Shown in pieces: positions 1-64,000 of a DNA stretch of 64,000 nt (its first letter is position 1; the number at the start of each line of letters is the position of its first letter). The stretch is from contig NZ_AJKI01000012.1 in the NCBI RefSeq assembly GCF_000259075.1, positions 1-64,000 on the forward strand. The letters are read 5' to 3'. The stretch is from Marinilabilia salmonicolor JCM 21150 (GTDB lineage: Bacteria; Bacteroidota; Bacteroidia; Bacteroidales; Marinilabiliaceae). Under the pieces are notes generated by a model. It was not told the DNA's origin and did not search any database. It worked only from the letters and a program-made list of their open reading frames with translations. The position numbers and the translations under genes are program-made.

Positions 1-25
1 TTATTGGTCGCGTCTCGACCAATAA
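1..25. repeat. Perfect inverted repeat at window start
   Basis: TTATTGGTCG and CGACCAATAA form a 10-bp perfect stem around a 5-nt loop. There is no T-run after it, so it may be a protein-binding palindrome or the end of a repeat element cut by the window edge. Confidence 0.5.
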
Positions 26-110
26 ACCGCGGGGTTGGGTGGGAAACTGCAACCCCAGGACGTTGCCCTGGGCTATTGCTTTCATGCTTTCAGCCTGTTT
101 CCTTATTGCC
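26..110. repeat. Interspersed intergenic repeat (GGGCTATTGCTT family)
   Basis: The stretch holds the phrases GGACGTTGCCC and TGGGCTATTGCTT. The same phrases occur, in reverse, near 9835-9860 and 26763-26785, so this is one copy of a dispersed family. The remainder up to base 640 holds no gene; 420-600 has short G/C-rich words (ACCCCCCTC, GGGGTAA) that may form weak hairpins. Confidence 0.5.
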
Positions 111-514
111 TGCTATATTGTTTTATGTATAAGGTAGGCTAATTCTACTTTGAAAGATTATTAAAAAAAAACGACTCATCACAAACAGGGGTATCTATTC
201 CTGATATTACTCATTCAAAAAAGACGTTCCTAACAACCACTTAAGCATATAAAACCTTCAGCGTCGATGTGTTTTATATTCTCCTTGCAAGTATAACCAT
301 GGGAGCTGCTCAGGCTCTGTTTTCCTCAAATATCAAAGAGATGGCTCCGAAGCACATCAAATGTTTACAGATGTAGTGCTTAAATCCGGAAACAGCAACA
401 GATTTTCTCCAAATATTTTAAATACCCCCCTCTTCCAAAAGGGGTAATTTCATAAAAAATGCAAAAATTGAAATTTTACCCCTCTTAAATTAGGGGTTAA
501 AATTAAAAAGTATA

Positions 515-522
515 TATATTTG
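515..522 (+). promoter_or_regulatory. Candidate promoter -7 box (TATATTTG) for the porin/P-II/amt genes
   Basis: TATATTTG matches the Bacteroidota -7 consensus TAnnTTTG exactly. No convincing -33 TTTG lies 19-21 bp upstream, so only half the promoter is visible. It would give a leader of roughly 110 nt before the ATG at 641. Confidence 0.4.
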
Positions 523-640
523 CATTGTCAACCCAATCAAAAAAGGGGGTAATCTCCAAAAAACCAAACAAAATAACCAAACACCCCCCTTTATTTTGAG
601 GGACAAGTTTATTAACCACTTATTTTAAAAACTTACCGCT

Positions 641-1300
641 ATGAGAAACTTTGGAAAACTTTTTTTGGCCTTGACCTTCGCAAGTCTTTTCGCAACCGGC
701 TTCAATGCCAGATCACAAGTTGAAGTAAGCGTCGGCGCCGACCTTATGAGTCGCTATGTTTGGCGGGGAACCGACTTCGGAGGATCTCCGAGCATTCAGC
801 CATATCTGGAAATGAGTGCCGGTGATTTTGTCTTAGGTGCCTGGGGTGCCTATACCACCAATCTTCCCGGAGCTCAGGAAGCCGACCTCTATGCAGGATA
901 TTCATTCGGGGATGCATTTTCACTGACAGTTACCGATTACTACTTCCCGATGGATGACATGTCTGATGACTATTTTGATTTCGACAACAATCATTCAATC
1001 GAAATAAGCGGAACACTTACACTGGAAAAATTCAGTCTTCTTGCAGGAAAGTTTTTTGCCGGAGCCGACGACAAGTCACTCTATCTCGAGGCAGGATACG
1101 ATTTCGGCCTGGTCAATGCATTTATTGGAGCCGGCGATGAAGTCTATACCACTGATGGTGATTTTGGAATTGTAAATATTGGCATCGGAGCATCCAAAGA
1201 AATCAAACTAACGGATTATTTCTCACTCCCTCTTTCCGGTGCTGTGATACTCAACCCCGAAAGCGAAAGTTTATTCATGGTGGTAGGCGTTTCATTCTGA
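641..1300 (+). CDS. TorF-like putative porin, outer membrane beta-barrel
   Basis: The 219-aa protein has an N-terminal signal peptide (about residues 1-25, ending near SQ). A series of alternating amphipathic strands follows, and the C-terminus ends in phenylalanine, as outer membrane barrels do. The stretch DLMSRYVWRGTDFG and the overall plan resemble the TorF/Gcw_chp family of putative porins. The gene sits 76 nt upstream of P-II and amt, an association I know from other Bacteroidota, so a role in passage of ammonium or another small nitrogen compound is possible but inferred. Porin activity itself is not shown by the sequence. Confidence 0.75.
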   Translation: MRNFGKLFLALTFASLFATGFNARSQVEVSVGADLMSRYVWRGTDFGGSPSIQPYLEMSAGDFVLGAWGAYTTNLPGAQEADLYAGYSFGDAFSLTVTDYYFPMDDMSDDYFDFDNNHSIEISGTLTLEKFSLLAGKFFAGADDKSLYLEAGYDFGLVNAFIGAGDEVYTTDGDFGIVNIGIGASKEIKLTDYFSLPLSGAVILNPESESLFMVVGVSF

Positions 1301-1376
1301 GCCCCGCAGCTCAGCAGAAGCCTGCCGGAAATAACCGGCCATACTGCCAAGTAGTCAAAAACCTAAAAAAAATATT

Positions 1377-1733
1377 ATGAAAAAAATTGAAGCCATCATA
1401 CGCAAAACAAAGTTCGATGATGTAAAAGAAGCCCTCAGCAAAGTAGGAATTGACTTCTTTTCCTACTGGGAAGTCCGTGGAATCGGAAGATCACGGGAAG
1501 AGCGTGCCTTCCGGGGTATTGTTTACGATACCAGTGCCATTGAACGCATCAAATTATCCATTGTGGTACGCGATAAAAACCTGAAAAACACCATTAACGC
1601 CATTCTGGAATCGGGAAAAACCGGAGCCATCGGAGACGGAAAAATCTTCGTGGTGGACATCGAAGAATCCTACCGGATACGCACAGGCGAAAAAGGTGAT
1701 GAATCTCTCTACATCAAAGGAGAAGAGGAATAA
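1377..1733 (+). CDS. glnK: P-II family nitrogen regulatory protein
   Basis: The 118-aa protein starts MKKIEAIIRK and carries the P-II core: a T-loop around residues 37-55 with a Tyr at residue 50, which lines up with the uridylylated Tyr51 of E. coli GlnB after a one-residue gap. It also has the TGAIGDGKIFV ATP-binding stretch and the C-terminal RIRTGE. P-II proteins sense 2-oxoglutarate, ATP and ADP, and the copy encoded next to amt (GlnK) usually blocks the transporter when nitrogen is plentiful. The T-loop is unusually charged (RSREERAF), unlike E. coli. The gene lies 41 nt before amt, so they are probably co-transcribed. GlnK is chosen over GlnB because of the neighbour. Confidence 0.9.
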   Translation: MKKIEAIIRKTKFDDVKEALSKVGIDFFSYWEVRGIGRSREERAFRGIVYDTSAIERIKLSIVVRDKNLKNTINAILESGKTGAIGDGKIFVVDIEESYRIRTGEKGDESLYIKGEEE

Positions 1734-1774
1734 GAAGAATCCTCTCAGGTTAAATCTATTAAAATCATACGATT

Positions 1775-3010
1775 ATGGAAGAAATTACAAAACAAGTATC
1801 CGAGATAACCGTCTCTTTAGACATGTTATGGGTTTTAATTGCAGCGGCCATGGTAATGTTTATGCAGCCGGGGTTTGCAATGGTTGAAGCCGGTTTTTCA
1901 CGTGCCAAGAACACTGCCAATATATTGATGAAGAACTTCCTTGACTTCTCCGTAGGGTCACTAATGTTCTGGCTGATAGGCTTCAGCATTATGTTTGGAA
2001 CCGACTTGGGAGGATTCATTGGAATGCCCGACCTCTTTTTCTCAGGAAGTTATGGCAATGATGTGGATTATGCCATTCTGATATTCCAGACTGTTTTTGC
2101 AGCAACTGCTGCCACTATTGTTTCCGGAGCTGTTGCAGAACGAACAGAATTCAAAGCTTATATCCTTGCCAGCTTCTTTATTACAGCAGTCATCTACCCA
2201 ATATCCGGACACTGGGTATGGGGCGGTGGATGGCTCAGCGAATTGGGCTTTCACGACTTTGCCGGATCCACCGTAGTTCACTCTGTAGGAGGATGGCTTG
2301 GTTTGGTAGGAGCCGCTACAGTTGGTCCTCGTCTGGGGAAATACAACGGAAAACGAAAAGCGATTCCCGGCCACAGTTTAACAATTGGCGCTTTAGGAGT
2401 CTTTATACTTTGGTTCGGATGGTTCGGCTTTAACCCTGGTTCCCAGCTTGCAGCAAGCGGACTGGACAATATTTCAGCGGTAGCCTCCATTTTTGTGACC
2501 ACCAACCTTTCGGCTGCTGCCGGAACAGTTACAGCCATGATTATCTCGTGGATGCGTTACAAACGACCATCTCTGGGTCTTTCACTCAACGGTGCCCTGG
2601 CAGGATTGGTAGCCATCACGGCGGGTTGCGATATTGTTAGTCCCGGAGGAGCTGTAATCATTGGAGTTATTGCCGGCATAGTCCTGATATTTGGAGTGGA
2701 AATACTGGACAAGCTGCGTATTGACGACCCTGTTGGTGCTGTAACGGTGCACGGATTTAGCGGCGCAGTAGGAACCATAATGGTGGGTCTGCTTGCTACT
2801 GACGGAGGACTCTTTTATGGTGGCGGAGCAAGCCTGCTTGGCGTTCAGGCATTGGGCGTATTTTCAGTTGCTGCCTGGGCATTGGCCATGGGATTCATCC
2901 TGTTCCGAACCATTAAATCAACCGTAGGTCTGAGGGTTCCCAAACGAGTAGAAGAAGAAGGGCTCGACATTTACGAACATGGTGAAACTGCCTACGACAA
3001 TCTGACATAA
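1775..3010 (+). CDS. amt: Ammonium transporter Amt
   Basis: This is a 411-aa polytopic inner membrane protein, with about 11 predicted helices. It shows the Amt signature DFAGSTVVHSVGGWLG, which carries the first pore histidine, and VHGFSGAVGT, which carries the second. The early FAMVEAGFSRAKNTANI segment is also typical. It conducts ammonium into the cell and is normally gated by the P-II protein encoded just upstream. There is no obvious cleavable signal peptide. The length is usual for the family, and a hairpin follows the stop codon. Confidence 0.95.
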   Translation: MEEITKQVSEITVSLDMLWVLIAAAMVMFMQPGFAMVEAGFSRAKNTANILMKNFLDFSVGSLMFWLIGFSIMFGTDLGGFIGMPDLFFSGSYGNDVDYAILIFQTVFAATAATIVSGAVAERTEFKAYILASFFITAVIYPISGHWVWGGGWLSELGFHDFAGSTVVHSVGGWLGLVGAATVGPRLGKYNGKRKAIPGHSLTIGALGVFILWFGWFGFNPGSQLAASGLDNISAVASIFVTTNLSAAAGTVTAMIISWMRYKRPSLGLSLNGALAGLVAITAGCDIVSPGGAVIIGVIAGIVLIFGVEILDKLRIDDPVGAVTVHGFSGAVGTIMVGLLATDGGLFYGGGASLLGVQALGVFSVAAWALAMGFILFRTIKSTVGLRVPKRVEEEGLDIYEHGETAYDNLT

Positions 3011-3020
3011 TAAACAACCG

Positions 3021-3050
3021 CCTGTTTTCGGGAGTTTTCCCGAAAACAGG
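3021..3050 (+). terminator. Hairpin after amt
   Basis: CCTGTTTTCGGGA and TCCCGAAAACAGG form a 13-bp perfect stem with a short loop, 10 nt after the amt stop. No strong T-run follows, so it may be a terminator or an mRNA-stabilising structure. Confidence 0.6.
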
Positions 3051-3217
3051 ATTAACGGAAAAAGACGTTTCTTACAATTTACCTTAATAACCGTAAAAGC
3101 AAGACAACCCGAAAGGAGATAAACACAAACCTGATGCCGGCCGGCATCAGAAAAAAGAAATGCCATAACGATGGCTGGTCCGGTTAAAAATCCGGTTCTG
3201 TTAATTGTCCTGTTTTT

Positions 3218-3248
3218 AAAGTCTGTCCTTTGCGGGCAGACTTTTTTT
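3218..3248 (+). terminator. Intrinsic terminator, plus strand
   Basis: AAAGTCTG and CAGACTTT form a stem followed by a run of seven T. It can end any transcript that passes the first hairpin after amt. Confidence 0.7.
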
Positions 3249-3250
3249 AT

Positions 3251-3286
3251 AAAAAACGTCCCGCTGAATAATTCAGCAGGACGTTT
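3251..3286 (-). terminator. Intrinsic terminator of dnaN (minus strand)
   Basis: AAACGTCC-CGCTGAAT and ATTCAGC-AGGACGTTT form a long, nearly perfect stem. Read on the minus strand it is followed by a T-run, and it lies just past the dnaN stop codon. Confidence 0.75.
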
Positions 3287-3310
3287 AAATATAGAGGTTA
3301 GCCCGAACTA

Positions 3311-4438
3311 TCAGGCATTAATCATCATAGGCATAAGCAGCATAAGTTCGTCCTCGTTTTCCGACTTATCAAAAGGAACAAATATTCCGGCACGGGCAGG
3401 ATCAGACAACTCCAACACTATATCCGAAGAGGAAATATTCTCCAGAATATCAGCCAGAAATCCTGATTTAAACCCAATCTCCATTTCATCACCTTCGTAC
3501 TGACACCCAAGCTTTTCATGGGCAGATATGGAAAAGTCAAGATCCTGTGCAGAGATAACCATCTCATTTGCTCCGAGATGAAGCTTCACAAGGTTGCTGG
3601 ACTGACTGGCAAACAATGAAACACGTCCCAGGGTATTAAACAAATCTACCCGATCAACTACCACCTTATTAGGATTGTCCTGAGGGATAACCGCATTGTA
3701 ACTGGGATAATTTCCTTCCACCAGACGGCACACCAAACGATAGTTTTGCATGGTGAAATAGGCATTTTGGTCATCGAATGCCACTGCCACATCCCCGTCT
3801 TCCTTGGGCAAAACATTCTTTAACAGGCCTGCAGGTTTCTTGGGCAGGATAAATGAGGCTTCATAATCGGTTTTTACATCTAACCGCTGATAACGAACCA
3901 ATTTGTGTGAGTCGGATGCCACAAAAGTCATATTATCAGGGGTAAATTCAAACAGAATACCATTCATCACAGGTCTAAGCTCATCATCGGCAGTAGCGAA
4001 CAACGTCTTCACAATTCCTGTCAGCAACGTATCGGCAGATATCTGAAGATTACTCGCCTTCTCCTCATTGATTTGAGGCAGAGCCGGGAAATCATCTCCG
4101 TTCTGACCAACGACGCTAAACTTACCCTTCTCAGTGACAATATCCACCGCCATGGTTTCCTCATTAATCTCAAAGTTCAGAGGTTGTTCGGGAAACTTCT
4201 TCAGTGTCTCCAATAGGATTTTTGAAGGCATTGCAATTACACCCTCACCATCAGTGGTTTCCAGATCCATCGAAGTAATCATCGTAACCTCGGTATCGGA
4301 GGCAGTAATTGTTAATTTTTGTCCTTCAAGGCTAAACAAAAAATTATCAAGAATAGGCATAGGGCTTTTGGAAGCAATAGCCCGGCTGATGGCTTGCAAA
4401 TGCGACAACAGCCCTGAACTGGAGACAACAAACTTCAT
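3311..4438 (-). CDS. dnaN: DNA polymerase III subunit beta (sliding clamp)
   Basis: The 375-aa protein has the three-repeat clamp architecture and ends in MPMMINA, close to the canonical LLMPMR-type end of DnaN. It starts MKFVVSSSGLLSHLQAISRAI. The ring tethers the replicative polymerase to DNA and binds clamp-binding motifs of repair proteins. In this phylum dnaN commonly follows gldF-gldG rather than dnaA, as it does here. A 222-nt gap, which includes an imperfect palindrome near 4492-4511 (TGGTCG and CGACCA arms), separates it from gldG, so it may have its own promoter. Confidence 0.95.
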   Translation of the reverse strand: MKFVVSSSGLLSHLQAISRAIASKSPMPILDNFLFSLEGQKLTITASDTEVTMITSMDLETTDGEGVIAMPSKILLETLKKFPEQPLNFEINEETMAVDIVTEKGKFSVVGQNGDDFPALPQINEEKASNLQISADTLLTGIVKTLFATADDELRPVMNGILFEFTPDNMTFVASDSHKLVRYQRLDVKTDYEASFILPKKPAGLLKNVLPKEDGDVAVAFDDQNAYFTMQNYRLVCRLVEGNYPSYNAVIPQDNPNKVVVDRVDLFNTLGRVSLFASQSSNLVKLHLGANEMVISAQDLDFSISAHEKLGCQYEGDEMEIGFKSGFLADILENISSSDIVLELSDPARAGIFVPFDKSENEDELMLLMPMMINA

Positions 4439-4660
4439 TGTTTTCTATTTTTTATAATTATTATCTGATAAACAAAATATTATTTTTTCTATGGTCGGAA
4501 TAACGACCATCATAACAATCAAAACTCATTCAGGAACAACAAATTGCACCTCAATATAAGCTTTTCTGCAAACATCTTCAAATATAAAGATTATGTAGCG
4601 AAAAAGTGTGCCGAAAATAATAAATTTTGACGCCACAAAAAAGCTCGGCAATGGGATTTT

Positions 4661-6370
4661 CTACTTCGTTTCCTTCCCGTAACGTCTTTTTCTCCAAAAA
4701 GGCACCAATAGCCCGGCAAAAAGAACAAACACAACAGGAATTCCCAAATTAATGCTTTTCCAGAATCCGGCTTCATTGGCTACTTTATCTCTGTCAAGCA
4801 AACGCAACCTGTAGTTTCTTGTCCGCAGATTCATCCACCCCTCTTCATCTGTGAGATAATTAACCGCGTTAAGAATAAACTGCTTATTTCCGAATGTCTG
4901 CCGGGTAACCTCATCATAGCCCAAAGGAACAATACCGGGATTAGCAGATTCTCTTCTGTGTACTTCATTCCTGATAATTTCTCCATCTGCGACCACAATC
5001 ATCCGTGTGGGTACACTCAGGTCACGACGCTCCATGTCTGAACCATTCACCCCCGGCGGAACGGGCCTGTTCAGAAAAGCAGAAGTAAACGCTCCCTCCG
5101 ACAAATAGGCTACCGGAATATGCGATTGGGGAAAATTCTCTCTGGCCGGTTGCTCCTCTACCTGCCCCAGGGATATATAGACCGGACTCTCCATTTCACG
5201 CGAATAACGACTGGTACGCAGCAATGGAGTTTTTACAGTCTTCCGGTCTCCTCCCACCGTATCAATACTACTGACAAAGGTTCCCTTCACCACATTTACA
5301 TTGCGTGTTACAGGATGTCCACTGTTGGTGTTAAGCAGAGGACTATAAGTCCAGGGCATGGGAACAAACTGTGATGCCTGCCCGGCAGGCGCCACATTTA
5401 CAGGAATCATACCTGACTGGACATCCTGCACCACCACCGGATTGATACGAAAACCATAACGAAACAACTGATCGTTCAGATTAATATCCAATGGTAATCC
5501 AACGGTTTGCATGGAATGCTGCAGACTATCCATCGTTACTCCAAGTGCATCTATCAGCCACAGTACCCTTCCGCCATGCATTATGTACTGATCAATGGCA
5601 TACTTCTCATCTTCCGAAAATTCTCTTTTGGGTCCGGCAATGATCAAAGCTTCATAAGGGGCAAGCATTTCAGGCGAACTGCCCGGATTCCCCCTGTCCA
5701 CCTGATAATATCGCGAAAGGGCATCGGTAATATCCACCACATCAATCTCGTCATATTCTCCATGTCCCTCCAAAAAGGCAATACGGGGCATTTCTTCCAT
5801 TAACAATCTCCGGGCAGCATCCATCAGTTTAAACTCCAGCACTTCAACAGAAGAGTTCAGATTTTCGGCCCCTGATTGCCCGGGCATATTTTCCAGCAAA
5901 TTCACTGCTATCTCGGCATCACCCGACTGCAAAATCAGATATGGATAAACCAGCGTCCTGCTGCGAGATCCATCCTCTTTTGCTTCGTAAACAGGAACCG
6001 GCTCAAGACCCTGTTCTTTCAACTTTTCAGTGGCCCTTTGCGACTCATCAGAGGAGTCGTTGGGATCAATAAACCGATAATCCAGATTAGAACCAGCATA
6101 AACACCAAACTCATCTAGTTTGTCCTCCACTGACTGAGACAACCGGCTGAACCCAACATTCAAATCGCCCGACAGATAAACACGCGCGAAGACGGGTTGG
6201 TCCATCCCGGAAAGAAACTCTTTGGTAATATCGGCCAGGGTATATCTTTTCTCTGCCGTCAGATCTAGGCGCAGAACAACTGATGAAACCAACATATTGA
6301 CAGCAAGAACCACAGCCAAAAGAAGGCCGAAACTCAAAAGATCTCTCTGTTTGTTCAATTTTCCGGACAT
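4661..6370 (-). CDS. gldG: Gliding-motility ABC transporter auxiliary protein GldG
   Basis: The 569-aa protein has an N-terminal membrane helix (about residues 12-32), a large extracytoplasmic region of the ABC_transp_aux type, and a C-terminal helix (about 545-562) followed by a basic tail. In Flavobacterium the GldA-GldF-GldG transporter is needed for gliding. Homologues are widespread in Bacteroidota, including non-gliders, so motility cannot be concluded. It lies downstream of gldF, separated by a 69-nt spacer made of CTTCTGC-type words. The ATPase gene gldA is not in the window. Confidence 0.9.
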   Translation of the reverse strand: MSGKLNKQRDLLSFGLLLAVVLAVNMLVSSVVLRLDLTAEKRYTLADITKEFLSGMDQPVFARVYLSGDLNVGFSRLSQSVEDKLDEFGVYAGSNLDYRFIDPNDSSDESQRATEKLKEQGLEPVPVYEAKEDGSRSRTLVYPYLILQSGDAEIAVNLLENMPGQSGAENLNSSVEVLEFKLMDAARRLLMEEMPRIAFLEGHGEYDEIDVVDITDALSRYYQVDRGNPGSSPEMLAPYEALIIAGPKREFSEDEKYAIDQYIMHGGRVLWLIDALGVTMDSLQHSMQTVGLPLDINLNDQLFRYGFRINPVVVQDVQSGMIPVNVAPAGQASQFVPMPWTYSPLLNTNSGHPVTRNVNVVKGTFVSSIDTVGGDRKTVKTPLLRTSRYSREMESPVYISLGQVEEQPARENFPQSHIPVAYLSEGAFTSAFLNRPVPPGVNGSDMERRDLSVPTRMIVVADGEIIRNEVHRRESANPGIVPLGYDEVTRQTFGNKQFILNAVNYLTDEEGWMNLRTRNYRLRLLDRDKVANEAGFWKSINLGIPVVFVLFAGLLVPFWRKRRYGKETK

Positions 6371-6439
6371 ATTTTTAAGTCATTTTTTTTGTCTTCTGTC
6401 TTCTGCCTTCTGCCTTCTACTCTCTACTCTCAACTCCCC

Positions 6440-7171
6440 TCACCATCTCCTGCTACTCAGCACCAGCCTGGAGAGTCCAAGAAACACCACAATCAATCCA
6501 AGAAAGTACAACACATCCCGAACGTCAATCACCCCCCGACTAAGTGACTGGTAATGAGAATCAATCCCCAGATTTATCAGAATAACCTTAAAAGAATCGA
6601 AAAAAGGTGTAGAAGCCAGCGCATCAAAACCGCTGTAGAAAGCAAATGCCAGTATGGCTGCTAAAACAAACGCCACAATTTGATTGTCGGTAATAGCAGA
6701 AGTAAAGATCCCCATAGCCACATAAGCGCCTGCCAGCATAAGCAGACCGATGTAACTGCCCCATATTGCCCCGTCATCCACATTCCCTGTAGGCTGAGCC
6801 AGCTGCGTTACGGAATAAAAATAAACCAATGTAGGCAACAGACTCAATACAACCAGAGAAAACCCGGCCATGTATTTACCGGTTACTATCTGCCAATCGG
6901 CCAAAGGACGCGTTAAAAGCAACTCAATGGTTCCCGATTTTTTCTCATCGGCAAACAAACGCATCGTAATGGCAGGAACCAGAAAAAGATACAGCCAGGG
7001 GGCCATATAAAACAGTCCGTCCAGGTTGGCATATCCGCCAAACAAAATGTTAAAGTTCCCGGGAATAATCCAAAGAAACAATCCATTGAGCACCAGAAAC
7101 ACTGCAATAACCAGTGAACCCGTCAGTGAACTGAAAAAAGTAAAAAGCTCTTTTTTCCACAATGCCAGCAT
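6440..7171 (-). CDS. gldF: Gliding-motility ABC transporter permease GldF
   Basis: This 243-aa protein has about six hydrophobic segments and the ABC-2 permease stretch LFADEKKSGTIELLLTRPL, which is typical of GldF and related exporters. It is expected to form the membrane part of the GldA/F/G complex together with GldG, encoded next. The start MLALWKKELFTFF fits the family. Confidence 0.9.
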   Translation of the reverse strand: MLALWKKELFTFFSSLTGSLVIAVFLVLNGLFLWIIPGNFNILFGGYANLDGLFYMAPWLYLFLVPAITMRLFADEKKSGTIELLLTRPLADWQIVTGKYMAGFSLVVLSLLPTLVYFYSVTQLAQPTGNVDDGAIWGSYIGLLMLAGAYVAMGIFTSAITDNQIVAFVLAAILAFAFYSGFDALASTPFFDSFKVILINLGIDSHYQSLSRGVIDVRDVLYFLGLIVVFLGLSRLVLSSRRW

Positions 7172-7230
7172 AAAGAAGTTATTAGTATTTAGTTTGTAGT
7201 CAATAGAAAAAAGAGAGACTGCCGGTATTT

Positions 7231-8367
7231 TTAACTATTGAGGGTATCCCACATCAATCGGGCAGTTTTGCCACTGCTTCCGGGGCCTCCCATTATTTCC
7301 TGCAACTCGGTATAATCGGCAAACATTTTATTTCGAATGCCCTCGTCACAAAGTAAATTTCGCAATTCAGCCGTCAGATTCTCTTCTGTCATATCATTCT
7401 GAAACAACTCTGTCACCACTTCCCTGTTCATAATCAGGTTAACCAGTGAAATAAAAGGCACCTGAATAATCACTTTTTTTGCCATAAAATCAGTGAATGC
7501 CCCACCCCACATTTTGTAACATACCACCTGCGGACATTTGAGCAAAGCTGCTTCGAGCGTGGCCGTTCCGGAAGTCACCATCGCCGCTTTGGCCTGTTGC
7601 AATAAGGCATAGGTTTCACCAAAAATAACTTTCACACCTCCCTCACCAGGAACATATTGCTGATAATCAGCCTCGGAGAATGAAGGGGCTCCGGCGACAA
7701 CAAACTGATGATCGGAAAATTTTCGCACCATCTTCAACATATAAGGAATGTTTCGATCAATTTCCTGAAGACGGCTGCCTGCAAGAACTGCCACAATGGG
7801 TTTGTCCGGCAGCTGATGACGCTCCAAAAAGGCTTCGCGCGATTCATCTTTAAATTCCCTGGTATCAATAGCATCAAGCAATGGATTTCCCGAATAGGCA
7901 ACCGGAACTCCATAATCTGCATAAAAGTCGGTTTCAAAAGGCAAAATGGTAAACATTTTATCCACCCATTTCTGAATACGCTTTACCCGTCCCTTATTCC
8001 AGGCCCAAATTTTAGGAGATATGTAATAAAATACTTTTAATCCGTTGCTATGAGCAAAATTGGCAATCCGCAAGTTAAAACCCGGATAATCCACCAAAAT
8101 CACCACATCAGGGTGATAACGAAGAATATCTTCCTTACAATCGTTTAGGTTTTTAAAGATGGATGGTAAATGAGTGATTACTTCCCAAACCCCCATATAA
8201 GCTGTATCGCGATAATGTCGGACCAGCATTCCTCCCTGTCGGGCCATTAGGTCTCCACCCCAAAAGCGAAAATCGGCATCAGCATCCAGCTTTTTCAGTT
8301 CCCGCATCAGGTTGGAAGCGTGTAAATCTCCGGAAGCCTCACCTGCTATGATATAATACTTCATCAA
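7231..8367 (-). CDS. lpxB: Lipid-A-disaccharide synthase
   Basis: The 378-aa protein opens with MMKYYIIAGEASGDLHASNLM, which contains the GEASGD motif of LpxB, and later shows the GT-B-fold stretch VTSGTATLEAALL. It joins UDP-2,3-diacylglucosamine and lipid X to form the lipid A disaccharide at the inner membrane. The length is normal. Either of two adjacent Met codons could be the start. It follows surE and a small membrane protein on the same strand, with a 94-nt gap, an arrangement I recognise from other Bacteroidota. Confidence 0.95.
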   Translation of the reverse strand: MMKYYIIAGEASGDLHASNLMRELKKLDADADFRFWGGDLMARQGGMLVRHYRDTAYMGVWEVITHLPSIFKNLNDCKEDILRYHPDVVILVDYPGFNLRIANFAHSNGLKVFYYISPKIWAWNKGRVKRIQKWVDKMFTILPFETDFYADYGVPVAYSGNPLLDAIDTREFKDESREAFLERHQLPDKPIVAVLAGSRLQEIDRNIPYMLKMVRKFSDHQFVVAGAPSFSEADYQQYVPGEGGVKVIFGETYALLQQAKAAMVTSGTATLEAALLKCPQVVCYKMWGGAFTDFMAKKVIIQVPFISLVNLIMNREVVTELFQNDMTEENLTAELRNLLCDEGIRNKMFADYTELQEIMGGPGSSGKTARLMWDTLNS

Positions 8368-8461
8368 TATTAGTTTTCTGGCAATTAATGACTTATTGAT
8401 TCTGCCTGATTAAAGACAGCATTCAATAAGAAAAAATTCATATCTGGCCCCTTCAAAAAAA

Positions 8462-8758
8462 TCATCTCAAAAAATACAAAATTACTGTTGCAAGGGTGTA
8501 AAGAAGTGTAGCAATCACAATGCCCCTCGCTGCCAGCAGACGCTCAGTCCAAATGGCCAGGAAGAAAATCAGCAGATTGGGCAACACACTCACACTAACC
8601 AACTTCCCCAGACTTTGCAATAAAAACATGGTCTTCACGAATTCCCAAAATTCAAGATCTCCGTGATACCGGCCTTGAAAAAGAAGGAGTCCAAAAACAA
8701 CCGGCACAACCAGTCCGATTAAAATGCCGACAATCTGTTTGTTACATTTGCAAATCAT
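8462..8758 (-). CDS. Small conserved membrane protein between surE and lpxB
   Basis: The 98-aa protein has three hydrophobic segments (about residues 8-26, 55-70 and 78-96) and an N-terminal pair of cysteines (MICKCNKQ). I do not recognise a named domain. It lies 19 nt after surE and upstream of lpxB, so it is probably co-transcribed and may act at the inner membrane. No function can be given. Confidence 0.75.
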   Translation of the reverse strand: MICKCNKQIVGILIGLVVPVVFGLLLFQGRYHGDLEFWEFVKTMFLLQSLGKLVSVSVLPNLLIFFLAIWTERLLAARGIVIATLLYTLATVILYFLR

Positions 8759-8777
8759 CTCTCTTCAAAAAGGAGGG

Positions 8778-9581
8778 CTACACAACCCCGTTAATACTCA
8801 TTTCATACGACTGTGCCTTCAGCTGTTCCATCGCTCCGTGATCTGTGATGTCCAATGTGCAGGGAACCACTGAAACAAATCCATGCTCCAGTACATACTC
8901 ATCGGTATCAGTGGCGTTGGGCTCCAGATTCTGAAAAAAACCTGTAAGCCAATAATATTTTTGTTTGCGGGGATCTTCTCTTTCCACAAATTCCTCCACC
9001 CATTTGCCCCGGGCCTGACGAACCACTTTTATTCCTTTCAGCGTATTGCCTTTGGGAATATTCACATTCAGAAATGTACCCGCCGGCAGACAAAACTGTA
9101 TTACCTGCTGTATTACCTGCCGGATAAAAGGAATAGCGGCAGAGAAATCTGCATCAGGACTGTAATCCAGTAACGAAAAACCAACGGAGGGAATCTCATT
9201 CATCACTCCCTCTCTGGCTCCACCAAGGGTGCCGCTGTAATGCACACTAGAGGAACTGTTGCTTCCGTGGTTAACTCCAGATAAAACCAAATCAGGGGTT
9301 CGGGGCAACAATGAGTTGAGTGACAATTTAACACAATCAACCGGTGTTCCATTGCTTTTATATATGTATAACCCTTTTTCGCTGTGTACCTTTTTTAAAA
9401 AAAGGGGAACTTTTACTGTGATGGCATTCGACATTCCCGATTGTGCCGAGTCAGGTGCAACCACCACAACATTTCCAAACTCACGGGCCACCTCTCTTAA
9501 CGTCCGAATTCCCAACGCATCCACACCATCGTCATTGGTTACTAGGATCAAAGGACGATGATTCTCTTCAAAATTTATCAT
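8778..9581 (-). CDS. surE: 5'/3'-nucleotidase SurE
   Basis: The 267-aa protein has the metal-binding NDDG motif at residues 16-19 and the SGVNHGSNSSSSVHYSGT stretch of SurE active sites. SurE enzymes remove phosphate from nucleoside monophosphates and help stationary-phase survival. It is the first gene of the minus-strand run toward dnaN. The start MINFEENHRPLILVTNDDG puts the motif at its usual distance. Confidence 0.95.
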   Translation of the reverse strand: MINFEENHRPLILVTNDDGVDALGIRTLREVAREFGNVVVVAPDSAQSGMSNAITVKVPLFLKKVHSEKGLYIYKSNGTPVDCVKLSLNSLLPRTPDLVLSGVNHGSNSSSSVHYSGTLGGAREGVMNEIPSVGFSLLDYSPDADFSAAIPFIRQVIQQVIQFCLPAGTFLNVNIPKGNTLKGIKVVRQARGKWVEEFVEREDPRKQKYYWLTGFFQNLEPNATDTDEYVLEHGFVSVVPCTLDITDHGAMEQLKAQSYEMSINGVV

Positions 9582-9686
9582 AATTATTCACGTTTTCTGC
9601 TCCGAAACCGAAAAAATTTCCGGTTTTATGCTTTAAGTCCCAAAGATATTGAAATAAGAGGAAACAACAATATTTTTAGTGAGTAG

Positions 9687-9930
9687 TCAGTAGTGAAAAG
9701 CCAGTAGGCCGTAATTGAGTTGAGTGGAGCAAAACAATCGGGATTTGAAAAGACGAATGGCCGTAGCCTGCTTTATTGACTTCGTCGATCTTCGATTCAT
9801 GAATTGTTGTGTTTTTAGAAAGCCAAAGGTCTTTAAGCAATAGCCTGGGGCAACGATCTCATAAAAAAATGCAATAAATACTTTCAAAACCACGGTGTTT
9901 CCTCTCCGATACTGGCCCATTTCAAAAAGA
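9687..9930. repeat. Degenerate interspersed repeat between surE and pheT
   Basis: The 520-nt spacer between two divergent genes is mostly repeat: phrases such as CTTTAAGCAATAGCCTGGG recur near 26757-26775, and GATCTTCGATTCA recurs in reverse near 12790. On the minus strand it reads as a 77-residue frame with no domain, which I take to be repeat-derived and not a gene. Confidence 0.5.
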
Positions 9931-10024
9931 GGTACTTCAACTCTAAACCCGAAACTCTAAACCCAACTCTCGGAACTCAAAAAAAAGATATCCTCTATTT
10001 TTTAGCACGTTGAAACATATTTCT

Positions 10025-10032
10025 TATTTTTG
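10025..10032 (+). promoter_or_regulatory. Candidate promoter -7 box for pheT (TATTTTTG)
   Basis: TATTTTTG matches TAnnTTTG exactly. It would start transcription near 10039, giving a leader of about 65 nt before the pheT ATG at 10105. A TTTA at about 10000-10003 is 21 bp upstream and could serve as a weak -33 box. Confidence 0.5.
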
Positions 10033-10104
10033 CTGGTCGTTTCGTTTCAGTTTCTAATTGCTAACGTACCTTTCGATTCAAAAATTAAAAAACACAACAT
10101 ACTC

Positions 10105-12558
10105 ATGGATATCTCATACAATTGGCTCAAAGATTACATCAATGCAGATTTACCGGCAACCGAAATTGCAAAAACCCTCACTGATCTGGGGCTGGAAGTT
10201 GGTTCCATTGAAACCATTGACACCGTAAAAGGAGGCCTTCGCGGACTGGTAATTGGTGAAGTACTTACCTGCGAAAAGCACCCGAATGCCGATAAACTTA
10301 GTGTAACCACCGTGAATGTGGGATCCGGAGACCCTCTTCCCATTGTTTGCGGGGCACCAAATGTAGCCGCAGGCCAAAAAGTAGTAGTAGCAACCGTAGG
10401 TGCCACACTTTACCCCGACGAGGAGGGTTTCCAAATCAAAAAAGCCAAAATCAGAGGTGAGAAATCGGAAGGTATGATTTGTGCTGAAGATGAGATTGGC
10501 CTGGGAACCGGACACGACGGCATTATGGTGCTGGAGCCTGACACCAAACCCGGAACCCCTGCTGCAGAGTATTTCAATATTGAGTCGGACATCCGCATTG
10601 AAGTTGACCTTACCCCCAACCGCATTGATGGAGCCTCTCATATTGGTGTTGCCAGGGACCTCGCAGCATATTTAAAACAAAAGGATAATTCCATTGAAGT
10701 AAGATGGCCTTCGGTCGATGAGTTCAAAATAGACAACCACGACTGGCCCGTGCAGGTGAAGGTTGAAAACCCTGAAGCCTGTACCCGATACAGCGGACTA
10801 ACCATCAGCGGAATCAGCGTAAAAGAATCGCCAGACTGGCTGAAGAACAAGTTGCTGGCTATTGGAATGACACCCATCAACAATGTGGTGGACATCACCA
10901 ATTTCATACTGCATGAAATGGGACAACCGCTCCATGCTTTCGATGGCGACAAAATTACCGGAGATAAAGTACTGGTTAAAACCCTCAGCAAAGGAACCAA
11001 ATTTACCACCCTTGATGAGAAAGAACGCGAGCTAGACGATCAGGATCTGATGATTTGCAATGCCAATGAGGGAATGTGTATTGCCGGGGTTTTTGGTGGC
11101 ATTGACAGTGGTGTAACAGAAAAAACCTCCCGGATTTTTCTCGAAAGTGCCTGCTTTAACCCTGTTTTTGTCAGAAAAACGGCACGTCGCCACACCCTCA
11201 ACACCGATGCCTCATTCCGGTTTGAAAGAGGTACCGATCCCAATATCACTCTTTATGCACTCAAAAGAGCCGCTCTGCTGATTAAGGAAGTTGCGGGGGG
11301 AAATATCTCTTCCGAAATAGTGGACATCTATCCGGAACCTGTGAAACATCACGATGTGGAACTCTCTCTGGCACATGTGGACCGACTTATCGGTAAAAAA
11401 ATTGAGTCATCGCAAATCCGTAAAATATTAAAAGCGCTGGATATTGACATCGTTGCTGAAACAGAAGGGTTGTGGCGTTTGGCTGTTCCCCCATACCGGG
11501 TGGATGTGCAACGTGAGGCCGATGTAATTGAGGAAATTCTCAGAGTTTACGGATACAATAATGTGGAAGCTCCTCACAAGTTGAACTCCACCATTGTTTA
11601 TGCGGATAAACCAAACATCGGAAAACTTCGCAATACTATAGCCTCTCAACTCGTTGGTGCGGGATTTGATGAGATTATGAGCAACTCGCTCACTAAAGCG
11701 GCTTATTACGAAAATTCGGAAACTTTCCCCGAAAAACAGGTAGTAAAACTGGCCAACCCCCTAAGTTCCGACCTGAATGGGATGCGTCAGACATTAATTT
11801 TTAACGCACTGGAAGCCGTTCGTCATAATCGTAACCGTCAAAACGCGGACTTACGCCTGTTCGAATTCGGCAATTGCTACAGCCTCAATCCGGCTAAACC
11901 GGCGAGTGAAGTAAAAGGTTACAGGGAAGAAGAGAAACTGGCCCTGATTGTTACAGGAAATAAGATTTCAGGGATCTGGAACAGTGAAGACCAGAAAATT
12001 TCATTCTTCGATCTGAAAACATGGTGTTACAATATTCTGGAACGTCTGGGAATTGACATGCAGAGTTGCAAAGAACAGCCCAACGAAAATGATCTTATTT
12101 CAGAAGGTCTCAAAATCACTGCGGCCGATGGAAAAGAGTTGTTCTATATGGGAATGGCTCATCCCACACTGCTTAAAAAATTTGATATCGACGAACCGGT
12201 CTATTTTGCTGAACTGAACTGGCAAACACTGGTAAAGGCTTCGGCCAAAAAGTCGGTGATGTTTAAAGAGATTTCCAAATTTCCGGAAGTGAAACGCGAC
12301 CTGGCACTATTGATTAACAAAGATGTAATGTTCAGTCAGATCAAAGAACTGGCCCTGAAAGCAGAGAAAAAACTCCTGAAAGAGGTCTCTTTGTTTGACG
12401 TGTACGAAGGAGAAAAACTCGGCGCAGGAAAGAAATCGTATGCTGTTTCATTTACACTGCAAGACACCACAAAAACACTAAAAGACAAGCAGATTGATAA
12501 GACCATGAGTAACCTCACAAGAGTGTTTGAGCAGGAACTGGGAGCAAAACTCAGGTAG
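10105..12558 (+). CDS. pheT: Phenylalanine-tRNA ligase beta subunit
   Basis: The 817-aa protein starts MDISYNWLKDY at 10105. An upstream in-frame TTG at 10030 would add 25 residues that do not belong to the family and would overlap the promoter box. Domains in order are: the EMAP-type tRNA-binding domain (about 40-155), the B3/B4 editing region with TPNRIDGASHIGVARDLAAY, the B5 domain (about 400-475), a catalytic-like core, and the C-terminal anticodon-binding ferredoxin fold (about 720-817) with FKEISKFPEVKRDLALL. It forms the alpha2-beta2 enzyme with PheS, whose gene is not here. It is transcribed away from surE. Confidence 0.95.
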   Translation: MDISYNWLKDYINADLPATEIAKTLTDLGLEVGSIETIDTVKGGLRGLVIGEVLTCEKHPNADKLSVTTVNVGSGDPLPIVCGAPNVAAGQKVVVATVGATLYPDEEGFQIKKAKIRGEKSEGMICAEDEIGLGTGHDGIMVLEPDTKPGTPAAEYFNIESDIRIEVDLTPNRIDGASHIGVARDLAAYLKQKDNSIEVRWPSVDEFKIDNHDWPVQVKVENPEACTRYSGLTISGISVKESPDWLKNKLLAIGMTPINNVVDITNFILHEMGQPLHAFDGDKITGDKVLVKTLSKGTKFTTLDEKERELDDQDLMICNANEGMCIAGVFGGIDSGVTEKTSRIFLESACFNPVFVRKTARRHTLNTDASFRFERGTDPNITLYALKRAALLIKEVAGGNISSEIVDIYPEPVKHHDVELSLAHVDRLIGKKIESSQIRKILKALDIDIVAETEGLWRLAVPPYRVDVQREADVIEEILRVYGYNNVEAPHKLNSTIVYADKPNIGKLRNTIASQLVGAGFDEIMSNSLTKAAYYENSETFPEKQVVKLANPLSSDLNGMRQTLIFNALEAVRHNRNRQNADLRLFEFGNCYSLNPAKPASEVKGYREEEKLALIVTGNKISGIWNSEDQKISFFDLKTWCYNILERLGIDMQSCKEQPNENDLISEGLKITAADGKELFYMGMAHPTLLKKFDIDEPVYFAELNWQTLVKASAKKSVMFKEISKFPEVKRDLALLINKDVMFSQIKELALKAEKKLLKEVSLFDVYEGEKLGAGKKSYAVSFTLQDTTKTLKDKQIDKTMSNLTRVFEQELGAKLR

Positions 12559-12720
12559 GGGATTAGAGAATAGTTTGTAGAGAATAGGCAGTAGATTATA
12601 GTTAGTAGAGAGACAGTAGAGAATAGTGGAATAGGTAGTAGATGATAGATAATTACTGTTTGATAAAAGAACCGTAGTTTTTAAAGCGAAAGCTGACTCC
12701 GTCCTAAAAGCTTTAGAAGT
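12559..12720. repeat. Purine-rich word repeat after pheT
   Basis: Variants of GTAGAGAATAG and AGTAGATGATAG follow one another irregularly. There is no coding potential. The same style of short-word spacer recurs in most large gaps of the window. Confidence 0.45.
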
Positions 12721-12759
12721 GCCTACCTCAAAGATATTTGAGAAATAGTGGGTCTATGA

Positions 12760-12970
12760 CAGACCTGGCTCGTCCCCGTTGGGGGCAAACTTGAATCGAA
12801 GATCGACGATAGTCAATAACCCCGGGTTATCGACCCGGGGTAGGTTGGGCAAAATGAACCAGGTCCCCGGAAGGGGGCCAACTATTAATTGTCTGATTTT
12901 TTGTTTATTACAAAAATTTTTCATTGGTAACGTAGTGAAGCAATCTCAATTTGTAAACGAACACCAATGA
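12760..12970. repeat. Interspersed repeat with CCCCGGG palindrome
   Basis: CCCCGGGTTATCGACCCGGGG (12820-12841) is a strong hairpin. The flank GTAGTGAAGCAATCTCAAT (about 12931-12949) recurs at about 39370-39388, and its complement at 26685-26700. No gene. Confidence 0.5.
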
Positions 12971-13181
12971 TTTTTTTTACTTTTTTGTACTAAGACAAAA
13001 AAGTAATTCAGAGTTTAAGTGATGGAATTCCTTTTGGAAAAATATTTAGGATCCTATTGTCTTTATATCAGAAAATCTACCTTTCAGCAACTGTTTTTAC
13101 GAATAGAAGAATATCACTTCTCCGGAACCATCCGTTTTTTTGATCCCTCCGTTTTTTTATAATTCTAAAATATTATAAAAC

Positions 13182-13219
13182 AGAAACGGGCGTTACCTCG
13201 TTTGGTAACTCCCGTTTCT
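13182..13219. repeat. Strong inverted repeat
   Basis: AGAAACGGGCGTTACC and GGTAACTCCCGTTTCT pair over 16 bp with one mismatch and a 6-nt loop. A pyrimidine-rich leader and a 14-codon frame (13243-13287) follow. It may be a terminator-like or attenuator-like structure. Confidence 0.6.
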
Positions 13220-13242
13220 AACCTTAACCCTAACCCAAAATT

Positions 13243-13417
13243 ATGAAAATCTATATACTTAAACAAGTAATCTGTCTGATGGTTTAAAGAAAGAGATAAA
13301 AATTTTTTATTTTTTGAAAAACTCTATAAAGAGAAACTTTTATCTCTTTCTTTACAATTTACCTAACCTAAACCCTTACTTATGAAGAAAACTTCACCCT
13401 TTATAACGGGTTGTTGA
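13243..13417 (+). other. Two aborted start regions around a 16-bp inverted repeat
   Basis: Two very short frames, 13243-13287 (14 codons, MKIYILKQVICLMV) and 13382-13417 (11 codons, MKKTSPFITGC), each follow a CCTAACC-type leader that looks like the start of a Bacteroidota secreted-protein gene. Between them, AAAGAAAGAGATAAAA (13286-13301) and its exact complement (13338-13353) form a 16-bp stem. They could be decayed gene starts or a structured small RNA. I cannot tell which. The region is convergent with the peptidase gene. Confidence 0.35.
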
Positions 13418-13494
13418 TGTAAAGGTTTCAGTGTTTTGTCTAAAAAAAGTCATTTTAACTTTTTTTGGCACGAATTTGGTTTTGTAAAGATTTA

Positions 13495-14691
13495 CTACAA
13501 CCCCATCTTCTTGCTTAAATCTTTAGCAACCACCTCTTTATTAATCATGATAGAAATGGTCTTCAATCTTACAAAGCTTTCAGAAGCATAGAGATATCCG
13601 TCAAATTTATTGTTGGTATTCCACGAATTTTTCACCTTGTAATAAACAGTTCCGTTTTGATCTTCCACCATTCCTACGATGTGCATTCCGTGATCGTCGG
13701 TAGTCTGATAATTGTTAAAACCATCCTGGCGAATCTCCTGGGTAACAATCTTCTCTTTCACCGGCTCATCAAAAGAGTACAATTGCTTTTGACGCTCCTC
13801 CGGAGTTAATTTCTCCCAGCGCGAACGCTCAGTGTCATCCAACTCTTTTACATCTTCTTCAGGCACAACAGCTACCCCGTTGCGATGCGAAAACCCTTTC
13901 TCACTCACATCAGTCGCCCAGCCAACTGTATAGCCCTGTTCCAATGAGTTATTTATAATTTCCATCATTTCATCCAGCTTAACATTGTAAACCTCGCCCC
14001 ACAGCCAGTTATCTGGAACTTCGATAATGAATGGTTCATAAAACGGATGATGCGTAAAAGAAGTTACCTGAATGTAATCATCGGCATCCAGTCCGATAAC
14101 CTCATCAGCAAATCCACGGGGCGTATATTCTTTACCATTGTAATCAAACTCTTCCGGCAGATCCCCGAGATAGGCATCCAAAATTCCATCAAGTCCTTCA
14201 TTCCAGGCAGTACTCACACGCTTATTCCGGTTTTCAATAACCCCGTCCACATAATTTTTCAGAACCTCATCCATCTCACCATGCACATGATTGTCTTCTC
14301 CATATTCAAGACCAGCATAGGCCTCCTCGGGAACAGCACCATAGTTTTTCAGTACGTACAACACGTCATGAAATGCACCTCCCGCTCCAAAATTCAAATG
14401 ACCGTGAAGCCGGACATACTTATCAGCTTTATCGGCATAACAATGGCGAACAATAAACATTTCTGAAAAATCAACAGGATCTTTGCCCATCCGCATCATT
14501 TCAGACTCCAGAAACGAAACCCCGGAGAAACTCCAGCAGGTACCCGACCGGTTTTGATCCTTCACTACAGTAGTTTCCAAATCAACAATCGTTTCAAACT
14601 TGTAACCTTCCTTTTTATCATCCTGAGCTACAACATGATTAAACATTCCGAAGGAAAAAACCAATAAAAATAACAATGCTTCTTTTCTCAT
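13495..14691 (-). CDS. Secreted C1B family (bleomycin hydrolase-like) cysteine peptidase
   Basis: The 398-aa protein has a signal peptide ending near residue 23 (VVAQ). Its papain-type catalytic set is Cys52 in SGTCWSF, His337 in HGMHIVG and Asn355 in VKNSWN. That plan and the long insertions match the C1B/bleomycin hydrolase group. Cytosolic members act as aminopeptidases; this one carries an export signal and so probably works on peptides in the periplasm or outside. It is divergent from the downstream lipoprotein gene and appears to be a single-gene unit. Confidence 0.9.
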   Translation of the reverse strand: MRKEALLFLLVFSFGMFNHVVAQDDKKEGYKFETIVDLETTVVKDQNRSGTCWSFSGVSFLESEMMRMGKDPVDFSEMFIVRHCYADKADKYVRLHGHLNFGAGGAFHDVLYVLKNYGAVPEEAYAGLEYGEDNHVHGEMDEVLKNYVDGVIENRNKRVSTAWNEGLDGILDAYLGDLPEEFDYNGKEYTPRGFADEVIGLDADDYIQVTSFTHHPFYEPFIIEVPDNWLWGEVYNVKLDEMMEIINNSLEQGYTVGWATDVSEKGFSHRNGVAVVPEEDVKELDDTERSRWEKLTPEERQKQLYSFDEPVKEKIVTQEIRQDGFNNYQTTDDHGMHIVGMVEDQNGTVYYKVKNSWNTNNKFDGYLYASESFVRLKTISIMINKEVVAKDLSKKMGL

Positions 14692-14856
14692 ATAATTAAA
14701 TTTCTGTGTTATTAGCTATCCCATACGCACACATCATCCTAATTTCCAAATAAGCAAAAAATCCCCCAGCTAAACCATGATTTTTTTCAAGGAAGAAACA
14801 AAAAAAGCGCAAACCAATTTCACTTTTTTACGTAACATCGTTTTAAACAAAATTCA

Positions 14857-16260
14857 ATGGCTGGCAAATACTCTATCAAATTCCCCCTACTCCTCTCGAT
14901 AATTTTCGTACTTCTCATTTCTGGTTGTGCATCCAAACGCTTTATGAACAAGGCATTGGAACTGGAAAATGCAGGATTGGTCACCGAAGCAGCCGATTTA
15001 TATCTGCGTTCACTTCAGGCCAATGATGACAATATTGACTCAAAACTTGGGCTCAAAAGAACGGGACAAACCGTAATTGACAGAAAAAGCAATGAATTTC
15101 AAGCATTTTACAGAAGCAATCAATATAAAGAAGCTGTTTATACTTTTTTGGACATCGACAATTTTCGGTCACAGGCCAGCCGGTATGGTATAAATATAGG
15201 GGTGCCTCAAAGTACTTTTGCCCAATACAACAAAGCCAAAGAGATTTACCTGGACAGACAATATCAAAAAGGAATGGATGCCCTTCATGCAGAAAATTTC
15301 TCCAACGCGTTATCCCTTTTGGATGAAATCCTGAAAATAGATCCAAACTTCCGTGATGCCTCCCAACATTGGGTAACTGCCAGGTACGAGCCGGTGTATC
15401 GCGATGGAATTAACCTCCTTAGATCAGGGAAAAACCGAACTGCCTATTATGCTTTTGATGAAATTCTCCGGAACCAGGGCACCTACCGGAACGCCTCTTC
15501 TTTACGCAATGAAGCACGTGAAAAAGCATTAATGAAAATCGGCATCCTTCCGTTTAACGGAATAGATCTTTCGCAAAGGGATATTGCTCAGGAACTTCGC
15601 ACCTACCTGACTTCTGATATCAGCAGACAAAATTCACCTTTTTATGAAATCGTTGAATCACCAATTCTTAGTCAGACCGATATTACCGAAGCAATCATTC
15701 GGGGCATCCTGACGAAAAATCAGGATAAAATCCTTGAACTTCCCACCGACATCGATGCCATTCTTTCCGGAAAGATTAACGAATACGCCTCCCTTACCAC
15801 TCCCCTTCAAAAGACAAGAAGAAAAGCATGGTTACGGGAAACCGCTACCATCACCAGAGAAGATGGCACCAAAGAAAAGGTTACCGAATACCACAAAGTG
15901 TATTACTATGAGTATTTACGCACCAGTGTATTCAAAATGAGCATTTCGTATTCCCTGAGAAGTATGACAAACAACTCGGTAATCCTGTCGGATGTCATCC
16001 ACAAAAATCTGGAAGACCGGATTATGTTCGCGGAATTTGACGGCAATTTCGAAAACCTTATTCCTGGAACATGGTATTCTGCAACACGTGACAGCGACAT
16101 GGATAAAATCTATGACGACCGGAATTCGGTCAATGAGCTCCATTCACTTTTTGAAAATCGCCAGAAAATCACCAGTTCACGGGAACTCAGAGAAAGAGGA
16201 CTGGCGGAGATGTCAGGTCAGATTGCACATCACCTGATAAGTTACAATCCGGAGAGGTAA
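14857..16260 (+). CDS. TPR-containing lipoprotein
   Basis: The 467-aa protein begins with a lipoprotein signal peptide, with the lipobox ISGC around residues 21-24. Tetratricopeptide-like helices follow (about 30-225: KALELENAGLVTEAADLYLR, then ALHAENFSNALSLLDEILKI). The C-terminal half starts KIGILPFNGIDLSQRDIAQ, reminiscent of proteins with a CsgG or TolB-like alpha/beta fold. I cannot name it further. It is predicted to be anchored in the cell envelope, and no operon partner is visible because the next gene is convergent. Confidence 0.75.
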   Translation: MAGKYSIKFPLLLSIIFVLLISGCASKRFMNKALELENAGLVTEAADLYLRSLQANDDNIDSKLGLKRTGQTVIDRKSNEFQAFYRSNQYKEAVYTFLDIDNFRSQASRYGINIGVPQSTFAQYNKAKEIYLDRQYQKGMDALHAENFSNALSLLDEILKIDPNFRDASQHWVTARYEPVYRDGINLLRSGKNRTAYYAFDEILRNQGTYRNASSLRNEAREKALMKIGILPFNGIDLSQRDIAQELRTYLTSDISRQNSPFYEIVESPILSQTDITEAIIRGILTKNQDKILELPTDIDAILSGKINEYASLTTPLQKTRRKAWLRETATITREDGTKEKVTEYHKVYYYEYLRTSVFKMSISYSLRSMTNNSVILSDVIHKNLEDRIMFAEFDGNFENLIPGTWYSATRDSDMDKIYDDRNSVNELHSLFENRQKITSSRELRERGLAEMSGQIAHHLISYNPER

Positions 16261-16319
16261 GTATTCAGAATGCAAAAATTCATCGGCACGGGTAGCCCCC
16301 CATCTGCCCTACCCTGACA

Positions 16320-16919
16320 TCAGGTAAGTTTTTCCTGATAGATATCCCACTCGTAATCTTTAGTTTTGGGAATGATTTTAATGGCTCCATCACCTCTTGT
16401 AACGGTTGACTTTGAGGGTATTTCCCCGGAAATAACACATCCGGCACCAATGGTGACTTCATCCCCTATTTTAGAGCCCGGAAGAATGACGCTGTTTGCT
16501 CCAACCCACACATTATTACCTATCTCAACGCCTTTTTTCGGAGACGTTTTTCTCTGATCATACTTGTTGTGATTGGTCGTTACAATGATCACATTCGGAC
16601 CAATTTCCACATTATCCCCCAGCTTTAATCCGCCAAATGCATTGATATAAACACCGGGACTGTCTCCCGGGTCGCACATAATCCCTTTTTGAATAAACTG
16701 CCACCCGCGAACTTTGCTGCGAAAATCAACCGGCCAGGGGACCATTCGATTAAAACCCATAATTTTTTGCATGAAGAAAAAATCGTACAACACCCTGTAA
16801 TGCTTCATATAACCCTTGCGGGGTCGTTTGTATTGCGGATAAAACAGTTTAACCAGCCAACGAAAAAGATTCTGATCAAAGAAATCAAACAGGGAAACAA
16901 AAAGTTTTTTTAGAAACAT
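16320..16919 (-). CDS. Left-handed beta-helix (hexapeptide) acetyltransferase
   Basis: The 199-aa protein has hexapeptide repeats from about residue 95 (LGDNVEIGPNVIIV) to 175 (IGDEVTIGAGCVISGEIP), interrupted by the loop with the catalytic-type histidine (TTNHNKYD). This is the CatB/WbbJ-like O-acetyltransferase type, usually acting on sugars. It is the last gene of a minus-strand trio with a flippase and a PL14-like lyase (9-nt gap), so it probably acetylates the polysaccharide handled by that flippase. The substrate is inferred. Confidence 0.8.
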   Translation of the reverse strand: MFLKKLFVSLFDFFDQNLFRWLVKLFYPQYKRPRKGYMKHYRVLYDFFFMQKIMGFNRMVPWPVDFRSKVRGWQFIQKGIMCDPGDSPGVYINAFGGLKLGDNVEIGPNVIIVTTNHNKYDQRKTSPKKGVEIGNNVWVGANSVILPGSKIGDEVTIGAGCVISGEIPSKSTVTRGDGAIKIIPKTKDYEWDIYQEKLT

Positions 16920-16928
16920 GCGAAAAAA

Positions 16929-17693
16929 TTAAAAACCATTAACCTCAAAATCTTTAAAGAGCAGAAAACAATCTTTTAATGGCGCATATGAAGAATCGGC
17001 ACCTCCAAAGAAAGTTGAAAACAAAAGATGATCAATCTTCAGATTCTCCGTGCGGCGAAACAAAAGTCCGCTTTTTTCCAACTTCAATTCATCATCGATA
17101 TAACAACTTATCCATCCGTTTTCTTTTCCCAATTCATTCATCTGGACTTCTAAACCGATTTTAATCCATTTATCTCTGGGCAAAACAAATCTGGCGGATC
17201 CGGATTTTAAATAAAATTGTTCCCCAAACCTGCCTTTCATCGCAGGATAATAAAGATAAGCACAAATCTCTCCGTGCTCCATAAACATAAAGCGAACACT
17301 CCAGCCATCCTTCCCATTGGGCACCTTGCCTCCTGTATTTCCTCTACCTCCGCCAAGTCCCGGCAATTTACCGCCTTTCACAAAATCAAAATCAGCAGGA
17401 ATAAACAATTTATACTCAAGAATCGCGTTGTTTACCGGTTTAAAATTGGTTTTCCATTGGGAACCGGGCAGAGGGCCATAACGACTGGCTGGCAAATTAA
17501 CTTTTAATACTCTGGCATTCTCAAAACTTTCAAAAGAAGAAAAGGAGCATCTCCTTGAAGAGTGTAAACATAAGCTTTCTAACTTCCCGGACAAAAAAGT
17601 TGTGTTCCCATCCGGAAAACCAGATCGAAGTTGTCTTACTCCTATTAGACCATCCGCCACTCCATTGAAATTACTGCAAAGCAACTTCATCAT
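16929..17693 (-). CDS. Polysaccharide lyase family 14-like protein
   Basis: The 254-aa protein has the KLPGLGGGRGNTGG stretch, the preceding FIPADFDFVKGG, and a beta-rich plan with aromatic strands. I associate these with PL14-type alginate or glucuronan lyases and their uncharacterised relatives. It has no signal peptide, which is unusual for a lyase and leaves its compartment unclear. Its ATG overlaps the flippase stop codon in an ATGA arrangement, so the two are translationally coupled. It may trim or edit a polysaccharide made by this operon. It could also be a non-catalytic relative: I cannot verify the catalytic residues by eye. Confidence 0.6.
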   Translation of the reverse strand: MMKLLCSNFNGVADGLIGVRQLRSGFPDGNTTFLSGKLESLCLHSSRRCSFSSFESFENARVLKVNLPASRYGPLPGSQWKTNFKPVNNAILEYKLFIPADFDFVKGGKLPGLGGGRGNTGGKVPNGKDGWSVRFMFMEHGEICAYLYYPAMKGRFGEQFYLKSGSARFVLPRDKWIKIGLEVQMNELGKENGWISCYIDDELKLEKSGLLFRRTENLKIDHLLFSTFFGGADSSYAPLKDCFLLFKDFEVNGF

Positions 17694-18964
17694 TTGACAA
17701 CTATTAGATTAGTATCATTTCTTTTTGCCTGCAAAACCAACTCTCTAAGATAAAAAAAGTAATAAATAACCCCTGTGACTGAATAGACCAATAATCCCTC
17801 CTTATAACCGGTTTCGATTAATCCAACGGGCACAATAAACCCGAGTACGATACGCACAAAAAAACCACCAAGATAAAACCACATTACTCTTCTTTGTTTT
17901 TTAAAAATAGTAAACAATGTAGTAAAAGGAATAGAAATTGACTGAATTAAAATCAATGGTAGTAGAATTTTGGTGATTATTACCGCGTTTTCCCATCCCG
18001 GCTCCATCAATTCATAAAAAACAACCGGTGCGACGAGAAACGAGATTAGCCCATATGCCAGATACCATCCCCCCATTTGTTTAAGAGTCCTTCTTGCAAT
18101 CTCATAGACAGGTCTTTGGCTATTATAACAGTCTGAACACTTTCTAAAAAAAACCTGTGCAACACTTTGTCCTAAAGCCCCGGGAACTGCAGAAAAAATT
18201 CGTTGCACAATGCCGTATAAAGCCACCACCTTGTCGCCAAAATAAATGGACAAAAGTAATGTCGGGGAATGGTTTATCAACATCAAAATTCCGGTTATAA
18301 AAGTATTATATGTAAGAATCCTTCTGTGCCGCAGAACAAATAATCGCACTACCTTTTTGGAGACAACTACTTTTGCAAAGAATGCCTTCAATCTCCACAA
18401 TAAAAAAAGTATTCCGGCAATCTGGCCAGCAAAATATCCTAAAACCAATACCTCAACACCCGGTAAAATAAAGCCACCTAAAACGATGAACACCATCACA
18501 AATACCACCCTCAACAGTCGCAGGCTTCCCAATAAGCGGAAGCTTCTCAAATAGGTTAAGTACTGTTCAAATGACAACAAAACAGCACCGGACAAAACAT
18601 AAACAGGCAGGAATAAAATCCACCCTGAGTTCTCCGGAATTCCAAAGCAAGGACACAGATAAAAGATAAGTGCAACAAAAAAGAAAAGAAAAGAAAAGAA
18701 AGCTCCAATCCCCAGAGAAATTACAAAATTGGAAACCGCCACAACATCACTCCTGCTTAAAACAATGGCATTATGACTTTGAAGTGAAATCAAAGGAATC
18801 AAGATTTGCGCAACTGCAAAAAAAACAAAAAACACACCAATATCATTCGCATCAAAAAGAAATGGCAAAAGAAAAACCAAAAAGAAATTTATGCCCTGAG
18901 CCAAAAATGACGCAGAAAACAACGGTAAGGAAGTTCTTAATATATTTTCTTTTTCTCTTTCCAC
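17690..18964 (-). CDS. Polysaccharide flippase (MOP/Wzx-like membrane protein)
   Basis: The protein is about 425 aa with roughly 12 hydrophobic segments, beginning ILRTSLPLFSASFLAQGINF, and belongs to the MATE/MVIN/Wzx superfamily of lipid-linked oligosaccharide flippases. The open frame extends upstream to 19147, but that part would overlap the divergent LacI-type gene and lacks membrane character. A GTG at 18964 is therefore the best start. It heads a small operon with a PL14-like lyase and an acetyltransferase. No glycosyltransferases accompany it, so the glycan must be built by genes elsewhere. Confidence 0.75.
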   Translation of the reverse strand: MEREKENILRTSLPLFSASFLAQGINFFLVFLLPFLFDANDIGVFFVFFAVAQILIPLISLQSHNAIVLSRSDVVAVSNFVISLGIGAFFSFLFFFVALIFYLCPCFGIPENSGWILFLPVYVLSGAVLLSFEQYLTYLRSFRLLGSLRLLRVVFVMVFIVLGGFILPGVEVLVLGYFAGQIAGILFLLWRLKAFFAKVVVSKKVVRLFVLRHRRILTYNTFITGILMLINHSPTLLLSIYFGDKVVALYGIVQRIFSAVPGALGQSVAQVFFRKCSDCYNSQRPVYEIARRTLKQMGGWYLAYGLISFLVAPVVFYELMEPGWENAVIITKILLPLILIQSISIPFTTLFTIFKKQRRVMWFYLGGFFVRIVLGFIVPVGLIETGYKEGLLVYSVTGVIYYFFYLRELVLQAKRNDTNLIVVK

Positions 18965-19021
18965 AACAACTTTTTTCGCAATTTTTAACGCAAAAAATAT
19001 GATATAATTATTTTTTTGCGG

Positions 19022-19029
19022 TAATTTTG
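19022..19029 (+). promoter_or_regulatory. Candidate promoter -7 box for the LacI-type regulator (TAATTTTG)
   Basis: TAATTTTG matches TAnnTTTG exactly. The predicted start is near 19036, giving a 25-nt leader before the ATG at 19061. No -33 TTTG is seen at the right distance, which may mean the promoter depends on a regulator. Confidence 0.5.
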
Positions 19030-19060
19030 TGTCGTAAATCAATTCAAAAGGCCGCCCGCC

Positions 19061-20086
19061 ATGACTAAAAAACGAACATCTCTCAAAGATATTGCAGAAG
19101 CACTCAACACTTCCGTATCTACTGTATCCAGAGCTCTGAAAGATCATCCGGATATTAGTCCCGCCCTTAAAAAGCAGATTCAGGAGATGGCTTTTGAACG
19201 GGACTACAAACAGAAAAAATCTTCCGCAAAAAATAATAAAATTTCCGCAAAAACCATAGGACTGATTGTTCCGGACATGGTCACCTATTTCTTTTCATCC
19301 GTCATCAGCGGCATTGAAAACTACGCCAAAGAAAAAGGCTACTTTGTAGTCATCACCAATTCTCACGACCAGGGCGATCAGGAAGAAAAGTGCATCAACC
19401 ACCTTCTGGAAATCGGTGCCTGCGGTGTCATTGCTTCCATTGCACAAGAAACAAAAAATTTCAGTCATTTCAGCCGACTGACAACCCAAAATATCCCATT
19501 GGTCTTTTTTGACCGGGTAGCAGAAACGGACAGAATATCTTCAGTGGGCATCGACAATACAAATATCGCCCGCGAACTGACCTGCCATTTTCACGACAAT
19601 GGGGCAAAGAGAATCGCCTGTCTCGCCGGACCTAAAAATCTCAGCATATCACGCGAAAGAACAGCTGGTTATCTTTCGGCTCTTCTTGATTGTGGACTAC
19701 CCGTAAACAACGCCTACATGGCCAATACCAGACTGGATGCCGACTCAGCTGAAAAAGCCACCAATCAATTATTACAACTACCAGAGCCTCCTGACGCTCT
19801 GCTTTGTATTAATGACACTGTGGCTTTTGGAGCCATGCGGGCCATCCGAAAGGCGGGGCTTTCCATCCCTCAGGACATAGCGCTTTCAGGCTTTACCAAC
19901 GAGATGCATGCCACAGTCGTTGAGCCCCCACTAACTTCGGTTGCTCAACCCACGGAAGAAATGGGACTTGAAGCAGCGAAAATGCTCATCGAACAGATAG
20001 AAAACGGGTTGTATCAGGTTCCACGACAAGTCGTCATGAAAGCTAATATTGTGGTACGCGAATCTTCTGTAAAATCAGCACTTTAG
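19061..20086 (+). CDS. LacI/GalR family transcriptional regulator of uronate use
   Basis: The 341-aa protein has the LacI helix-turn-helix at residues 5-25 (LKDIAEALNTSVSTVSRALK), followed by a periplasmic-binding-protein-like sensor domain beginning TIGLIVPDMVTYFFSSVISG. Such regulators bind a sugar or sugar acid and control nearby genes. It precedes uxaB-uxaA by 162 nt on the same strand, so an effector from the galacturonate or altronate pathway is likely, by context. The palindromic sequence at 20176-20211 in that gap is a possible operator. Confidence 0.85.
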   Translation: MTKKRTSLKDIAEALNTSVSTVSRALKDHPDISPALKKQIQEMAFERDYKQKKSSAKNNKISAKTIGLIVPDMVTYFFSSVISGIENYAKEKGYFVVITNSHDQGDQEEKCINHLLEIGACGVIASIAQETKNFSHFSRLTTQNIPLVFFDRVAETDRISSVGIDNTNIARELTCHFHDNGAKRIACLAGPKNLSISRERTAGYLSALLDCGLPVNNAYMANTRLDADSAEKATNQLLQLPEPPDALLCINDTVAFGAMRAIRKAGLSIPQDIALSGFTNEMHATVVEPPLTSVAQPTEEMGLEAAKMLIEQIENGLYQVPRQVVMKANIVVRESSVKSAL

Positions 20087-20175
20087 GCTAAGGTTAAGAA
20101 TAAAGGTAAGATGGAGATTGATGAATTTGATAGTCTCTGCCCATATAAAGAAGTATTTAACGAATCAAATAATTG

Positions 20176-20211
20176 GTGTCCGGTTAAAAAATTGAGTTTT
20201 TTTCCGGACAC
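20176..20211. promoter_or_regulatory. Inverted repeat GTGTCCGG...CCGGACAC before uxaB
   Basis: An 8-bp perfect palindromic pair is separated by an A/T-rich 20-nt loop. It may be an operator of the upstream LacI-type regulator or a relic of an insertion-sequence end. ACCGGACACC also occurs near 39395, which favours the repeat reading. Confidence 0.35.
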
Positions 20212-20248
20212 TAGTGGAATCAAATAACATTACATCAAATCAGAAAAA

Positions 20249-21715
20249 ATGAAGTTAAACAGAAGTAACATGAACCTGCCGGCAGAAAGACCGGTGAGAA
20301 TCATTCAGTTTGGAGAAGGAAATTTTTTGCGTGCATTTGTGGACTGGATGGTTCAGGAGATGAACGACAAAGCAGGGTTTAACGGAAATGTGGCAGTGGT
20401 ACAGCCCATTGAGTTTGGAATGGTGGACCAATTAAATGAGCAGGACGGTCTTTACACCCTGGTGCTCAAAGGCATAAAAGACAAAAAAGGGGTGAAAGAT
20501 GTTACCCTGATCGATAGTATATCAAAAGGCTACAATCCTTATCAGAACTTCACTGAATACCTGAAACTGGCAGAAAATCCGGACACCCGGTTCATTGTCT
20601 CCAACACTACCGAGGCAGGCATTGCCTTTAACGACAATGATACCATTGATATGCAGCCGCCGGTATCTTTTCCTGCCAAAATAACCCAACTGCTTTATCA
20701 CAGGTTCAAAACTTTCAACGGAGCTGCCGACAAAGGCATGGTACTTCTCCCCTGCGAACTGATCGAACTGAACGGTGACAAACTCAAAAAATATGTACTG
20801 AAATATGCAGAAAAATGGGAGCTTGAAGCCGGTTTCACCAACTGGATTAACGAAGCAAACCTGTTTTGCAATACGCTGGTTGACAGAATTGTGCCCGGAT
20901 TCAACCCCGACAACATTGCTAAACTGAAAGAAACCAAAGGTTATGAAGACAACCTGGTAGTGGAAGGCGAACAATACCACCTTTGGGTAATCAGGGGGCC
21001 CAAAGAATTGGAAGAGGAACTTCCTTTCTCCAAAGCAGGACTCAACGTTCGGGTGGTGGATGACGTGCAACCCTACCGAACACGGAAAGTGCGTCTGCTC
21101 AACGGCCCCCACACCGTAATGACTCCCATTGCCTTTTTGAGTGGAGAAGAGTATGTACGCGAAACCCTGGAACATCCGGTACTGGGGGAATTTGTACGCA
21201 GCGTCATGAAAAATGAGATCCTTCCAACGATAGATCTTGACCGGGAAGAGATGGAACGCTACATGGACAGGATTCTGGATCGCTTCCTGAATCCGTTTGT
21301 GCAACATGCATTAATGAGCATCAGTCTCAACAGTATCTCCAAGTTCCGCGCAAGAGTGTTGCCCACCATCTTCGACTATCAGAGAAAAACGGGTAACCTC
21401 CCCAACGGATTGGTACTGGCATTGGCTGCCCTGATTGCTTTTTACCGGGGTAAGTACGAAGACAAAACAATTCCGCTGAAAGACGACGAGGCAAACATCA
21501 GCTTTTTCAAAAAATTGTGGGAGCAATATGATGCTGGAGAATATACTGCATTGGACCTGATCGGAGATGCCCTGGCAAACGCTGACCTTTGGGGACAGAA
21601 CCTCAACAAAGTGCAGGGACTGACAGAGAAAACAGCTGAACTACTGGAAGGAATCCTCTCCAACGGAATGATCAATGTGGTGTCAGAAATTATAAAGAAA
21701 GAGATTCATGCGTAA
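20249..21715 (+). CDS. uxaB: Tagaturonate reductase (altronate oxidoreductase)
   Basis: The 488-aa protein has the mannitol dehydrogenase/UxaB plan: the N-terminal dinucleotide-binding stretch RIIQFGEGNFLRAFVDWMVQ and the central RKVRLLNGPHTVMTPIAFL, where the lysine and asparagine region of the active site lies. It reduces tagaturonate to altronate with NADH in galacturonate catabolism. It overlaps uxaA by 8 nt, so the two are translationally coupled. The length is typical. Confidence 0.93.
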   Translation: MKLNRSNMNLPAERPVRIIQFGEGNFLRAFVDWMVQEMNDKAGFNGNVAVVQPIEFGMVDQLNEQDGLYTLVLKGIKDKKGVKDVTLIDSISKGYNPYQNFTEYLKLAENPDTRFIVSNTTEAGIAFNDNDTIDMQPPVSFPAKITQLLYHRFKTFNGAADKGMVLLPCELIELNGDKLKKYVLKYAEKWELEAGFTNWINEANLFCNTLVDRIVPGFNPDNIAKLKETKGYEDNLVVEGEQYHLWVIRGPKELEEELPFSKAGLNVRVVDDVQPYRTRKVRLLNGPHTVMTPIAFLSGEEYVRETLEHPVLGEFVRSVMKNEILPTIDLDREEMERYMDRILDRFLNPFVQHALMSISLNSISKFRARVLPTIFDYQRKTGNLPNGLVLALAALIAFYRGKYEDKTIPLKDDEANISFFKKLWEQYDAGEYTALDLIGDALANADLWGQNLNKVQGLTEKTAELLEGILSNGMINVVSEIIKKEIHA

Positions 21716-23195
21716 ACTACTTAAAATAGACGCCCGCGACAACGTTGCCGTAGCACTGGATAACTTGTCAGCGGGTTTTGCCACTGATCAGGAAGATTTG
21801 TCTGTTACAATCCTTACAGATGTGTCCCGGGCGCACAAAGTAGCACTCAGTGATATTGCGAAAGGGGAAAACATCATCAAATACGGACAACCCATCGGTC
21901 ATGCTACCTCTCCCATCGCCAAAGGAGGGAAAGTGGATGAGACCAATATCAAAACAAATCTGGAGGGCGTACTGGAATACAATTATTCACCTGAGTTCAC
22001 CCCCAACCAATACCGAAACCGTAATCTTACTTTTAAAGGTTTCCGGCGCAAAAACGGAGATGTGGGCATCCGCAATGAACTATGGATTGTTCCCACCGTG
22101 GGCTGTGTCAACGGGATTGGAGAACAAATGCTCAATGCCCTGAAACGGGAAACGGATACATCAGGTATTGACGGGATTGAGATTTTCAAACACAATTACG
22201 GGTGCTCTCAGCTGGGGGATGATCATGAAAACACCCGGAAAATTCTCCGCGACATTGCCCTTCACCCCAATGCAGGCGGGGTATTAATTCTCGGGCTCGG
22301 ATGTGAAAACAATCAACCCGGTGCTTTCAGAGAATTTTTGGGTGACTTTGATGAGGAACGCATAAAGTTTATGGTCACTCAGGATGTGCAAAATGAACAT
22401 GAGGAGGGACTCAAAGTCCTGAAAGAGCTGTATGAGAAAATGTCTGAAGACCTGCGGGAGGACATACCTCTTTCAGAATTAAGGGTAGGTTTGAAATGCG
22501 GTGGTTCTGACGGGTTCTCAGGCATCAGTGCCAACCCGTTGCTGGGAGCATTCTCTGACTTCCTGGTGGCTCAGGGTGGAACTACTGTCCTCACGGAAGT
22601 TCCGGAAATGTTTGGTGCTGAAACCCTGCTGATGAACCGGGCAGATAACCGGGAAGTTTTTGAAAAAACAGTGCACCTGATCAATGATTTCAAAAACTAC
22701 TTCATAGAGAACAAGCAGCCCATCTACGAGAACCCTTCCCCCGGAAATAAAGCGGGTGGAATCTCCACATTGGAAGAGAAATCTCTGGGCTGTACCCAAA
22801 AATGCGGAACTGATAAAGTAAAAGACGTTCTGAAATACGGTCAGCGCCTCAGCACCAAAGGACTCAATCTGTTGAGTTCTCCGGGTAATGACCTGGTGGC
22901 CTCCACGGCTCTTGGCTCCGCAGGATGTCACCTGGTTCTGTTTACCACTGGCAGAGGAACGCCCTTTGGCAGCTTTGTTCCTACCATGAAAATCTCCACC
23001 AATACGCCGCTTTCGGAGAAAAAGCCTCACTGGATAGACTTCAATGCGGGTCCCATAGCCGAGGGAGAGCCAATTGAGGAAGTGTTGGAAAACTTTATTC
23101 CTTACCTGATAGAAATAGTTAGCGGCAAACAAATCAATAATGAGAAATACGGCTTTCGTGAAATCGCGATCTTTAAGACGGGGGTAACGCTATAG
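21708..23195 (+). CDS. uxaA: Altronate dehydratase
   Basis: The 495-aa protein is full length. It has the small N-terminal SAF domain (about residues 1-90), with HKVALSDIAKGENIIKYGQ, and the large UxaA catalytic domain with the cysteine-containing NYGCSQLGDD and GLGCENNQPG stretches. It removes water from altronate to give 2-keto-3-deoxygluconate. The isomerase UxaC and the KDG kinase and aldolase are not in the window. The operon is presumably controlled by the LacI-type regulator upstream. Confidence 0.93.
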   Translation: MRKLLKIDARDNVAVALDNLSAGFATDQEDLSVTILTDVSRAHKVALSDIAKGENIIKYGQPIGHATSPIAKGGKVDETNIKTNLEGVLEYNYSPEFTPNQYRNRNLTFKGFRRKNGDVGIRNELWIVPTVGCVNGIGEQMLNALKRETDTSGIDGIEIFKHNYGCSQLGDDHENTRKILRDIALHPNAGGVLILGLGCENNQPGAFREFLGDFDEERIKFMVTQDVQNEHEEGLKVLKELYEKMSEDLREDIPLSELRVGLKCGGSDGFSGISANPLLGAFSDFLVAQGGTTVLTEVPEMFGAETLLMNRADNREVFEKTVHLINDFKNYFIENKQPIYENPSPGNKAGGISTLEEKSLGCTQKCGTDKVKDVLKYGQRLSTKGLNLLSSPGNDLVASTALGSAGCHLVLFTTGRGTPFGSFVPTMKISTNTPLSEKKPHWIDFNAGPIAEGEPIEEVLENFIPYLIEIVSGKQINNEKYGFREIAIFKTGVTL

Positions 23196-23362
23196 ACAGG
23201 GTTGAGAAGCGAGGGTAAGGAGTGATGAGAGGGCTGTTAGCTCCTGGCTCTTAGCTCTTGGCTGTTAGAACAGAAAGCAGAGGTTTATAAAATTAGCAAC
23301 CTGATTTTGAGGGTGAACCCGTCTCAGCGAGGGACAGCTTAGTGGAAATGGCATTAAAAAGA

Positions 23363-23557
23363 GAGATAAGATTAGCCCCTGTCTTTAGGCGGGGGTACCG
23401 ATACGGCATAATATCCATACCAGCCGGCTTGAAGCCGGCTTCTAAAAAACACCAATACCTCATGTGTTTCAGGAAAAGCCGGCTGAAGCCGGCTCATCAC
23501 GGATTATATCTACTTATCAATTCCCCCGGCTAAACCCGGGGGCTACACTCATTATAA
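23363..23557 (-). repeat. Composite palindromic element, copy 1 (reverse)
   Basis: This is the reverse-orientation copy of the 183-199 bp element described at 41737-41919. In order on the plus strand it holds ATTAGCCCC...GGCGGGGG, CCGGCTTGAAGCCGG, AGCCGGCTGAAGCCGGCT and CCCCCGGCTAAACCCGGGGG. It fills most of the gap after uxaA. The rest of the gap (23200-23290) holds TTAGCTCTTGGCTGTTAG-type words. Confidence 0.7.
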
Positions 23558-23695
23558 AAAGGAGCTTTCAGTTCTTCCTAATAATAATTGACTCCTCGTT
23601 TCATAATCTTTTGTTTTGTTTTCTGTAAACCTTTCTAAGGAAAAGTCAGCTTCTTCAATCCTAATATTTTAAAATTATCTGACAAAAATCCAATT

Positions 23696-23739
23696 TAAAA
23701 AAAGAAGCCCGCTGTTCGGATAAAGCGAACAGCGGGCCT
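23696..23739 (-). terminator. Intrinsic terminator of the DUF1080 gene
   Basis: GCCCGCTGTTCG and CGAACAGCGGGC form a 12-bp perfect stem with a 7-nt loop. On the minus strand a T-rich tail follows. It lies just after the stop of the gene at 23767-24579. Confidence 0.85.
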
Positions 23740-23766
23740 CTGGTTATTCTATTACACAGCGACAGA

Positions 23767-24579
23767 TTACTCCATTACTTTCAACTTGACATTCCTGAAC
23801 CACACATCGTCACCATGATCCTGCAGTCCGACATAGCCCATGCGCTCTTCTCCGCCGGCATTGATCATCTCAGTCCAGCCTTTGAACTTGCTGTTTTCAA
23901 TCATCTCTTCCCATTCGGGGGTCCACAGGTGATACTCCAGCACAACTTCCCCATTCTGCATGTGAATAACGGTTCCCTTGTAAACAATGATGGTTCCTGT
24001 GTTCCATTCGCCAAAACCTTTGCTGTTTTGCGGTTTTGCAGGAATCAGGTCATACAGGGACGCAGACTTACGGTTGCCGTCCACACCCAAACGCGCATCC
24101 AGATGGTTCTCATTGTCCAGAATCTGATATTCGGGTGACGAACGATATATGGGAAGCTCTTCGAATTCGCGGGCCATATAAAAAACGCCACTGTTTCCGC
24201 CTTTAGAGACTTTCCAATCAAATTTCAGTTCAAAGTTTTTGAATTTCTGATCGTAAATAATGTCTCCTCCATCTTCAGCTCCGGCTTCTCCTTCACCCGA
24301 ACCATTAATTTTAATAGCATTGTCATCGATGGTCCATGCCCCGGGAACCGATTCCTTGTTGTAACCGCGCCAGCCATCAAAATTCTCTCCGTTAAAAAGC
24401 AGCATCCATCCTTCTGCCTTCTCTTCTTCGGTCAATCCGTTCAAAGGTGCTTTTTCTTCCACTTTCGCCGATTTGGTTTCTTCACTTTGTTCTTCCGATT
24501 TCTTTTGTCCACCCATTCCGCAGGAACTAACAATAAAGGCACCTACGAGGATGGCCATACCAATTTTCTTTGTCTTCAT
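23767..24579 (-). CDS. DUF1080 (3-keto-disaccharide hydrolase-like) lipoprotein
   Basis: The 270-aa protein has a lipoprotein signal peptide (lipobox VSSC near residue 20) and a low-complexity acidic linker. The DUF1080 fold (about 58-268) follows, with WMLLFNGENFDGWRGYN, NFELKFDWKVSKGGNSGVFY and the closing GLQDHGDDVWFRNVKLK. Members are concanavalin-like proteins linked to glycoside breakdown, and some hydrolyse 3-keto-disaccharides. It lies 85 nt after a Gfo/Idh/MocA oxidoreductase, a partner that could generate or use keto-sugars. The exact substrate is unknown. Confidence 0.88.
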   Translation of the reverse strand: MKTKKIGMAILVGAFIVSSCGMGGQKKSEEQSEETKSAKVEEKAPLNGLTEEEKAEGWMLLFNGENFDGWRGYNKESVPGAWTIDDNAIKINGSGEGEAGAEDGGDIIYDQKFKNFELKFDWKVSKGGNSGVFYMAREFEELPIYRSSPEYQILDNENHLDARLGVDGNRKSASLYDLIPAKPQNSKGFGEWNTGTIIVYKGTVIHMQNGEVVLEYHLWTPEWEEMIENSKFKGWTEMINAGGEERMGYVGLQDHGDDVWFRNVKLKVME

Positions 24580-24664
24580 ATATTAATTTTTTAAGTTTTA
24601 AATTGTCCCGGAATATCTCCGGATTTTATCATTCGTACTCCAATCAGGAGCCCGCTACCTGCAA

Positions 24665-26149
24665 TTAAGGCATTGGAGGCAGGCTCCAACCATTCCGGTA
24701 GTTATGCTTAATCAATTCCTGAGCAAACGCTTTGGCATTCACCGGATCCGTCCATGTCTGATTAAAAGTAGGATGCCCGTCATGGATTTCAAAACCATCT
24801 TCAATAACGGTGCGGAGGGTCTCATCATCATTGATATTGGTGAATTCCATCTTTTCACCATTCCACTCCAGTTCCTTATTCAGCGCCTGCAATCTTACAG
24901 CCAGTACACCCATTACAACCATTTCGTTGAACGGTCCCGCTTCACTAAAGGGGGAATTGGTCTCCTGACGATTGGCCGCATTTTCTTTACAGGCACGCAC
25001 CCAATCCATTTCGTGACTGGTACTCACCCGTCGCTCGGTTTTGGGAACGTTAGGCACCCTGCCGGAGAGCAACCATGGATCTTTTCCATAACATCCGGTT
25101 ACCAGCATGTCTTTTGTTCCATGGAAGAGCAAACCACCACCGGCATCGTTCATATTTTTCCCGGCAGGCCATCCATCGGGTTTCATGGGTTGCAAACCAC
25201 CATCATACCAGTGCACATCCACTTCCGGAAGATCAAGCTTACCTTTTTTCCCTCTTTCGGGGAAGGTCATGCGAACCCGCTGCGCTGTAGGTGCGGACTC
25301 TGTCAGCAACAATGTAGAACTTCCCTGCGCTTTGGTAGGATATCCCAAATCGAGTCCCTTAAAAACTGGGTGAAGAATATGACAGGCCATATCGCCTAAG
25401 GCCCCGGTACCAAAGTCCCACCATCCACGGAAATTCCATGGAGTATAGATTTCATTGTACGGGCGCATTTCAGCGGGACCAATAAAGAGATCCCAGTTCA
25501 GCGTATCGGGTACCCACTGTCCCTGTTTGGGGACATTTAATCCCTGTGGCCAGATAGGACGATCGGTAAAGGCCTCCACTTTAGAAACTTCACCAATCTC
25601 GTTGTTCATGAGCCATTCGGTAGCAAGGGCAACACCCTCACCTGAGGCACCCTGGTTACCCATCTGTGTGGCCACCTTATATTTTTCGGCCAGTTTGGTC
25701 AGCAACCGTGATTCGTAAACCGTATGTGTCAATGGTTTCTCCACATAAACATGTTTGCCCATAGTGATGGCAGTTGCAGCAATAATAGCATGAGTGTGGT
25801 CGGCAGTAGCCACTACCACGGCATCAATAGAGTCACCCAACTCATCAAACATTTTACGCCAATCCCAGTATTTTTTTGCTTTTGGGAAATGATCAAAGGC
25901 TTTTTGGGAATATTTCCAGTCCACATCACAGAGCGCGACAATATTCTCGCTTTCCATAGCTTTTAGAACTGCAAAGCCCCGGCCGCCAATACCGACTCCG
26001 GCAATATTCAATTTGTCACTGGGAGCTTTTCGTCCCAGGGCGCCTCCCATGGCCACATTGGGAATAACGGTCATCCCTGCTGCAATAGCAGCCGAATTAC
26101 GCAAAAACCGGCGTCTGCTCAATCCGCCTGAATTGTTACTGTTTTCCAT
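24665..26149 (-). CDS. Gfo/Idh/MocA family oxidoreductase with Tat-type signal
   Basis: The 494-aa protein starts with a twin-arginine stretch (LSRRRFLRNSAAIAAGMT). A Rossmann domain follows (LNIAGVGIGGRGFAVLKAM), then VEKPLTH with the catalytic-type lysine of the family, and a C-terminal alpha/beta domain. Such proteins oxidise or reduce sugar derivatives with NAD(P). The Tat signal suggests export with bound cofactor. It is the first gene of a two-gene unit with the DUF1080 lipoprotein, so the two may act together on a periplasmic sugar. The gene at 36941-38446 is a distant relative. Confidence 0.88.
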   Translation of the reverse strand: MENSNNSGGLSRRRFLRNSAAIAAGMTVIPNVAMGGALGRKAPSDKLNIAGVGIGGRGFAVLKAMESENIVALCDVDWKYSQKAFDHFPKAKKYWDWRKMFDELGDSIDAVVVATADHTHAIIAATAITMGKHVYVEKPLTHTVYESRLLTKLAEKYKVATQMGNQGASGEGVALATEWLMNNEIGEVSKVEAFTDRPIWPQGLNVPKQGQWVPDTLNWDLFIGPAEMRPYNEIYTPWNFRGWWDFGTGALGDMACHILHPVFKGLDLGYPTKAQGSSTLLLTESAPTAQRVRMTFPERGKKGKLDLPEVDVHWYDGGLQPMKPDGWPAGKNMNDAGGGLLFHGTKDMLVTGCYGKDPWLLSGRVPNVPKTERRVSTSHEMDWVRACKENAANRQETNSPFSEAGPFNEMVVMGVLAVRLQALNKELEWNGEKMEFTNINDDETLRTVIEDGFEIHDGHPTFNQTWTDPVNAKAFAQELIKHNYRNGWSLPPMP

Positions 26150-26895
26150 TTTTTAGTTTATTAATTGTGTGATTAAGAGTATTTCAAACAATGAATAACG
26201 GATCTGAACCCGCCATTGCTTAACGAAATTCTTCTGAAAATTAAAAAAATTAACGTAAGAATACAAAATATTTGTTTTGAAACCCTGATTAGGACAAACC
26301 TAAACCAGGTAAATGTTCGTTTTTGTATTTCATAAAAATGTATGTACACAATAGTCCGTTAAACTTTTTCAAAATTCTGGAAATTAAATCTTTAAGTTTA
26401 AACGAATGCTTTTGATAAAATCCAGAATGTCAATGTTATACGATTTTTCTAACCTCTAACTTCTAAAAATCTAACGATCTATTGTGTAAAACGATTTGTT
26501 TTTAAATCATTAGTGTCAAGTCAAGTGAAGAATGTCGGGTAAGCCGCTGCTATTTTTCACCTTGTGCAAATCAATAAAAAAGTAAGCATAGCCATAGCTA
26601 CGTAAGTCTTTTTTTTGAGAAGCACAAGATAGAAAGAGCAAGGTTTGACCCGTCAGACTATGATTGACTTGAGTTAACAAATGGAGATTGCTTCACTACG
26701 TATGCCATGACTGGCCTTTGCAGGTTGTTGAGGGTTGAATTTTCAGGGCCGAAGATCTTTAAGCAATAGCCTGGGACGTTGCCCCCTGCGGGGACGAACC
26801 TATTCCGCCATAATCCCATTATGCCTTTTGAAAAACCTGCCCGCCATGAATTGACCATCCTATGATTTGTCAATGTTTATCCCTCACAAAAAATG
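26150..26895. other. Intergenic region with repeat remnants, no gene
   Basis: This gap of about 750 nt between divergent genes holds a TAACCTCTAACTTCTAA word run near 26448 and, at 26660-26850, a reverse copy of the dispersed family with AGCAATAGCCTGGGACG and GGAGATTGCTTCACTACG. A 71-residue minus-strand frame over it is repeat-derived. I see nothing else in it. Confidence 0.5.
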
Positions 26896-26903
26896 TAAAT
26901 TTG
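26896..26903 (+). promoter_or_regulatory. Promoter -7 box (TAAATTTG) fixing the start of the decarboxylase
   Basis: TAAATTTG is an exact TAnnTTTG match only 15 nt before the ATG at 26918. Transcription would start near 26910, leaving a leader of about 8 nt. This rules against the upstream in-frame start at 26867. Confidence 0.55.
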
Positions 26904-26917
26904 CAAAAAACACCGTT

Positions 26918-28150
26918 ATGCAATACTGGAAAAAACTCACCAACAGCGAAATAAAAGAGAAGGTAAACAAGGCTCTGGCACAAAACGTGGATTATCACGA
27001 GCGTAGTATCCTGGGAATCCCCGCATCTCATCTGGATGAGAATGTCTTCAACATGGATCCTGCCTATTTGAACAATGCCCCCTTTCTGAAAACGATGGTG
27101 GACAACCCCAACCACATAGGATGCCACACCATGGGCGAATCGGAGCCTTTTTTTGCAGGAACCCAAAAGCTGGAGAAAGAGCTCATTGGCATCGTAGCTG
27201 AGGATATTTTACTATGTGGCCCTGAGCAATATGACGGATATGTGGCCTCCGGAGGAACGGAAGCCAATATTCAGGCCATCTGGATTTACCGAAATCTTTT
27301 CAAAAAAGAGTTCAATGCCCGTTATGACGAAATCTGCCTGCTATGCTCGGAAGACTCTCACTACTCTATGCCCAAAGCGGGAAATATCCTCAATCTGGAT
27401 TTGGAATATGTCACAGTGACCGATGACTCCAGAGAGATCACCCCTGACAGTGTATTGGAGGCCATTAATAGTGCTAAAGCAAAAGGGAAGAAATATTTTA
27501 TCGTGGTCGCCAATATGATGACAACCATGTTTGGATCCGTCGATTGTGTAGAAACCTACACCCATGCACTGTCCGACGCCGGAGTTGAATTTCGGATTCA
27601 TGTAGATGGCGCTTACGGCGGATTTGTTTATCCTTTCAGCACCGACAATGAGGAGATGACTTTCCGCAATCCGCATATCAGCTCTGTAACGCTGGATGCC
27701 CACAAAATGGTACAGGCACCATTTGGCACAGGGATTTTTATTGCCCGCAAAGGTCTTATTGACAATGTATTTACCAATGAAGCCCAATATGTCAGCGGAC
27801 TGGATGCCACCCTCATCGGCAGTCGCTCCGGGGCCAATGCCATTGCCGTTTGGATGATTCTGCAAACGTACGGGCCTCACGACTGGTTTGAGAAAATCCA
27901 TATATTGAACTACCGAACCAACTGGCTGTGCAACCAGTTGAAAGAATTAAAGGTCGATTTCTACAGACACCCCAGTTCCAATATTGTAGCTATCCGCGCC
28001 AGGCATATCCCCAAAGAACTGGTGCACAAATACGGACTGGTACCTGATTCTCACAACCACAATCCCCAGTGGTACAAAATTGTGCTGATGGAACATGTGC
28101 ACGTAGATCATCTGATGCCCTTTGTGGAGGAACTTAAATTAATCGTATAA
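26918..28150 (+). CDS. PLP-dependent decarboxylase/aminotransferase-like enzyme (group II decarboxylase family)
   Basis: The 410-aa protein belongs to fold-type I. It has SGGTEANIQAIWIYRN, which binds the cofactor phosphate, HVDGAYGGFVYPF with the aspartate that pairs with the pyridine nitrogen, and TLDAHKMVQAPFGTG with the Schiff-base lysine. This pattern is that of amino-acid decarboxylases of the glutamate, tyrosine and aspartate type. The substrate cannot be read from sequence. The start MQYWKKLTNSEIKEKV is set by the promoter box. A shared terminator separates it from the convergent GH127 gene. Confidence 0.85.
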   Translation: MQYWKKLTNSEIKEKVNKALAQNVDYHERSILGIPASHLDENVFNMDPAYLNNAPFLKTMVDNPNHIGCHTMGESEPFFAGTQKLEKELIGIVAEDILLCGPEQYDGYVASGGTEANIQAIWIYRNLFKKEFNARYDEICLLCSEDSHYSMPKAGNILNLDLEYVTVTDDSREITPDSVLEAINSAKAKGKKYFIVVANMMTTMFGSVDCVETYTHALSDAGVEFRIHVDGAYGGFVYPFSTDNEEMTFRNPHISSVTLDAHKMVQAPFGTGIFIARKGLIDNVFTNEAQYVSGLDATLIGSRSGANAIAVWMILQTYGPHDWFEKIHILNYRTNWLCNQLKELKVDFYRHPSSNIVAIRARHIPKELVHKYGLVPDSHNHNPQWYKIVLMEHVHVDHLMPFVEELKLIV

Positions 28151-28189
28151 AAACAAAAAAGACGGGATATCCCGTCTTTTTTGTTTTTA
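28151..28189. terminator. Bidirectional intrinsic terminator
   Basis: AAAAAAGACGGGATAT and its complement form a perfect hairpin with A- and T-runs on the two sides. It sits between two convergent stop codons 44 nt apart and serves both. Confidence 0.9.
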
Positions 28190-28194
28190 TACAA

Positions 28195-30579
28195 TCACCT
28201 CATCAGCCGCACATGGTATATCCCACCAGCCAGAGATCCTTCGGCTGCCCGGAATTTCACTGTCAAAACACCATCTGCTGCTTTTTCAATGATCGAAGCA
28301 GAAATCGGATAATCCACCTCCACAAACTGAGCGCCACCATCGCCTTTCAATTCTACTGAAGCCAATACCTCATCATTGATCAGGATATCGAAAGAACGCC
28401 CTGCATCTCCGCCGAAATAAGTAACACGTAATCGAGTGGCTTCCCGGTGCGGATCTTTAAGATCATAAGAAAACCAATCTGAGGTATGTCGCCAGTGACG
28501 ATCATTATGTACACCGGCCTCTGTTCCTTTTCCCTTAAAGTTATGTTCCGATTCGGGCTGTTGTTCCCCGGTGGCCACTTCATCAATGGTTTGCTTTTCC
28601 AGTTCCATCAAAGCTTTCTCTGACAGCTCAATGGCAGCACGAGCTGAATCTATCTCCTGGGTAGTCCCGGTACGCCAGTAAACCATATAGCGGGCATCAT
28701 GCACCCGGTAAAAAGGCATCAGTCTGAGATCCTTTTCTGAATCAGGAACAATCAGTTCCGGTGCTTTAAAAGTCATGGACTCCCCTTCAACAGGAACCAC
28801 CTTTTCGGTCCAGTTTTCATCATTAATCTGTAACATAGGTGCCTCATCCAGCGCGCGAAGAGGTCCATGCGCAACATGCCCCATGCGACTGTCATCAGCA
28901 ATAAGTCCTTCAAGATCGTCCTTGCCGGTAACGGCTGCCAGCACAAAAGGACCATGTTTAATGGAAAGAAACGGACTGTTGTCGGGCAAATATTCACCCG
29001 AAGTATGCATCTTAAGATTGACAGTAATCTCATCACCATCCTGCCATTCGCGTTTCACCTGATAATATGCCCCGGGAGCTCCGCCGCCCCGGGCACGTTT
29101 CCCGTTAACGGTGACTTTCATCTCGCCTTCTTTCATCCATTGAGGATAACGAATCCCAATGGTAAAACTACGGGCTTCCGGCAATTCCACTTTCAATGTG
29201 GTCTGTTCATTATCCGGAAAATTCGTCTTTTGTGTCAACTTCAACCCTTTCTCCTCCCAATTCAGTTCTGAAGGGATAAACAGGTTCACAAACACATCAT
29301 CGTCACTGTGGGCATAAATCAGCTCTCCATATTTTTCATGATTCTCGATCCCTGATCCTACGCAGCACCAGAATGTCTCTTCAGGATTGGAATAGACGCG
29401 ATAATGCTGAGGCCGCATGGGCGTAAAATAGACCAGTCCGCCATGCTCCGGATGCTGTGACGAAAGGATATGATTGTACAAAGCCTGCTCGTAGTAATCC
29501 ACATACCTGAGATCATTCTTATACAGATAGAGCTGCTTCGACAACTTCAGCATGTTATAGGTATTGCAGGTCTCGGGGCCCTGACGGGATTCCACCATAG
29601 AAGAAAAATCGTCAACCGGATGAAAATGCTCATGTGTGGAGTTTCCGCCAATGGTAATGGTACGATTGCTTACCACGGTATTCCAGAAAAAGTCAGAAGC
29701 GTCTATCCAGGCACTGTCACCGGCAAGCTCTCCCACGCGCATAAAACCAACCACCTTAGGAATCTGGGTATTGGCATGCAAACCTGTGAGTTTGTCTTCA
29801 TGATTCAACAATGGCTCAAGAATGGAACGATGCGAATATTGGCGGGCCAGTGTAAGGTATTTATCCTCACCTGTAATGTCATAAACATCGGCAAATACCT
29901 CGTTGAGGCCCCCGTGCTCGGAAACCAGAATCTCCTGAATCTGCTCATCCGAAAGGCCGCTGTTTACATCGATAAACCAATCGGTAAGTTGAATCAATAT
30001 TTCCAGGGCTTTTTCTTTCCCCGCATATTTCCAGGCATCGTGCAATCCGGCAAACAACTTGTGAATATTATAGAGAGGCACCCACTTCCCATTGAGTGAG
30101 AAACCTCCGGCATCGATATTCCCTTTGGCTATTTCTGCCCACATGGGCTGACCACCGGGTATTCCGCCCACATAACCATTGCCATTTGCTTCCTGGCAGC
30201 GGGCCAGTTCTTCGATCATATAATCAAGTCTCTCCTGGGCTTCCTCATTTCCTGTTGATGCCACCATCAGTGCCAGTGAAGTAAGATAATGACCACCAAT
30301 GTGACCGTTCAATCCGCTGCCCTCCCAGTTTCCGTAACCGGGAGCTTTTGGTTCCAATCCTGCATCAATCAGGAATGGTGCCAGCAGACGATCCGGATCA
30401 TGCGCAAAAACATACTTTTCATTCAGCTGCTCAGCATGTTTGAAAGGACTGTCCAGCAACCGGACAGCAGAGAGTGGGAACGATTCAACATCAGGGGCGT
30501 TTTTCGGCGCCTCATTGCATCCTGCAAATAGCAATACTGACAACAGGGAAATGACTGACAAGTGTAGATTCTTTTTCAT
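28195..30579 (-). CDS. GH127 beta-L-arabinofuranosidase-type glycoside hydrolase, lipoprotein
   Basis: The protein is about 794 aa, starting MKKNLHLSVISLLSVLLFAGC, whose lipobox makes it a lipoprotein. A Met seven codons further upstream is less likely. The DUF1680/GH127 (alpha/alpha)6 domain carries GPETCNTYNML and TFWCCVGSGIENHEKYGELIY. The Glu and three Cys in these stretches match the zinc-binding and nucleophile set known for Bifidobacterium HypBA1. The C-terminal part is beta-rich. The predicted role is removal of beta-L-arabinofuranose or a related sugar from plant-type glycans. No SusC/SusD pair adjoins it. Confidence 0.9.
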   Translation of the reverse strand: MKKNLHLSVISLLSVLLFAGCNEAPKNAPDVESFPLSAVRLLDSPFKHAEQLNEKYVFAHDPDRLLAPFLIDAGLEPKAPGYGNWEGSGLNGHIGGHYLTSLALMVASTGNEEAQERLDYMIEELARCQEANGNGYVGGIPGGQPMWAEIAKGNIDAGGFSLNGKWVPLYNIHKLFAGLHDAWKYAGKEKALEILIQLTDWFIDVNSGLSDEQIQEILVSEHGGLNEVFADVYDITGEDKYLTLARQYSHRSILEPLLNHEDKLTGLHANTQIPKVVGFMRVGELAGDSAWIDASDFFWNTVVSNRTITIGGNSTHEHFHPVDDFSSMVESRQGPETCNTYNMLKLSKQLYLYKNDLRYVDYYEQALYNHILSSQHPEHGGLVYFTPMRPQHYRVYSNPEETFWCCVGSGIENHEKYGELIYAHSDDDVFVNLFIPSELNWEEKGLKLTQKTNFPDNEQTTLKVELPEARSFTIGIRYPQWMKEGEMKVTVNGKRARGGGAPGAYYQVKREWQDGDEITVNLKMHTSGEYLPDNSPFLSIKHGPFVLAAVTGKDDLEGLIADDSRMGHVAHGPLRALDEAPMLQINDENWTEKVVPVEGESMTFKAPELIVPDSEKDLRLMPFYRVHDARYMVYWRTGTTQEIDSARAAIELSEKALMELEKQTIDEVATGEQQPESEHNFKGKGTEAGVHNDRHWRHTSDWFSYDLKDPHREATRLRVTYFGGDAGRSFDILINDEVLASVELKGDGGAQFVEVDYPISASIIEKAADGVLTVKFRAAEGSLAGGIYHVRLMR

Positions 30580-30652
30580 ATCCAATAAGATATAATTCAC
30601 GACTGCATTGTAATTTAAAACCAGAAAGTTAAAAGTACTTTATACTTTTTTA

Positions 30653-30660
30653 CAAATATA
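30653..30660 (-). promoter_or_regulatory. Promoter -7 box of the GH127 gene (TATATTTG on minus strand)
   Basis: TATATTTG on the minus strand matches TAnnTTTG exactly, with TTTC 20 bp upstream as a near -33 box. The leader would be about 70 nt. The rest of the gap to 30912 holds only a TGTCATTCTG repeat phrase. Confidence 0.5.
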
Positions 30661-30912
30661 TTAAAAAAATGACACACCCAGAAAAATTTGAGATTCCTTT
30701 CCTGAATGATCCGGATTTGCAATATCCGGATCTTAAAGTATGAAAAAGCGGTTAAGGAGGAATAAGAGTGTCTAAAAAGTCCTCAGCCTTGTCATTCTGT
30801 ATATTTTTAAATCTCCAGGTTAGTTAACAATGAGACTCCTGGTTGCGTTCAGAATGACAAATAACACCAAGTTTCTGATTTTTTGGAAACCTTCTTCCTT
30901 CTTCCAGGGCAA

Positions 30913-32253
30913 TCACAATTCCATACTTTTTTCATCCTGATAATACCTCACTGCATAAAGCGGTACATTTGTAAGCCAGTCTTCCTTGCGGTAATCAGAC
31001 ATAGAAAAACGCAAAGCAGTATCAGGATTATATTTCTGACAAAAGGATTTCAGACTTTTTGCCCTGAGATTTTCTTCTGCTTTCACTTCAATAGGAACAA
31101 TCTCCCCCTCCTGTTGAACAAGAAAATCAATCTCTGCTGTGGATTTTTCTGCCGACCAATAATAAACAGACTGAACCTTACTTGTCAATAATTCCTGTAA
31201 AACATATTGTTCAGTCAATGCTCCCTTAAATTCTTCAAAAATCCTGTTCCCTTCAAGTATTGTTTTAGAATCAATATCAACCATCGCTCCCAACAAACCC
31301 AAATCCGTAATAAACAACTTAAAATTGTTATTTTCGGCATAAGCTTTCAATGGGATCCCCGGCTTTGCAACACGACAAACTTTATGAACCAGACCGCTAT
31401 CAATAAGCCAGGAAAGTGCCAACTCATAATCCTTTGCCCTGGCCCCTTGCCTTACAGCACCGTAAATAAATTTCTTATTTTCACGTGCAAGTTGTCCGGG
31501 AATTGAGTTCCATAACATTCTTATTCGCGGTACAATTTCATTTGGAGTATGCTTTGAGAAATCAAATTCATAAGCTGTCAGTATGTCCCTCTGAAGCGAC
31601 CTCACTTCCTGAAAATCATTACTTTCAAAATACAAACTCACCACTTCGGGCATCCCCCCTACAAAATAAAATTGCTTCAGCAGATAAACATATTTGTCTT
31701 TAAACGATTTTATCAGTGCCCAATCTTGCTTTTGCAACAAGTCTAACAACTGTGAATGATCAGAGGCCATCAAGAACTCCGAAAAATTCATTGGATATAG
31801 ATTACAAAACTCCACCTTACCTACCGGAAAGGATGTATCGCGATGCAACGCAACCCCTAAAAAAGAACCGGCGGCAATCACATGATACTCAGGATGATTT
31901 TCATAAAAATACTTCAAGGCAGTAAGAGCCCCGGGGGCTTCCTGCACTTCATCCAGCACAATCAGCGTATCAGAAGCATTTATTTTGGCTCCGGTTTCTA
32001 TCTGTATTGCTGTAAGAATCCGTTGAACATCAAAGTTATCTTCAAAAATGGACTGTAAACCCTTTGACCTTTCAAAATTCACATAAGCCATTTGCGCATA
32101 TTCCCGCTTGCCAAACTCTTTAATGAGCCATGTTTTTCCGACTTGCCTTGCTCCTCTTAAAATCAAAGGTTTTCTTCGGGGTTTATTCTTCCACTTGATA
32201 AGCTCCTTCATTGCTAATCTTTCCATAGCCAGCATTTGATTAATGTTTTCCAA
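30913..32253 (-). CDS. AAA-type ATPase with DUF4143 domain
   Basis: The 446-aa protein has Walker A GARQVGKT at residues 34-41, Walker B LIVLDEVQ, and a C-terminal DUF4143 region ending with a nuclease-like STAEIDFLVQQEGEIVPIEVKA. Proteins of this type are common, patchily distributed and of unproven function; the D-x(n)-E-x-K pattern at the end resembles restriction-endonuclease-like folds. It appears as a lone gene. A second, diverged member lies at 42015-43136. Confidence 0.88.
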   Translation of the reverse strand: MENINQMLAMERLAMKELIKWKNKPRRKPLILRGARQVGKTWLIKEFGKREYAQMAYVNFERSKGLQSIFEDNFDVQRILTAIQIETGAKINASDTLIVLDEVQEAPGALTALKYFYENHPEYHVIAAGSFLGVALHRDTSFPVGKVEFCNLYPMNFSEFLMASDHSQLLDLLQKQDWALIKSFKDKYVYLLKQFYFVGGMPEVVSLYFESNDFQEVRSLQRDILTAYEFDFSKHTPNEIVPRIRMLWNSIPGQLARENKKFIYGAVRQGARAKDYELALSWLIDSGLVHKVCRVAKPGIPLKAYAENNNFKLFITDLGLLGAMVDIDSKTILEGNRIFEEFKGALTEQYVLQELLTSKVQSVYYWSAEKSTAEIDFLVQQEGEIVPIEVKAEENLRAKSLKSFCQKYNPDTALRFSMSDYRKEDWLTNVPLYAVRYYQDEKSMEL

Positions 32254-32803
32254 ACAAATATCGATCTAAAATTACACTTTTTCAAGGGAAGATTTGAGCA
32301 GTTCAACACTTTTTCGAATGAACTTTTGTAATTAATCACGCTTTTTCATCACAGGATATTTAGTGTCTGTCCATAAAGTACCACTTGCTGCGTTACGCTT
32401 GTCCGAAAAGTAAACTCCGTATTTTCGGACTTTCCTTTTTAAATAACACAAATCATCATTGACAAGATTATGCCATTGTCACCGAAAAACCATTTCTTTC
32501 CAATTCAACAAAAACCTTCACAGATTAACAATAATCAAGGCCACAAAACTCCACAAAACTCCACAAAAAAGCCGGCTGGAAGCCGGCTAAATTTTTTGCC
32601 CTGGCAAAAGCCGGACACTTTACTCATATTATATGTGACAATTCTAAAAAACACTCCGTCAAACTATTGCAAAGGCGCGACAACAAATAATTTGAAATAC
32701 AAGGGCTGTATGTTTGCAGACCTATGATAAAAAAAACTTTGCGTCCTCGCTTCTCTGCGCTAAAGCTTTCTTAACAGACATTTTTTCTTCCAGAAAGCTT
32801 TCC
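32254..32803. other. Intergenic region with repeat fragments
   Basis: The gap contains a 42-nt sequence (32360-32401, beginning TTAGTGTCTGTCCATAAAGT) that is identical to 38472-38513, and one AGCCGGCTGGAAGCCGGCT hairpin near 32570-32589. An 85-residue plus-strand frame over it looks like read-through repeat and is not called. Confidence 0.5.
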
Positions 32804-33184
32804 TTAAAACGGAAAATCATCCTCTCCTTCCTCGGGAGGCAATGCATCGGGCTGGTTGGGCAGTGGCGCGGCAGAAGGAGTACTTCCCCCTCCGGCATCT
32901 ACTTTATCAATCCGCCAGGCTTCCAGGTTGGTAAAGTAATTTACTTTCCCATCACGTTCCCACTTGTTGCCCCGGATATTGAAAGCCACTTTTATTTCAT
33001 CTCCCAGGTTATAGGGTTCAATCAACTCAGTCCGATCCTGAGTGGTCTGAAATTTAATGGTATCGTTCCACTCCGGATTTCTGTCGTTGGGAACATCAAT
33101 CACAAATTCCCGCTTCTTAAATCGGTCGGAAATATTTACAGTATCTTCTTTGACAATTAGCTTGCCGGTCAGCTCAAAACTCAT
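32804..33184 (-). CDS. DUF3127 protein with an SSB-like acidic tail
   Basis: The 126-aa protein begins MSFELTGKLIVKEDTVNISD and has the small beta-barrel (OB-like) plan of DUF3127 (about residues 1-95). A proline-rich linker follows, then a final EGEDDFPF. That ending closely resembles the C-terminal peptide of single-stranded DNA-binding protein (DDDIPF), which recruits replication and repair proteins. Whether this protein binds DNA is inferred. It lies 17 nt downstream of a cyclophilin gene on the same strand, which probably means co-transcription. Confidence 0.8.
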   Translation of the reverse strand: MSFELTGKLIVKEDTVNISDRFKKREFVIDVPNDRNPEWNDTIKFQTTQDRTELIEPYNLGDEIKVAFNIRGNKWERDGKVNYFTNLEAWRIDKVDAGGGSTPSAAPLPNQPDALPPEEGEDDFPF

Positions 33185-33201
33185 AAAATGATTTTGTGTA
33201 G

Positions 33202-33654
33202 TTATTCAATTACAATTTTTTCAATTTTATCACCTTCTCTGATCTGGTCGATTACATCCAATCCCTCATACACTTTTCCGAATACGGTATGCTGACGATC
33301 CAGATGTTGGGTATTTTCACGGCTGTGGCAGATGAAAAACTGAGAACCTCCGGTGTCACGACCGGCATGGGCCATACTCAACACTCCGCGATCGTGGTAT
33401 TGCTTTTCGCCATCCAGTTCACATTTGATGTGATATCCCGGACCACCTGTTCCCACTTTAGGATCACTCATATCTTTTGAATAGGGGCATCCTCCCTGAA
33501 TAACAAAACCGGGGATTACCCTGTGAAAGGCTAAACCATCATAAAACCCATCTTTGATCAGTTTAATAAAATTCTCTACAGTACCCGGAGCATCATCATG
33601 AAAGAACTCTATCTTCATAACTCCTTTAGGCGTGTGAATTGCTGCTTTTTCCAT
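33202..33654 (-). CDS. Cyclophilin-type peptidyl-prolyl isomerase
   Basis: The 150-aa single-domain protein has the cyclophilin signatures [15 protein letters not shown] and GGSQFFICH. It has no signal peptide, so it is cytoplasmic. It catalyses cis-trans isomerisation at proline. The length is as expected for the bacterial PpiB group. It heads a two-gene unit with the DUF3127 protein. Confidence 0.92.
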
Positions 33655-33837
33655 AACTCAATGACAGTTAAATCAATAATCGTTTTTCTTCTCAATAGGT
33701 CAGAATTGCAAAGGTAGAAAAATTTTACGGAAATAAGAGATAGCTGTTAGCTCGTAGCTCGTAGCTCTTGGCTCCATGCCCTCTGCCCTGTGCATTCAAA
33801 AAAAATTTCTATATTGTCAGCAATCAAACCACAAACC

Positions 33838-35415
33838 ATGAAGCACATCTACCTGACAATCATATTTTTAACCCTCCTACTCTGGGGATGCAACAACAGG
33901 GAATATTCCGATCCTGGGCCTTCTCTTATCTATCTTGATTTCAATAATAAAATTGAAAACTCAGGCATTTTACCAGTGGAATTCAGGGGAGAAAAATATG
34001 TTTCGTTCGCCAGAGGCATTAAAGACACCAGCCTGAATCTTTCAATCAATGCCCAATATCGTAAACCTGTCATTATAGAAAAAGGGCCTGCCAACAGTTT
34101 CGGGGATTATGAAGGACTGACCTTCCTGATGTGGGTTAAAGCGGCTCCTGACGATCCTATGAACTATGTAATTGCCGGACAAAGAGTTTTCCTGGGCGAT
34201 AATCAATACCGGGGCTGGCACATCACCAAAACAGGAAACGGAGGATGGCAATGGGAGTTTTCCGACGGAAATCAAAAACTTACTTATACACCTCCCCCCA
34301 CCCACCAACCTCTGAATGATAATAAGTGGCATCAGCTTGGGTTTGCCATCGACAAACAACAACAGGAGGCACGCCTCTTTTTCGACGGGAACCTGAAAGC
34401 AATTCTCAGTCTTGAGACTGTAAATATTGTTTTTCCCGGAACAGCATTGAGCATCGGCTCCGACCCGATGGCAGAAACTCCTATTTCCGAAACTTTTAAC
34501 GGACTGATTGACGAAACAGGCATCTGGTCGAGGGTTTTGAATGACTCACAGGTAAGCGGTAGTTATAAATCCGTATCCGGAAAAAAGCTGAAACCGCTAA
34601 AAACTTATACTGATTCTCTTACTGTGATGACCTGGAACATTGCCAATGGTGGAGAATTACAGGGAAAATTTGTAGGGATTCAAAGAATTGCAGGGGTTAT
34701 CCGAAGTTCGGGAGCCGATATTGTCTCCATTCAGGAAACCATGAATGCCGGAGAAATTCTCGCGGGAGAACTGGATTATTATCTTTACCGCCGAAGTAAA
34801 AACCTGAGTCTTCTGTCGCGCTTCCCCCCGGTAAAAAGTTTTAATGTTTTTCGTCCGAATCATGCAGGAGCCTTACAGGTGGCCATAAATAACACAAGGC
34901 GCATTTTGGTTGCACCTGTATGGCTGAGTCAGCAGCCCGATCTGGCAGCTTATGTTGCCAAAAGTGATGCGCAGACCGATACCATCGAGGTACGGGAAAT
35001 GGAAAGCCGCGGTCGGGAAGCTAACTTTATCCTAAGCGAAATGCGCCCGTTTCTCATCAATGCCAATCAAATACCGGTAGTAATTGCAGGTGATTTTAAC
35101 AGTGGATCGCACCTCGACTGGACAGAAAGGAACCAGAAAAAACACAATGGTCTCGTGGTTGACTTCCCGGCAACGAAATTCATGCAGGAAGCAGGATTTG
35201 CTGATGCCTACCGGTCTGTTTTCCCCAACGAAACAATCGATCACGGACACTCCTGGTCACCCGTTTACAAAGAAGGACTGCAGGCAAGGATGGATTTCAT
35301 TTACTACCAGGGAAAAATGCTGACCCCCTCCGTTGCGGCAGTGATAGATTCCGCTGCATTCGAATTCCCTTCAGACCACGCGGCAGTGGTGGTGTCGTTT
35401 AGGGTTGAGGAATGA
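33838..35415 (+). CDS. Lipoprotein with LamG domain and endonuclease/exonuclease/phosphatase domain
   Basis: The 525-aa protein starts MKHIYLTIIFLTLLLWGC, a lipoprotein signal; the frame also has an upstream start at 33790, but that would precede the signal peptide. Residues of about 35-250 form a LamG-like jelly roll with FNGLIDETGIWSRVL. Residues of about 265-520 form an EEP domain with MTWNIANGG, SIQETM, AGDFNSGSHLDW and the closing SDHAAVVV, including the metal-binding Asp, Glu and His. The likely activity is hydrolysis of a phosphodiester or phosphomonoester outside the cytoplasm. The substrate is unknown. Confidence 0.85.
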   Translation: MKHIYLTIIFLTLLLWGCNNREYSDPGPSLIYLDFNNKIENSGILPVEFRGEKYVSFARGIKDTSLNLSINAQYRKPVIIEKGPANSFGDYEGLTFLMWVKAAPDDPMNYVIAGQRVFLGDNQYRGWHITKTGNGGWQWEFSDGNQKLTYTPPPTHQPLNDNKWHQLGFAIDKQQQEARLFFDGNLKAILSLETVNIVFPGTALSIGSDPMAETPISETFNGLIDETGIWSRVLNDSQVSGSYKSVSGKKLKPLKTYTDSLTVMTWNIANGGELQGKFVGIQRIAGVIRSSGADIVSIQETMNAGEILAGELDYYLYRRSKNLSLLSRFPPVKSFNVFRPNHAGALQVAINNTRRILVAPVWLSQQPDLAAYVAKSDAQTDTIEVREMESRGREANFILSEMRPFLINANQIPVVIAGDFNSGSHLDWTERNQKKHNGLVVDFPATKFMQEAGFADAYRSVFPNETIDHGHSWSPVYKEGLQARMDFIYYQGKMLTPSVAAVIDSAAFEFPSDHAAVVVSFRVEE

Positions 35416-35510
35416 GCAATTATCAATGAAGAATTATCAATTATCAATGGGCAATTATCAATGAACAAGTATGCACAATAAGAATTGGTAATTGATAACT
35501 GATAATTGAT
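35416..35510. repeat. AATTATCAATGA word repeat
   Basis: Irregular tandem units of AATTATCAATGA(A) and TAACTGATAATTGATAACT fill the gap. The same words occur in the spacers at 40670-40690, 46300-46345 and 47190-47310. Confidence 0.6.
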
Positions 35511-35516
35511 AACTAA

Positions 35517-36119
35517 CTAATCTTCCTCCTCCTCATCAAAAGGAAGCAGGCATCCGTAATCATCTTCCAACAAAATATCATTGATCTCTTCCAGATCAAA
35601 ATATTCCGGATCCAGCCCTTCCGGGAAAAGAGCCTTAAAAAATTTATGTTGGGGATTGGAGGGATCTCTAACGGCTTTGACCATCTCTGCATATCCACCC
35701 GGGCCACCGCAATCCTCCGGGGGGCATTCGCGGGCTCCACCGGTACACAACGGATAGTACTCCATAGGATCAGGGGTGATTTCTTTCTCTAAGGTTATCG
35801 TATGCCGCCAGTCATCTCCCATATCGTATTGATATACCATCTCATCTCCGGGATTACGCAACAGATCGTTCACCCGCACAATGGTATAATCCAGAAAGTT
35901 GGGATTGCTGACAAACTCATCGTCCGACTGACCAAACATTTTCCGCCCCTTGCGAAACATATGCAAATGTTGATTTTCCCATCCCATTGCCGTTTGCAGC
36001 ACTTTATGAAAATCATGTAAAAAAAGGTCTGCAGGGATCTGTAACCTTCGCCATATGGAGGGCTCAATCCCCTGAAGAACAACTTTCACCTGATATATTT
36101 GCGGTTTTACCTGGTACAT
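35517..36119 (-). CDS. Plasmid pRiA4b ORF-3 family protein
   Basis: The 200-aa protein shows the family's start (QVKVVLQGIEPSIWRRLQIP), the FHKVLQTAMGWENQHLHMF stretch, and a cysteine-rich CTGGARECPPEDCGG loop that could bind metal. It ends in a very acidic tail (FDEEEED). The family is widespread in bacteria and its function is not established. It is a lone gene. Confidence 0.88.
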   Translation of the reverse strand: MYQVKPQIYQVKVVLQGIEPSIWRRLQIPADLFLHDFHKVLQTAMGWENQHLHMFRKGRKMFGQSDDEFVSNPNFLDYTIVRVNDLLRNPGDEMVYQYDMGDDWRHTITLEKEITPDPMEYYPLCTGGARECPPEDCGGPGGYAEMVKAVRDPSNPQHKFFKALFPEGLDPEYFDLEEINDILLEDDYGCLLPFDEEEED

Positions 36120-36940
36120 ACACTGGTTCTTTTCTATTGATCATATTTGATGATCGGTTTCGGGTATAAAGTTACACATTACCAGAGGATTTTCTGTAAA
36201 AGATGGTGGTTGTTTTTTTAGGGAGAAGGCAGAAGATAGAAGGCAGAAGAAAAGAGAGATTGAGCGTGTGTCATTCTGAGCCTGCGAAGAATCTCTTAGG
36301 GAATAGTCAGTAGTGCGTAGCCAGTAGCCAGTAGTAGGAGCGAAACTAATAACTCAACCACTCCGTGAAGCTCTGTGTAAATAAGGCAGGAGGCAGAAGA
36401 AAAAAGAGGTTGAGCTTCTGTCATTCCCATCTGCGGATTCTAAAACGTTGCGCAGCAACCTCTGTGGTTCTCCGAGTCCTCTGTGGTTATATTCCACTCC
36501 CCCTGCCCCTCGTTTCCGAACGAGGGGCGTTCCATCCCTCGTCTCCCGACGAGAAAACAATTAAACCATCTTCTGTTTTACCATATTATCACCCCAATCC
36601 CTGAAAGGGGCCAACAAGGTTAAACTAATTCTCTTCCACAAATATACGACACCTTCAGCGTCGGTTTCCCTGGAAGCCTAACTTCTAACTTCTATAAACA
36701 TGAGAGTCCTTCAGACTCCTCACCGATAGATTATTAAAAGGTGTCACCCCTGCCGGGGCTTTTCCCCATCTTGTAAGACCCATTGCTACCATACTGCCGC
36801 CCCGCAGGGGCTGATTAACCATAAAAGCCTGGTGCCAATTTCATCTCATAGTTGTTTGCCCTAACAGCTCTGAGCTAAGAGCCACGAGCAAACAGCTAAA
36901 AAACGCTCTCACCTGGCTCCCTGCCCCTTGCCCCATGCCT
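36120..36940. other. Repeat-rich intergenic region
   Basis: It contains AGAAGGCAGAAG words (36215-36260, 36385-36410), a TCATTCTGAGCCTGCGAAGA phrase (36270-36295, recurring at 47540-47565), and an isolated GTTGCGCAGCAAC palindrome near 36448. A CCCCTCGTTTCCGAACGAGGGG hairpin lies near 36507-36528. At about 36738-36850 there is one copy of a second dispersed element with CACCCCTGCCGGGGC and CGCCCCGCAGGGGCTG. No gene is supported. Confidence 0.55.
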
Positions 36941-38446
36941 TCACAACACTCTCTCTCCATCCCAACGGACCACGCGACCTTCACGATATGCAATGGTCGC
37001 CATCATTGCGGTAATTCCCTCCTCAAAAGCTTCATCGATGCCACAACTGACCGCTGCACCAGTTCGGATGCCGTGCAACCACTCTGCCAGGTGCAGGTGA
37101 GCAGTATCCACCATACGTCCACCCTGCGAGGTATAGAGGAGTCCGCGGGAGGCAAAATATTTCTCGGTAGCGGAACTCACTGCATCCAGTTGTGCCTGCA
37201 TATCCTGTGTCAGGGCAATAGGCTGATTGGGCAAAATGTCCTCATTGTTGAGGTACTCTTCGTACATTTTCGATTCAGAATCCACAAACATCTTGAGCGT
37301 TGCACCCACTTCAATGGAAGCTTCATCACCCATTACTTTTTTAGGACGATAGAAGTTACTGGCCAGCGATGCGGAATAGAGCAATGAGAAGTTTCGGGAC
37401 GGGTAATCAAGCACTGTCTGCTGCACATCCGGCACTTCACGACCATCTTTCCAGTGATAAACACCTCCGGTAGTAGTCACAATTTCCGGAATTCCCATAT
37501 TCAGCATCTGGTTGATACTGTCGTATTCGTGCGTCATCAAATCGCCGTTGAGTCCGGTGCCATAATCCCAAAACAAACGCCAACGAAAGAAATGCTCTTT
37601 ATTGAAAGGGGTATTGGTATTTCTGAGAAAGCGCTGCCAATCAACATTGTGAGGACCGGCATCCTCCGGGATATCATAAACCCAGGCACCATTGGGAGAA
37701 TTCCGGTTGGTGGTTGTCTCCACCAGGTTGACACTCCCCAGCAGCCCGGCCTGTACCACCTTCGCAGCCATCCTGTTACTTTCGGCCTGCCGGTTTTGAT
37801 GCCCCAGCTGAAACACCACCCGATTGTTCTTCACCGCTTCCCTCACGCTAAAAACATCCTCCAGGGCTTGTGTCAGGGCTTTTTCGCAATAAACATGCTT
37901 TCCGGCATTGGCCGCCATCACCGCAACGGGCCCGTGCCAATGGTCACTGGTGGCAATCACCACCGCATCCACATCTGAAGCCCCAATCAAATCTTCAAAT
38001 CGACCATATTGCTTTACCGGTTTACGGTTAAAAGAAGCAGATCCTTCCCTGTCATTATTGGCTCCCGCACGTGCCGCCTCCTCCAGTCGTGGTTTGTACA
38101 AATCGCACACACCGGTAATTTCTATATTCAGATCGGGCTGATCCTGAAAAAGTTTCCTTTGTCGATCGTTCATCCGGTCAATATCTTCAGGCGTCATAAA
38201 ACCCAGTGATTTCATCAGCTGTTTGCCCCTGATGCCAAATCCCACAAGTCCTATCCGCACTTTTTTTCCTCCGGATGTCTGCGCAGACCGCTCCGCTCCG
38301 GAAGGCAATATTTTTGACCTCACAAATTTCTGAAAAGCACCTGCTTCCTCAGTCTTTTCAGCAACCATCTTCCTTGCAAACATATAGCCATACGCCCCGA
38401 TAAAAGGAACACCGGCAAGGCCTTTTAATAAATCTCGTCTGTTCAT
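36941..38446 (-). CDS. Gfo/Idh/MocA family oxidoreductase
   Basis: The 501-aa protein begins MNRRDLLKGLAGVPFIGAYG, a twin-arginine-like or signal-anchor start. A Rossmann domain with VRIGLVGFGIRGKQLMKSL follows, then VYCEKALTQAL, where the family lysine lies, and a long C-terminal domain. It probably oxidises or reduces a sugar or cyclitol derivative outside the cytoplasm. The related gene at 24665-26149 shares the plan. It is followed by a DoxX-type gene in the opposite direction of travel, so no operon is obvious. Confidence 0.85.
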   Translation of the reverse strand: MNRRDLLKGLAGVPFIGAYGYMFARKMVAEKTEEAGAFQKFVRSKILPSGAERSAQTSGGKKVRIGLVGFGIRGKQLMKSLGFMTPEDIDRMNDRQRKLFQDQPDLNIEITGVCDLYKPRLEEAARAGANNDREGSASFNRKPVKQYGRFEDLIGASDVDAVVIATSDHWHGPVAVMAANAGKHVYCEKALTQALEDVFSVREAVKNNRVVFQLGHQNRQAESNRMAAKVVQAGLLGSVNLVETTTNRNSPNGAWVYDIPEDAGPHNVDWQRFLRNTNTPFNKEHFFRWRLFWDYGTGLNGDLMTHEYDSINQMLNMGIPEIVTTTGGVYHWKDGREVPDVQQTVLDYPSRNFSLLYSASLASNFYRPKKVMGDEASIEVGATLKMFVDSESKMYEEYLNNEDILPNQPIALTQDMQAQLDAVSSATEKYFASRGLLYTSQGGRMVDTAHLHLAEWLHGIRTGAAVSCGIDEAFEEGITAMMATIAYREGRVVRWDGERVL

Positions 38447-38471
38447 ATTGTCTGTTTATTGCGTTCGTTAA

Positions 38472-38513
38472 TTAGTGTCTGTCCATAAAGTACCACTTGC
38501 TGCGTTACGCTTG
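38472..38513. repeat. 42-nt identical repeat, second copy
   Basis: This copy matches 32360-32401 base for base in the same orientation. It is followed by a run of CTCCATGCCCCATG-type words (38535-38640). The two copies lie about 6.1 kb apart. Confidence 0.75.
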
Positions 38514-38598
38514 CCGCCAAAATACTCATTTACGAAAATGCTCCACGCTCCACGCTCTCTGCTCTCTGCTCCATGCCCCATGCTCCATGCTCCATGCG

Positions 38599-39084
38599 CT
38601 ATGCTCTCTGCTCCTTGCCCCATGCGCCATGCATCAATCTGTCAAGCCCCCACTGCTTCCCGGGCCTCATTTTCCATATCACCCACAAGACCAGAAACAT
38701 AATCATATTTTTATCCACAATCAGGTAATTGCCTTCAGCCATCACATCGCTGATTTCACCAAAGGGCGGGTAAGAAAGATAGAAAAACACCAACAGCACC
38801 ATTCCGGCAGCTGAAGCTACGCGCTCTAAAAAGCCGGTCATCAGCAATAAGCCGGTAGCAATAAGTAATATCACCACTCCGTAATTGGCAATTTCGGTAA
38901 TAACTTCATTGGAGATCATCCATTGAAAAAGTCCCTGCAACGGTCCCTCCGATTGAGCCAGGTAATACTGAGCTGTCCATCCCGGAGTAAAAAGCTTATA
39001 CAGTCCTTCGTGAAGAAAGAGCCAGCCAACCGCTATTCTGAGAATAAAAAGGGGAAGTATTCGTCCGTTTTTGTTTGTTTCCAT
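38599..39084 (-). CDS. DoxX family membrane protein
   Basis: The 161-aa protein has four hydrophobic segments and the DoxX-type opening LRIAVGWLFLHEGLYKLFTPGW. DoxX proteins are inner membrane proteins related to the quinone-linked thiosulfate oxidoreductase subunit, but most have no known function. The last 20 residues overlap the start of the CTCCATGCC word run, so the C-terminus may have drifted. Its start lies in a clean gap and it is upstream of the Gfo/Idh/MocA gene on the same strand. Confidence 0.8.
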   Translation of the reverse strand: METNKNGRILPLFILRIAVGWLFLHEGLYKLFTPGWTAQYYLAQSEGPLQGLFQWMISNEVITEIANYGVVILLIATGLLLMTGFLERVASAAGMVLLVFFYLSYPPFGEISDVMAEGNYLIVDKNMIMFLVLWVIWKMRPGKQWGLDRLMHGAWGKEQRA

Positions 39085-39444
39085 TTTTTAAATATTTTTC
39101 TCATCAACAAAAATATCTTTTTCCAACAAAAAGAAACGATTTTTAGCCTGATTAATTCATTAATTTTCGTAATGAGATGCTCAAATAGCAAGAAATAAAA
39201 TCAACCGCAGATAAAATTGTTGAAGGGAATAATGAATTATTTTCAAATCAATTTTATTGAGGACGATTTTAGTTCGCAGGTAGTTGAGCATTGTAATAGA
39301 TAATTTGTGAATTATTCAGGTTAGGATTTTAATTTTAGTAATTCTCTTACAAAAGCCCATCATCGCGAACGTAGTGAAGCAATCTCAATCTATTAACCGG
39401 ACACCAATGATTGAGAATTTTATGTGCCAGATGCATAGAATTTT
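39085..39444. other. Intergenic region, repeat phrase only
   Basis: A copy of the dispersed phrase AACGTAGTGAAGCAATCTCA lies near 39368-39388, followed by ACCGGACACCAATGATTGA. Nothing else is recognised. Confidence 0.45.
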
Positions 39445-39630
39445 ATAATGAGTTTAGCCCCCGGGGTTTAGCCGGGGAAATAATGAAACGCCACACAGGT
39501 CATTAGAGCCGGCTTCGAGCCGGCTTTTCGAGAAATGTTCAGGGAATTGGTATTTTTTTAGAAGCCGGCTGACGTTAAGGGGTGGTGGCTTCAAAGAATC
39601 CCCCCCTAAAGACGGGGGCTAATCTCATGA
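39445..39630 (+). repeat. Composite palindromic element, copy 2
   Basis: This is a forward copy of the element described at 41737-41919, with TAGCCCCCGGGGTTTAGCCG at the left, GAGCCGGCTTCGAGCCGGCT in the middle and GACGGGGGCTAATCTCATGA at the right end. Confidence 0.75.
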
Positions 39631-39639
39631 GGCACATTC

Positions 39640-39840
39640 ATAACAAAACAACCTACACCACTCATAAGTTTTATAATAAGACTGCCCGACAGGGCTAATC
39701 CACTATAAAAGACATAATACCAGCTTCATAAAAGCCGACTATTAATCCTAACAGCTAAGAGCCAGGAGCTAACAGCCCCACAACCCTCATTCCTCATTCC
39801 TCATTCCTCAACCCTCATTCCTCAACCCTAACTCCCCTCC
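39640..39840. repeat. Degenerate element and word repeats before upxY
   Basis: A degenerate copy of the CACCCCTGCC element (39655-39735), then AACAGCTAAGAGCCAGGAGC and CTCATTCCTCA words. No gene. Confidence 0.45.
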
Positions 39841-39865
39841 TCTTGCCCCTTCACATTAAATTTTC

Positions 39866-39873
39866 TATTTTCG
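39866..39873 (+). promoter_or_regulatory. Candidate promoter -7 box of upxY (TATTTTCG)
   Basis: TATTTTCG differs from TAnnTTTG at one base. A GGAAGGAA purine run lies 5-6 nt before the TTG at 39897, which supports that codon as the start. Confidence 0.45.
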
Positions 39874-39896
39874 TCCTGTCAAAAAAGGAAGGAATT

Positions 39897-40400
39897 TTGG
39901 AAAAAAACACTGAACCCAGCTGGTATGCCCTTTACACAAAGTCCAGGGCCGAAAAAAAAGTATACGAGGAATTAAAAATGCTTGGTATTGAAACCTATCT
40001 GCCGCTCAAGCGTGAGCAACGTCAATGGAGCGACCGCAAGAAATGGGTGGAAGTACCGGTCATCAGTTCCTATATCTTCATAAAAATAAAACCACAGCAA
40101 TACCGCGATGTCTTCAATGCCCGCGGAGTGGTAGCTTATGTATCCCACAAAGGACAGGCAGTCGCCATCCCCGAAAGGGAAATTGAAGCCATGCGTCGCA
40201 CAGTCGAAAACAAACTGGCTTTCTCGGTGGAATCCAATACCCTCAAAAAAGGAGAAAAAGTAACCATCACCAGCGGACCACTCAAAGGAATTGAGGGCGA
40301 AGTGGAAGAAATTCAGGGTAAAAAGAAACTTTATCTACGCATCAGTCATATTGGCTATATGCTCGTTCTTAATCTGGACGAGGTGGAACGGAACGGGTGA
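39897..40400 (+). CDS. UpxY family transcription antiterminator (NusG paralogue)
   Basis: The protein is about 167 aa and starts at TTG 39897, after a GGAAGGAA ribosome-binding-like run; an earlier TTG at 39843 would lie upstream of the promoter box. The NusG N-terminal domain (SWYALYTKSRAEKKVYEEL to about residue 95) and a KOW motif (KKGEKVTITSGPLKGIEGEV) are present. In Bacteroides, UpxY proteins let polymerase read through the leader of their own capsule operon. Here it is followed by genes on the opposite strand and lies 7.4 kb from wzm, so it is either orphaned or acts at a distance. Confidence 0.85.
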   Translation: MEKNTEPSWYALYTKSRAEKKVYEELKMLGIETYLPLKREQRQWSDRKKWVEVPVISSYIFIKIKPQQYRDVFNARGVVAYVSHKGQAVAIPEREIEAMRRTVENKLAFSVESNTLKKGEKVTITSGPLKGIEGEVEEIQGKKKLYLRISHIGYMLVLNLDEVERNG

Positions 40401-40834
40401 GAATGGGGCCTCCCCTAGCCCCTCCCAAGGAGGGGGATTGATTCACTTTAGAATCCGGAATAGCTATACATCTGGTAGATTTTTCTGCTTTGAGCATTCC
40501 GCTATTACGCCTGATTGCCAACAAGTCCATGCTCTTTGCTCCACATCCGGTGTACTGCGGACCTTACGCAAAGTCACCCTTGGGGGAATTCAGGTAAAAC
40601 TATATAATCTGCGTTCATCTGCGTCATCTGCGGACTCCCCAAGTTGCGAAGCAACAAGCCCCACGCAGTGCAATTATCAATTATCAATGACCAAATATCT
40701 GCGTTCATCTGCGGAAACCACAAGTTGCGTAGCAACAAGCCGCACGCAGTGCAATTCGCGTTCATTCGTGCAAATTAGGTGACACCCAAAAGTTGCGTAG
40801 CAACTCAAAGCTCAAAACCCTCATCTCTCACCTC
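40401..40834. repeat. Spacer with GTTGCGAAGCAAC palindromes
   Basis: Palindromes lie at 40643-40655, 40724-40736 and 40792-40804, with CTGCGTTCATCTGCG and CGCACGCAGTGCAATTC words between them. 40440-40600 holds no recognisable feature. A 163-residue plus-strand frame crossing from upxY is repeat-derived. Confidence 0.6.
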
Positions 40835-41641
40835 TCAACCCTCAACTCTCAACTCCTTCCTCACCTTCTCCCGCTCTTTCTTCAGCCCGGCAAGTTCCTT
40901 CAACACAAAAGAGGTCTCATAGCCATCACGAATGGCCTCTTTGTCGAATTTCTCCATGACAATGTAGTAATATCCCTCACCGATAAACTGTACCTTCAGC
41001 GGCTGATCCGGATTGGTGGCAATAAAATTGATGGCTCCGTTGTCAGCACCATCCATATAATTGACGATTTCCCATTTATTGCCGCCATCCTCAAATCGAC
41101 GGTTGTGAAAACCATCTTCGGGGACTTTCTCTGACGTCACAGACTCTCCTGCATTATATACTTTTATCTGATTGTGATGAATCCATTTATCCCCGAAATA
41201 CCTGCTGGAGATGTAGAATTCACCTTCGGTATCTAAGTGCGCCCGGAGAAAGGTCCGATTGTAACTATTCTCTGGTCTTTGCCGCTTATGAATCAGTATC
41301 GGTTTGGCACCGTATTCATCCGACCGGATAAAGTTTTTCATCAGGGGTTCCAGCTCTTTCTCTTTCACCGCAATCATACTGTCCAGGTAAGCCAGATTTC
41401 GCTCTTTTTCCTTCCGGTCGATGTCTGCCAACAATCTTTTGGCATCAGCCACCTGCTCTGTGAGGCTTTTATACTCCCTCATCAGCGTATCCAGTTTAAG
41501 CCGTGCCAGATTAAACTTGCCGCTGTCCCGCAGCATCTCTGCCTCCTGCAACTTCTCCCCGGCCAACTCCTCCTGCGACGGACCGCAACTTACTGCCAAT
41601 ATCAGCATCAGCAATCCCGGTAAATATATGGTTCTTATCAT
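40835..41641 (-). CDS. Lipoprotein with coiled-coil segment, unknown function
   Basis: The 268-aa protein begins MIRTIYLPGLLMLILAVSCG, with lipobox AVSC. Residues of about 25-105 are rich in charged heptads (KLQEAEMLRDSGKFNLARLK) and probably form a coiled coil or helical hairpin. The C-terminal half is beta-rich and I recognise no domain. The last residues (KKEREKVRKELRVEG) run into a word repeat, so the end may have drifted. It is predicted to sit in the envelope. It is a lone gene. Confidence 0.7.
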   Translation of the reverse strand: MIRTIYLPGLLMLILAVSCGPSQEELAGEKLQEAEMLRDSGKFNLARLKLDTLMREYKSLTEQVADAKRLLADIDRKEKERNLAYLDSMIAVKEKELEPLMKNFIRSDEYGAKPILIHKRQRPENSYNRTFLRAHLDTEGEFYISSRYFGDKWIHHNQIKVYNAGESVTSEKVPEDGFHNRRFEDGGNKWEIVNYMDGADNGAINFIATNPDQPLKVQFIGEGYYYIVMEKFDKEAIRDGYETSFVLKELAGLKKEREKVRKELRVEG

Positions 41642-41736
41642 CCCTGAAATTCTTGTTTCAAAAAAATTGAATTACAAATTTAACGGAAATTGCGGGAGTC
41701 ACGACATGAAAAGGGAAAAATGATGGAAGGGTTTTA

Positions 41737-41919
41737 TAATGAGTATAGCCCCCGGGTTTAGCCGGGGGATAAAGAACGTACCAACCAATGAGCATGAGCC
41801 GGCTTCAAGCCGGCTTTCCAAAAAACAGACAAAGCATTTGTTATCTTCAGAAGCCGGCTAAAATGAGAAGTTGTCCTATTAAAGAATCCCCCGCCTGAAG
41901 ACGGGGGCTAACCTCATGA
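41737..41919 (+). repeat. Composite palindromic element, copy 3 (reference copy)
   Basis: This 183-bp element begins TAATGAGTATAGCCCCCGGG and ends GACGGGGGCTAACCTCATGA. The ends are inverted repeats of each other (ATGAGTATAGCCCCCG against TCATGAGGTTAGCCCCCG). Internally there are GCCGGCTTCAAGCCGGC and AGAAGCCGGCT. It has no coding capacity. It resembles a miniature inverted-repeat element or a large REP-type element. Other copies are at 23363-23557 (reverse), 39445-39630 and 43347-43545. Confidence 0.75.
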
Positions 41920-42014
41920 ACTATTAATATTGAAATAATCTTTATTCTTGATTTATAGAATTCATTTGCTATGATGCCACAGCTGGTGTATGATAATTTT
42001 GTTGGGCGTTGACC

Positions 42015-43136
42015 TTACTTCATTATTACAAATTCTCTAAAATTATCTTTATCTATCACATTGCTCGCTGCATCATATGATTCAATAAATGTCTTAGGCA
42101 ATTTAGAAGTCTTCTTTTTTTTCCATTTAAATTCGTATCCTGTTATTTTGCCACTGTTTTCTTCCACAAAATCAACTTCTTGTTGTTGTTTGGTTCTCCA
42201 AAAATATGTTCGTGCAAGACTCTGCTTATACTCGATTTGTTTTATTCTCTCGGATATTAAAAAGTTTTCCCATAAGGCACCTTTATCTGTTCTTAATTCT
42301 ATTGGATTAAAATTGCCTATAACCATATTCCTAACACCATTATCAAAGAAATAAATTTTCTTGTTCGTTTTTATTTCATTTCGAACATTTCTACTAAAAC
42401 TCCCCAATTTGAAAATAATATATCCTTTTTGAAGAATATCAATGTACTTACTAATCGTATTTTTATCCACATTAACAATCTGTGCCAATTCTGAATAGTT
42501 TACTTCACTTCCTACCTGAAGAGCTAATGCCTGAACCAGTTTTTCAAGCACGTCAGGCTTTCTAATATCAGAATATGATAAAATATCCTTGTACAAATAG
42601 CTATTTACCAAATTTCGAAGAACACTAATTTCATCCCCAACATTATTCAGAACATCAGGATAGAATCCATAAAGTAATCTATTTTCTAACTGTTGTTCTG
42701 AATTCAAATAACCATGATGGTTTTCAAATTCTTCCCACGAAATTGGAAATAATTGATATTCCCATTTTCTGCCAGTCAACGGTTCATTTATCCTATTAGT
42801 TAAATCAAAAGAAGATGAACCACTTGTAAATAATTGAACATCTTTGAACCTATCTGTAATAATTTTCATTGTTAGTCCAACTCCTTCAATTCTTTGGGCT
42901 TCGTCAATAAATACAAATTTATATTTCCCTAAAATTGCTCGTATTTGTTCTGTATTCGGTTCTGTTAATAATGTCCTTGTTTTGGGGTCATCTCCATCAA
43001 GTAGCAAATAGTCTTTTGATTCAAGTATTGATTCAATTAGAGTTGTTTTACCTACCTGCCTTGGTCCAATAACAACTATCGCTTTACCTGAACCTATTCT
43101 TTTTTCAATTCTTTCTCTTAAGTACCTTGAATACAT
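42015..43136 (-). CDS. AAA-type ATPase with DUF4143 domain
   Basis: The 373-aa protein has Walker A GPRQVGKT at residues 24-31 and Walker B YKFVFIDEAQ, followed by FTSGSSSFDL. A winged-helix-like segment (SELAQIVNVDKNTISKYIDI) and a C-terminal DUF4143 region with QQEVDFVEENSGKITGYEFK complete it. It is the same general family as the gene at 30913-32253 but a different subgroup. It is more A/T-rich than its neighbours and is flanked by composite repeat elements, which fits acquisition by transfer. Function is unknown. Confidence 0.88.
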   Translation of the reverse strand: MYSRYLRERIEKRIGSGKAIVVIGPRQVGKTTLIESILESKDYLLLDGDDPKTRTLLTEPNTEQIRAILGKYKFVFIDEAQRIEGVGLTMKIITDRFKDVQLFTSGSSSFDLTNRINEPLTGRKWEYQLFPISWEEFENHHGYLNSEQQLENRLLYGFYPDVLNNVGDEISVLRNLVNSYLYKDILSYSDIRKPDVLEKLVQALALQVGSEVNYSELAQIVNVDKNTISKYIDILQKGYIIFKLGSFSRNVRNEIKTNKKIYFFDNGVRNMVIGNFNPIELRTDKGALWENFLISERIKQIEYKQSLARTYFWRTKQQQEVDFVEENSGKITGYEFKWKKKKTSKLPKTFIESYDAASNVIDKDNFREFVIMK

Positions 43137-43237
43137 TTTCTTTTTTATTCAAAGATAATACTTTTCGTGATTTTATTCACCAATAGTTATATTTTCAAGT
43201 GAATTACAATGTTTTTCTGCTTGCGCCCAACGAAATA

Positions 43238-43275
43238 CAATGAGTCTAACCCCCTGATTTAGCCGGGAGTATTGA
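43238..43275 (+). repeat. Truncated left end of the composite element
   Basis: ACAATGAGTCTAACCCCCTG and TTTAGCCGGGAG match the left end of the 183-bp element, after which the match stops. It is probably a broken copy. Confidence 0.55.
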
Positions 43276-43346
43276 TGAATAAGAACATACCGGGTCTGAT
43301 CCATCATGATAGGGAAAAAAAGAACAATAATTTCGATCCATAGAAT

Positions 43347-43545
43347 TTATAATGAGTATAGCCCCCGGGTTTAGCCGGGGGAATATTTGAAACGCCACAC
43401 AAATCAGGAGAGCCGGCTTCAAGCCTGTTTTTCGAAAAACATTCAAGAGATTAGTTTTTTCTTAGAAGCCGGCTCAAAGCCGGCTGACAAAGAAGTGTTA
43501 TGGCCTCAAAGAATCCCCGGCCTAAAGACATGGGCTAGTCTCTTG
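43347..43545 (+). repeat. Composite palindromic element, copy 4
   Basis: This copy has TAGCCCCCGGGTTTAGCCGG, AGCCGGCTTCAAGCC, AGAAGCCGGCTCAAAGCCGG and a diverged right end (GACATGGGCTAGTCTCTTGG). Copies 3 and 4 bracket the second DUF4143 ATPase gene. Confidence 0.7.
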
Positions 43546-43599
43546 GAACATTTATATTGAAATATTCTGATGGCATAGATTTTCCATAATCCTCTTGAT

Positions 43600-43830
43600 T
43601 TATGGTGTCACCCCTGCCGGGGCTTTTCCTCTCACAGCAACATCATTGCTACCAAACTGTCGCCCCGCAGGGGCTCGTCCACCATAAAAAGAAGGATTCC
43701 AATTTCATAAACCCATGCCCTCAACCCTCATCCTTCTTTGCTCACATCTCAACCCTCATCTCTCATCTCTCCTTGCCCCATGCTCCATGCCCCATGCTCC
43801 ACCCCCTATGCTCCCCCGCTCCCCGCCTCT
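43600..43830. repeat. Second dispersed element and word repeats
   Basis: 43603-43720 repeats the element seen at 36738-36850: TGTCACCCCTGCCGGGGCTT, ATTGCTACCA and CGCCCCGCAGGGGCT in the same order. CTCCATGCCCCATGCTCC-type words follow to 43830. No gene. Confidence 0.6.
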
Positions 43831-43878
43831 TGTATTTCTCCCAAATCTTAACTATCTTAGGCTAAAAACGATAGAACT

Positions 43879-45114
43879 ATGAGTACACAACCCATTCCCG
43901 AACAAATATTACCGGAATTGATTAACCGGTTTGATGACCAAAAAGTAAATGCCAATCCTTCACAACCCCTGATGAAAGCCTGTAAAGAGACGGGCAGTGA
44001 ATTATGGCTCGACACAGGAGATATCGAAGCCATCGACCAACTCATCACCCCTGAAGTGAGTGCCGTAACCACCAACAACACGCTGCTCAACAAGGAGGTT
44101 CAAAAGGGCATATACGACAAGATCATCAAAGAAAATGCCGGACGTTTCGATGAGCTGCCACCTCAGAAACGCATTGTGGAAATTGCATTTTTGCTCAACG
44201 CACTGCATGCCCTGCGACTGGTAAGACGCTATGGCGGTATGGTTAGCGTCGAACTGCATACCGATGTCACACATGATGTGGATGGCATCGTTCATTATGG
44301 CCAGCGTTTTCACAATATCGCACCCAAAAATTTTCTGATAAAAGTCCCTATGTCTCCATCCGGACTGCTGGGAGCGCGTAAGCTCCACGAAATGGGAATA
44401 CCGGTAAACTTCACCCTCCTGTTCAGCGTGCGCCAGAATATGCTGGCTTCCCTGCTGGCTAAACCGGCCTATACAAATGTTTTTATGGGACGCATCGGAG
44501 CCTACATGAAAGACAACCACCTGGGGGAGGCTTCCGGACCCGGAGAAAAAACCGTTCACCACACCCAGAAATGTCTCCATACCCTGAGGCATGACCTATC
44601 CCTGAAAACCAAACTCATCGCCGCCAGTATCCGCGACTACACGCAACTGCCGGCACTGTGCGGCATTGATGTCATGACCATCCCCGCTAAGGTGCTTTCC
44701 GAAGGTTTGGAAAAACTCACCGGCCCCTTCACACCCATGACCGACCACGATTTCCACATCGTTTATGAACCGGGCGTCGCCACCTCCGAGATCCAAATAG
44801 ACAAGCTTTGGAATGTCTCAGAAAACGAAAAACGGCTCTTCCGTGAGTTCCGCACCCATCCGCCCCAATCGGCATGGGAACTGGTGGATATCCTCCGCGA
44901 AGAAGGCATCACAGATATTTTTCCACACCTCACGCCCATCGAAGAACTCTTCATCACCGATGATGGCAAAATTCCCCGTCACGACCGCTGGGCCAGTCTG
45001 ATTTCCCGGGGCGAAACAGCCATCGACACGCTCCTCACACTGGCCGGCGTGGCTGCTTTCACCAAAGACCAGAAAGCACTGGATGAGCGCGTGAAGAAAC
45101 TTGTTAGCTATTAG
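43879..45114 (+). CDS. Transaldolase family protein
   Basis: The 411-aa protein has SAVTTNNTLLNKEV near the N-terminus, typical of the family, and NFLIKVPMSPSGLLGARKL with the Schiff-base lysine of a class I aldolase barrel. It is longer than the classical TalB. It probably moves three-carbon units in the pentose phosphate pathway, or acts as a related aldolase on phosphosugars. It stands alone. The TTAGCTATTAGCTCAT sequence at its end is word repeat. Confidence 0.85.
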   Translation: MSTQPIPEQILPELINRFDDQKVNANPSQPLMKACKETGSELWLDTGDIEAIDQLITPEVSAVTTNNTLLNKEVQKGIYDKIIKENAGRFDELPPQKRIVEIAFLLNALHALRLVRRYGGMVSVELHTDVTHDVDGIVHYGQRFHNIAPKNFLIKVPMSPSGLLGARKLHEMGIPVNFTLLFSVRQNMLASLLAKPAYTNVFMGRIGAYMKDNHLGEASGPGEKTVHHTQKCLHTLRHDLSLKTKLIAASIRDYTQLPALCGIDVMTIPAKVLSEGLEKLTGPFTPMTDHDFHIVYEPGVATSEIQIDKLWNVSENEKRLFREFRTHPPQSAWELVDILREEGITDIFPHLTPIEELFITDDGKIPRHDRWASLISRGETAIDTLLTLAGVAAFTKDQKALDERVKKLVSY

Positions 45115-45218
45115 CTCATATCAGAGATATTCATAATTTATTTTCAGCAAAACAACACAAAACCTTAAATATCCAATCACCTAATTTTCCGATAATAAAG
45201 ATTTTTAATTAGATTATT

Positions 45219-45238
45219 TTAACGGCTTCGCCGTTTTA
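45219..45238. terminator. AACGGC-TTC-GCCGTT hairpin after transaldolase
   Basis: AACGGCTTCGCCGTT is a perfect small hairpin flanked by T-rich sequence. The same hairpin, with slightly different loops, follows the modules at 45932-45948, 49566-49581 and 51601-51616, so it marks the start of each repeat spacer. The spacer continues to 45412 with ATGTTGCATCGCAACAT. Confidence 0.6.
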
Positions 45239-45412
45239 TTAAAAGTCACCGAATGGCACGAATTAACGCGAATTAAAAGATGTTGCATCGCAACATGAAG
45301 GCAGTAGCCTATACATTCGCGTTCTTTCGTATCATTTGGAGACAAAAACATTACGAAGCAACAGCTATACGCAGCACATAACCATTAGTTCAAAACCAAA
45401 AACTCATAATTC

Positions 45413-45814
45413 ATGCCAGATCTCTTAGCCCAAAATCAAATCCTTTACAAGGATGAATCCTTTAAAATTATTGGTGCCGCAATGGAAGTCCACCGCGAAC
45501 TTGGCCCGGGTTTCCTCGAAGCTGTCTACCAGGAAGCACTCGAAATTGAATTCAAAAACAAAAACATCCCATACAAAAGGGAAGTACCACTAGAGATAAG
45601 TTACAAAAACCACACTTTAAAGAAAAAATACACTGCAGACTTCATCTGCTACGACAAAATAATCGTGGAAACAAAGGCTTTATGCGATCTGAATTCTGGA
45701 CACCAGTCACAGCTTTTAAATTACCTTAAAGCGACAAATAAAAGACTGGGAATACTCATTAATCTTGGAAAACCGAGATTACAGCATAAAAGAACCATCA
45801 ATAACCTATTCTAA
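45413..45814 (+). CDS. GxxExxY protein
   Basis: The 133-aa protein carries the naming motif GPGFLEAVYQEAL at about residues 36-48, then KYTADFICYDKIIVETKA, a stretch resembling PD-(D/E)xK nuclease cores. It ends LGILINLGKPRLQHKRTINN. The family is common in Bacteroidota repeat-rich regions and has no proven role. It is bounded by the same hairpin and palindrome spacers as the toxin-antitoxin modules downstream, so it may belong to the same set of exchangeable cassettes. Confidence 0.88.
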   Translation: MPDLLAQNQILYKDESFKIIGAAMEVHRELGPGFLEAVYQEALEIEFKNKNIPYKREVPLEISYKNHTLKKKYTADFICYDKIIVETKALCDLNSGHQSQLLNYLKATNKRLGILINLGKPRLQHKRTINNLF

Positions 45815-46429
45815 AGATAAGTCACCAAATATTCATAAATTATCATTTTTAAACCAACCATAATCCGGAGAATACCTTAAAACCCAAAATAATCATATTT
45901 TAAGGAAAAAGATGTTTACAGATAGACTACTAAACGGCTGCACCGTTTGTTGAGGTGTCACTGAATGTCGCAAAGAACAAGAATGGGAAAGAACTGCAAG
46001 CAGCGATTCTAAAGTGTTGCGAAGCAACAAATGTTCGAAGGGAATAATTCGCGTTTTTTCGTGCCATTCGGTGACCAAAAGTTGCGAAGCAACAAGCCAC
46101 ACGCAGTGCATTAATTCGTGGACAAAATGTCGCAAGCCACCTCCTAACCCTCTGAACTTCCGCCCCTACCCCCGTAAACCCCAAATTCCCCTCCATTTTT
46201 ATCCACTTTCCCCGAAACTTCCCTATTTTTGTAACGTAGTACAATATGTTTTTTCCAGGTGGGCCAACTGTGACCCACCGCGCCGCAGGCGTGGAGGAAA
46301 CGCAATGATCAATGATCAATTACCAATGGTCAATTACCAATAATCTGTATTCATCTGTGCCATCTGCGGACAACCCTTAGTTGCGAAGCAACCGCCGCCC
46401 GCAGGGCCAAGTACAATTAGTGGAAAAAA
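45815..46429. repeat. Repeat spacer before wzt 5' fragment A
   Basis: It holds an AACGGC-type hairpin (45932-45948), palindromes GTTGCGAAGCAAC at 46016-46028, 46081-46093 and 46380-46392, and a promoter-and-leader block at 46212-46308 that recurs at 51279-51376. Minus- and plus-strand frames here are repeat-derived. Confidence 0.65.
46212..46308 (+). promoter_or_regulatory. Promoter and structured leader, copy 1
   Basis: The 97-nt block contains TATTTTTG (46224-46231, exact TAnnTTTG), then GGTGGGCCAACTGTGACCCA, a hairpin leader, and GGAGGAAACGCAATGA, which looks like a strong ribosome-binding site and start codon. The frame after it is only 12 codons long. A close copy is at 51279-51376. It may be a transplanted operon promoter that lost its gene. 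Confidence 0.5.
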
Positions 46430-46519
46430 ATGAGCAATGCAGTAATCAAAATAGGAAAACGCTCCCACAACCTGAGCGAAATAAAAACTATAATTGATAA
46501 AATCAATCAAACTGATTAA
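46430..46519 (+). pseudogene. wzt 5'-end fragment A
   Basis: The first eight codons (MSNAVIKI) and the upstream GGGCCAA...ATTAGTGGAAAAAA leader match the start of the intact wzt at 51868. The frame then diverges and stops after 29 codons. It is a broken start, not a functional ATPase, and lies directly upstream of an antitoxin-PIN pair. Confidence 0.6.
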
Positions 46520-46549
46520 CTTTACCTATAACCGATAAAAGACCATACC

Positions 46550-46774
46550 ATGCAAAACATACAAATTGAAAATAAAAAAAACAGCCTTATTTTAACCATT
46601 AACAAGAAAGGATTAGATCAGGATTACCTTATCAGACTCGTGAAACGATTACAAACAGAGGATCTGATTTATAAATCGCAAATAAACGACAATATTCTCC
46701 AGATAGCCGAAGATCTAAATCTTGATTGGTGGAACAAAAACAAGGAGGACTTTTTGAGTACAAAGAAAAAATGA
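46550..46774 (+). CDS. Putative antitoxin of a PIN-type module
   Basis: This 74-aa protein (MQNIQIENKKNSLILTINKK) is small, charged and has no domain I can name. It overlaps the PIN-domain gene by 4 nt (ATGA), the usual arrangement of an antitoxin upstream of a VapC-like toxin. The assignment rests on that context. The beta-strand-like N-terminus and helical C-terminus (LNLDWWNKNKEDFL) would fit a toxin-wrapping tail. Confidence 0.7.
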   Translation: MQNIQIENKKNSLILTINKKGLDQDYLIRLVKRLQTEDLIYKSQINDNILQIAEDLNLDWWNKNKEDFLSTKKK

Positions 46775-47178
46775 ACAAAAAAGCCCTGGTTGTCGATACC
46801 AATATTATTTTCTCAGCCTTAATACCTGATCAGTCAAGAATCAGAGATCTGTTTTTTGAAAGTGATATCCTGTTTTATGCTCCAAATTATCTTATTTACG
46901 AGATTTATGCTCATAAAGAAAAGTTGCTTAAGAATTCAAAGCTTAATGAACAGGAGTTCTATATTATTCTAAACAATCTTCTGGAGTGTATTCAGTTCGT
47001 TCCAATTGCTTTAATCGATCAAACCTCAAAGAAAAAAGCGTACATGCTTTGCAAAGACATCGATGAAAAAGATACTCCATTTGTTGCTTTATCAATTTAT
47101 CTCAACCATCCTCTTTGGACTGGTGATAAAGCGCTTAAAGTTGGACTGAAAAGAAAAAACTTTGAATTACTGTTTTAG
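46771..47178 (+). CDS. PIN-domain protein (VapC-like toxin)
   Basis: The 135-aa protein starts at ATG 46771, which overlaps the antitoxin stop; an earlier frame start is inside the antitoxin. The PIN acidic residues are present: Asp in VVDTNIIFSAL, Glu in NYLIYEIYAH, Asp in DIDEKDTPFVAL and Asp in WTGDKAL. VapC-type toxins are Mg-dependent RNases that cut tRNA or rRNA. This is the first of several toxin modules bordering or lying within the polysaccharide export genes. Confidence 0.85.
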   Translation: MNKKALVVDTNIIFSALIPDQSRIRDLFFESDILFYAPNYLIYEIYAHKEKLLKNSKLNEQEFYIILNNLLECIQFVPIALIDQTSKKKAYMLCKDIDEKDTPFVALSIYLNHPLWTGDKALKVGLKRKNFELLF

Positions 47179-47846
47179 AAAGACCAATGATCAATGTTCA
47201 ATGAACAATAATCAATTATCAATGACCTTTTAATCCGTGGACACAACCCAGTTGCGAAACAACATCCGCACGCAGGGCATAGGTCAATGACCAATTATCA
47301 ATAATCAATGACCAATCATCTGTATTCATCTGTGCCATCTGCGGACAACCCAAAGTTGCGCAAGCAACAAGCCGCACGCAGTGCATAAATTCGTTTAATT
47401 CGTTAAATTCGTGGACAAAAAAAAGTTGCGAAGCAACAGCCGCCTGCAAGGCATAAGTCAATGATCAATTACCAATGATCAATGATCAATAAATCTGTGT
47501 TCATCTGCGGACAAAAGAATCATTCAGCCCAAACAGATCTGTCATTCTGAGCCTGCGAAGAATCTCAAAAAAACCAGAAAGTAGTTTTTAATAAATTACC
47601 AATAACCATTAATCTGCGTCCATCTGCGACATCTGCGGACAACCCAAAGTTGCGCAAGCAACCAAGCCGCACGCAGTGCACAATTCGTGAAATTCGATGA
47701 ATTCGTGAACAAAAAAAGGTTGCGAAGCAACAGCCGCCCGCAGGGCATAAATCAATGATCAGTTATCAATAACCAATTACTAATAAAATCTGTGCCATCA
47801 GTGGACAAAAAAACCGTTGCGCAAGCAACCCACTCACATATAACCA
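47179..47846. repeat. Long repeat spacer before wzm
   Basis: The stretch is built from GTTGCGAAGCAAC-type palindromes (near 47250, 47355, 47425, 47647, 47718 and 47815) and ATCTGCGGACAACCC, ATTCGTGAAATTCG and AATGATCAATTACC words, with the TCATTCTGAGCCTGCGAAGA phrase near 47540. No gene and no clear promoter for wzm was seen. Confidence 0.65.
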
Positions 47847-48695
47847 ATGACTGAAAATTACGACCTCATCATCCGCCCCAAGCGGCATGCATTCGACATC
47901 AATTTCAAAGAAATATGGCAGTACCGCGACCTGCTCTATATGTTCGTCAAGCGGGATGTCATCACCATTTACAAGCAAACCGTCCTGGGTCCCATCTGGT
48001 TTGTGGTGCAGCCTATCCTCACCACCGCCATATATATCCTGGTGTTCGGCAATATCGCCAAGATCAGTACCGATGGCGTTCCCGGCACCCTCTTCTACCT
48101 GGCCGGTGTGGTTCTCTGGAACTACTTTGCCGAAAGCTTCAACACCACCTCCAAAACATTTAAGGAGAATGCCGACATCTTTGGAAAAGTCTATTTCCCG
48201 CGGCTCATCATGCCCTTTGCCAAAGTCACATCGGGACTCATAAAATTCGGGATACAGTTTGTCTTTTTCCTGGCTGTGTATGCTTATTATCTGATATCGG
48301 GCGAAGCCAGCGTACAACCCAACATGCACATCCTGTTGTTACCCCTGCTGGTACTCCTCATGGCCATGTTTGGTCTGGGTGCAGGCCTCATATTCACCAG
48401 TCTCACCACCAAGTACCGCGACCTCACCTTCCTGTTACAGTTTGGGGTACAACTGCTGATGTATGCCACCCCGGTGATCTATCCGCTCAGCACCATCCCC
48501 GATGGCAAACTAAAAATGCTTATCCTGGCCAACCCCATCACCCCGCTCATGGAAACATTCAAATATGCCTTCCTGGGTGCCGGCCACTTCAGCTGGATGA
48601 GTCTTGGGTACAGCATCGCCTTTGCAACCATATTGCTGACGGCAGGTATCGTGGTGTTTCATAAAACGGAGAGAAACTTTATCGATACAGTGTAA
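47847..48695 (+). CDS. wzm: Polysaccharide ABC transporter permease (Wzm-like)
   Basis: The 282-aa ABC-2 type permease has about six hydrophobic segments and the family's features: the amphipathic start FKEIWQYRDLLYMFVKRDV and YKQTVLGPIWFVVQPILTT. It forms the channel that exports undecaprenyl-linked O-antigen or capsule with the Wzt ATPase. Normally wzt follows directly; here 3.2 kb of repeats, toxin-antitoxin modules and broken wzt copies separate it from the intact wzt at 51868. Its G/C-rich codon use matches the 5' half of wzt, not the downstream biosynthesis genes. Confidence 0.92.
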   Translation: MTENYDLIIRPKRHAFDINFKEIWQYRDLLYMFVKRDVITIYKQTVLGPIWFVVQPILTTAIYILVFGNIAKISTDGVPGTLFYLAGVVLWNYFAESFNTTSKTFKENADIFGKVYFPRLIMPFAKVTSGLIKFGIQFVFFLAVYAYYLISGEASVQPNMHILLLPLLVLLMAMFGLGAGLIFTSLTTKYRDLTFLLQFGVQLLMYATPVIYPLSTIPDGKLKMLILANPITPLMETFKYAFLGAGHFSWMSLGYSIAFATILLTAGIVVFHKTERNFIDTV

Positions 48696-48711
48696 TCCGC
48701 AAAAATTTATT

Positions 48712-48996
48712 ATCGCTTCGCGATTTTTTGTTATCCGCAGATGACGCAGATGAACGCAGATATTAAAAACAAAACCCAGGCTCATATTAGTTAGTAGCGA
48801 AAGTCCAAGACAGACTGGAGCATATATATGCGTAGCAACAACAATCTGCGTTTATCTGCGGATAAAACCAATGTTGCGCAAGCAACAATCATCTGTGCCT
48901 ATCTGCGTCATCTGCGGATAAATCACGTTGCGAAGCAACCGCCTGAAGGGCCAATAAAAAATTAGTAAAAAAATGAGCAATACAGTAATTAAAATA
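48712..48996 (+). repeat. Direct repeat 1 (spacer plus wzt 5' end)
   Basis: About 285 bp, from ATCGCTTCGCGATT through AAACAAAACCCAGGCT and GTTGCGCAAGCAACAATCAT to the first eight codons of a wzt copy, is repeated almost exactly at 49625-49923. The two copies flank a complete antitoxin-VapC module. Confidence 0.8.
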
Positions 48997-49011
48997 AATC
49001 CACCATCATGA
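48973..49011 (+). pseudogene. wzt 5'-end fragment B
   Basis: Eight wzt codons (MSNTVIKI) are followed by four others (NPPS) and a stop. The stop codon overlaps the ATG of the antitoxin gene at 49008, so the fragment now acts as the upstream frame of a translationally coupled toxin-antitoxin module. Confidence 0.7.
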
Positions 49012-49184
49012 TTACAAAAATCAGTAAAAAAGACTCAAAAGAAGAGATCAAAAAACATCTCGAAAAGATAGAAAGACATAAATCCCGTGATAAAGGTTTT
49101 GATGCTTACAAATTTTGTGGGGCTGTAAAATTTAAAGAAGATGGCTTGAGCCTTCAAAAAAAGATGAGAGATGAATGGGAATAA
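49008..49184 (+). CDS. Small antitoxin of a VapC module
   Basis: The 58-aa protein (MITKISKKDSKEEIKKHLEK) is highly charged and helical. Its 14-nt overlap with the PIN gene downstream marks it as the likely antitoxin. I recognise no DNA-binding fold. Its ATG overlaps the stop codon of the wzt fragment B frame. Confidence 0.7.
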   Translation: MITKISKKDSKEEIKKHLEKIERHKSRDKGFDAYKFCGAVKFKEDGLSLQKKMRDEWE

Positions 49185-49539
49185 AATATTTATAGATACA
49201 AATACAGCTATTTATTTGTTAAATGGTGACACGACGCTTGCAGAAGTTCTAAATGGTAAAAGAATTTTTATCTCCTTCATCTCCCAACTCGAATTGTTAG
49301 GATATAAAATGATTTCTGACGATGAAGTTGAGACCATAAAGCTTATGCTGGATAGTTTTGCAATTATTGATATAAATGATAAAATAAAATCCCTGGTAAT
49401 AACCCTCAGGAGAAAGTATTCCATCAAATTACCAGATTGTATAATAGCTGCGACAGCTATTTATTACGATTCCCCGCTTATTACCTCAGATAAAGGTTTT
49501 AAAAAAATCGAAGAATTAGATCTGATTCTTTACGAGTAG
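49171..49539 (+). CDS. vapC: PIN-domain toxin VapC
   Basis: The 122-aa protein has all four PIN acidic positions: Asp in IFIDTNTAIYLL, Glu in ISQLELLGY, Asp in IKLPDCIIAATA and Asp in LITSDKGFKKI. This is the classical VapC layout and length. It would act as an RNase restrained by the 58-aa partner. The module is flanked by a 285-300 bp direct repeat, so it is an inserted unit between wzm and wzt. Confidence 0.9.
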   Translation: MNGNKIFIDTNTAIYLLNGDTTLAEVLNGKRIFISFISQLELLGYKMISDDEVETIKLMLDSFAIIDINDKIKSLVITLRRKYSIKLPDCIIAATAIYYDSPLITSDKGFKKIEELDLILYE

Positions 49540-49565
49540 CATAAGTCCACGAATAAAAATATTTT

Positions 49566-49581
49566 AACGGCTTGCGCCGTT
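49566..49581. terminator. AACGGC-TTGC-GCCGTT hairpin after vapC
   Basis: A 6-bp stem with a T-rich flank (TTTTG) lies 27 nt after the vapC stop. It is the same motif as at 45221 and 51601. Confidence 0.55.
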
Positions 49582-49624
49582 TTGTTTTGGGTCCACGAAT
49601 TTAACGAATGAACGCGAATTTTAA

Positions 49625-49923
49625 ATCGCTTCGCGATTAGGCTACCGTCCGCAGATGACGCAGATGGACGCAGATATTAAAAACAAAACCCAGGCTTATA
49701 TTAGTTAGTAGCGAAAGTACAAGACAAACAGGAGCATACATGGATAAACAAAATTGCGTAGCAACAACAATCTGCGTTTATCTGCGGATAAAACCAATGT
49801 TGCGCAAGCAACAATCATCTGTGTCTATCTGCGTCATCTGCGGATAAATCACGTTGCGAAGCAACCGCCCGAAGGGCCAATAATACATTAGTGGAAAACA
49901 TGAGCAATACAGTAATCAAAATA
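49625..49923 (+). repeat. Direct repeat 2 (spacer plus wzt 5' end)
   Basis: This is the second copy of the repeat at 48712-48996. It runs from ATCGCTTCGCGATTAGG to the first eight codons of wzt copy C and differs by scattered substitutions and small indels. Confidence 0.8.
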
Positions 49924-50142
49924 GAAAATCTTTCGAAGATTTACCGCCTAGGCGAAATAGGCACCGGCACATTAAGCCACGACCTTAACCGCTGGTGGGC
50001 CATAAACAACCGCGGCAAAGACGACCCCTACGCCCTCGTAGGCGGCGTTAACGACCGCACCGCCAGGGCCACCAAAGGCGAGCACATAGCGGCCCTCAAA
50101 GACATCAACCTGGAAGTAAAACAGGGGGAAGTACTCGGATGA
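49900..50142 (+). pseudogene. Truncated wzt (copy C), Walker A deleted
   Basis: The first 80 codons encode the same protein as the intact wzt (LSKIYRLGEIGTGTLSHDLN and onward), with mostly synonymous differences. At GEVLG, 38 nt that encode the Walker A loop in the intact gene are replaced by one base, which shifts the frame to an immediate TGA. About 14 nt of further homology (GAAAGTCCTCAGCC) remain after the stop. It cannot bind ATP. The divergence from the intact gene suggests an older resident allele, not a recent duplication. Confidence 0.85.
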
Positions 50143-50235
50143 AAGTCCTCAGCCACGAAATATGGATTAATAAAAGTATGATTTTACATTGATAACATGA
50201 TACACATAATCTTGAAAATGGCTTAAAAAAATGCC

Positions 50236-50243
50236 TATATTTA
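50236..50243 (+). promoter_or_regulatory. Candidate promoter of the zeta-like module (TATATTTA)
   Basis: TATATTTA differs from TAnnTTTG at its last base. CTTG lies at 50211-50214, about 21 bp upstream, as a -33 box. The predicted start is near 50250, about 25 nt before the ATG at 50275. Confidence 0.5.
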
Positions 50244-50274
50244 CAACACAAAACCAAAATTAAATCCCGTTGTG

Positions 50275-50496
50275 ATGCACAAACATTTAACGTCAATAAA
50301 TGAAATGAAAATAATTCCGATAGTGGCAAGAAAAGCAACATCAGAAAGCTTTAAAAATGCAATAAAGGAAAAATTATCAGTCATCTTCAAAGAAGGTAGA
50401 AACATTGTTGAAATGCGCCCTAATGGTGAAAAAATTGTTAAGCATCGATTAAATTACACGCATCGTAATCTCGAAAAAAAATTTAAGTTATTGTAA
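50275..50496 (+). CDS. Putative antitoxin partner of the zeta-like toxin
   Basis: The 73-aa basic protein (MHKHLTSINEMKIIPIVARK) lies 8 nt upstream of the zeta-toxin-like gene. I do not recognise its family. Size, position and a promoter upstream make it a likely antitoxin or regulator. A GTG one codon earlier is an alternative start. Confidence 0.7.
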   Translation: MHKHLTSINEMKIIPIVARKATSESFKNAIKEKLSVIFKEGRNIVEMRPNGEKIVKHRLNYTHRNLEKKFKLL

Positions 50497-50504
50497 TATA
50501 ACCC

Positions 50505-51239
50505 ATGGCCCAAAAACGTCTCAGGCTTTTCGCGGGCCCTAATGGGTCTGGTAAAACAACCATTATTAATAAAATTCCTGATAACATCAATCTCGGTTTC
50601 TTAATTAATGCCGATGATATTGAAGCAGAATTACGAAAAAATGGTTATTTCAACCTAAAAAATCATCAACTAAAACTTACCACCTCCGAATTACAAAATT
50701 TTATTTCAAATGAAGGTGCATCATCTGTAAAACTACCTGTCAACAGATTTATTGACCAATTTTACATCTCTAATCAAAAAGTATTTATTCCTAAAAAATT
50801 ATTGAACTCTTACATTGCTGCTGACATTGCTGCTTTATTAAGAATTCAACATGCTAAAGCTGGTCATTCTTTCACTTTTGAAACAGTTTTAAGTCACCCT
50901 TCAAAAATTGATTTTATTACAACGGCCAAACAAAACGGATACCGTATTTATTTGTATTACATCGCTACTGAATCGGCTGATATAAATGTTAATCGTGTCA
51001 ATATAAGAGTTACCCAAAAAGGACATTCGGTACCCGAAGCAACAATCCGGGCAAGATACAAGCGTTCTTTGGCACTTTTATATAAAACTATCAAAGTTTC
51101 AGACAGAGCTTTCCTTTTCGATAATTCAGGCAAAGAAAGTTTCTTCTTTGCTGAAATAACGGATGGCTCGGATGTGGAAATAAAATGCGACGATGAAAAT
51201 ATTCCAGAATGGTTCTTTTCTTATGTATTGAACAGATGA
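50505..51239 (+). CDS. Zeta toxin-like P-loop kinase
   Basis: The 244-aa protein has Walker A GPNGSGKT at residues 11-18, then LINADDIEAEL, and FTFETVLSHPSKIDFITTAK with the following RIYLYYIATES. This order is that of the zeta-toxin/AAA_33-type kinases, some of which phosphorylate UDP-N-acetylglucosamine and block cell-wall synthesis. An activity on nucleotide sugars would be notable inside a glycan locus, but it is only inferred here. It is more A/T-rich than wzm. Confidence 0.85.
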   Translation: MAQKRLRLFAGPNGSGKTTIINKIPDNINLGFLINADDIEAELRKNGYFNLKNHQLKLTTSELQNFISNEGASSVKLPVNRFIDQFYISNQKVFIPKKLLNSYIAADIAALLRIQHAKAGHSFTFETVLSHPSKIDFITTAKQNGYRIYLYYIATESADINVNRVNIRVTQKGHSVPEATIRARYKRSLALLYKTIKVSDRAFLFDNSGKESFFFAEITDGSDVEIKCDDENIPEWFFSYVLNR

Positions 51240-51278
51240 TTCAAGCAGCTTTTTGTTCACGCTTTTTTCTATCTCCAC

Positions 51279-51376
51279 CGAAACTTCTCTATTTTTGCAC
51301 CGTAGTAAAAAACGATCTTTCTCCGGTGGGCTTACTGTGACTCACCGTGCCGTAGGCATGGAGGAAACGCAATGAC
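51279..51376 (+). promoter_or_regulatory. Promoter and structured leader, copy 2
   Basis: The block repeats 46212-46308: CCGAAACTTCTCTATTTTTG with TATTTTTG at 51291-51298, a GGTGGGC...GACTCACC hairpin, and GGAGGAAACGCAATGA. The frame after the ATG stops after three codons, and an antitoxin remnant starts 14 nt further on. Confidence 0.5.
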
Positions 51377-51385
51377 CAGTTAGCA

Positions 51386-51565
51386 ATGAGCAATGACCAG
51401 TTATCAATAAACCCAACATACAACAAATTAAAGACGCTTGCTGAAAAGTTTCCGGAGGACGAATTTCTCCAATGCCTTCTGGAAACCTATCGTCCATATC
51501 CCCCAACCGATCAATCGGACGATGATTTGCTCTACGCAGCTCTCAAAGAGAAATACAACCTTTAA
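51386..51565 (+). pseudogene. Remnant of an antitoxin-like gene
   Basis: A 59-codon frame starts with word-repeat sequence (MSNDQLSINP) and then becomes FPEDEFLQCLLETYRPYP and SDDDLLYAALKEKYNL. The last part matches the C-termini of the proteins at 55080-55391 and 55413-55928. The N-terminal domain and any PIN gene downstream are missing, so this is a leftover tail of the same antitoxin family. Confidence 0.7.
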
Positions 51566-51867
51566 TGAAGCTTAAAGGGAGTCCACAAATAAAATATTTA
51601 AACGGCTTACGCCGTTTTGTTTTGGGGTCCACGAATTTCACGAATTGTACGAATTTTGGGCCTTCGGCCTTTATGTTGCAAAGCAACATTATTTTAGAAC
51701 TGCTTGCAGTTCTTATAATTCGTGTAATTCGTATAATTCGTGGACCAAAAAACGTTGCGAAGCAACCGCCCGCACGCAGTGCATAATTCGCGTTAATTAA
51801 CGTCATTCGGTGACACAAAAAGTTGCGAAGCAACCCGCACCCAGTGCAAAAAACATTAGTGAAAAAA
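51566..51867. repeat. Repeat spacer before intact wzt
   Basis: It contains an AACGGCTTACGCCGTT hairpin (51601-51616), ATTCGTGTAATTCGTATAA words, and palindromes near 51673, 51751 and 51820. It is the last spacer of this type: none occurs in the 12 kb that follow. Confidence 0.65.
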
Positions 51868-53142
51868 ATGAGCAATACAGTTATCAAAATAGAAAACCTC
51901 TCCAAGATTTACCGCCTCGGTGAAATAGGCACCGGTACCCTCTCCCACGACCTAAACCGCTGGTGGGCCATGAACATACGTGGAAAAGACGACCCCTACG
52001 CCCTCGTAGGCGGCGTCAACGACCGCACCGCCAAGGCCACCAAAGGAGAGCACATCGCCGCTTTGAAAGACATCAACCTCGAAGTAAAACAAGGCGAAGT
52101 ACTCGGCATCATTGGCAAGAACGGAGCAGGCAAAAGCACCCTGCTGAAAGTCCTTAGCCGCGTTACCTCCCCCACCACCGGGAGCATCAGCGTGAAAGGC
52201 CGCCTGGCCTCACTCTTAGAGGTAGGCACCGGCTTTCACCCCGAGATGACGGGCCGCGAAAACATCTACATGAACGGCACCATCATGGGCATGCGCAAGT
52301 GGGAGATCTCCCGCAAGCTCGACGAGATCGTGGAATTTGCCGGCGTGGCCAAATACTTAGATACCCCCGTGAAGCGTTACTCCAGCGGTATGACGGTACG
52401 CCTGGGCTTTGCCGTGGCGGCCCACCTGGAACCGGAAATTCTCGTGGTTGATGAAGTACTGGCGGTAGGCGATGCGGAGTTCCAGAAAAAGGCCATCGGG
52501 AAAATGCAGGATGTGAGTACCAATGATGGGAGGACGGTGTTGTTTGTGAGTCATAATATGGCAAGTGTGAAAAAACTTTGTAACAGAGGGGTTTTAATAC
52601 AGAATGGAAACATTATTTATGGAGATACAGCTGACAAAACAGTAGATTTTTATCAGAGAGGAAACGCAGGTACTACACAAAACCAAGTTTTTATTGAGGA
52701 AAATGATCAGAATAATAAAGGGATACAACCCAAAGAAATAAAACTAACCCCGCTAATTGGAGAAAATATTGATGTAGAATCAGGAGTTAAAATTTTTATT
52801 AAGCTCAAAAACCACTTAGAGAATTCAAATATTACTTCAAGTATTAATATATTTACAACAGATGACATTCAACTTTTTGAAGCCCCATGTTTTATTTCAC
52901 AAAATAAAGATTCAAAAAAGGGAACTTATGAACTTTTGGCAACGATTCCGCCTTACTTTTTAAATGCTGATAAATATAGAATAAAATTAGTTGTTGCTGA
53001 AAATCAAAAGTACGTACTATATAAAAATGAGAACATCCTCACCTTTGAAATCGAAGATACTTCATTTAATAAAGGCCATAGTTTAAATAAAGTACCGGGA
53101 ATTTTAAGACCCAAAATTACCTGGGAGGTCATTCATTCATGA
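51868..53142 (+). CDS. wzt: Polysaccharide ABC transporter ATPase (Wzt-like), intact
   Basis: The 424-aa protein has Walker A GKNGAGKST at residues 83-91, signature YSSGMTVRLG from 171, Walker B ILVVDE at 191-196 and the switch histidine at 229. The C-terminal 160 residues form a separate domain of the Wzt-C type, which in E. coli O8/O9a-type systems recognises the modified end of the glycan. Start 51868 matches three other copies of the same 5' end. Codon use changes abruptly just after residue 229, from G/C-rich to A/T-rich. It overlaps the next gene by 4 nt. Confidence 0.93.
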   Translation: MSNTVIKIENLSKIYRLGEIGTGTLSHDLNRWWAMNIRGKDDPYALVGGVNDRTAKATKGEHIAALKDINLEVKQGEVLGIIGKNGAGKSTLLKVLSRVTSPTTGSISVKGRLASLLEVGTGFHPEMTGRENIYMNGTIMGMRKWEISRKLDEIVEFAGVAKYLDTPVKRYSSGMTVRLGFAVAAHLEPEILVVDEVLAVGDAEFQKKAIGKMQDVSTNDGRTVLFVSHNMASVKKLCNRGVLIQNGNIIYGDTADKTVDFYQRGNAGTTQNQVFIEENDQNNKGIQPKEIKLTPLIGENIDVESGVKIFIKLKNHLENSNITSSINIFTTDDIQLFEAPCFISQNKDSKKGTYELLATIPPYFLNADKYRIKLVVAENQKYVLYKNENILTFEIEDTSFNKGHSLNKVPGILRPKITWEVIHS

Positions 53143-53732
53143 AATACTTGAAACAATTTATACTAAATTTTTGGGTGCATAATTTGCAGCAAATAAGAAT
53201 TGCTGTATTTAAAAAACTTTCCACAAACCAAATAAATGGGAAACCCAATATTATTCAACCTGCTCTTTTTTTAGGCCAGGGACAAATCAATTTTTCTAAG
53301 AATGTTCAAATTGGTTATTATCCCTCTCCATTTTTCTATTCAACCAACGCCCATTTTGAAGCAAGGACAAAAAATTCAAGGATAACCATAGGGGAAAAAG
53401 TTTATTTCAACAACAATTTTGTCGCTATTGCTGAAAAAGAAATAACACTTGGGAACAATATATTGATAGGGACTAATGTAGAAATTTATGATTCGGATTT
53501 TCATAATATTGATCCAGCTTTGCGCTTTGGTGGGCATGAATACGAAAAAGCAGAAGTGAAAATTCAAGATAATGTATGGATTGGTTCGAATGTTAAAATA
53601 TTAAAAGGAGTAACCATAGGAGAAAACAGCGTTATTGCTAGTGGGGCAATTGTCACGAAAAGTATACCAGAAAATGTCCTTGCGGGTGGTATTCCGGCAA
53701 AAATTCTAAAAAAAATTGGGAATGAATCCTAA
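53139..53732 (+). CDS. Hexapeptide-repeat acetyltransferase
   Basis: The 197-aa protein has left-handed beta-helix repeats from about residue 85 (ITIGEKVYFNNNFVAIAEKE) to 185, including the catalytic-type histidine in YDSDFHNIDP. It ends GGIPAKILKKI. It probably acetylates a sugar of the exported polysaccharide. The ATGA overlap with wzt links it to the export ATPase. The acceptor is unknown. Confidence 0.85.
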   Translation: MKYLKQFILNFWVHNLQQIRIAVFKKLSTNQINGKPNIIQPALFLGQGQINFSKNVQIGYYPSPFFYSTNAHFEARTKNSRITIGEKVYFNNNFVAIAEKEITLGNNILIGTNVEIYDSDFHNIDPALRFGGHEYEKAEVKIQDNVWIGSNVKILKGVTIGENSVIASGAIVTKSIPENVLAGGIPAKILKKIGNES

Positions 53733-54117
53733 GCTCATCAACCTCCCCAAAATCCTCGACAAAAGAGGAAACCTCAGCATCATTGAGGAAAAACAACATA
53801 TACCTTTTGGTATACAACGGGTGTATTGGATATATGATGTGCCAGGAGGGGAATACAGAGGGGGCCATGCATTTAAAGAAAACCACGAATTAATAGTAGC
53901 ACTTTCCGGCAGTTTTGATGTAGTGCTTCACGATGGGAAAGAAGAGAAGAAATATAGTTTAAACAGATCATATTATGGGCTATATGTCCCTAAAATGATA
54001 TGGAGAAGTATTGAAAATTTTTCTACTAATGCCCTGGCACTAATCCTGGCCAGCACAGATTTTTCTAAAGAAGACTATATAAGAGATTTTTCATCTTTCC
54101 AAACTTTAATAAAGTGA
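53722..54117 (+). CDS. FdtA/QdtA-like dTDP-4-oxo-6-deoxyglucose 3,4-ketoisomerase, paralogue 1
   Basis: The 131-aa cupin has the WxcM-C/FdtA pattern: RGNLSIIEEKQHIPFGIQRV, YWIYDVPGGEYRGGHAFKE and SRSYYGLYVP-type residues. The second paralogue reads RGAHAHKE at the place where this one has RGGHAFKE, so one of two histidines in the presumed active site is Phe here. It may be altered or have a non-isomerase role. The ATG at 53722 lies inside the previous gene (11-nt overlap). Confidence 0.82.
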   Translation: MNPKLINLPKILDKRGNLSIIEEKQHIPFGIQRVYWIYDVPGGEYRGGHAFKENHELIVALSGSFDVVLHDGKEEKKYSLNRSYYGLYVPKMIWRSIENFSTNALALILASTDFSKEDYIRDFSSFQTLIK

Positions 54118-54530
54118 AAAAACATCCCAAAATATATGACTGTGCTGTCATTGAAATGCCCACTGTAAAAAATCGAGCTGGAAATATTTCAATTTTTGAG
54201 AACCAACATGAAGTACCTTTTAAAACAAAAAGAGTCTTTTTCTTATATGATATTCCTGCCGGAGAGGATCGGGGTGCTCATGCACATAAAGAATGCCATC
54301 AATTTTTAATTGCTGCAAGCGGTAGTTTTGATGTGCTGTTAGACGACGGTACACATAAAAAAATTGTAAACCTTAATCGGCCTTATTATGGATTACATAT
54401 ACCTCCTGGCATATGGGCACATGAACTTAATTTTTCAGCAGGAGCCATTTGTCTTGTACTAACATCACATGGATATGATGAGGAGGATTATATCCGTAAT
54501 TATCAAACTTATCTAAACTTTATTAGATGA
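54114..54530 (+). CDS. fdtA: FdtA/QdtA-like dTDP-4-oxo-6-deoxyglucose 3,4-ketoisomerase, paralogue 2
   Basis: The 138-aa cupin starts at a GTG whose last bases overlap the previous stop. It keeps [20 protein letters not shown] with both histidines, and [20 protein letters not shown]. It would move the keto group of dTDP-4-oxo-6-deoxyglucose from C4 to C3, the first committed step to dTDP-Fuc3NAc (FdtA) or dTDP-Qui3NAc (QdtA). The stereochemistry cannot be told from sequence. The aminotransferase and acetyltransferase of the pathway follow. Confidence 0.85.
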
Positions 54531-55069
54531 TACATGCATTGGCCGATGTGCAAAGTAAAAACATTGGCAAAAACACCCAGGTTTGGCAATTCTCTGTTAT
54601 TCTCAAAAATGCAAGGATCGGAGAAAATTGTAATATTAACTGTCATACTTTCATTGAAAATGATGTTGTTATGGGAAATAATGTAACGGTAAAATCTGGT
54701 GTGTATTTGTGGGATGGCATCACCATTGAAGACGATGTTTTCATTGGACCTAATGCAACCTTTATAAACAACTCAAATGTAAGATCAAAACAATATCCGG
54801 GAAAACATATTGGTGCCACTATAAAAAAGGGTGCTTCCATCGGTGCTAATTCAACAATAATGGGAAATCTCACTATTTCTGAATATGCATTTATTGGTGC
54901 CGGCAGTGTTGTAACAAAGGATATCCCTCCATATACCTTATGTTACGGCAACCCCGCAAAACAACATGGATTTGTTTGTAAATGTGGCAACAAACTTTCC
55001 CCCGAATTACACTGTACAAAGTGTAAAAAGAGTTATAAATTACAGAACAATACCATTTCTGAATTGTAA
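54527..55069 (+). CDS. fdtC: FdtC-like dTDP-3-amino-3,6-dideoxyhexose N-acetyltransferase
   Basis: The 180-aa beta-helix protein starts [20 protein letters not shown], which is typical of the WbbJ/FdtC group. Hexapeptide repeats run to about residue 140, followed by [20 protein letters not shown] and CTKCKKSY, a small cysteine knuckle common in this group. It acetylates the 3-amino sugar made by the FdtB-type aminotransferase. In this operon two antitoxin-like genes lie between it and that aminotransferase. Confidence 0.87.
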
Positions 55070-55079
55070 AAAATTGGCC

Positions 55080-55391
55080 ATGCAACTACATATTATAAAA
55101 AAAAACAATGAGTTTGTTTTAGTCAATCCTCCACAGGATCTTGCGGACAAATTTTTCATTGAGATTGACAGGGAAAATATTATACCTGAAGAAAAAATAA
55201 AGGAGTCAAATTCTCAGGAAAGTAATGCATTTAAAAAGACCCAAGTGCTATATAAGCAAAACCCCAAAGATGACTTTATCAAAGCATTGCATGAAAGTAC
55301 GCCTCCTCACTACCAATACAAAGCTTCTGACAAGACTGATGACGACTTATTGTACGATGCTTTAAAAGCAAAATATGAGTTAGAAAAATAA
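55080..55391 (+). CDS. Antitoxin-like protein, family member 1
   Basis: The 103-aa protein starts MQLHIIKKNNEFVLVNPPQD. The N-terminal 35 residues resemble a compact beta domain. The C-terminal part, TPPHYQYKASDKTDDDLLYD followed by ALKAKYELEK, is shared with the protein at 55413 and the remnant at 51386. I do not recognise a named family. The antitoxin role is inferred from the relation to 55413-55928, which overlaps a PIN domain. Its own toxin is absent. It lies 10 nt after fdtC. Confidence 0.65.
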   Translation: MQLHIIKKNNEFVLVNPPQDLADKFFIEIDRENIIPEEKIKESNSQESNAFKKTQVLYKQNPKDDFIKALHESTPPHYQYKASDKTDDDLLYDALKAKYELEK

Positions 55392-55412
55392 TATGGTTAT
55401 CTTTATTAAGTT

Positions 55413-55928
55413 ATGCAACTGACTCTTTTAAAAACCACCACCGGGTATATTATTCAAAACCCTCCTGCTTCATGGGAAACGACTCTTCCGATCGGTATTC
55501 TCATAAAAGAGGAAGATTTATCTTTACCCGTAAAAGAGAAGGAAAATAAAAAATTAACAGCAGAAGAACCTACTCCCCATTATCATAAAAAAAAAATAAG
55601 AGGCAATATTTTCTATAAACGTCCGAAGCAGGCAAATCCCAAAGACCATATCATAGAAATTGAAAAAAAAGATAACAACTACATTGTAAAAAAAATTCCT
55701 GCGAATATGCCGGAACGTTTTTACATTAAACTTAACGAACCCGAAAGACGAAAATCAGACAAAATGAATGATGCCACCTATCAGGAATTAAAAGCAATGG
55801 CTACAAAACATCCTGAAAACACACTTTTGCAAAAAAAATTGAAATACTATTCGCCTTATCCTGATGAGAGTGATTTTAGCGATGATGATGCTCTTTTTTT
55901 AGCCCTAAAGGAAAAATATGATTCATAA
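55413..55928 (+). CDS. Antitoxin-like protein, family member 2 (duplicated N-terminal domain)
   Basis: The 171-aa protein has two copies of the short domain seen once in the 55080 gene: residues 1-35 ([20 protein letters not shown]) and about 83-115 ([20 protein letters not shown]). The shared tail, [20 protein letters not shown] and LKEKYDS, follows. Its last 11 nt overlap the start of the PIN-aminotransferase gene, the usual layout of an antitoxin before its toxin. The internal duplication suggests fusion of two adjacent family members. Confidence 0.68.
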
Positions 55929-57501
55929 GTATATTTGGGACAACAACATTTGCCTCGACTTCCTGCTTAATCGTAAGGCCGTAAATCCACTGGCACTAAA
56001 ACTCTTTAATGTTTTCATCGATAACCAGGTAAGCATTTTCGTTTCTTCAAGCCAGCTGCACAATATTCAGTACATGTTTTTCAAGTTATGTAAGCTGCAT
56101 GACATTATTTCAACAGAACAAGCTAAAGACATTTGGGATGATTTTTTCTCTAAAATTGAAATTGTAAAAACACCGGCTTATCTGGACGATGGACACCCTT
56201 TATTGGAATCCGATATTGAAGATTACCTGATCGAATTATCAGCACAAACACTCAAAAACAGTAAAATTATTACCCGCGACAAAAAGTTCCTTCAACAAAG
56301 TAACCTCGCAATCACTGTTGATGAAGCAATTTCAGAAATCGAAGAACAGGAAGAAAAAAACATTTCTTTCCTAAATCTCGAGCAGGTAAACCTTCCACAT
56401 AGAATTGAAATCGAAAAAGGCATCGACCGCGTTCTTACAAGTGGCTGGTACCTGCAGGGCAATGAGGTAAATGCTTTTGAGAAAGAATATGCACAATTTA
56501 TCGGCACCAATCACTGCATTGGTGTAGCCAACGGTCTGGATGCTTTACGCCTTATTTTGCGGGCTTATATAGAAATGGGGCAATTAAAGACAGGAGACGA
56601 AATTATTGTTCCTGCCAATACCTACATTGCTTCTATATTGTCCATTAGTGATAACAACCTGAAACCATTGCTGGTAGAGCCAAATATCAATACCTACAAC
56701 ATCGATCCTTCTAAAATTGAAGAAAAAATCACTTCAAAAACAAAAGGAATCATGATTGTCCATTTATACGGCCAAAATGCCATGTATCCGGAAATTGAAC
56801 ATTTGGTGGGTAAGTATAACCTGAAACTCATTGAGGACAATGCACAGGCCCAGGGCTGTTTTTACGGAGAAAAACGGACGGGTAGTCTTGGCCATGCCGC
56901 CGGTCACAGTTTCTATCCCGGTAAAAACCTTGGTGCTTTGGGAGACGCAGGAGCTGTAACAACCGACGATGAACAATTAGCAGCCACCATTCGTGCCATT
57001 GCCAATTATGGGTCTTCCAAAAAATACATCAACGATTACAAAGGATTGAATAGTCGGCTGGATGAAATTCAGGCTGCTGTGTTACGCACAAAGCTTAGTG
57101 GTCTGGATGAAGACAACAAACAACGCTCAGAAATTGCCCGCTATTATACCGAAAACATAGTGAATCCAAATATCACTTTACCTGTATCAAAAGACTTTTT
57201 CAAACCATCCAACCCTGCCACCATCCAACCTTTAACCCCTAATACCCATGTCTGGCACATCTACCCAATCCGATGTCAACAACGCGATAAATTACAACAA
57301 CACCTTGCCGCCAATGGCATTCAAACGCTCATACATTATCCTGTTCCACCTCATAAACAAAATGCCTATAAAGAATGGAACAGGCAAGATTGGCCTTTGA
57401 CGGAACAAATTCATAAAGAGATTTTGAGTTTGCCGATTAGTCCGGTGATAAAATTGGAGGAAGTGCAAAAAATCACCGAAATAATTAACCATTATGAATA
57501 A
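55918..57501 (+). CDS. PIN domain fused to FdtB-like sugar aminotransferase
   Basis: The single 527-aa frame has two parts. Residues 1-137 form a PIN domain: Asp8 in [25 protein letters not shown] at 43-54, Asp99/Asp102 in LESDIEDY, and Asp121 in [10 protein letters not shown] charged linker (SEIEEQEEK) follows. Residues from about 148 form a DegT/DnrJ/EryC1 aminotransferase with its usual opening ([11 protein letters not shown]), Asp307 in IEDNAQAQG and Schiff-base Lys336 in SFYPGKNLG. It should aminate the C3-keto sugar made by FdtA. The PIN part overlaps an antitoxin-like gene by 11 nt. No stop or frameshift separates the two parts. Confidence 0.88.
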
Positions 57502-59419
57502 AAATCCATTAGTATCCTTTTGCTTGTTTTGCTATAATCAAGAAGAATTCATCGAAGAAGCAATCGAAGGAGCTCTAGATCAAACTTATTCACCATTAGA
57601 AATTATAATATCAGATGATTGTTCAACAGATTCTACTTTCCAGATAATTGAGAAAAAAGTAGCTAATTACAAAGGACCTCACAAACTAATCGTCAGACAA
57701 AATCCAAAAAATTTAGGTTTAGCAGAGCATGTAAATACAGTACTATACAAAATTGCAACAGGTGAATATTTTGCCATGGCAGCAGGCGATGATATCTCTT
57801 TACCAGAAAGAATAGATACTTCAATCATTTTTTTCAGACAAAACCCAGATATTGTCGCACTAAGCTCTAGCTTAGAAGTAATTAACAATAAAAGCATTAT
57901 ACAAGGGGAACAAATTTCAGTAAAAAAAAATCAGATTTTTGACCTTAAGTTTTATAGTTCCCTTAATTTTAAACACATAAATGGTCCTAGTCGAATATTA
58001 AAAAGAGAAATAATAAAATATTTTCCACCACTAAATAAGAACTGTCCAACCGAAGATACAACATTTTTATTAAGATGTTTTATCATTGGAAAGGTAGCAC
58101 AACTTGAAAAAAAATTAGTGCTCTATAGAAAACATGCAAATAATATAACCTCAAAGAAAAATATTCATAAAATTAAAGTTTCGAACATTTTCAAACAATA
58201 CAAGAAAGATATTTCACATGCAAACAAACAAGGTCTTTTAAATAAGCAAGAATTTTCACTGGTCAACAAAAGGATTAGTAAACTAAAACAAGAAAAAACA
58301 CCTAAAACAAGAAATATTATATTGAAATATGCAAAAAAAGGCATCAATATAATTCCAAAATTATTCTCGAATAAGACTTTAAGAGTCCATTTTCTTCACA
58401 AAGTATTTATTAAATTTTTCCCATCTCTCAAATTCTTATTCGATGCTTTTCTTTTAAGAAAAGCAAAAATAAAAGACATTTTCAAGTCGCTTAACAATTA
58501 TTATTTCAATAAAGAAAAAGCAATTTTTGTCCAAGGACTAACGGAGAGCAAAAATTTTGGTGATGCATTAAATGTTCCTTTTTTTACAGATTTAGTGGGG
58601 ATGAAAACAATCGAAACAAACAACATCCCAGATACTCGTGAAAATAAAATACTCGCAATTGGGAGCATCCTGCATTTATGTGATAGTTATACTTACGTAT
58701 GGGGTGCTGGCTGCGTATCTCAAGCGCATATGCCAGGAAAAAAACCAAAACAAGTCTGTGCTGTCCGAGGTCCTCTTACTAGAGATTTACTTATAAAATG
58801 TGGTATCAACTGTCCAAATGTATTTGGAGATCCTGCATTATTACTTCCTTTTTTGTATAAACCAAACAGAAATATAAAGAAGTATAAATATGGAGTAATT
58901 CCCCACTACATTGAAAACAATGCGGATATTTTAAAAACATTAACCCACAGAAGTGATGTTAAGATAATAAATATTAACACTGGACGGAATTACAAAAAAT
59001 TCATAAACATAATCAGTTCCTGCGAAATAATTATTTCAAGCTCACTTCATGGGCTTATTATTGCCGATGCATATAATATTCCTAATATTTGGGTAAATTT
59101 TTCCAATAAAGTCATAGGTAATGGCTTCAAATTTCGGGATTACTTTTTGTCTGTAAATAAGCCAATCATGCAACCTATAAAAATTGAAAATTTATTTGAT
59201 GAAAAGATCATTAATGAATTTGCATCTCAATGGATAAAACCGCAAATTGATTTAGAGAAACTTATCGATTCATTTCCTTTCGAGTTAATCAATGATCGTG
59301 GAAAGATAAATTTACAAAGAATAAAATCCAAAATGAAAAATACTTCAACCACACCAGAGCATAATAAAAACTATGGAATTCAAATAAAGGAATCAAAATG
59401 CAACAAAATACGCCTTTAA
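57494..59419 (+). CDS. Glycosyltransferase family 2 fused to polysaccharide pyruvyl transferase
   Basis: The 641-aa protein has a GT2 domain at about residues 5-230 ([33 protein letters not shown], and [12 protein letters not shown] as the metal-binding motif). A basic helical linker follows, and then a pyruvyl transferase domain at about 335-600 ([62 protein letters not shown]). One polypeptide could add a sugar and place a pyruvate ketal on it. It overlaps the previous gene by 8 nt. The sugar substrate is unknown. Confidence 0.88.
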
Positions 59420-60264
59420 TTTCAATTATTATAACAACTTTCAACAGACCTGAAAAGATAATTTCGGCAATAAATAGTGTAATTAATCAAACTTTTCAGA
59501 ATTTTGAATTAATAATAATTAATGATGGATCTACAATAAATTATGACAAAGTAGAATTGTACTGTGAAAAATATGGTGATAAAATAAAATACTTAAAAAA
59601 GAAAAATGAAGAGCGTAGTATTGCAAGAAATTTTGCTATTAGTTTGGCAAAAGGCGCCTGGGTTTGTTTTTTAGATGACGATGATATTTATTACAAAAAT
59701 CACTTACAGGTATTTTATGAAAGACTAAAAACCGAAAAGAGAACAAACGTCTTATACCATACATTATCTGTACACAGATTTCCAGATGGAACAATAAAGA
59801 AGCAATCATTGGCCAATCAAAATTACCAAGGTACAGCAAAAATACTTAATGACCAGTTTGCAATAAATACTATTTGCGTTCCAACTAAATTGCTTCAAGA
59901 AAATAAATTTAATCCACAATTAAATTATGGTGAAGATTACGAATTATGGTTAAGGCTCGCAGAAGTTGTTACATTTATTCCGATTAATGTTTACACCAAT
60001 GAATATATCCATCACACCGAAAGCACTACTGCTTATAGTTTTTTATCTCTCTCGTCTAAAATCAAAACTTTAATCTATTTAAAAAAGGTATACCCACATT
60101 TATTTTCTAAAAAAGAATTAAATAAAAAAATTGGAAATTTGGCCATTGGAGCAGCAGCATTTAAATCCAAAAACCAATTTTACTATATTAAACTGGTTTT
60201 AACAATAACACCTAAAAAAATATTTAGCAGGCAGTTTTGGGGTCTCGCAAAAAAAATACTATAA
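59398..60264 (+). CDS. Glycosyltransferase family 2
   Basis: The 288-aa GT-A enzyme has [32 protein letters not shown] and WVCFLDDDDIYY as the nucleotide-sugar and metal-binding motifs. The C-terminus is basic and helical without clear membrane spans. It overlaps the previous gene by 22 nt and probably adds one residue of the repeat unit. Donor and acceptor cannot be deduced. Confidence 0.88.
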   Translation: MQQNTPLISIIITTFNRPEKIISAINSVINQTFQNFELIIINDGSTINYDKVELYCEKYGDKIKYLKKKNEERSIARNFAISLAKGAWVCFLDDDDIYYKNHLQVFYERLKTEKRTNVLYHTLSVHRFPDGTIKKQSLANQNYQGTAKILNDQFAINTICVPTKLLQENKFNPQLNYGEDYELWLRLAEVVTFIPINVYTNEYIHHTESTTAYSFLSLSSKIKTLIYLKKVYPHLFSKKELNKKIGNLAIGAAAFKSKNQFYYIKLVLTITPKKIFSRQFWGLAKKIL

Positions 60265-61388
60265 TGAGTAAAAATAAACCTATTTTTGTCACATCCCCAC
60301 TCCTTCCTCCTCTTGAGGAATTCCAAACATACCTCAAGGAAATATGGGAATCCAAATGGCTCACCAACAACGGGCAGTTCCACCAACAACTTGAAAAGGA
60401 ACTATGTGATTACCTCGGTGTAAAACACGTATGTTTGTTCAGCAACGGTACCCTAGCCTTAATTACAGCTTTACAAGCTCTAGGCATTACCGGTGAAGTT
60501 ATCACCACCCCTTTCAGTTTTGTGGCTACCACCCACTCGCTTTGGTGGAACAATATAAAACCGGTGTTTGTCGATATCGATCCTTACACATTCAATCTTG
60601 ATCCCACAAAAGTAGAAGCTGCCATTACACCAAAAACAACTGCCATAATGCCGGTACATGTATACGGCACCCCTTGCAACCTGAAAGCATTTGAACAAAT
60701 AGCAGAAACCTATAATCTAAAATTGATTTACGACGCAGCGCATGCTTTTGGTGTTGAAATCAATGGGAATTCAATTCTAAATTTTGGAGATCTTAGCATC
60801 CTCAGCTTCCATGCCACTAAAGTTTTCAACACTTTTGAAGGTGGAGCGATTATTTGTCAAGATGAGAAAATGAAGCGCCATATTGATGACCTAAAAAACT
60901 TTGGGTTTCGTGGCGAAACCACAGTTGTTGCTGCGGGGATCAATGCCAAAATGAACGAAATGCAAGCTGCTTTTGGTATATTACAATTGAAATACATTGA
61001 AGAAGCAAGGGAAAAACGTAAAAAAATTGCGAAAACATATCGTCAGACTTTAAAAAGCACGGAAGGAATCACCTGTTTAAATGATTTTCCCGACATAAAA
61101 CATGCTTACTCCTATTTTCCGGTGCTAATTGAACAGGAAAAATATGGCATGAGTCGCGACCAACTTTACGAAAAACTCAAAGAAAATAACATATACAGCA
61201 GACGATACTTTTATCCGCTAATTAGTAATTTCCCTACTTACAAAGGGTTATCATCTGCAAAAAAAGATAATTTGCCAAATGCGAATAATATTGCAAAACA
61301 TGTTTTGTGTTTGCCTATTTACCCGTCTCTCGAAATTGAGGATGTATATAGGATATCAGATATAATATTAGAAAGTAAATTTAAATAA
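60264..61388 (+). CDS. VioA-like sugar aminotransferase (DegT/DnrJ/EryC1 family)
   Basis: The 374-aa protein starts at ATG 60264, sharing one base with the previous stop codon (TAATG); a TTG at 60237 inside the previous gene is less likely. It has IYDAAHAFGV and Schiff-base Lys186 in LSFHATKVFN. Paired with the VioB-like acetyltransferase that follows by 14 nt, it most likely makes dTDP-4-amino-4,6-dideoxyglucose from the 4-keto sugar. It is a different subgroup from the FdtB-type enzyme at 55918. Specificity is inferred from the pair. Confidence 0.85.
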   Translation: MSKNKPIFVTSPLLPPLEEFQTYLKEIWESKWLTNNGQFHQQLEKELCDYLGVKHVCLFSNGTLALITALQALGITGEVITTPFSFVATTHSLWWNNIKPVFVDIDPYTFNLDPTKVEAAITPKTTAIMPVHVYGTPCNLKAFEQIAETYNLKLIYDAAHAFGVEINGNSILNFGDLSILSFHATKVFNTFEGGAIICQDEKMKRHIDDLKNFGFRGETTVVAAGINAKMNEMQAAFGILQLKYIEEAREKRKKIAKTYRQTLKSTEGITCLNDFPDIKHAYSYFPVLIEQEKYGMSRDQLYEKLKENNIYSRRYFYPLISNFPTYKGLSSAKKDNLPNANNIAKHVLCLPIYPSLEIEDVYRISDIILESKFK

Positions 61389-61402
61389 TACGCAATTGCC
61401 AC

Positions 61403-61978
61403 ATGCAAGAGACTTCGTTTTATAGTAAAAAGGAATTATTACAATTAGGATTTAAAAGTATTGGAACTAGGAATTTACAAATTAGCCGGTTTGCAAGATT
61501 TTATGGCATAGATAAAATGACAATAGGAAATAATGTAAGAATTGATGATTTTGCTATTTTATCTGGCAATATTACTCTGGGAAATCACGTTCACATTGGT
61601 GCCTATTCTGCTCTTTATGGTAAATTCGGAATTGAGATGGAAGATTTTACCGGCATCTCACCAAGAACGACAGTCTTTAGTGCCACAGATGATTTTTCTG
61701 GTGATTATTTGATTAGCCCTATGGTTCCCGAAAAATATACCAATGTCACCGGTGGAAAAGTAATTATACAGAAATTTTCACAGATCGGTGCCGGAACAAT
61801 CATAATGCCAAGCCTTACTATTGAAGAAGGGGTCACGGTAGGGGCCATGAGTTTTATAAGGAAGAATTTGATTGCCTGGCACATTTATGCAGGGATACCG
61901 GCAAAAAAAATTAAACCCAGGCAAAAAAAATGTATAGAACTCGCGAATTTTTTTATAAGCTCTGATAATAATGCGTGA
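61403..61978 (+). CDS. VioB-like dTDP-4-amino-4,6-dideoxyglucose acyltransferase
   Basis: The 191-aa beta-helix protein opens SFYSKKELLQLGFKSIGTRN, close to the start I know for VioB, followed by IGNNVRIDDFAILSGNITLG, the HVHIGAYSALYG repeat and YAGIPAKKIKP at the end. It should acylate the 4-amino group made by the preceding aminotransferase. It overlaps the next glycosyltransferase gene by 8 nt. Confidence 0.8.
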   Translation: MQETSFYSKKELLQLGFKSIGTRNLQISRFARFYGIDKMTIGNNVRIDDFAILSGNITLGNHVHIGAYSALYGKFGIEMEDFTGISPRTTVFSATDDFSGDYLISPMVPEKYTNVTGGKVIIQKFSQIGAGTIIMPSLTIEEGVTVGAMSFIRKNLIAWHIYAGIPAKKIKPRQKKCIELANFFISSDNNA

Positions 61979-62900
61979 ATCGGAAAATGCTATACCCCTA
62001 GTAAGTGTATGGATGATTACCTATAATCATGAATCCTATATTGCAAAGGCAATTGAAGGTGTTTTGATGCAAAAGACTAATTTCCTTTTTCAACTTGTTA
62101 TTGGAGATGATAACAGTACTGATAATACTGCTTCTATAATCCGCAATTTCAAATTGAGATACCCAAAAATAATCAAGGCAGCACATAATAATCCTAATTT
62201 GGGTATGATTCCCAATATGATAAAAACACTTGAAAAATGTACAGGGAAATACATCGCGATGTGCGAAGGAGACGACTATTGGACCGATCCCAACAAATTG
62301 CAGAAACAGGTGGATTTTTTAGAATCTCATCCTGAATATTCCGGAACAGCCCACCAATCCTTAGTGAAACATGAGAACTCCGATAAAGCACCATCACTTT
62401 TCAGAAACCATAATAAAATCGTAATAAAACTGAAGGATCTTTTTGGAGACAGATTATTCCATACAGCATCTCTCATGTTCAGAGCTGAAATCCTTAAAAA
62501 CAATACCTTGCCCACTAATATTACAGCTGGCGACAGGGCACTATTCATGCTTGTGGCTATCTTTGGAAAAATTCACTACTCCAATGAAGCCATGTGTTGC
62601 TATCGAAAAAACAATACTGGAATTTCTACATGGGTTACAACAGAGTTAATGGAAAAGGATTTGAATATTGTTCCTTGGATAAAAAAAATTCAACCGAACT
62701 TTCCCAAACACCAATACTATCATTTTATACATTACACCATCACGCGATTCCCAAAAACAATTACGAAATGGAAATTGATAAAACATTCATTTTGGTATAT
62801 ATATCATTCATTCTTTCAATTTCCAAAAAACATTAAACAGATTATTATTTTTATCCTGTATGAATTCCCAAAATTATGGCAGAAAACAAAGACAATATAG
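61971..62900 (+). CDS. Glycosyltransferase family 2
   Basis: The 309-aa protein has VSVWMITYNHESYIAKAIEG, VIGDDNSTDNTASII and the GDD motif in MCEGDDYWTDPNKLQKQVDF, a subgroup common in Bacteroidota glycan loci. The C-terminus is aromatic and basic (HSFWYIYHSFFQFPKNIK). It overlaps the next gene by 25 nt. The sugar is unknown. Confidence 0.88.
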   Translation: MRESENAIPLVSVWMITYNHESYIAKAIEGVLMQKTNFLFQLVIGDDNSTDNTASIIRNFKLRYPKIIKAAHNNPNLGMIPNMIKTLEKCTGKYIAMCEGDDYWTDPNKLQKQVDFLESHPEYSGTAHQSLVKHENSDKAPSLFRNHNKIVIKLKDLFGDRLFHTASLMFRAEILKNNTLPTNITAGDRALFMLVAIFGKIHYSNEAMCCYRKNNTGISTWVTTELMEKDLNIVPWIKKIQPNFPKHQYYHFIHYTITRFPKTITKWKLIKHSFWYIYHSFFQFPKNIKQIIIFILYEFPKLWQKTKTI

Positions 62901-63778
62901 GACACATTACAATATATGCAATAGTAGTAACATACAATGGTGTAAAATGGGTTGAAAAATGCTTTAGCAGCCTTGTAAAATCAACCGTTCCCTTGAAAAT
63001 ACTAGCCATTGACAATGCATCAACTGATGGCACTCCGGGTATTATCAAAGAAAAATTCCCACAGGTTGAAGTCATTGAAACCGGCGAGAACCTGGGGTTT
63101 GGAAAAGCAAATAATATTGGACTAAAACGGGTACTTGGCGAAAATGCTAATTATGCTTTCTTGTTGAATCAGGATGCATGGGTGGAGGAAGATACAATTG
63201 AGAAGCTTGTGGAAGTTCATCAACAACATCAAGGGTATGGCATTCTGAGTCCGGTTGAATTTTACAGATCGGGGGTTCTTGATATAAAATTTAAAAAGTT
63301 CTATGCTCCCAATTGTCTGTTGGAGTCGATAAAATACAATAAAACAACAATTTGCCAAACAGATTTCATAAATGCAGCTGGTTGGTTATTGCCCAATAAA
63401 ACAATAAAAATTGTTGGTGGATTTGACGAGATCTTTATTCACTATGGAGAAGATGTAGATTTCTGTAAGCGTACCTTATCTAATAACTTTAAAATAGGAA
63501 TCACATCCAATACAAGATACTTTCATGACCGCCCTCAATTATTAATAAAAGATAGCTCTCCATTAAAGCAGATTCATCACAATCATATCAAAAGAATACT
63601 ATACTTAAGGTGGGGCGATAAACATTGGATAAAAAAAACAGCATATATAGTTCGCGAATACTGCTTTGAAATCATTAGCACTAAAACAAAATTAAGACTA
63701 AATGTTATTACTAATTTGTTGCTTTTCATTACTAATTATTTCAAAATAATTCAAGCAAAGAAACAAATATTGCTGTAA
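62876..63778 (+). CDS. Glycosyltransferase family 2 (rhamnosyltransferase-like)
   Basis: The 300-aa protein has YAIVVTYNGVKWVEKCFSSL, LAIDNASTDGTPGIIKE, ENLGFGKANNIGLK and LLNQDAWVEEDTI. This pattern belongs to the WbbL/RfbF-type group, many of which transfer deoxyhexoses. It is the last intact gene of the operon in the window. A decayed acyltransferase gene follows 4 nt later. Confidence 0.87.
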   Translation: MAENKDNIGHITIYAIVVTYNGVKWVEKCFSSLVKSTVPLKILAIDNASTDGTPGIIKEKFPQVEVIETGENLGFGKANNIGLKRVLGENANYAFLLNQDAWVEEDTIEKLVEVHQQHQGYGILSPVEFYRSGVLDIKFKKFYAPNCLLESIKYNKTTICQTDFINAAGWLLPNKTIKIVGGFDEIFIHYGEDVDFCKRTLSNNFKIGITSNTRYFHDRPQLLIKDSSPLKQIHHNHIKRILYLRWGDKHWIKKTAYIVREYCFEIISTKTKLRLNVITNLLLFITNYFKIIQAKKQILL

Positions 63779-63782
63779 TTTT

Positions 63783-63950
63783 ATGCTCTTCAACGCTTTC
63801 GAATTTGCCCTACGCCTTCCAATAGTGATTTTTCTGTACTGGTTTGATTTTTAAAAATCAGACCAAATACCAAAACCTCTTATTAATTATCTCAAACTAT
63901 ATTTTTACGGGTAGGCCTGGCGCTATTGTAACATAACGACTACACCGAAA
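63783..63950 (+). pseudogene. Decayed MBOAT-type O-acyltransferase gene (5' part)
   Basis: The frame opens MLFNAFEFALRLPIVIFLYW, the usual start of MBOAT/AlgI-type acyltransferases, and stops after 23 codons. Shifting by one base at about 63845 restores FKNQTKYQNLLLIISNYIFY, then G, a TAG where Trp is expected, and AWRYC. One frameshift and one nonsense change are therefore visible, and homology ends near 63935. The rest up to 64000 shows nothing. It would once have acylated the surface glycan. Confidence 0.75.
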
Positions 63951-64000
63951 ATATTGGAAAAAATAACAGGTTTGGCAATTTAGCATGAGTTATCAAATAA

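Follow-up and report, generated by a model that had tools for sequence, protein, structure and literature searches.

The window, that is, the whole 64,000-nucleotide stretch of Marinilabilia salmonicolor JCM 21150 DNA analysed here, contains the O-antigen exporter genes wzm and wzt, with a toxin-antitoxin pair between two copies, A and B, of a direct repeat and further modules on either side (Table 1). We refer to this genome as G000 and to four other genomes of the Marinilabilia genus (family Marinilabiliaceae) as G001-G004.

Table 1. Features of the wzm-wzt region, in positions of the window.
Feature	Position	Strand	Evidence or remark
GxxExxY nuclease-like gene, upstream of wzm in G000	45413..45814	+	PF13366 E 2e-40, TIGR04256 E 2e-43
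wzt start relic 1	46430..46458	+	blastn, pattern search
Antitoxin-like ORF (46550-46774) and PIN_2 toxin (46771-47178) after relic 1	46550..47178	+	PF10130 E 1e-29
wzm, ABC-2 permease of O-antigen exporter (282 aa)	47847..48695	+	PF01061 E 4e-18
Repeat copy A: wzm-wzt spacer and first 8 wzt codons (start relic 2, 48973-48996)	48704..48996	+	alignment with copy B
Inverted-repeat element in copy A (31-nt arms, 129 nt between)	48731..48921	.	repeat search
Antitoxin-like ORF (58 aa), 14-nt overlap with vapC	49008..49184	+	ORF list
VapC-type PIN toxin (122 aa)	49171..49539	+	above the cut-off of PF01850 (E 4e-18)
Terminator-like hairpin and spacer after vapC	49540..49616	.	repeat search, blastn
Repeat copy B	49617..49923	+	alignment, blastn
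wzt start relic 3 (about 80 codons, then 38-nt internal deletion)	49900..50138	+	88% identical to intact wzt (DNA)
Block nearly identical to G001	50128..51260	+	left end within wzt relic 3; over 1133 bp, 5 substitutions and one indel
Antitoxin-like ORF of zeta module	50272..50496	+	ORF list
Zeta-toxin-like kinase (244 aa)	50505..51239	+	PF06414 E 9e-9
Leader-like repeat	51274..51410	+	about 80% copy at 46209-46343; further copies in G001, G002
59-aa ORF	51386..51565	+	55% over 49 aa, E 4e-15, to C-terminus of antitoxin-like ORF 55413-55928
Intact wzt (424 aa)	51868..53142	+	PF00005 E 9e-23; about 2 kb beyond copy B

An earlier, sequence-only reading had described a near-exact direct repeat of 285-300 bp. 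The repeat and its position held, but the copies are 94% identical by alignment rather than near-exact: in the best local alignment, 273 of 291 aligned positions are identical, with 18 gap columns in addition (blastn of copy A against copy B, E about 1e-108). Six differences fall in the 28 positions of the left end, six in the 193 of the core (48734-48926) and six in the 70 of the last part, the rates in the core and the last part not being significantly apart (p 0.09). As that reading had it, homology between the copies stops at the eighth wzt codon, and where it had placed only the antitoxin-VapC module and about 85 nt between them, we found the antitoxin-like ORF, VapC and a 77-nt terminator-like spacer. 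It was silent on two further wzt starts on the same strand, the relic at 46430 and the intact gene at 51868. It expected excision to leave a single spacer upstream of a wzt copy. That copy runs on as wzt for about 240 bp in copy B and is truncated; were the unit to excise now, only this shortened wzt would remain beside wzm, and no operon of wzm, spacer and wzt would be re-formed. An exact empty site for the A/B pair was not seen in any compared strain. The stretch 48690-48768 matches the sequence at the wzm end in G002 at 96%; the G002 spacer departs from that of G000 inside the spacer, at about 48769, and holds another module.

The segment 49008-49539 has the hallmarks of VapBC, a PIN-domain toxin and a small overlapping upstream ORF, and is a putative toxin-antitoxin pair. 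The overlap with a small upstream ORF is shared with VapBC type II modules; unlike theirs, the 58-aa antitoxin-like ORF matches no family in Pfam or NCBIfam. The toxin also matches NF047959 at E 6e-8, under that model's cut-off, and sequence like the hairpin that follows vapC is also found after wzm in G006 and after the ORF ending at 51565. The module has no DNA match in G001-G004 (G003 is 89% complete). A search across the order, with two candidates scored per genome, gave matches in 17 of 295 genomes; apart from G000, only one of them (G329, from another family) resembles the module, with a related antitoxin ORF beside a vapC remnant, and the remaining matches span 25-54 bp. Neither wzt nor the A/B spacer was seen in the 3.1-kb stretch around the related antitoxin. 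A search for a plasmid origin of the VapC pair gave no match, and no transposase was present among the 10 proteins scanned in and around the unit, smaller ORFs being judged by eye.

The VapC repeat is one member of a series. The three relics of the wzt start in the window and the intact gene all lie on the wzm/wzt strand, and each relic is followed by a toxin preceded by a small ORF: the PIN_2 pair, the VapC pair and the zeta-toxin pair, respectively. Searching whole genomes with a wzt-start pattern placed all matches in G000 (4/4), G001 (7/7) and G002 (4/4) on the wzm contig and on the same strand as wzm, and a control pattern gave no match in these three genomes; a looser local scan adds an eighth start in G001. 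The pattern had no match in the G003 genome, and one wzt start in G004 sits on a contig without a wzm match. As a further control, we examined the 80 ORFs of at least 100 aa on contig C12, among which only wzt has a same-strand upstream series of its own start. Start matches elsewhere were found for the ORFs at 54527 (one), 92116 (two) and 100254 (ten, in intergenic repeats).

Relics were present in 7 of the 22 family loci and numbered 18: seven in G001, three each in G000 and G002, two in G045 and one each in G016, G017 and G018. This count leaves out blastn matches that lie in the spacer or include no more than 13 nt of coding wzt (e.g., in G012, G022, G026, G040, G041, G042, G045 and G046), as well as one G016 match downstream of the wzt start. 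Overall, 14 of the 18 relics lead into a toxin-antitoxin, AlbA or GxxExxY module (G000 3/3, G001 6/7, G002 3/3, G045 2/2, G016-G018 0/3). An assembly artefact is unlikely because separately assembled relatives share the pattern. A scan for relics beyond the family covered 25 named loci in which the gap exceeds 200 bp. One of the loci, L066 (M. salmonicolor), repeats the G002 relics; a 28-bp match to wzt 16-43 in L070 and matches in L079, L101 and L128 to internal segments of wzt, within its first 300 bp, were left uncounted. The L128 (Kiritimatiellae) match, a 51-bp piece at 1387-1437 that is 88% identical to wzt nt 187-237 and lies in the gap just before wzt, is a possible internal wzt relic outside the family. 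Separately, a short element occurs at different points in two G001 wzt relics (L012, 12045-12084 and 16482-16521); it has no exact copy in the other loci of the 161 except L010, which overlaps L012.

The way in which the relics differ from the resident gene bears on their origin. Compared with the intact wzt of the same genome, differences fall at codon position 3 in 23 of 29 cases for relic 3 of G000, 25 of 33 for relic 2 of G002, 21 of 28 for relic 5 of G001 and 19 of 25 for the G017 relic; six shorter relics pooled give 60 of 77. Between species, wzm shows 66 of 81 and 80 of 100. This resemblance to wzm implies that the relics diverged as functional genes do, and it is a better argument for allele-type divergence than a test against one-third, a null that is lenient since an intact copy under selection adds third-position changes itself. 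From their sequence, the longer relics look like displaced wzt alleles rather than fresh duplicates; relic 2 of G002, for example, is 92.5% identical to the intact wzt of G000 and 92.0% to its own. Two cases count against the allele reading. The G018 relic is 100% identical to its own wzt over 58 bp and looks like a fresh duplication in place, and in relic 4 of G001 only 21 of 43 differences fall at codon position 3. Relics of the anchor gene appear to mark the modules, and relic and resident appear to be different alleles, G018 being an exception and relic 4 of G001 partly so.

A second line of evidence comes from the zeta-toxin cassette. The block at 50128-51260, made up of the zeta module and the 147 bp before it, is 99.6% identical between two species (G000 and G001), and the 222 bp compared of its antitoxin-like ORF (50275-50496), which has no family in Pfam or NCBIfam, are 100% identical. 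The flanks differ by 9-10%: about 266 bp of the relic on the left contain 24 differences, not counting a longer insertion in G001, and about 371 bp on the right contain 36. The difference in wzm is about 12%. In the wzt relic at the left edge of the block, the 38-nt deletion is common to both genomes. Such a sharp-edged block is what recombination anchored on the wzt start would leave, in a direction that we infer. With 5 substitutions in 1133 bp, the block is younger than the divergence of A and B (12 in 263), and the VapC event therefore probably preceded the zeta cassette and dates from before the truncation of the downstream wzt copy. The same comparison reverses the alternative order, in which relic 3 was already dead when the VapC pair arrived.

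The exporter genes themselves combine conservation and variability. Homologues of wzm are 96, 96 and 93% identical in G001, G002 and G006, respectively. Among G000, G001 and G002, the N-terminal 250 aa of Wzt are 93-95% identical and the C-terminal part 27-33%, and the genes downstream of wzt differ among the genus genomes, as judged by eye. The Wzt C-terminus can select the O-antigen. Given the variable C-terminus and the differing genes after wzt, the locus appears to exchange serotypes.

To survey the wzm-wzt gap, we sought wzm in 71 family genomes, of which 32 matched, and examined wide stretches for 23 of these 32. Both genes lie on the same stretch in 22 of the 23 (G050 being without wzt). 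The gap spans 480-10268 bp in 20 of these loci and is shorter in two, G006 (221 bp) and G029 (6 bp). Of 80 named loci, 63 have a downstream wzt (three of the 63 are family loci again), and the gap is at most 60 bp in 36 of the 63, against 1 of the 22 widely fetched family loci. Adjacency of wzm and wzt is thus the commoner state outside the family, and in Marinilabiliaceae the two genes are mostly separated by toxin-antitoxin and small-nuclease modules. Genes of the GxxExxY type occur in the gap of 18 of the 22 family loci, in 23 copies that are all on the wzm strand, and 4 of the 9 PIN (PF01850) and 8 of the 22 GxxExxY matches in the five genus genomes fall in these arrays. One more PIN match, in G002, belongs to the aminotransferase fusion described below. 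Inspection by eye of loci outside the family revealed ORFs between wzm and wzt that look like AbiEii-type toxin-antitoxin pairs (L070, L080) and others that resemble four-helix-bundle proteins (L094, L101, L132). The wzm-wzt gap may attract small modules beyond Marinilabiliaceae.

The spacers carry motifs (ATCTGCG.., GTTGCGAAGCAAC) that are nearly confined to the O-antigen locus (window 40617-51835, and C12 to 111 kb). On C12 we found 12 of the 13 matches to ATCTGCGNCATCTGCGGA, with no control match, and all 11 matches to GTTGCGAAGCAAC, on one strand, with one control match. Similarly, the wzm contig carries all seven ATCTGCGNCATCTGCGGA matches in G001 and, together with C17, a contig that continues the locus by gene content, six of the seven in G002; seven other family genomes tested had none. 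The two copies of the leader-like repeat (46209-46343 and 51274-51410) carry what we take to be a possible Bacteroidota promoter motif, and neither has a match in Rfam. A structured RNA was considered and rejected, as the sole Rfam match is below threshold (E 0.94) and lies inside the wzm coding sequence. The 59-aa ORF that overlaps the second copy has similar lone counterparts in G001 and G002, which suggests that these ORFs may be orphan antitoxins.

The antitoxin-like ORF 55413-55928 overlaps the start of another gene (55918-57501, + strand), which encodes a DegT/DnrJ sugar aminotransferase (PF01041 E 3e-99) joined in frame to a PIN-type domain. The PIN match is under the cut-off here, and the same fusion in G002 has a PIN_3 match above it. 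Structure prediction for the N-terminus of the fusion gave a pLDDT of 53.7 and was set aside, and searches found neither a solved structural relative of it nor literature on such a fusion. As for known defence systems, a PADLOC scan of 10 proteins returned PtuA for the zeta kinase (E 4e-5), pAgo for an AlbA protein (E 4e-7) and the candidate models PDC-S09 and PDC-M05A for an MNT protein (best E 4e-15), all of which we rejected.

The best reading of the VapC repeat is that of one scar within a larger structure of added modules. We lean towards the view that the wzm-wzt junction is an accretion site, at which recombination on the wzt start and spacer brings in cassettes and new wzt alleles, the VapC repeat recording one such event. 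Incoming DNA with a toxin-antitoxin or nuclease module, often together with a new wzt allele, would recombine at the resident wzt start and the repetitive spacer, and its other end would join either illegitimately or through homology with a further spacer repeat. After each event, an intact wzt would stand to the right of the new module, with the 5' end of the resident gene surviving on the left as a relic. Copy A, the VapC pair and copy B would record one event, from a time at which the gene downstream was probably a complete wzt, and a later zeta-toxin cassette, bringing another wzt downstream, would have truncated that gene. To the repeats, relics, modules, allele-like divergence and sharp-edged zeta block observed here, the model adds a recombination route, an order of events and selection for one intact wzt, all of which we infer. 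Several observations count against it. Four of the 18 relics precede wzt without a module, and the model gives no simple account of the relics that lie upstream of wzm, one in G000 and four in G001. In addition, of the nine other family genomes with a wzm match, four (L039, L043-L045; more diverged wzm, 51-59% identical; 1.5-kb flanks only) have wzt within about 160 bp of wzm.

The sequence-only reading had named insertion by duplication as one possibility. In its full form, the insertion of the VapC pair at codon 8 of wzt would itself have duplicated, in place, about 290 bp comprising spacer and gene start, with no foreign wzt involved. The anatomy fits: long direct repeats of the target lie on both sides of a module that has no DNA match in the four genus relatives, the divergence of the A/B core is lower than the third-position divergence of wzm between species (66 in 849 bp), and G018 offers a fresh 58-bp duplicate. 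We nonetheless consider this origin rather unlikely, for the copies are only 94% identical and belong to a series, the longer relics differ from the resident wzt as functional alleles do, which target duplication followed by decay does not predict, and the edges of the zeta cassette show horizontal exchange.

Two other explanations centre on the 191-bp inverted-repeat element. Slippage or unequal crossing-over at this element could have duplicated the spacer in tandem, the toxin-antitoxin pair entering between the copies later. The outer boundary of the inverted repeat does coincide with the start of the high-identity core (48731-48734), both copies form strong hairpins when folded as DNA (z -6.4 for 48696-48973 in copy A, -4.8 for 49617-49899 in copy B), and the GxxExxY copies inside G002 are similar by eye. 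A tandem duplicate would, however, be expected to carry more of wzt, whereas copy A stops at codon 8, where the module starts, and most relics are followed by modules, which makes this scenario improbable. Even harder to credit is a history without any single duplication, in which the element inserted twice, independently, into two spacers that had the wzt start in common beforehand. The element does make up 191 of the 293 bp of copy A, and the match is poorer in the flanks left of the core; yet its interior has no match in the G000 genome outside A and B, and it ends at almost the same distance from the wzt start in both copies (52 bp in A, 53 bp in B).

The accretion that we favour has its nearest precedents in sequential-displacement arrays and in insertion with long target duplication, from which it differs in what is carried, in the gene that serves as anchor and in having its relics upstream, as far as the available text of the sources goes. 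The type VI secretion effector-immunity modules of Vibrio cholerae form arrays by sequential displacement, for which the accessible part of the report proposes homology-facilitated illegitimate recombination (PMC5361080; the process itself is treated in PMC3240628). Those arrays, as described there, share with ours a conserved anchor, serial addition of modules, retained orphans and foreign alleles instead of duplicates. They push old immunity genes and effector ends downstream, whereas here an O-antigen exporter operon hosts the array, 5' relics of wzt lie upstream of the intact gene, and toxin-antitoxin and small-nuclease modules make up the cargo. Restriction-modification systems can insert with long target duplication (Nobusato et al. 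2000, as cited in PMC3154945 and PMC3031569); judging from these citing texts, they likewise place a selfish-type module between long direct repeats of the target, but here the copies are 94% identical and the neighbouring relics are allele-type in their divergence. Integron and superintegron arrays with toxin-antitoxin cassettes (PMC2654758, in its available text) resemble the locus in their small co-oriented modules, many toxin-antitoxin pairs and palindromic spacers, while the joints here are homologous spacers and wzt starts. An integron was rejected: the TIGR02249 integrase scored above the cut-off in none of the five genus genomes, all five of which have weaker tyrosine-recombinase matches, none of those listed being on a wzm contig. 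Among titles and abstract openings, a coverage that takes in few subscription journals, no paper on toxin-antitoxin arrays at wzm-wzt was found.

How small toxin-antitoxin modules without a recombinase of their own move between chromosomes is still poorly understood. Here, one conserved gene start has captured several unrelated modules within one genus, leaving scars that can be ordered, and start relics are also present in two more genera of the family. As a tentative extension, the wzt start and its palindromic spacer could act as an integrase-free capture platform with a polarised array, at which ordinary homologous recombination would add toxin-antitoxin or nuclease cassettes with each O-antigen replacement; the relics would then record past serotypes, and the toxin-antitoxin pairs would stabilise the new locus. 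The homology-anchored route becomes directly testable at this locus, and toxin-antitoxin modules may be tied to serotype switching.
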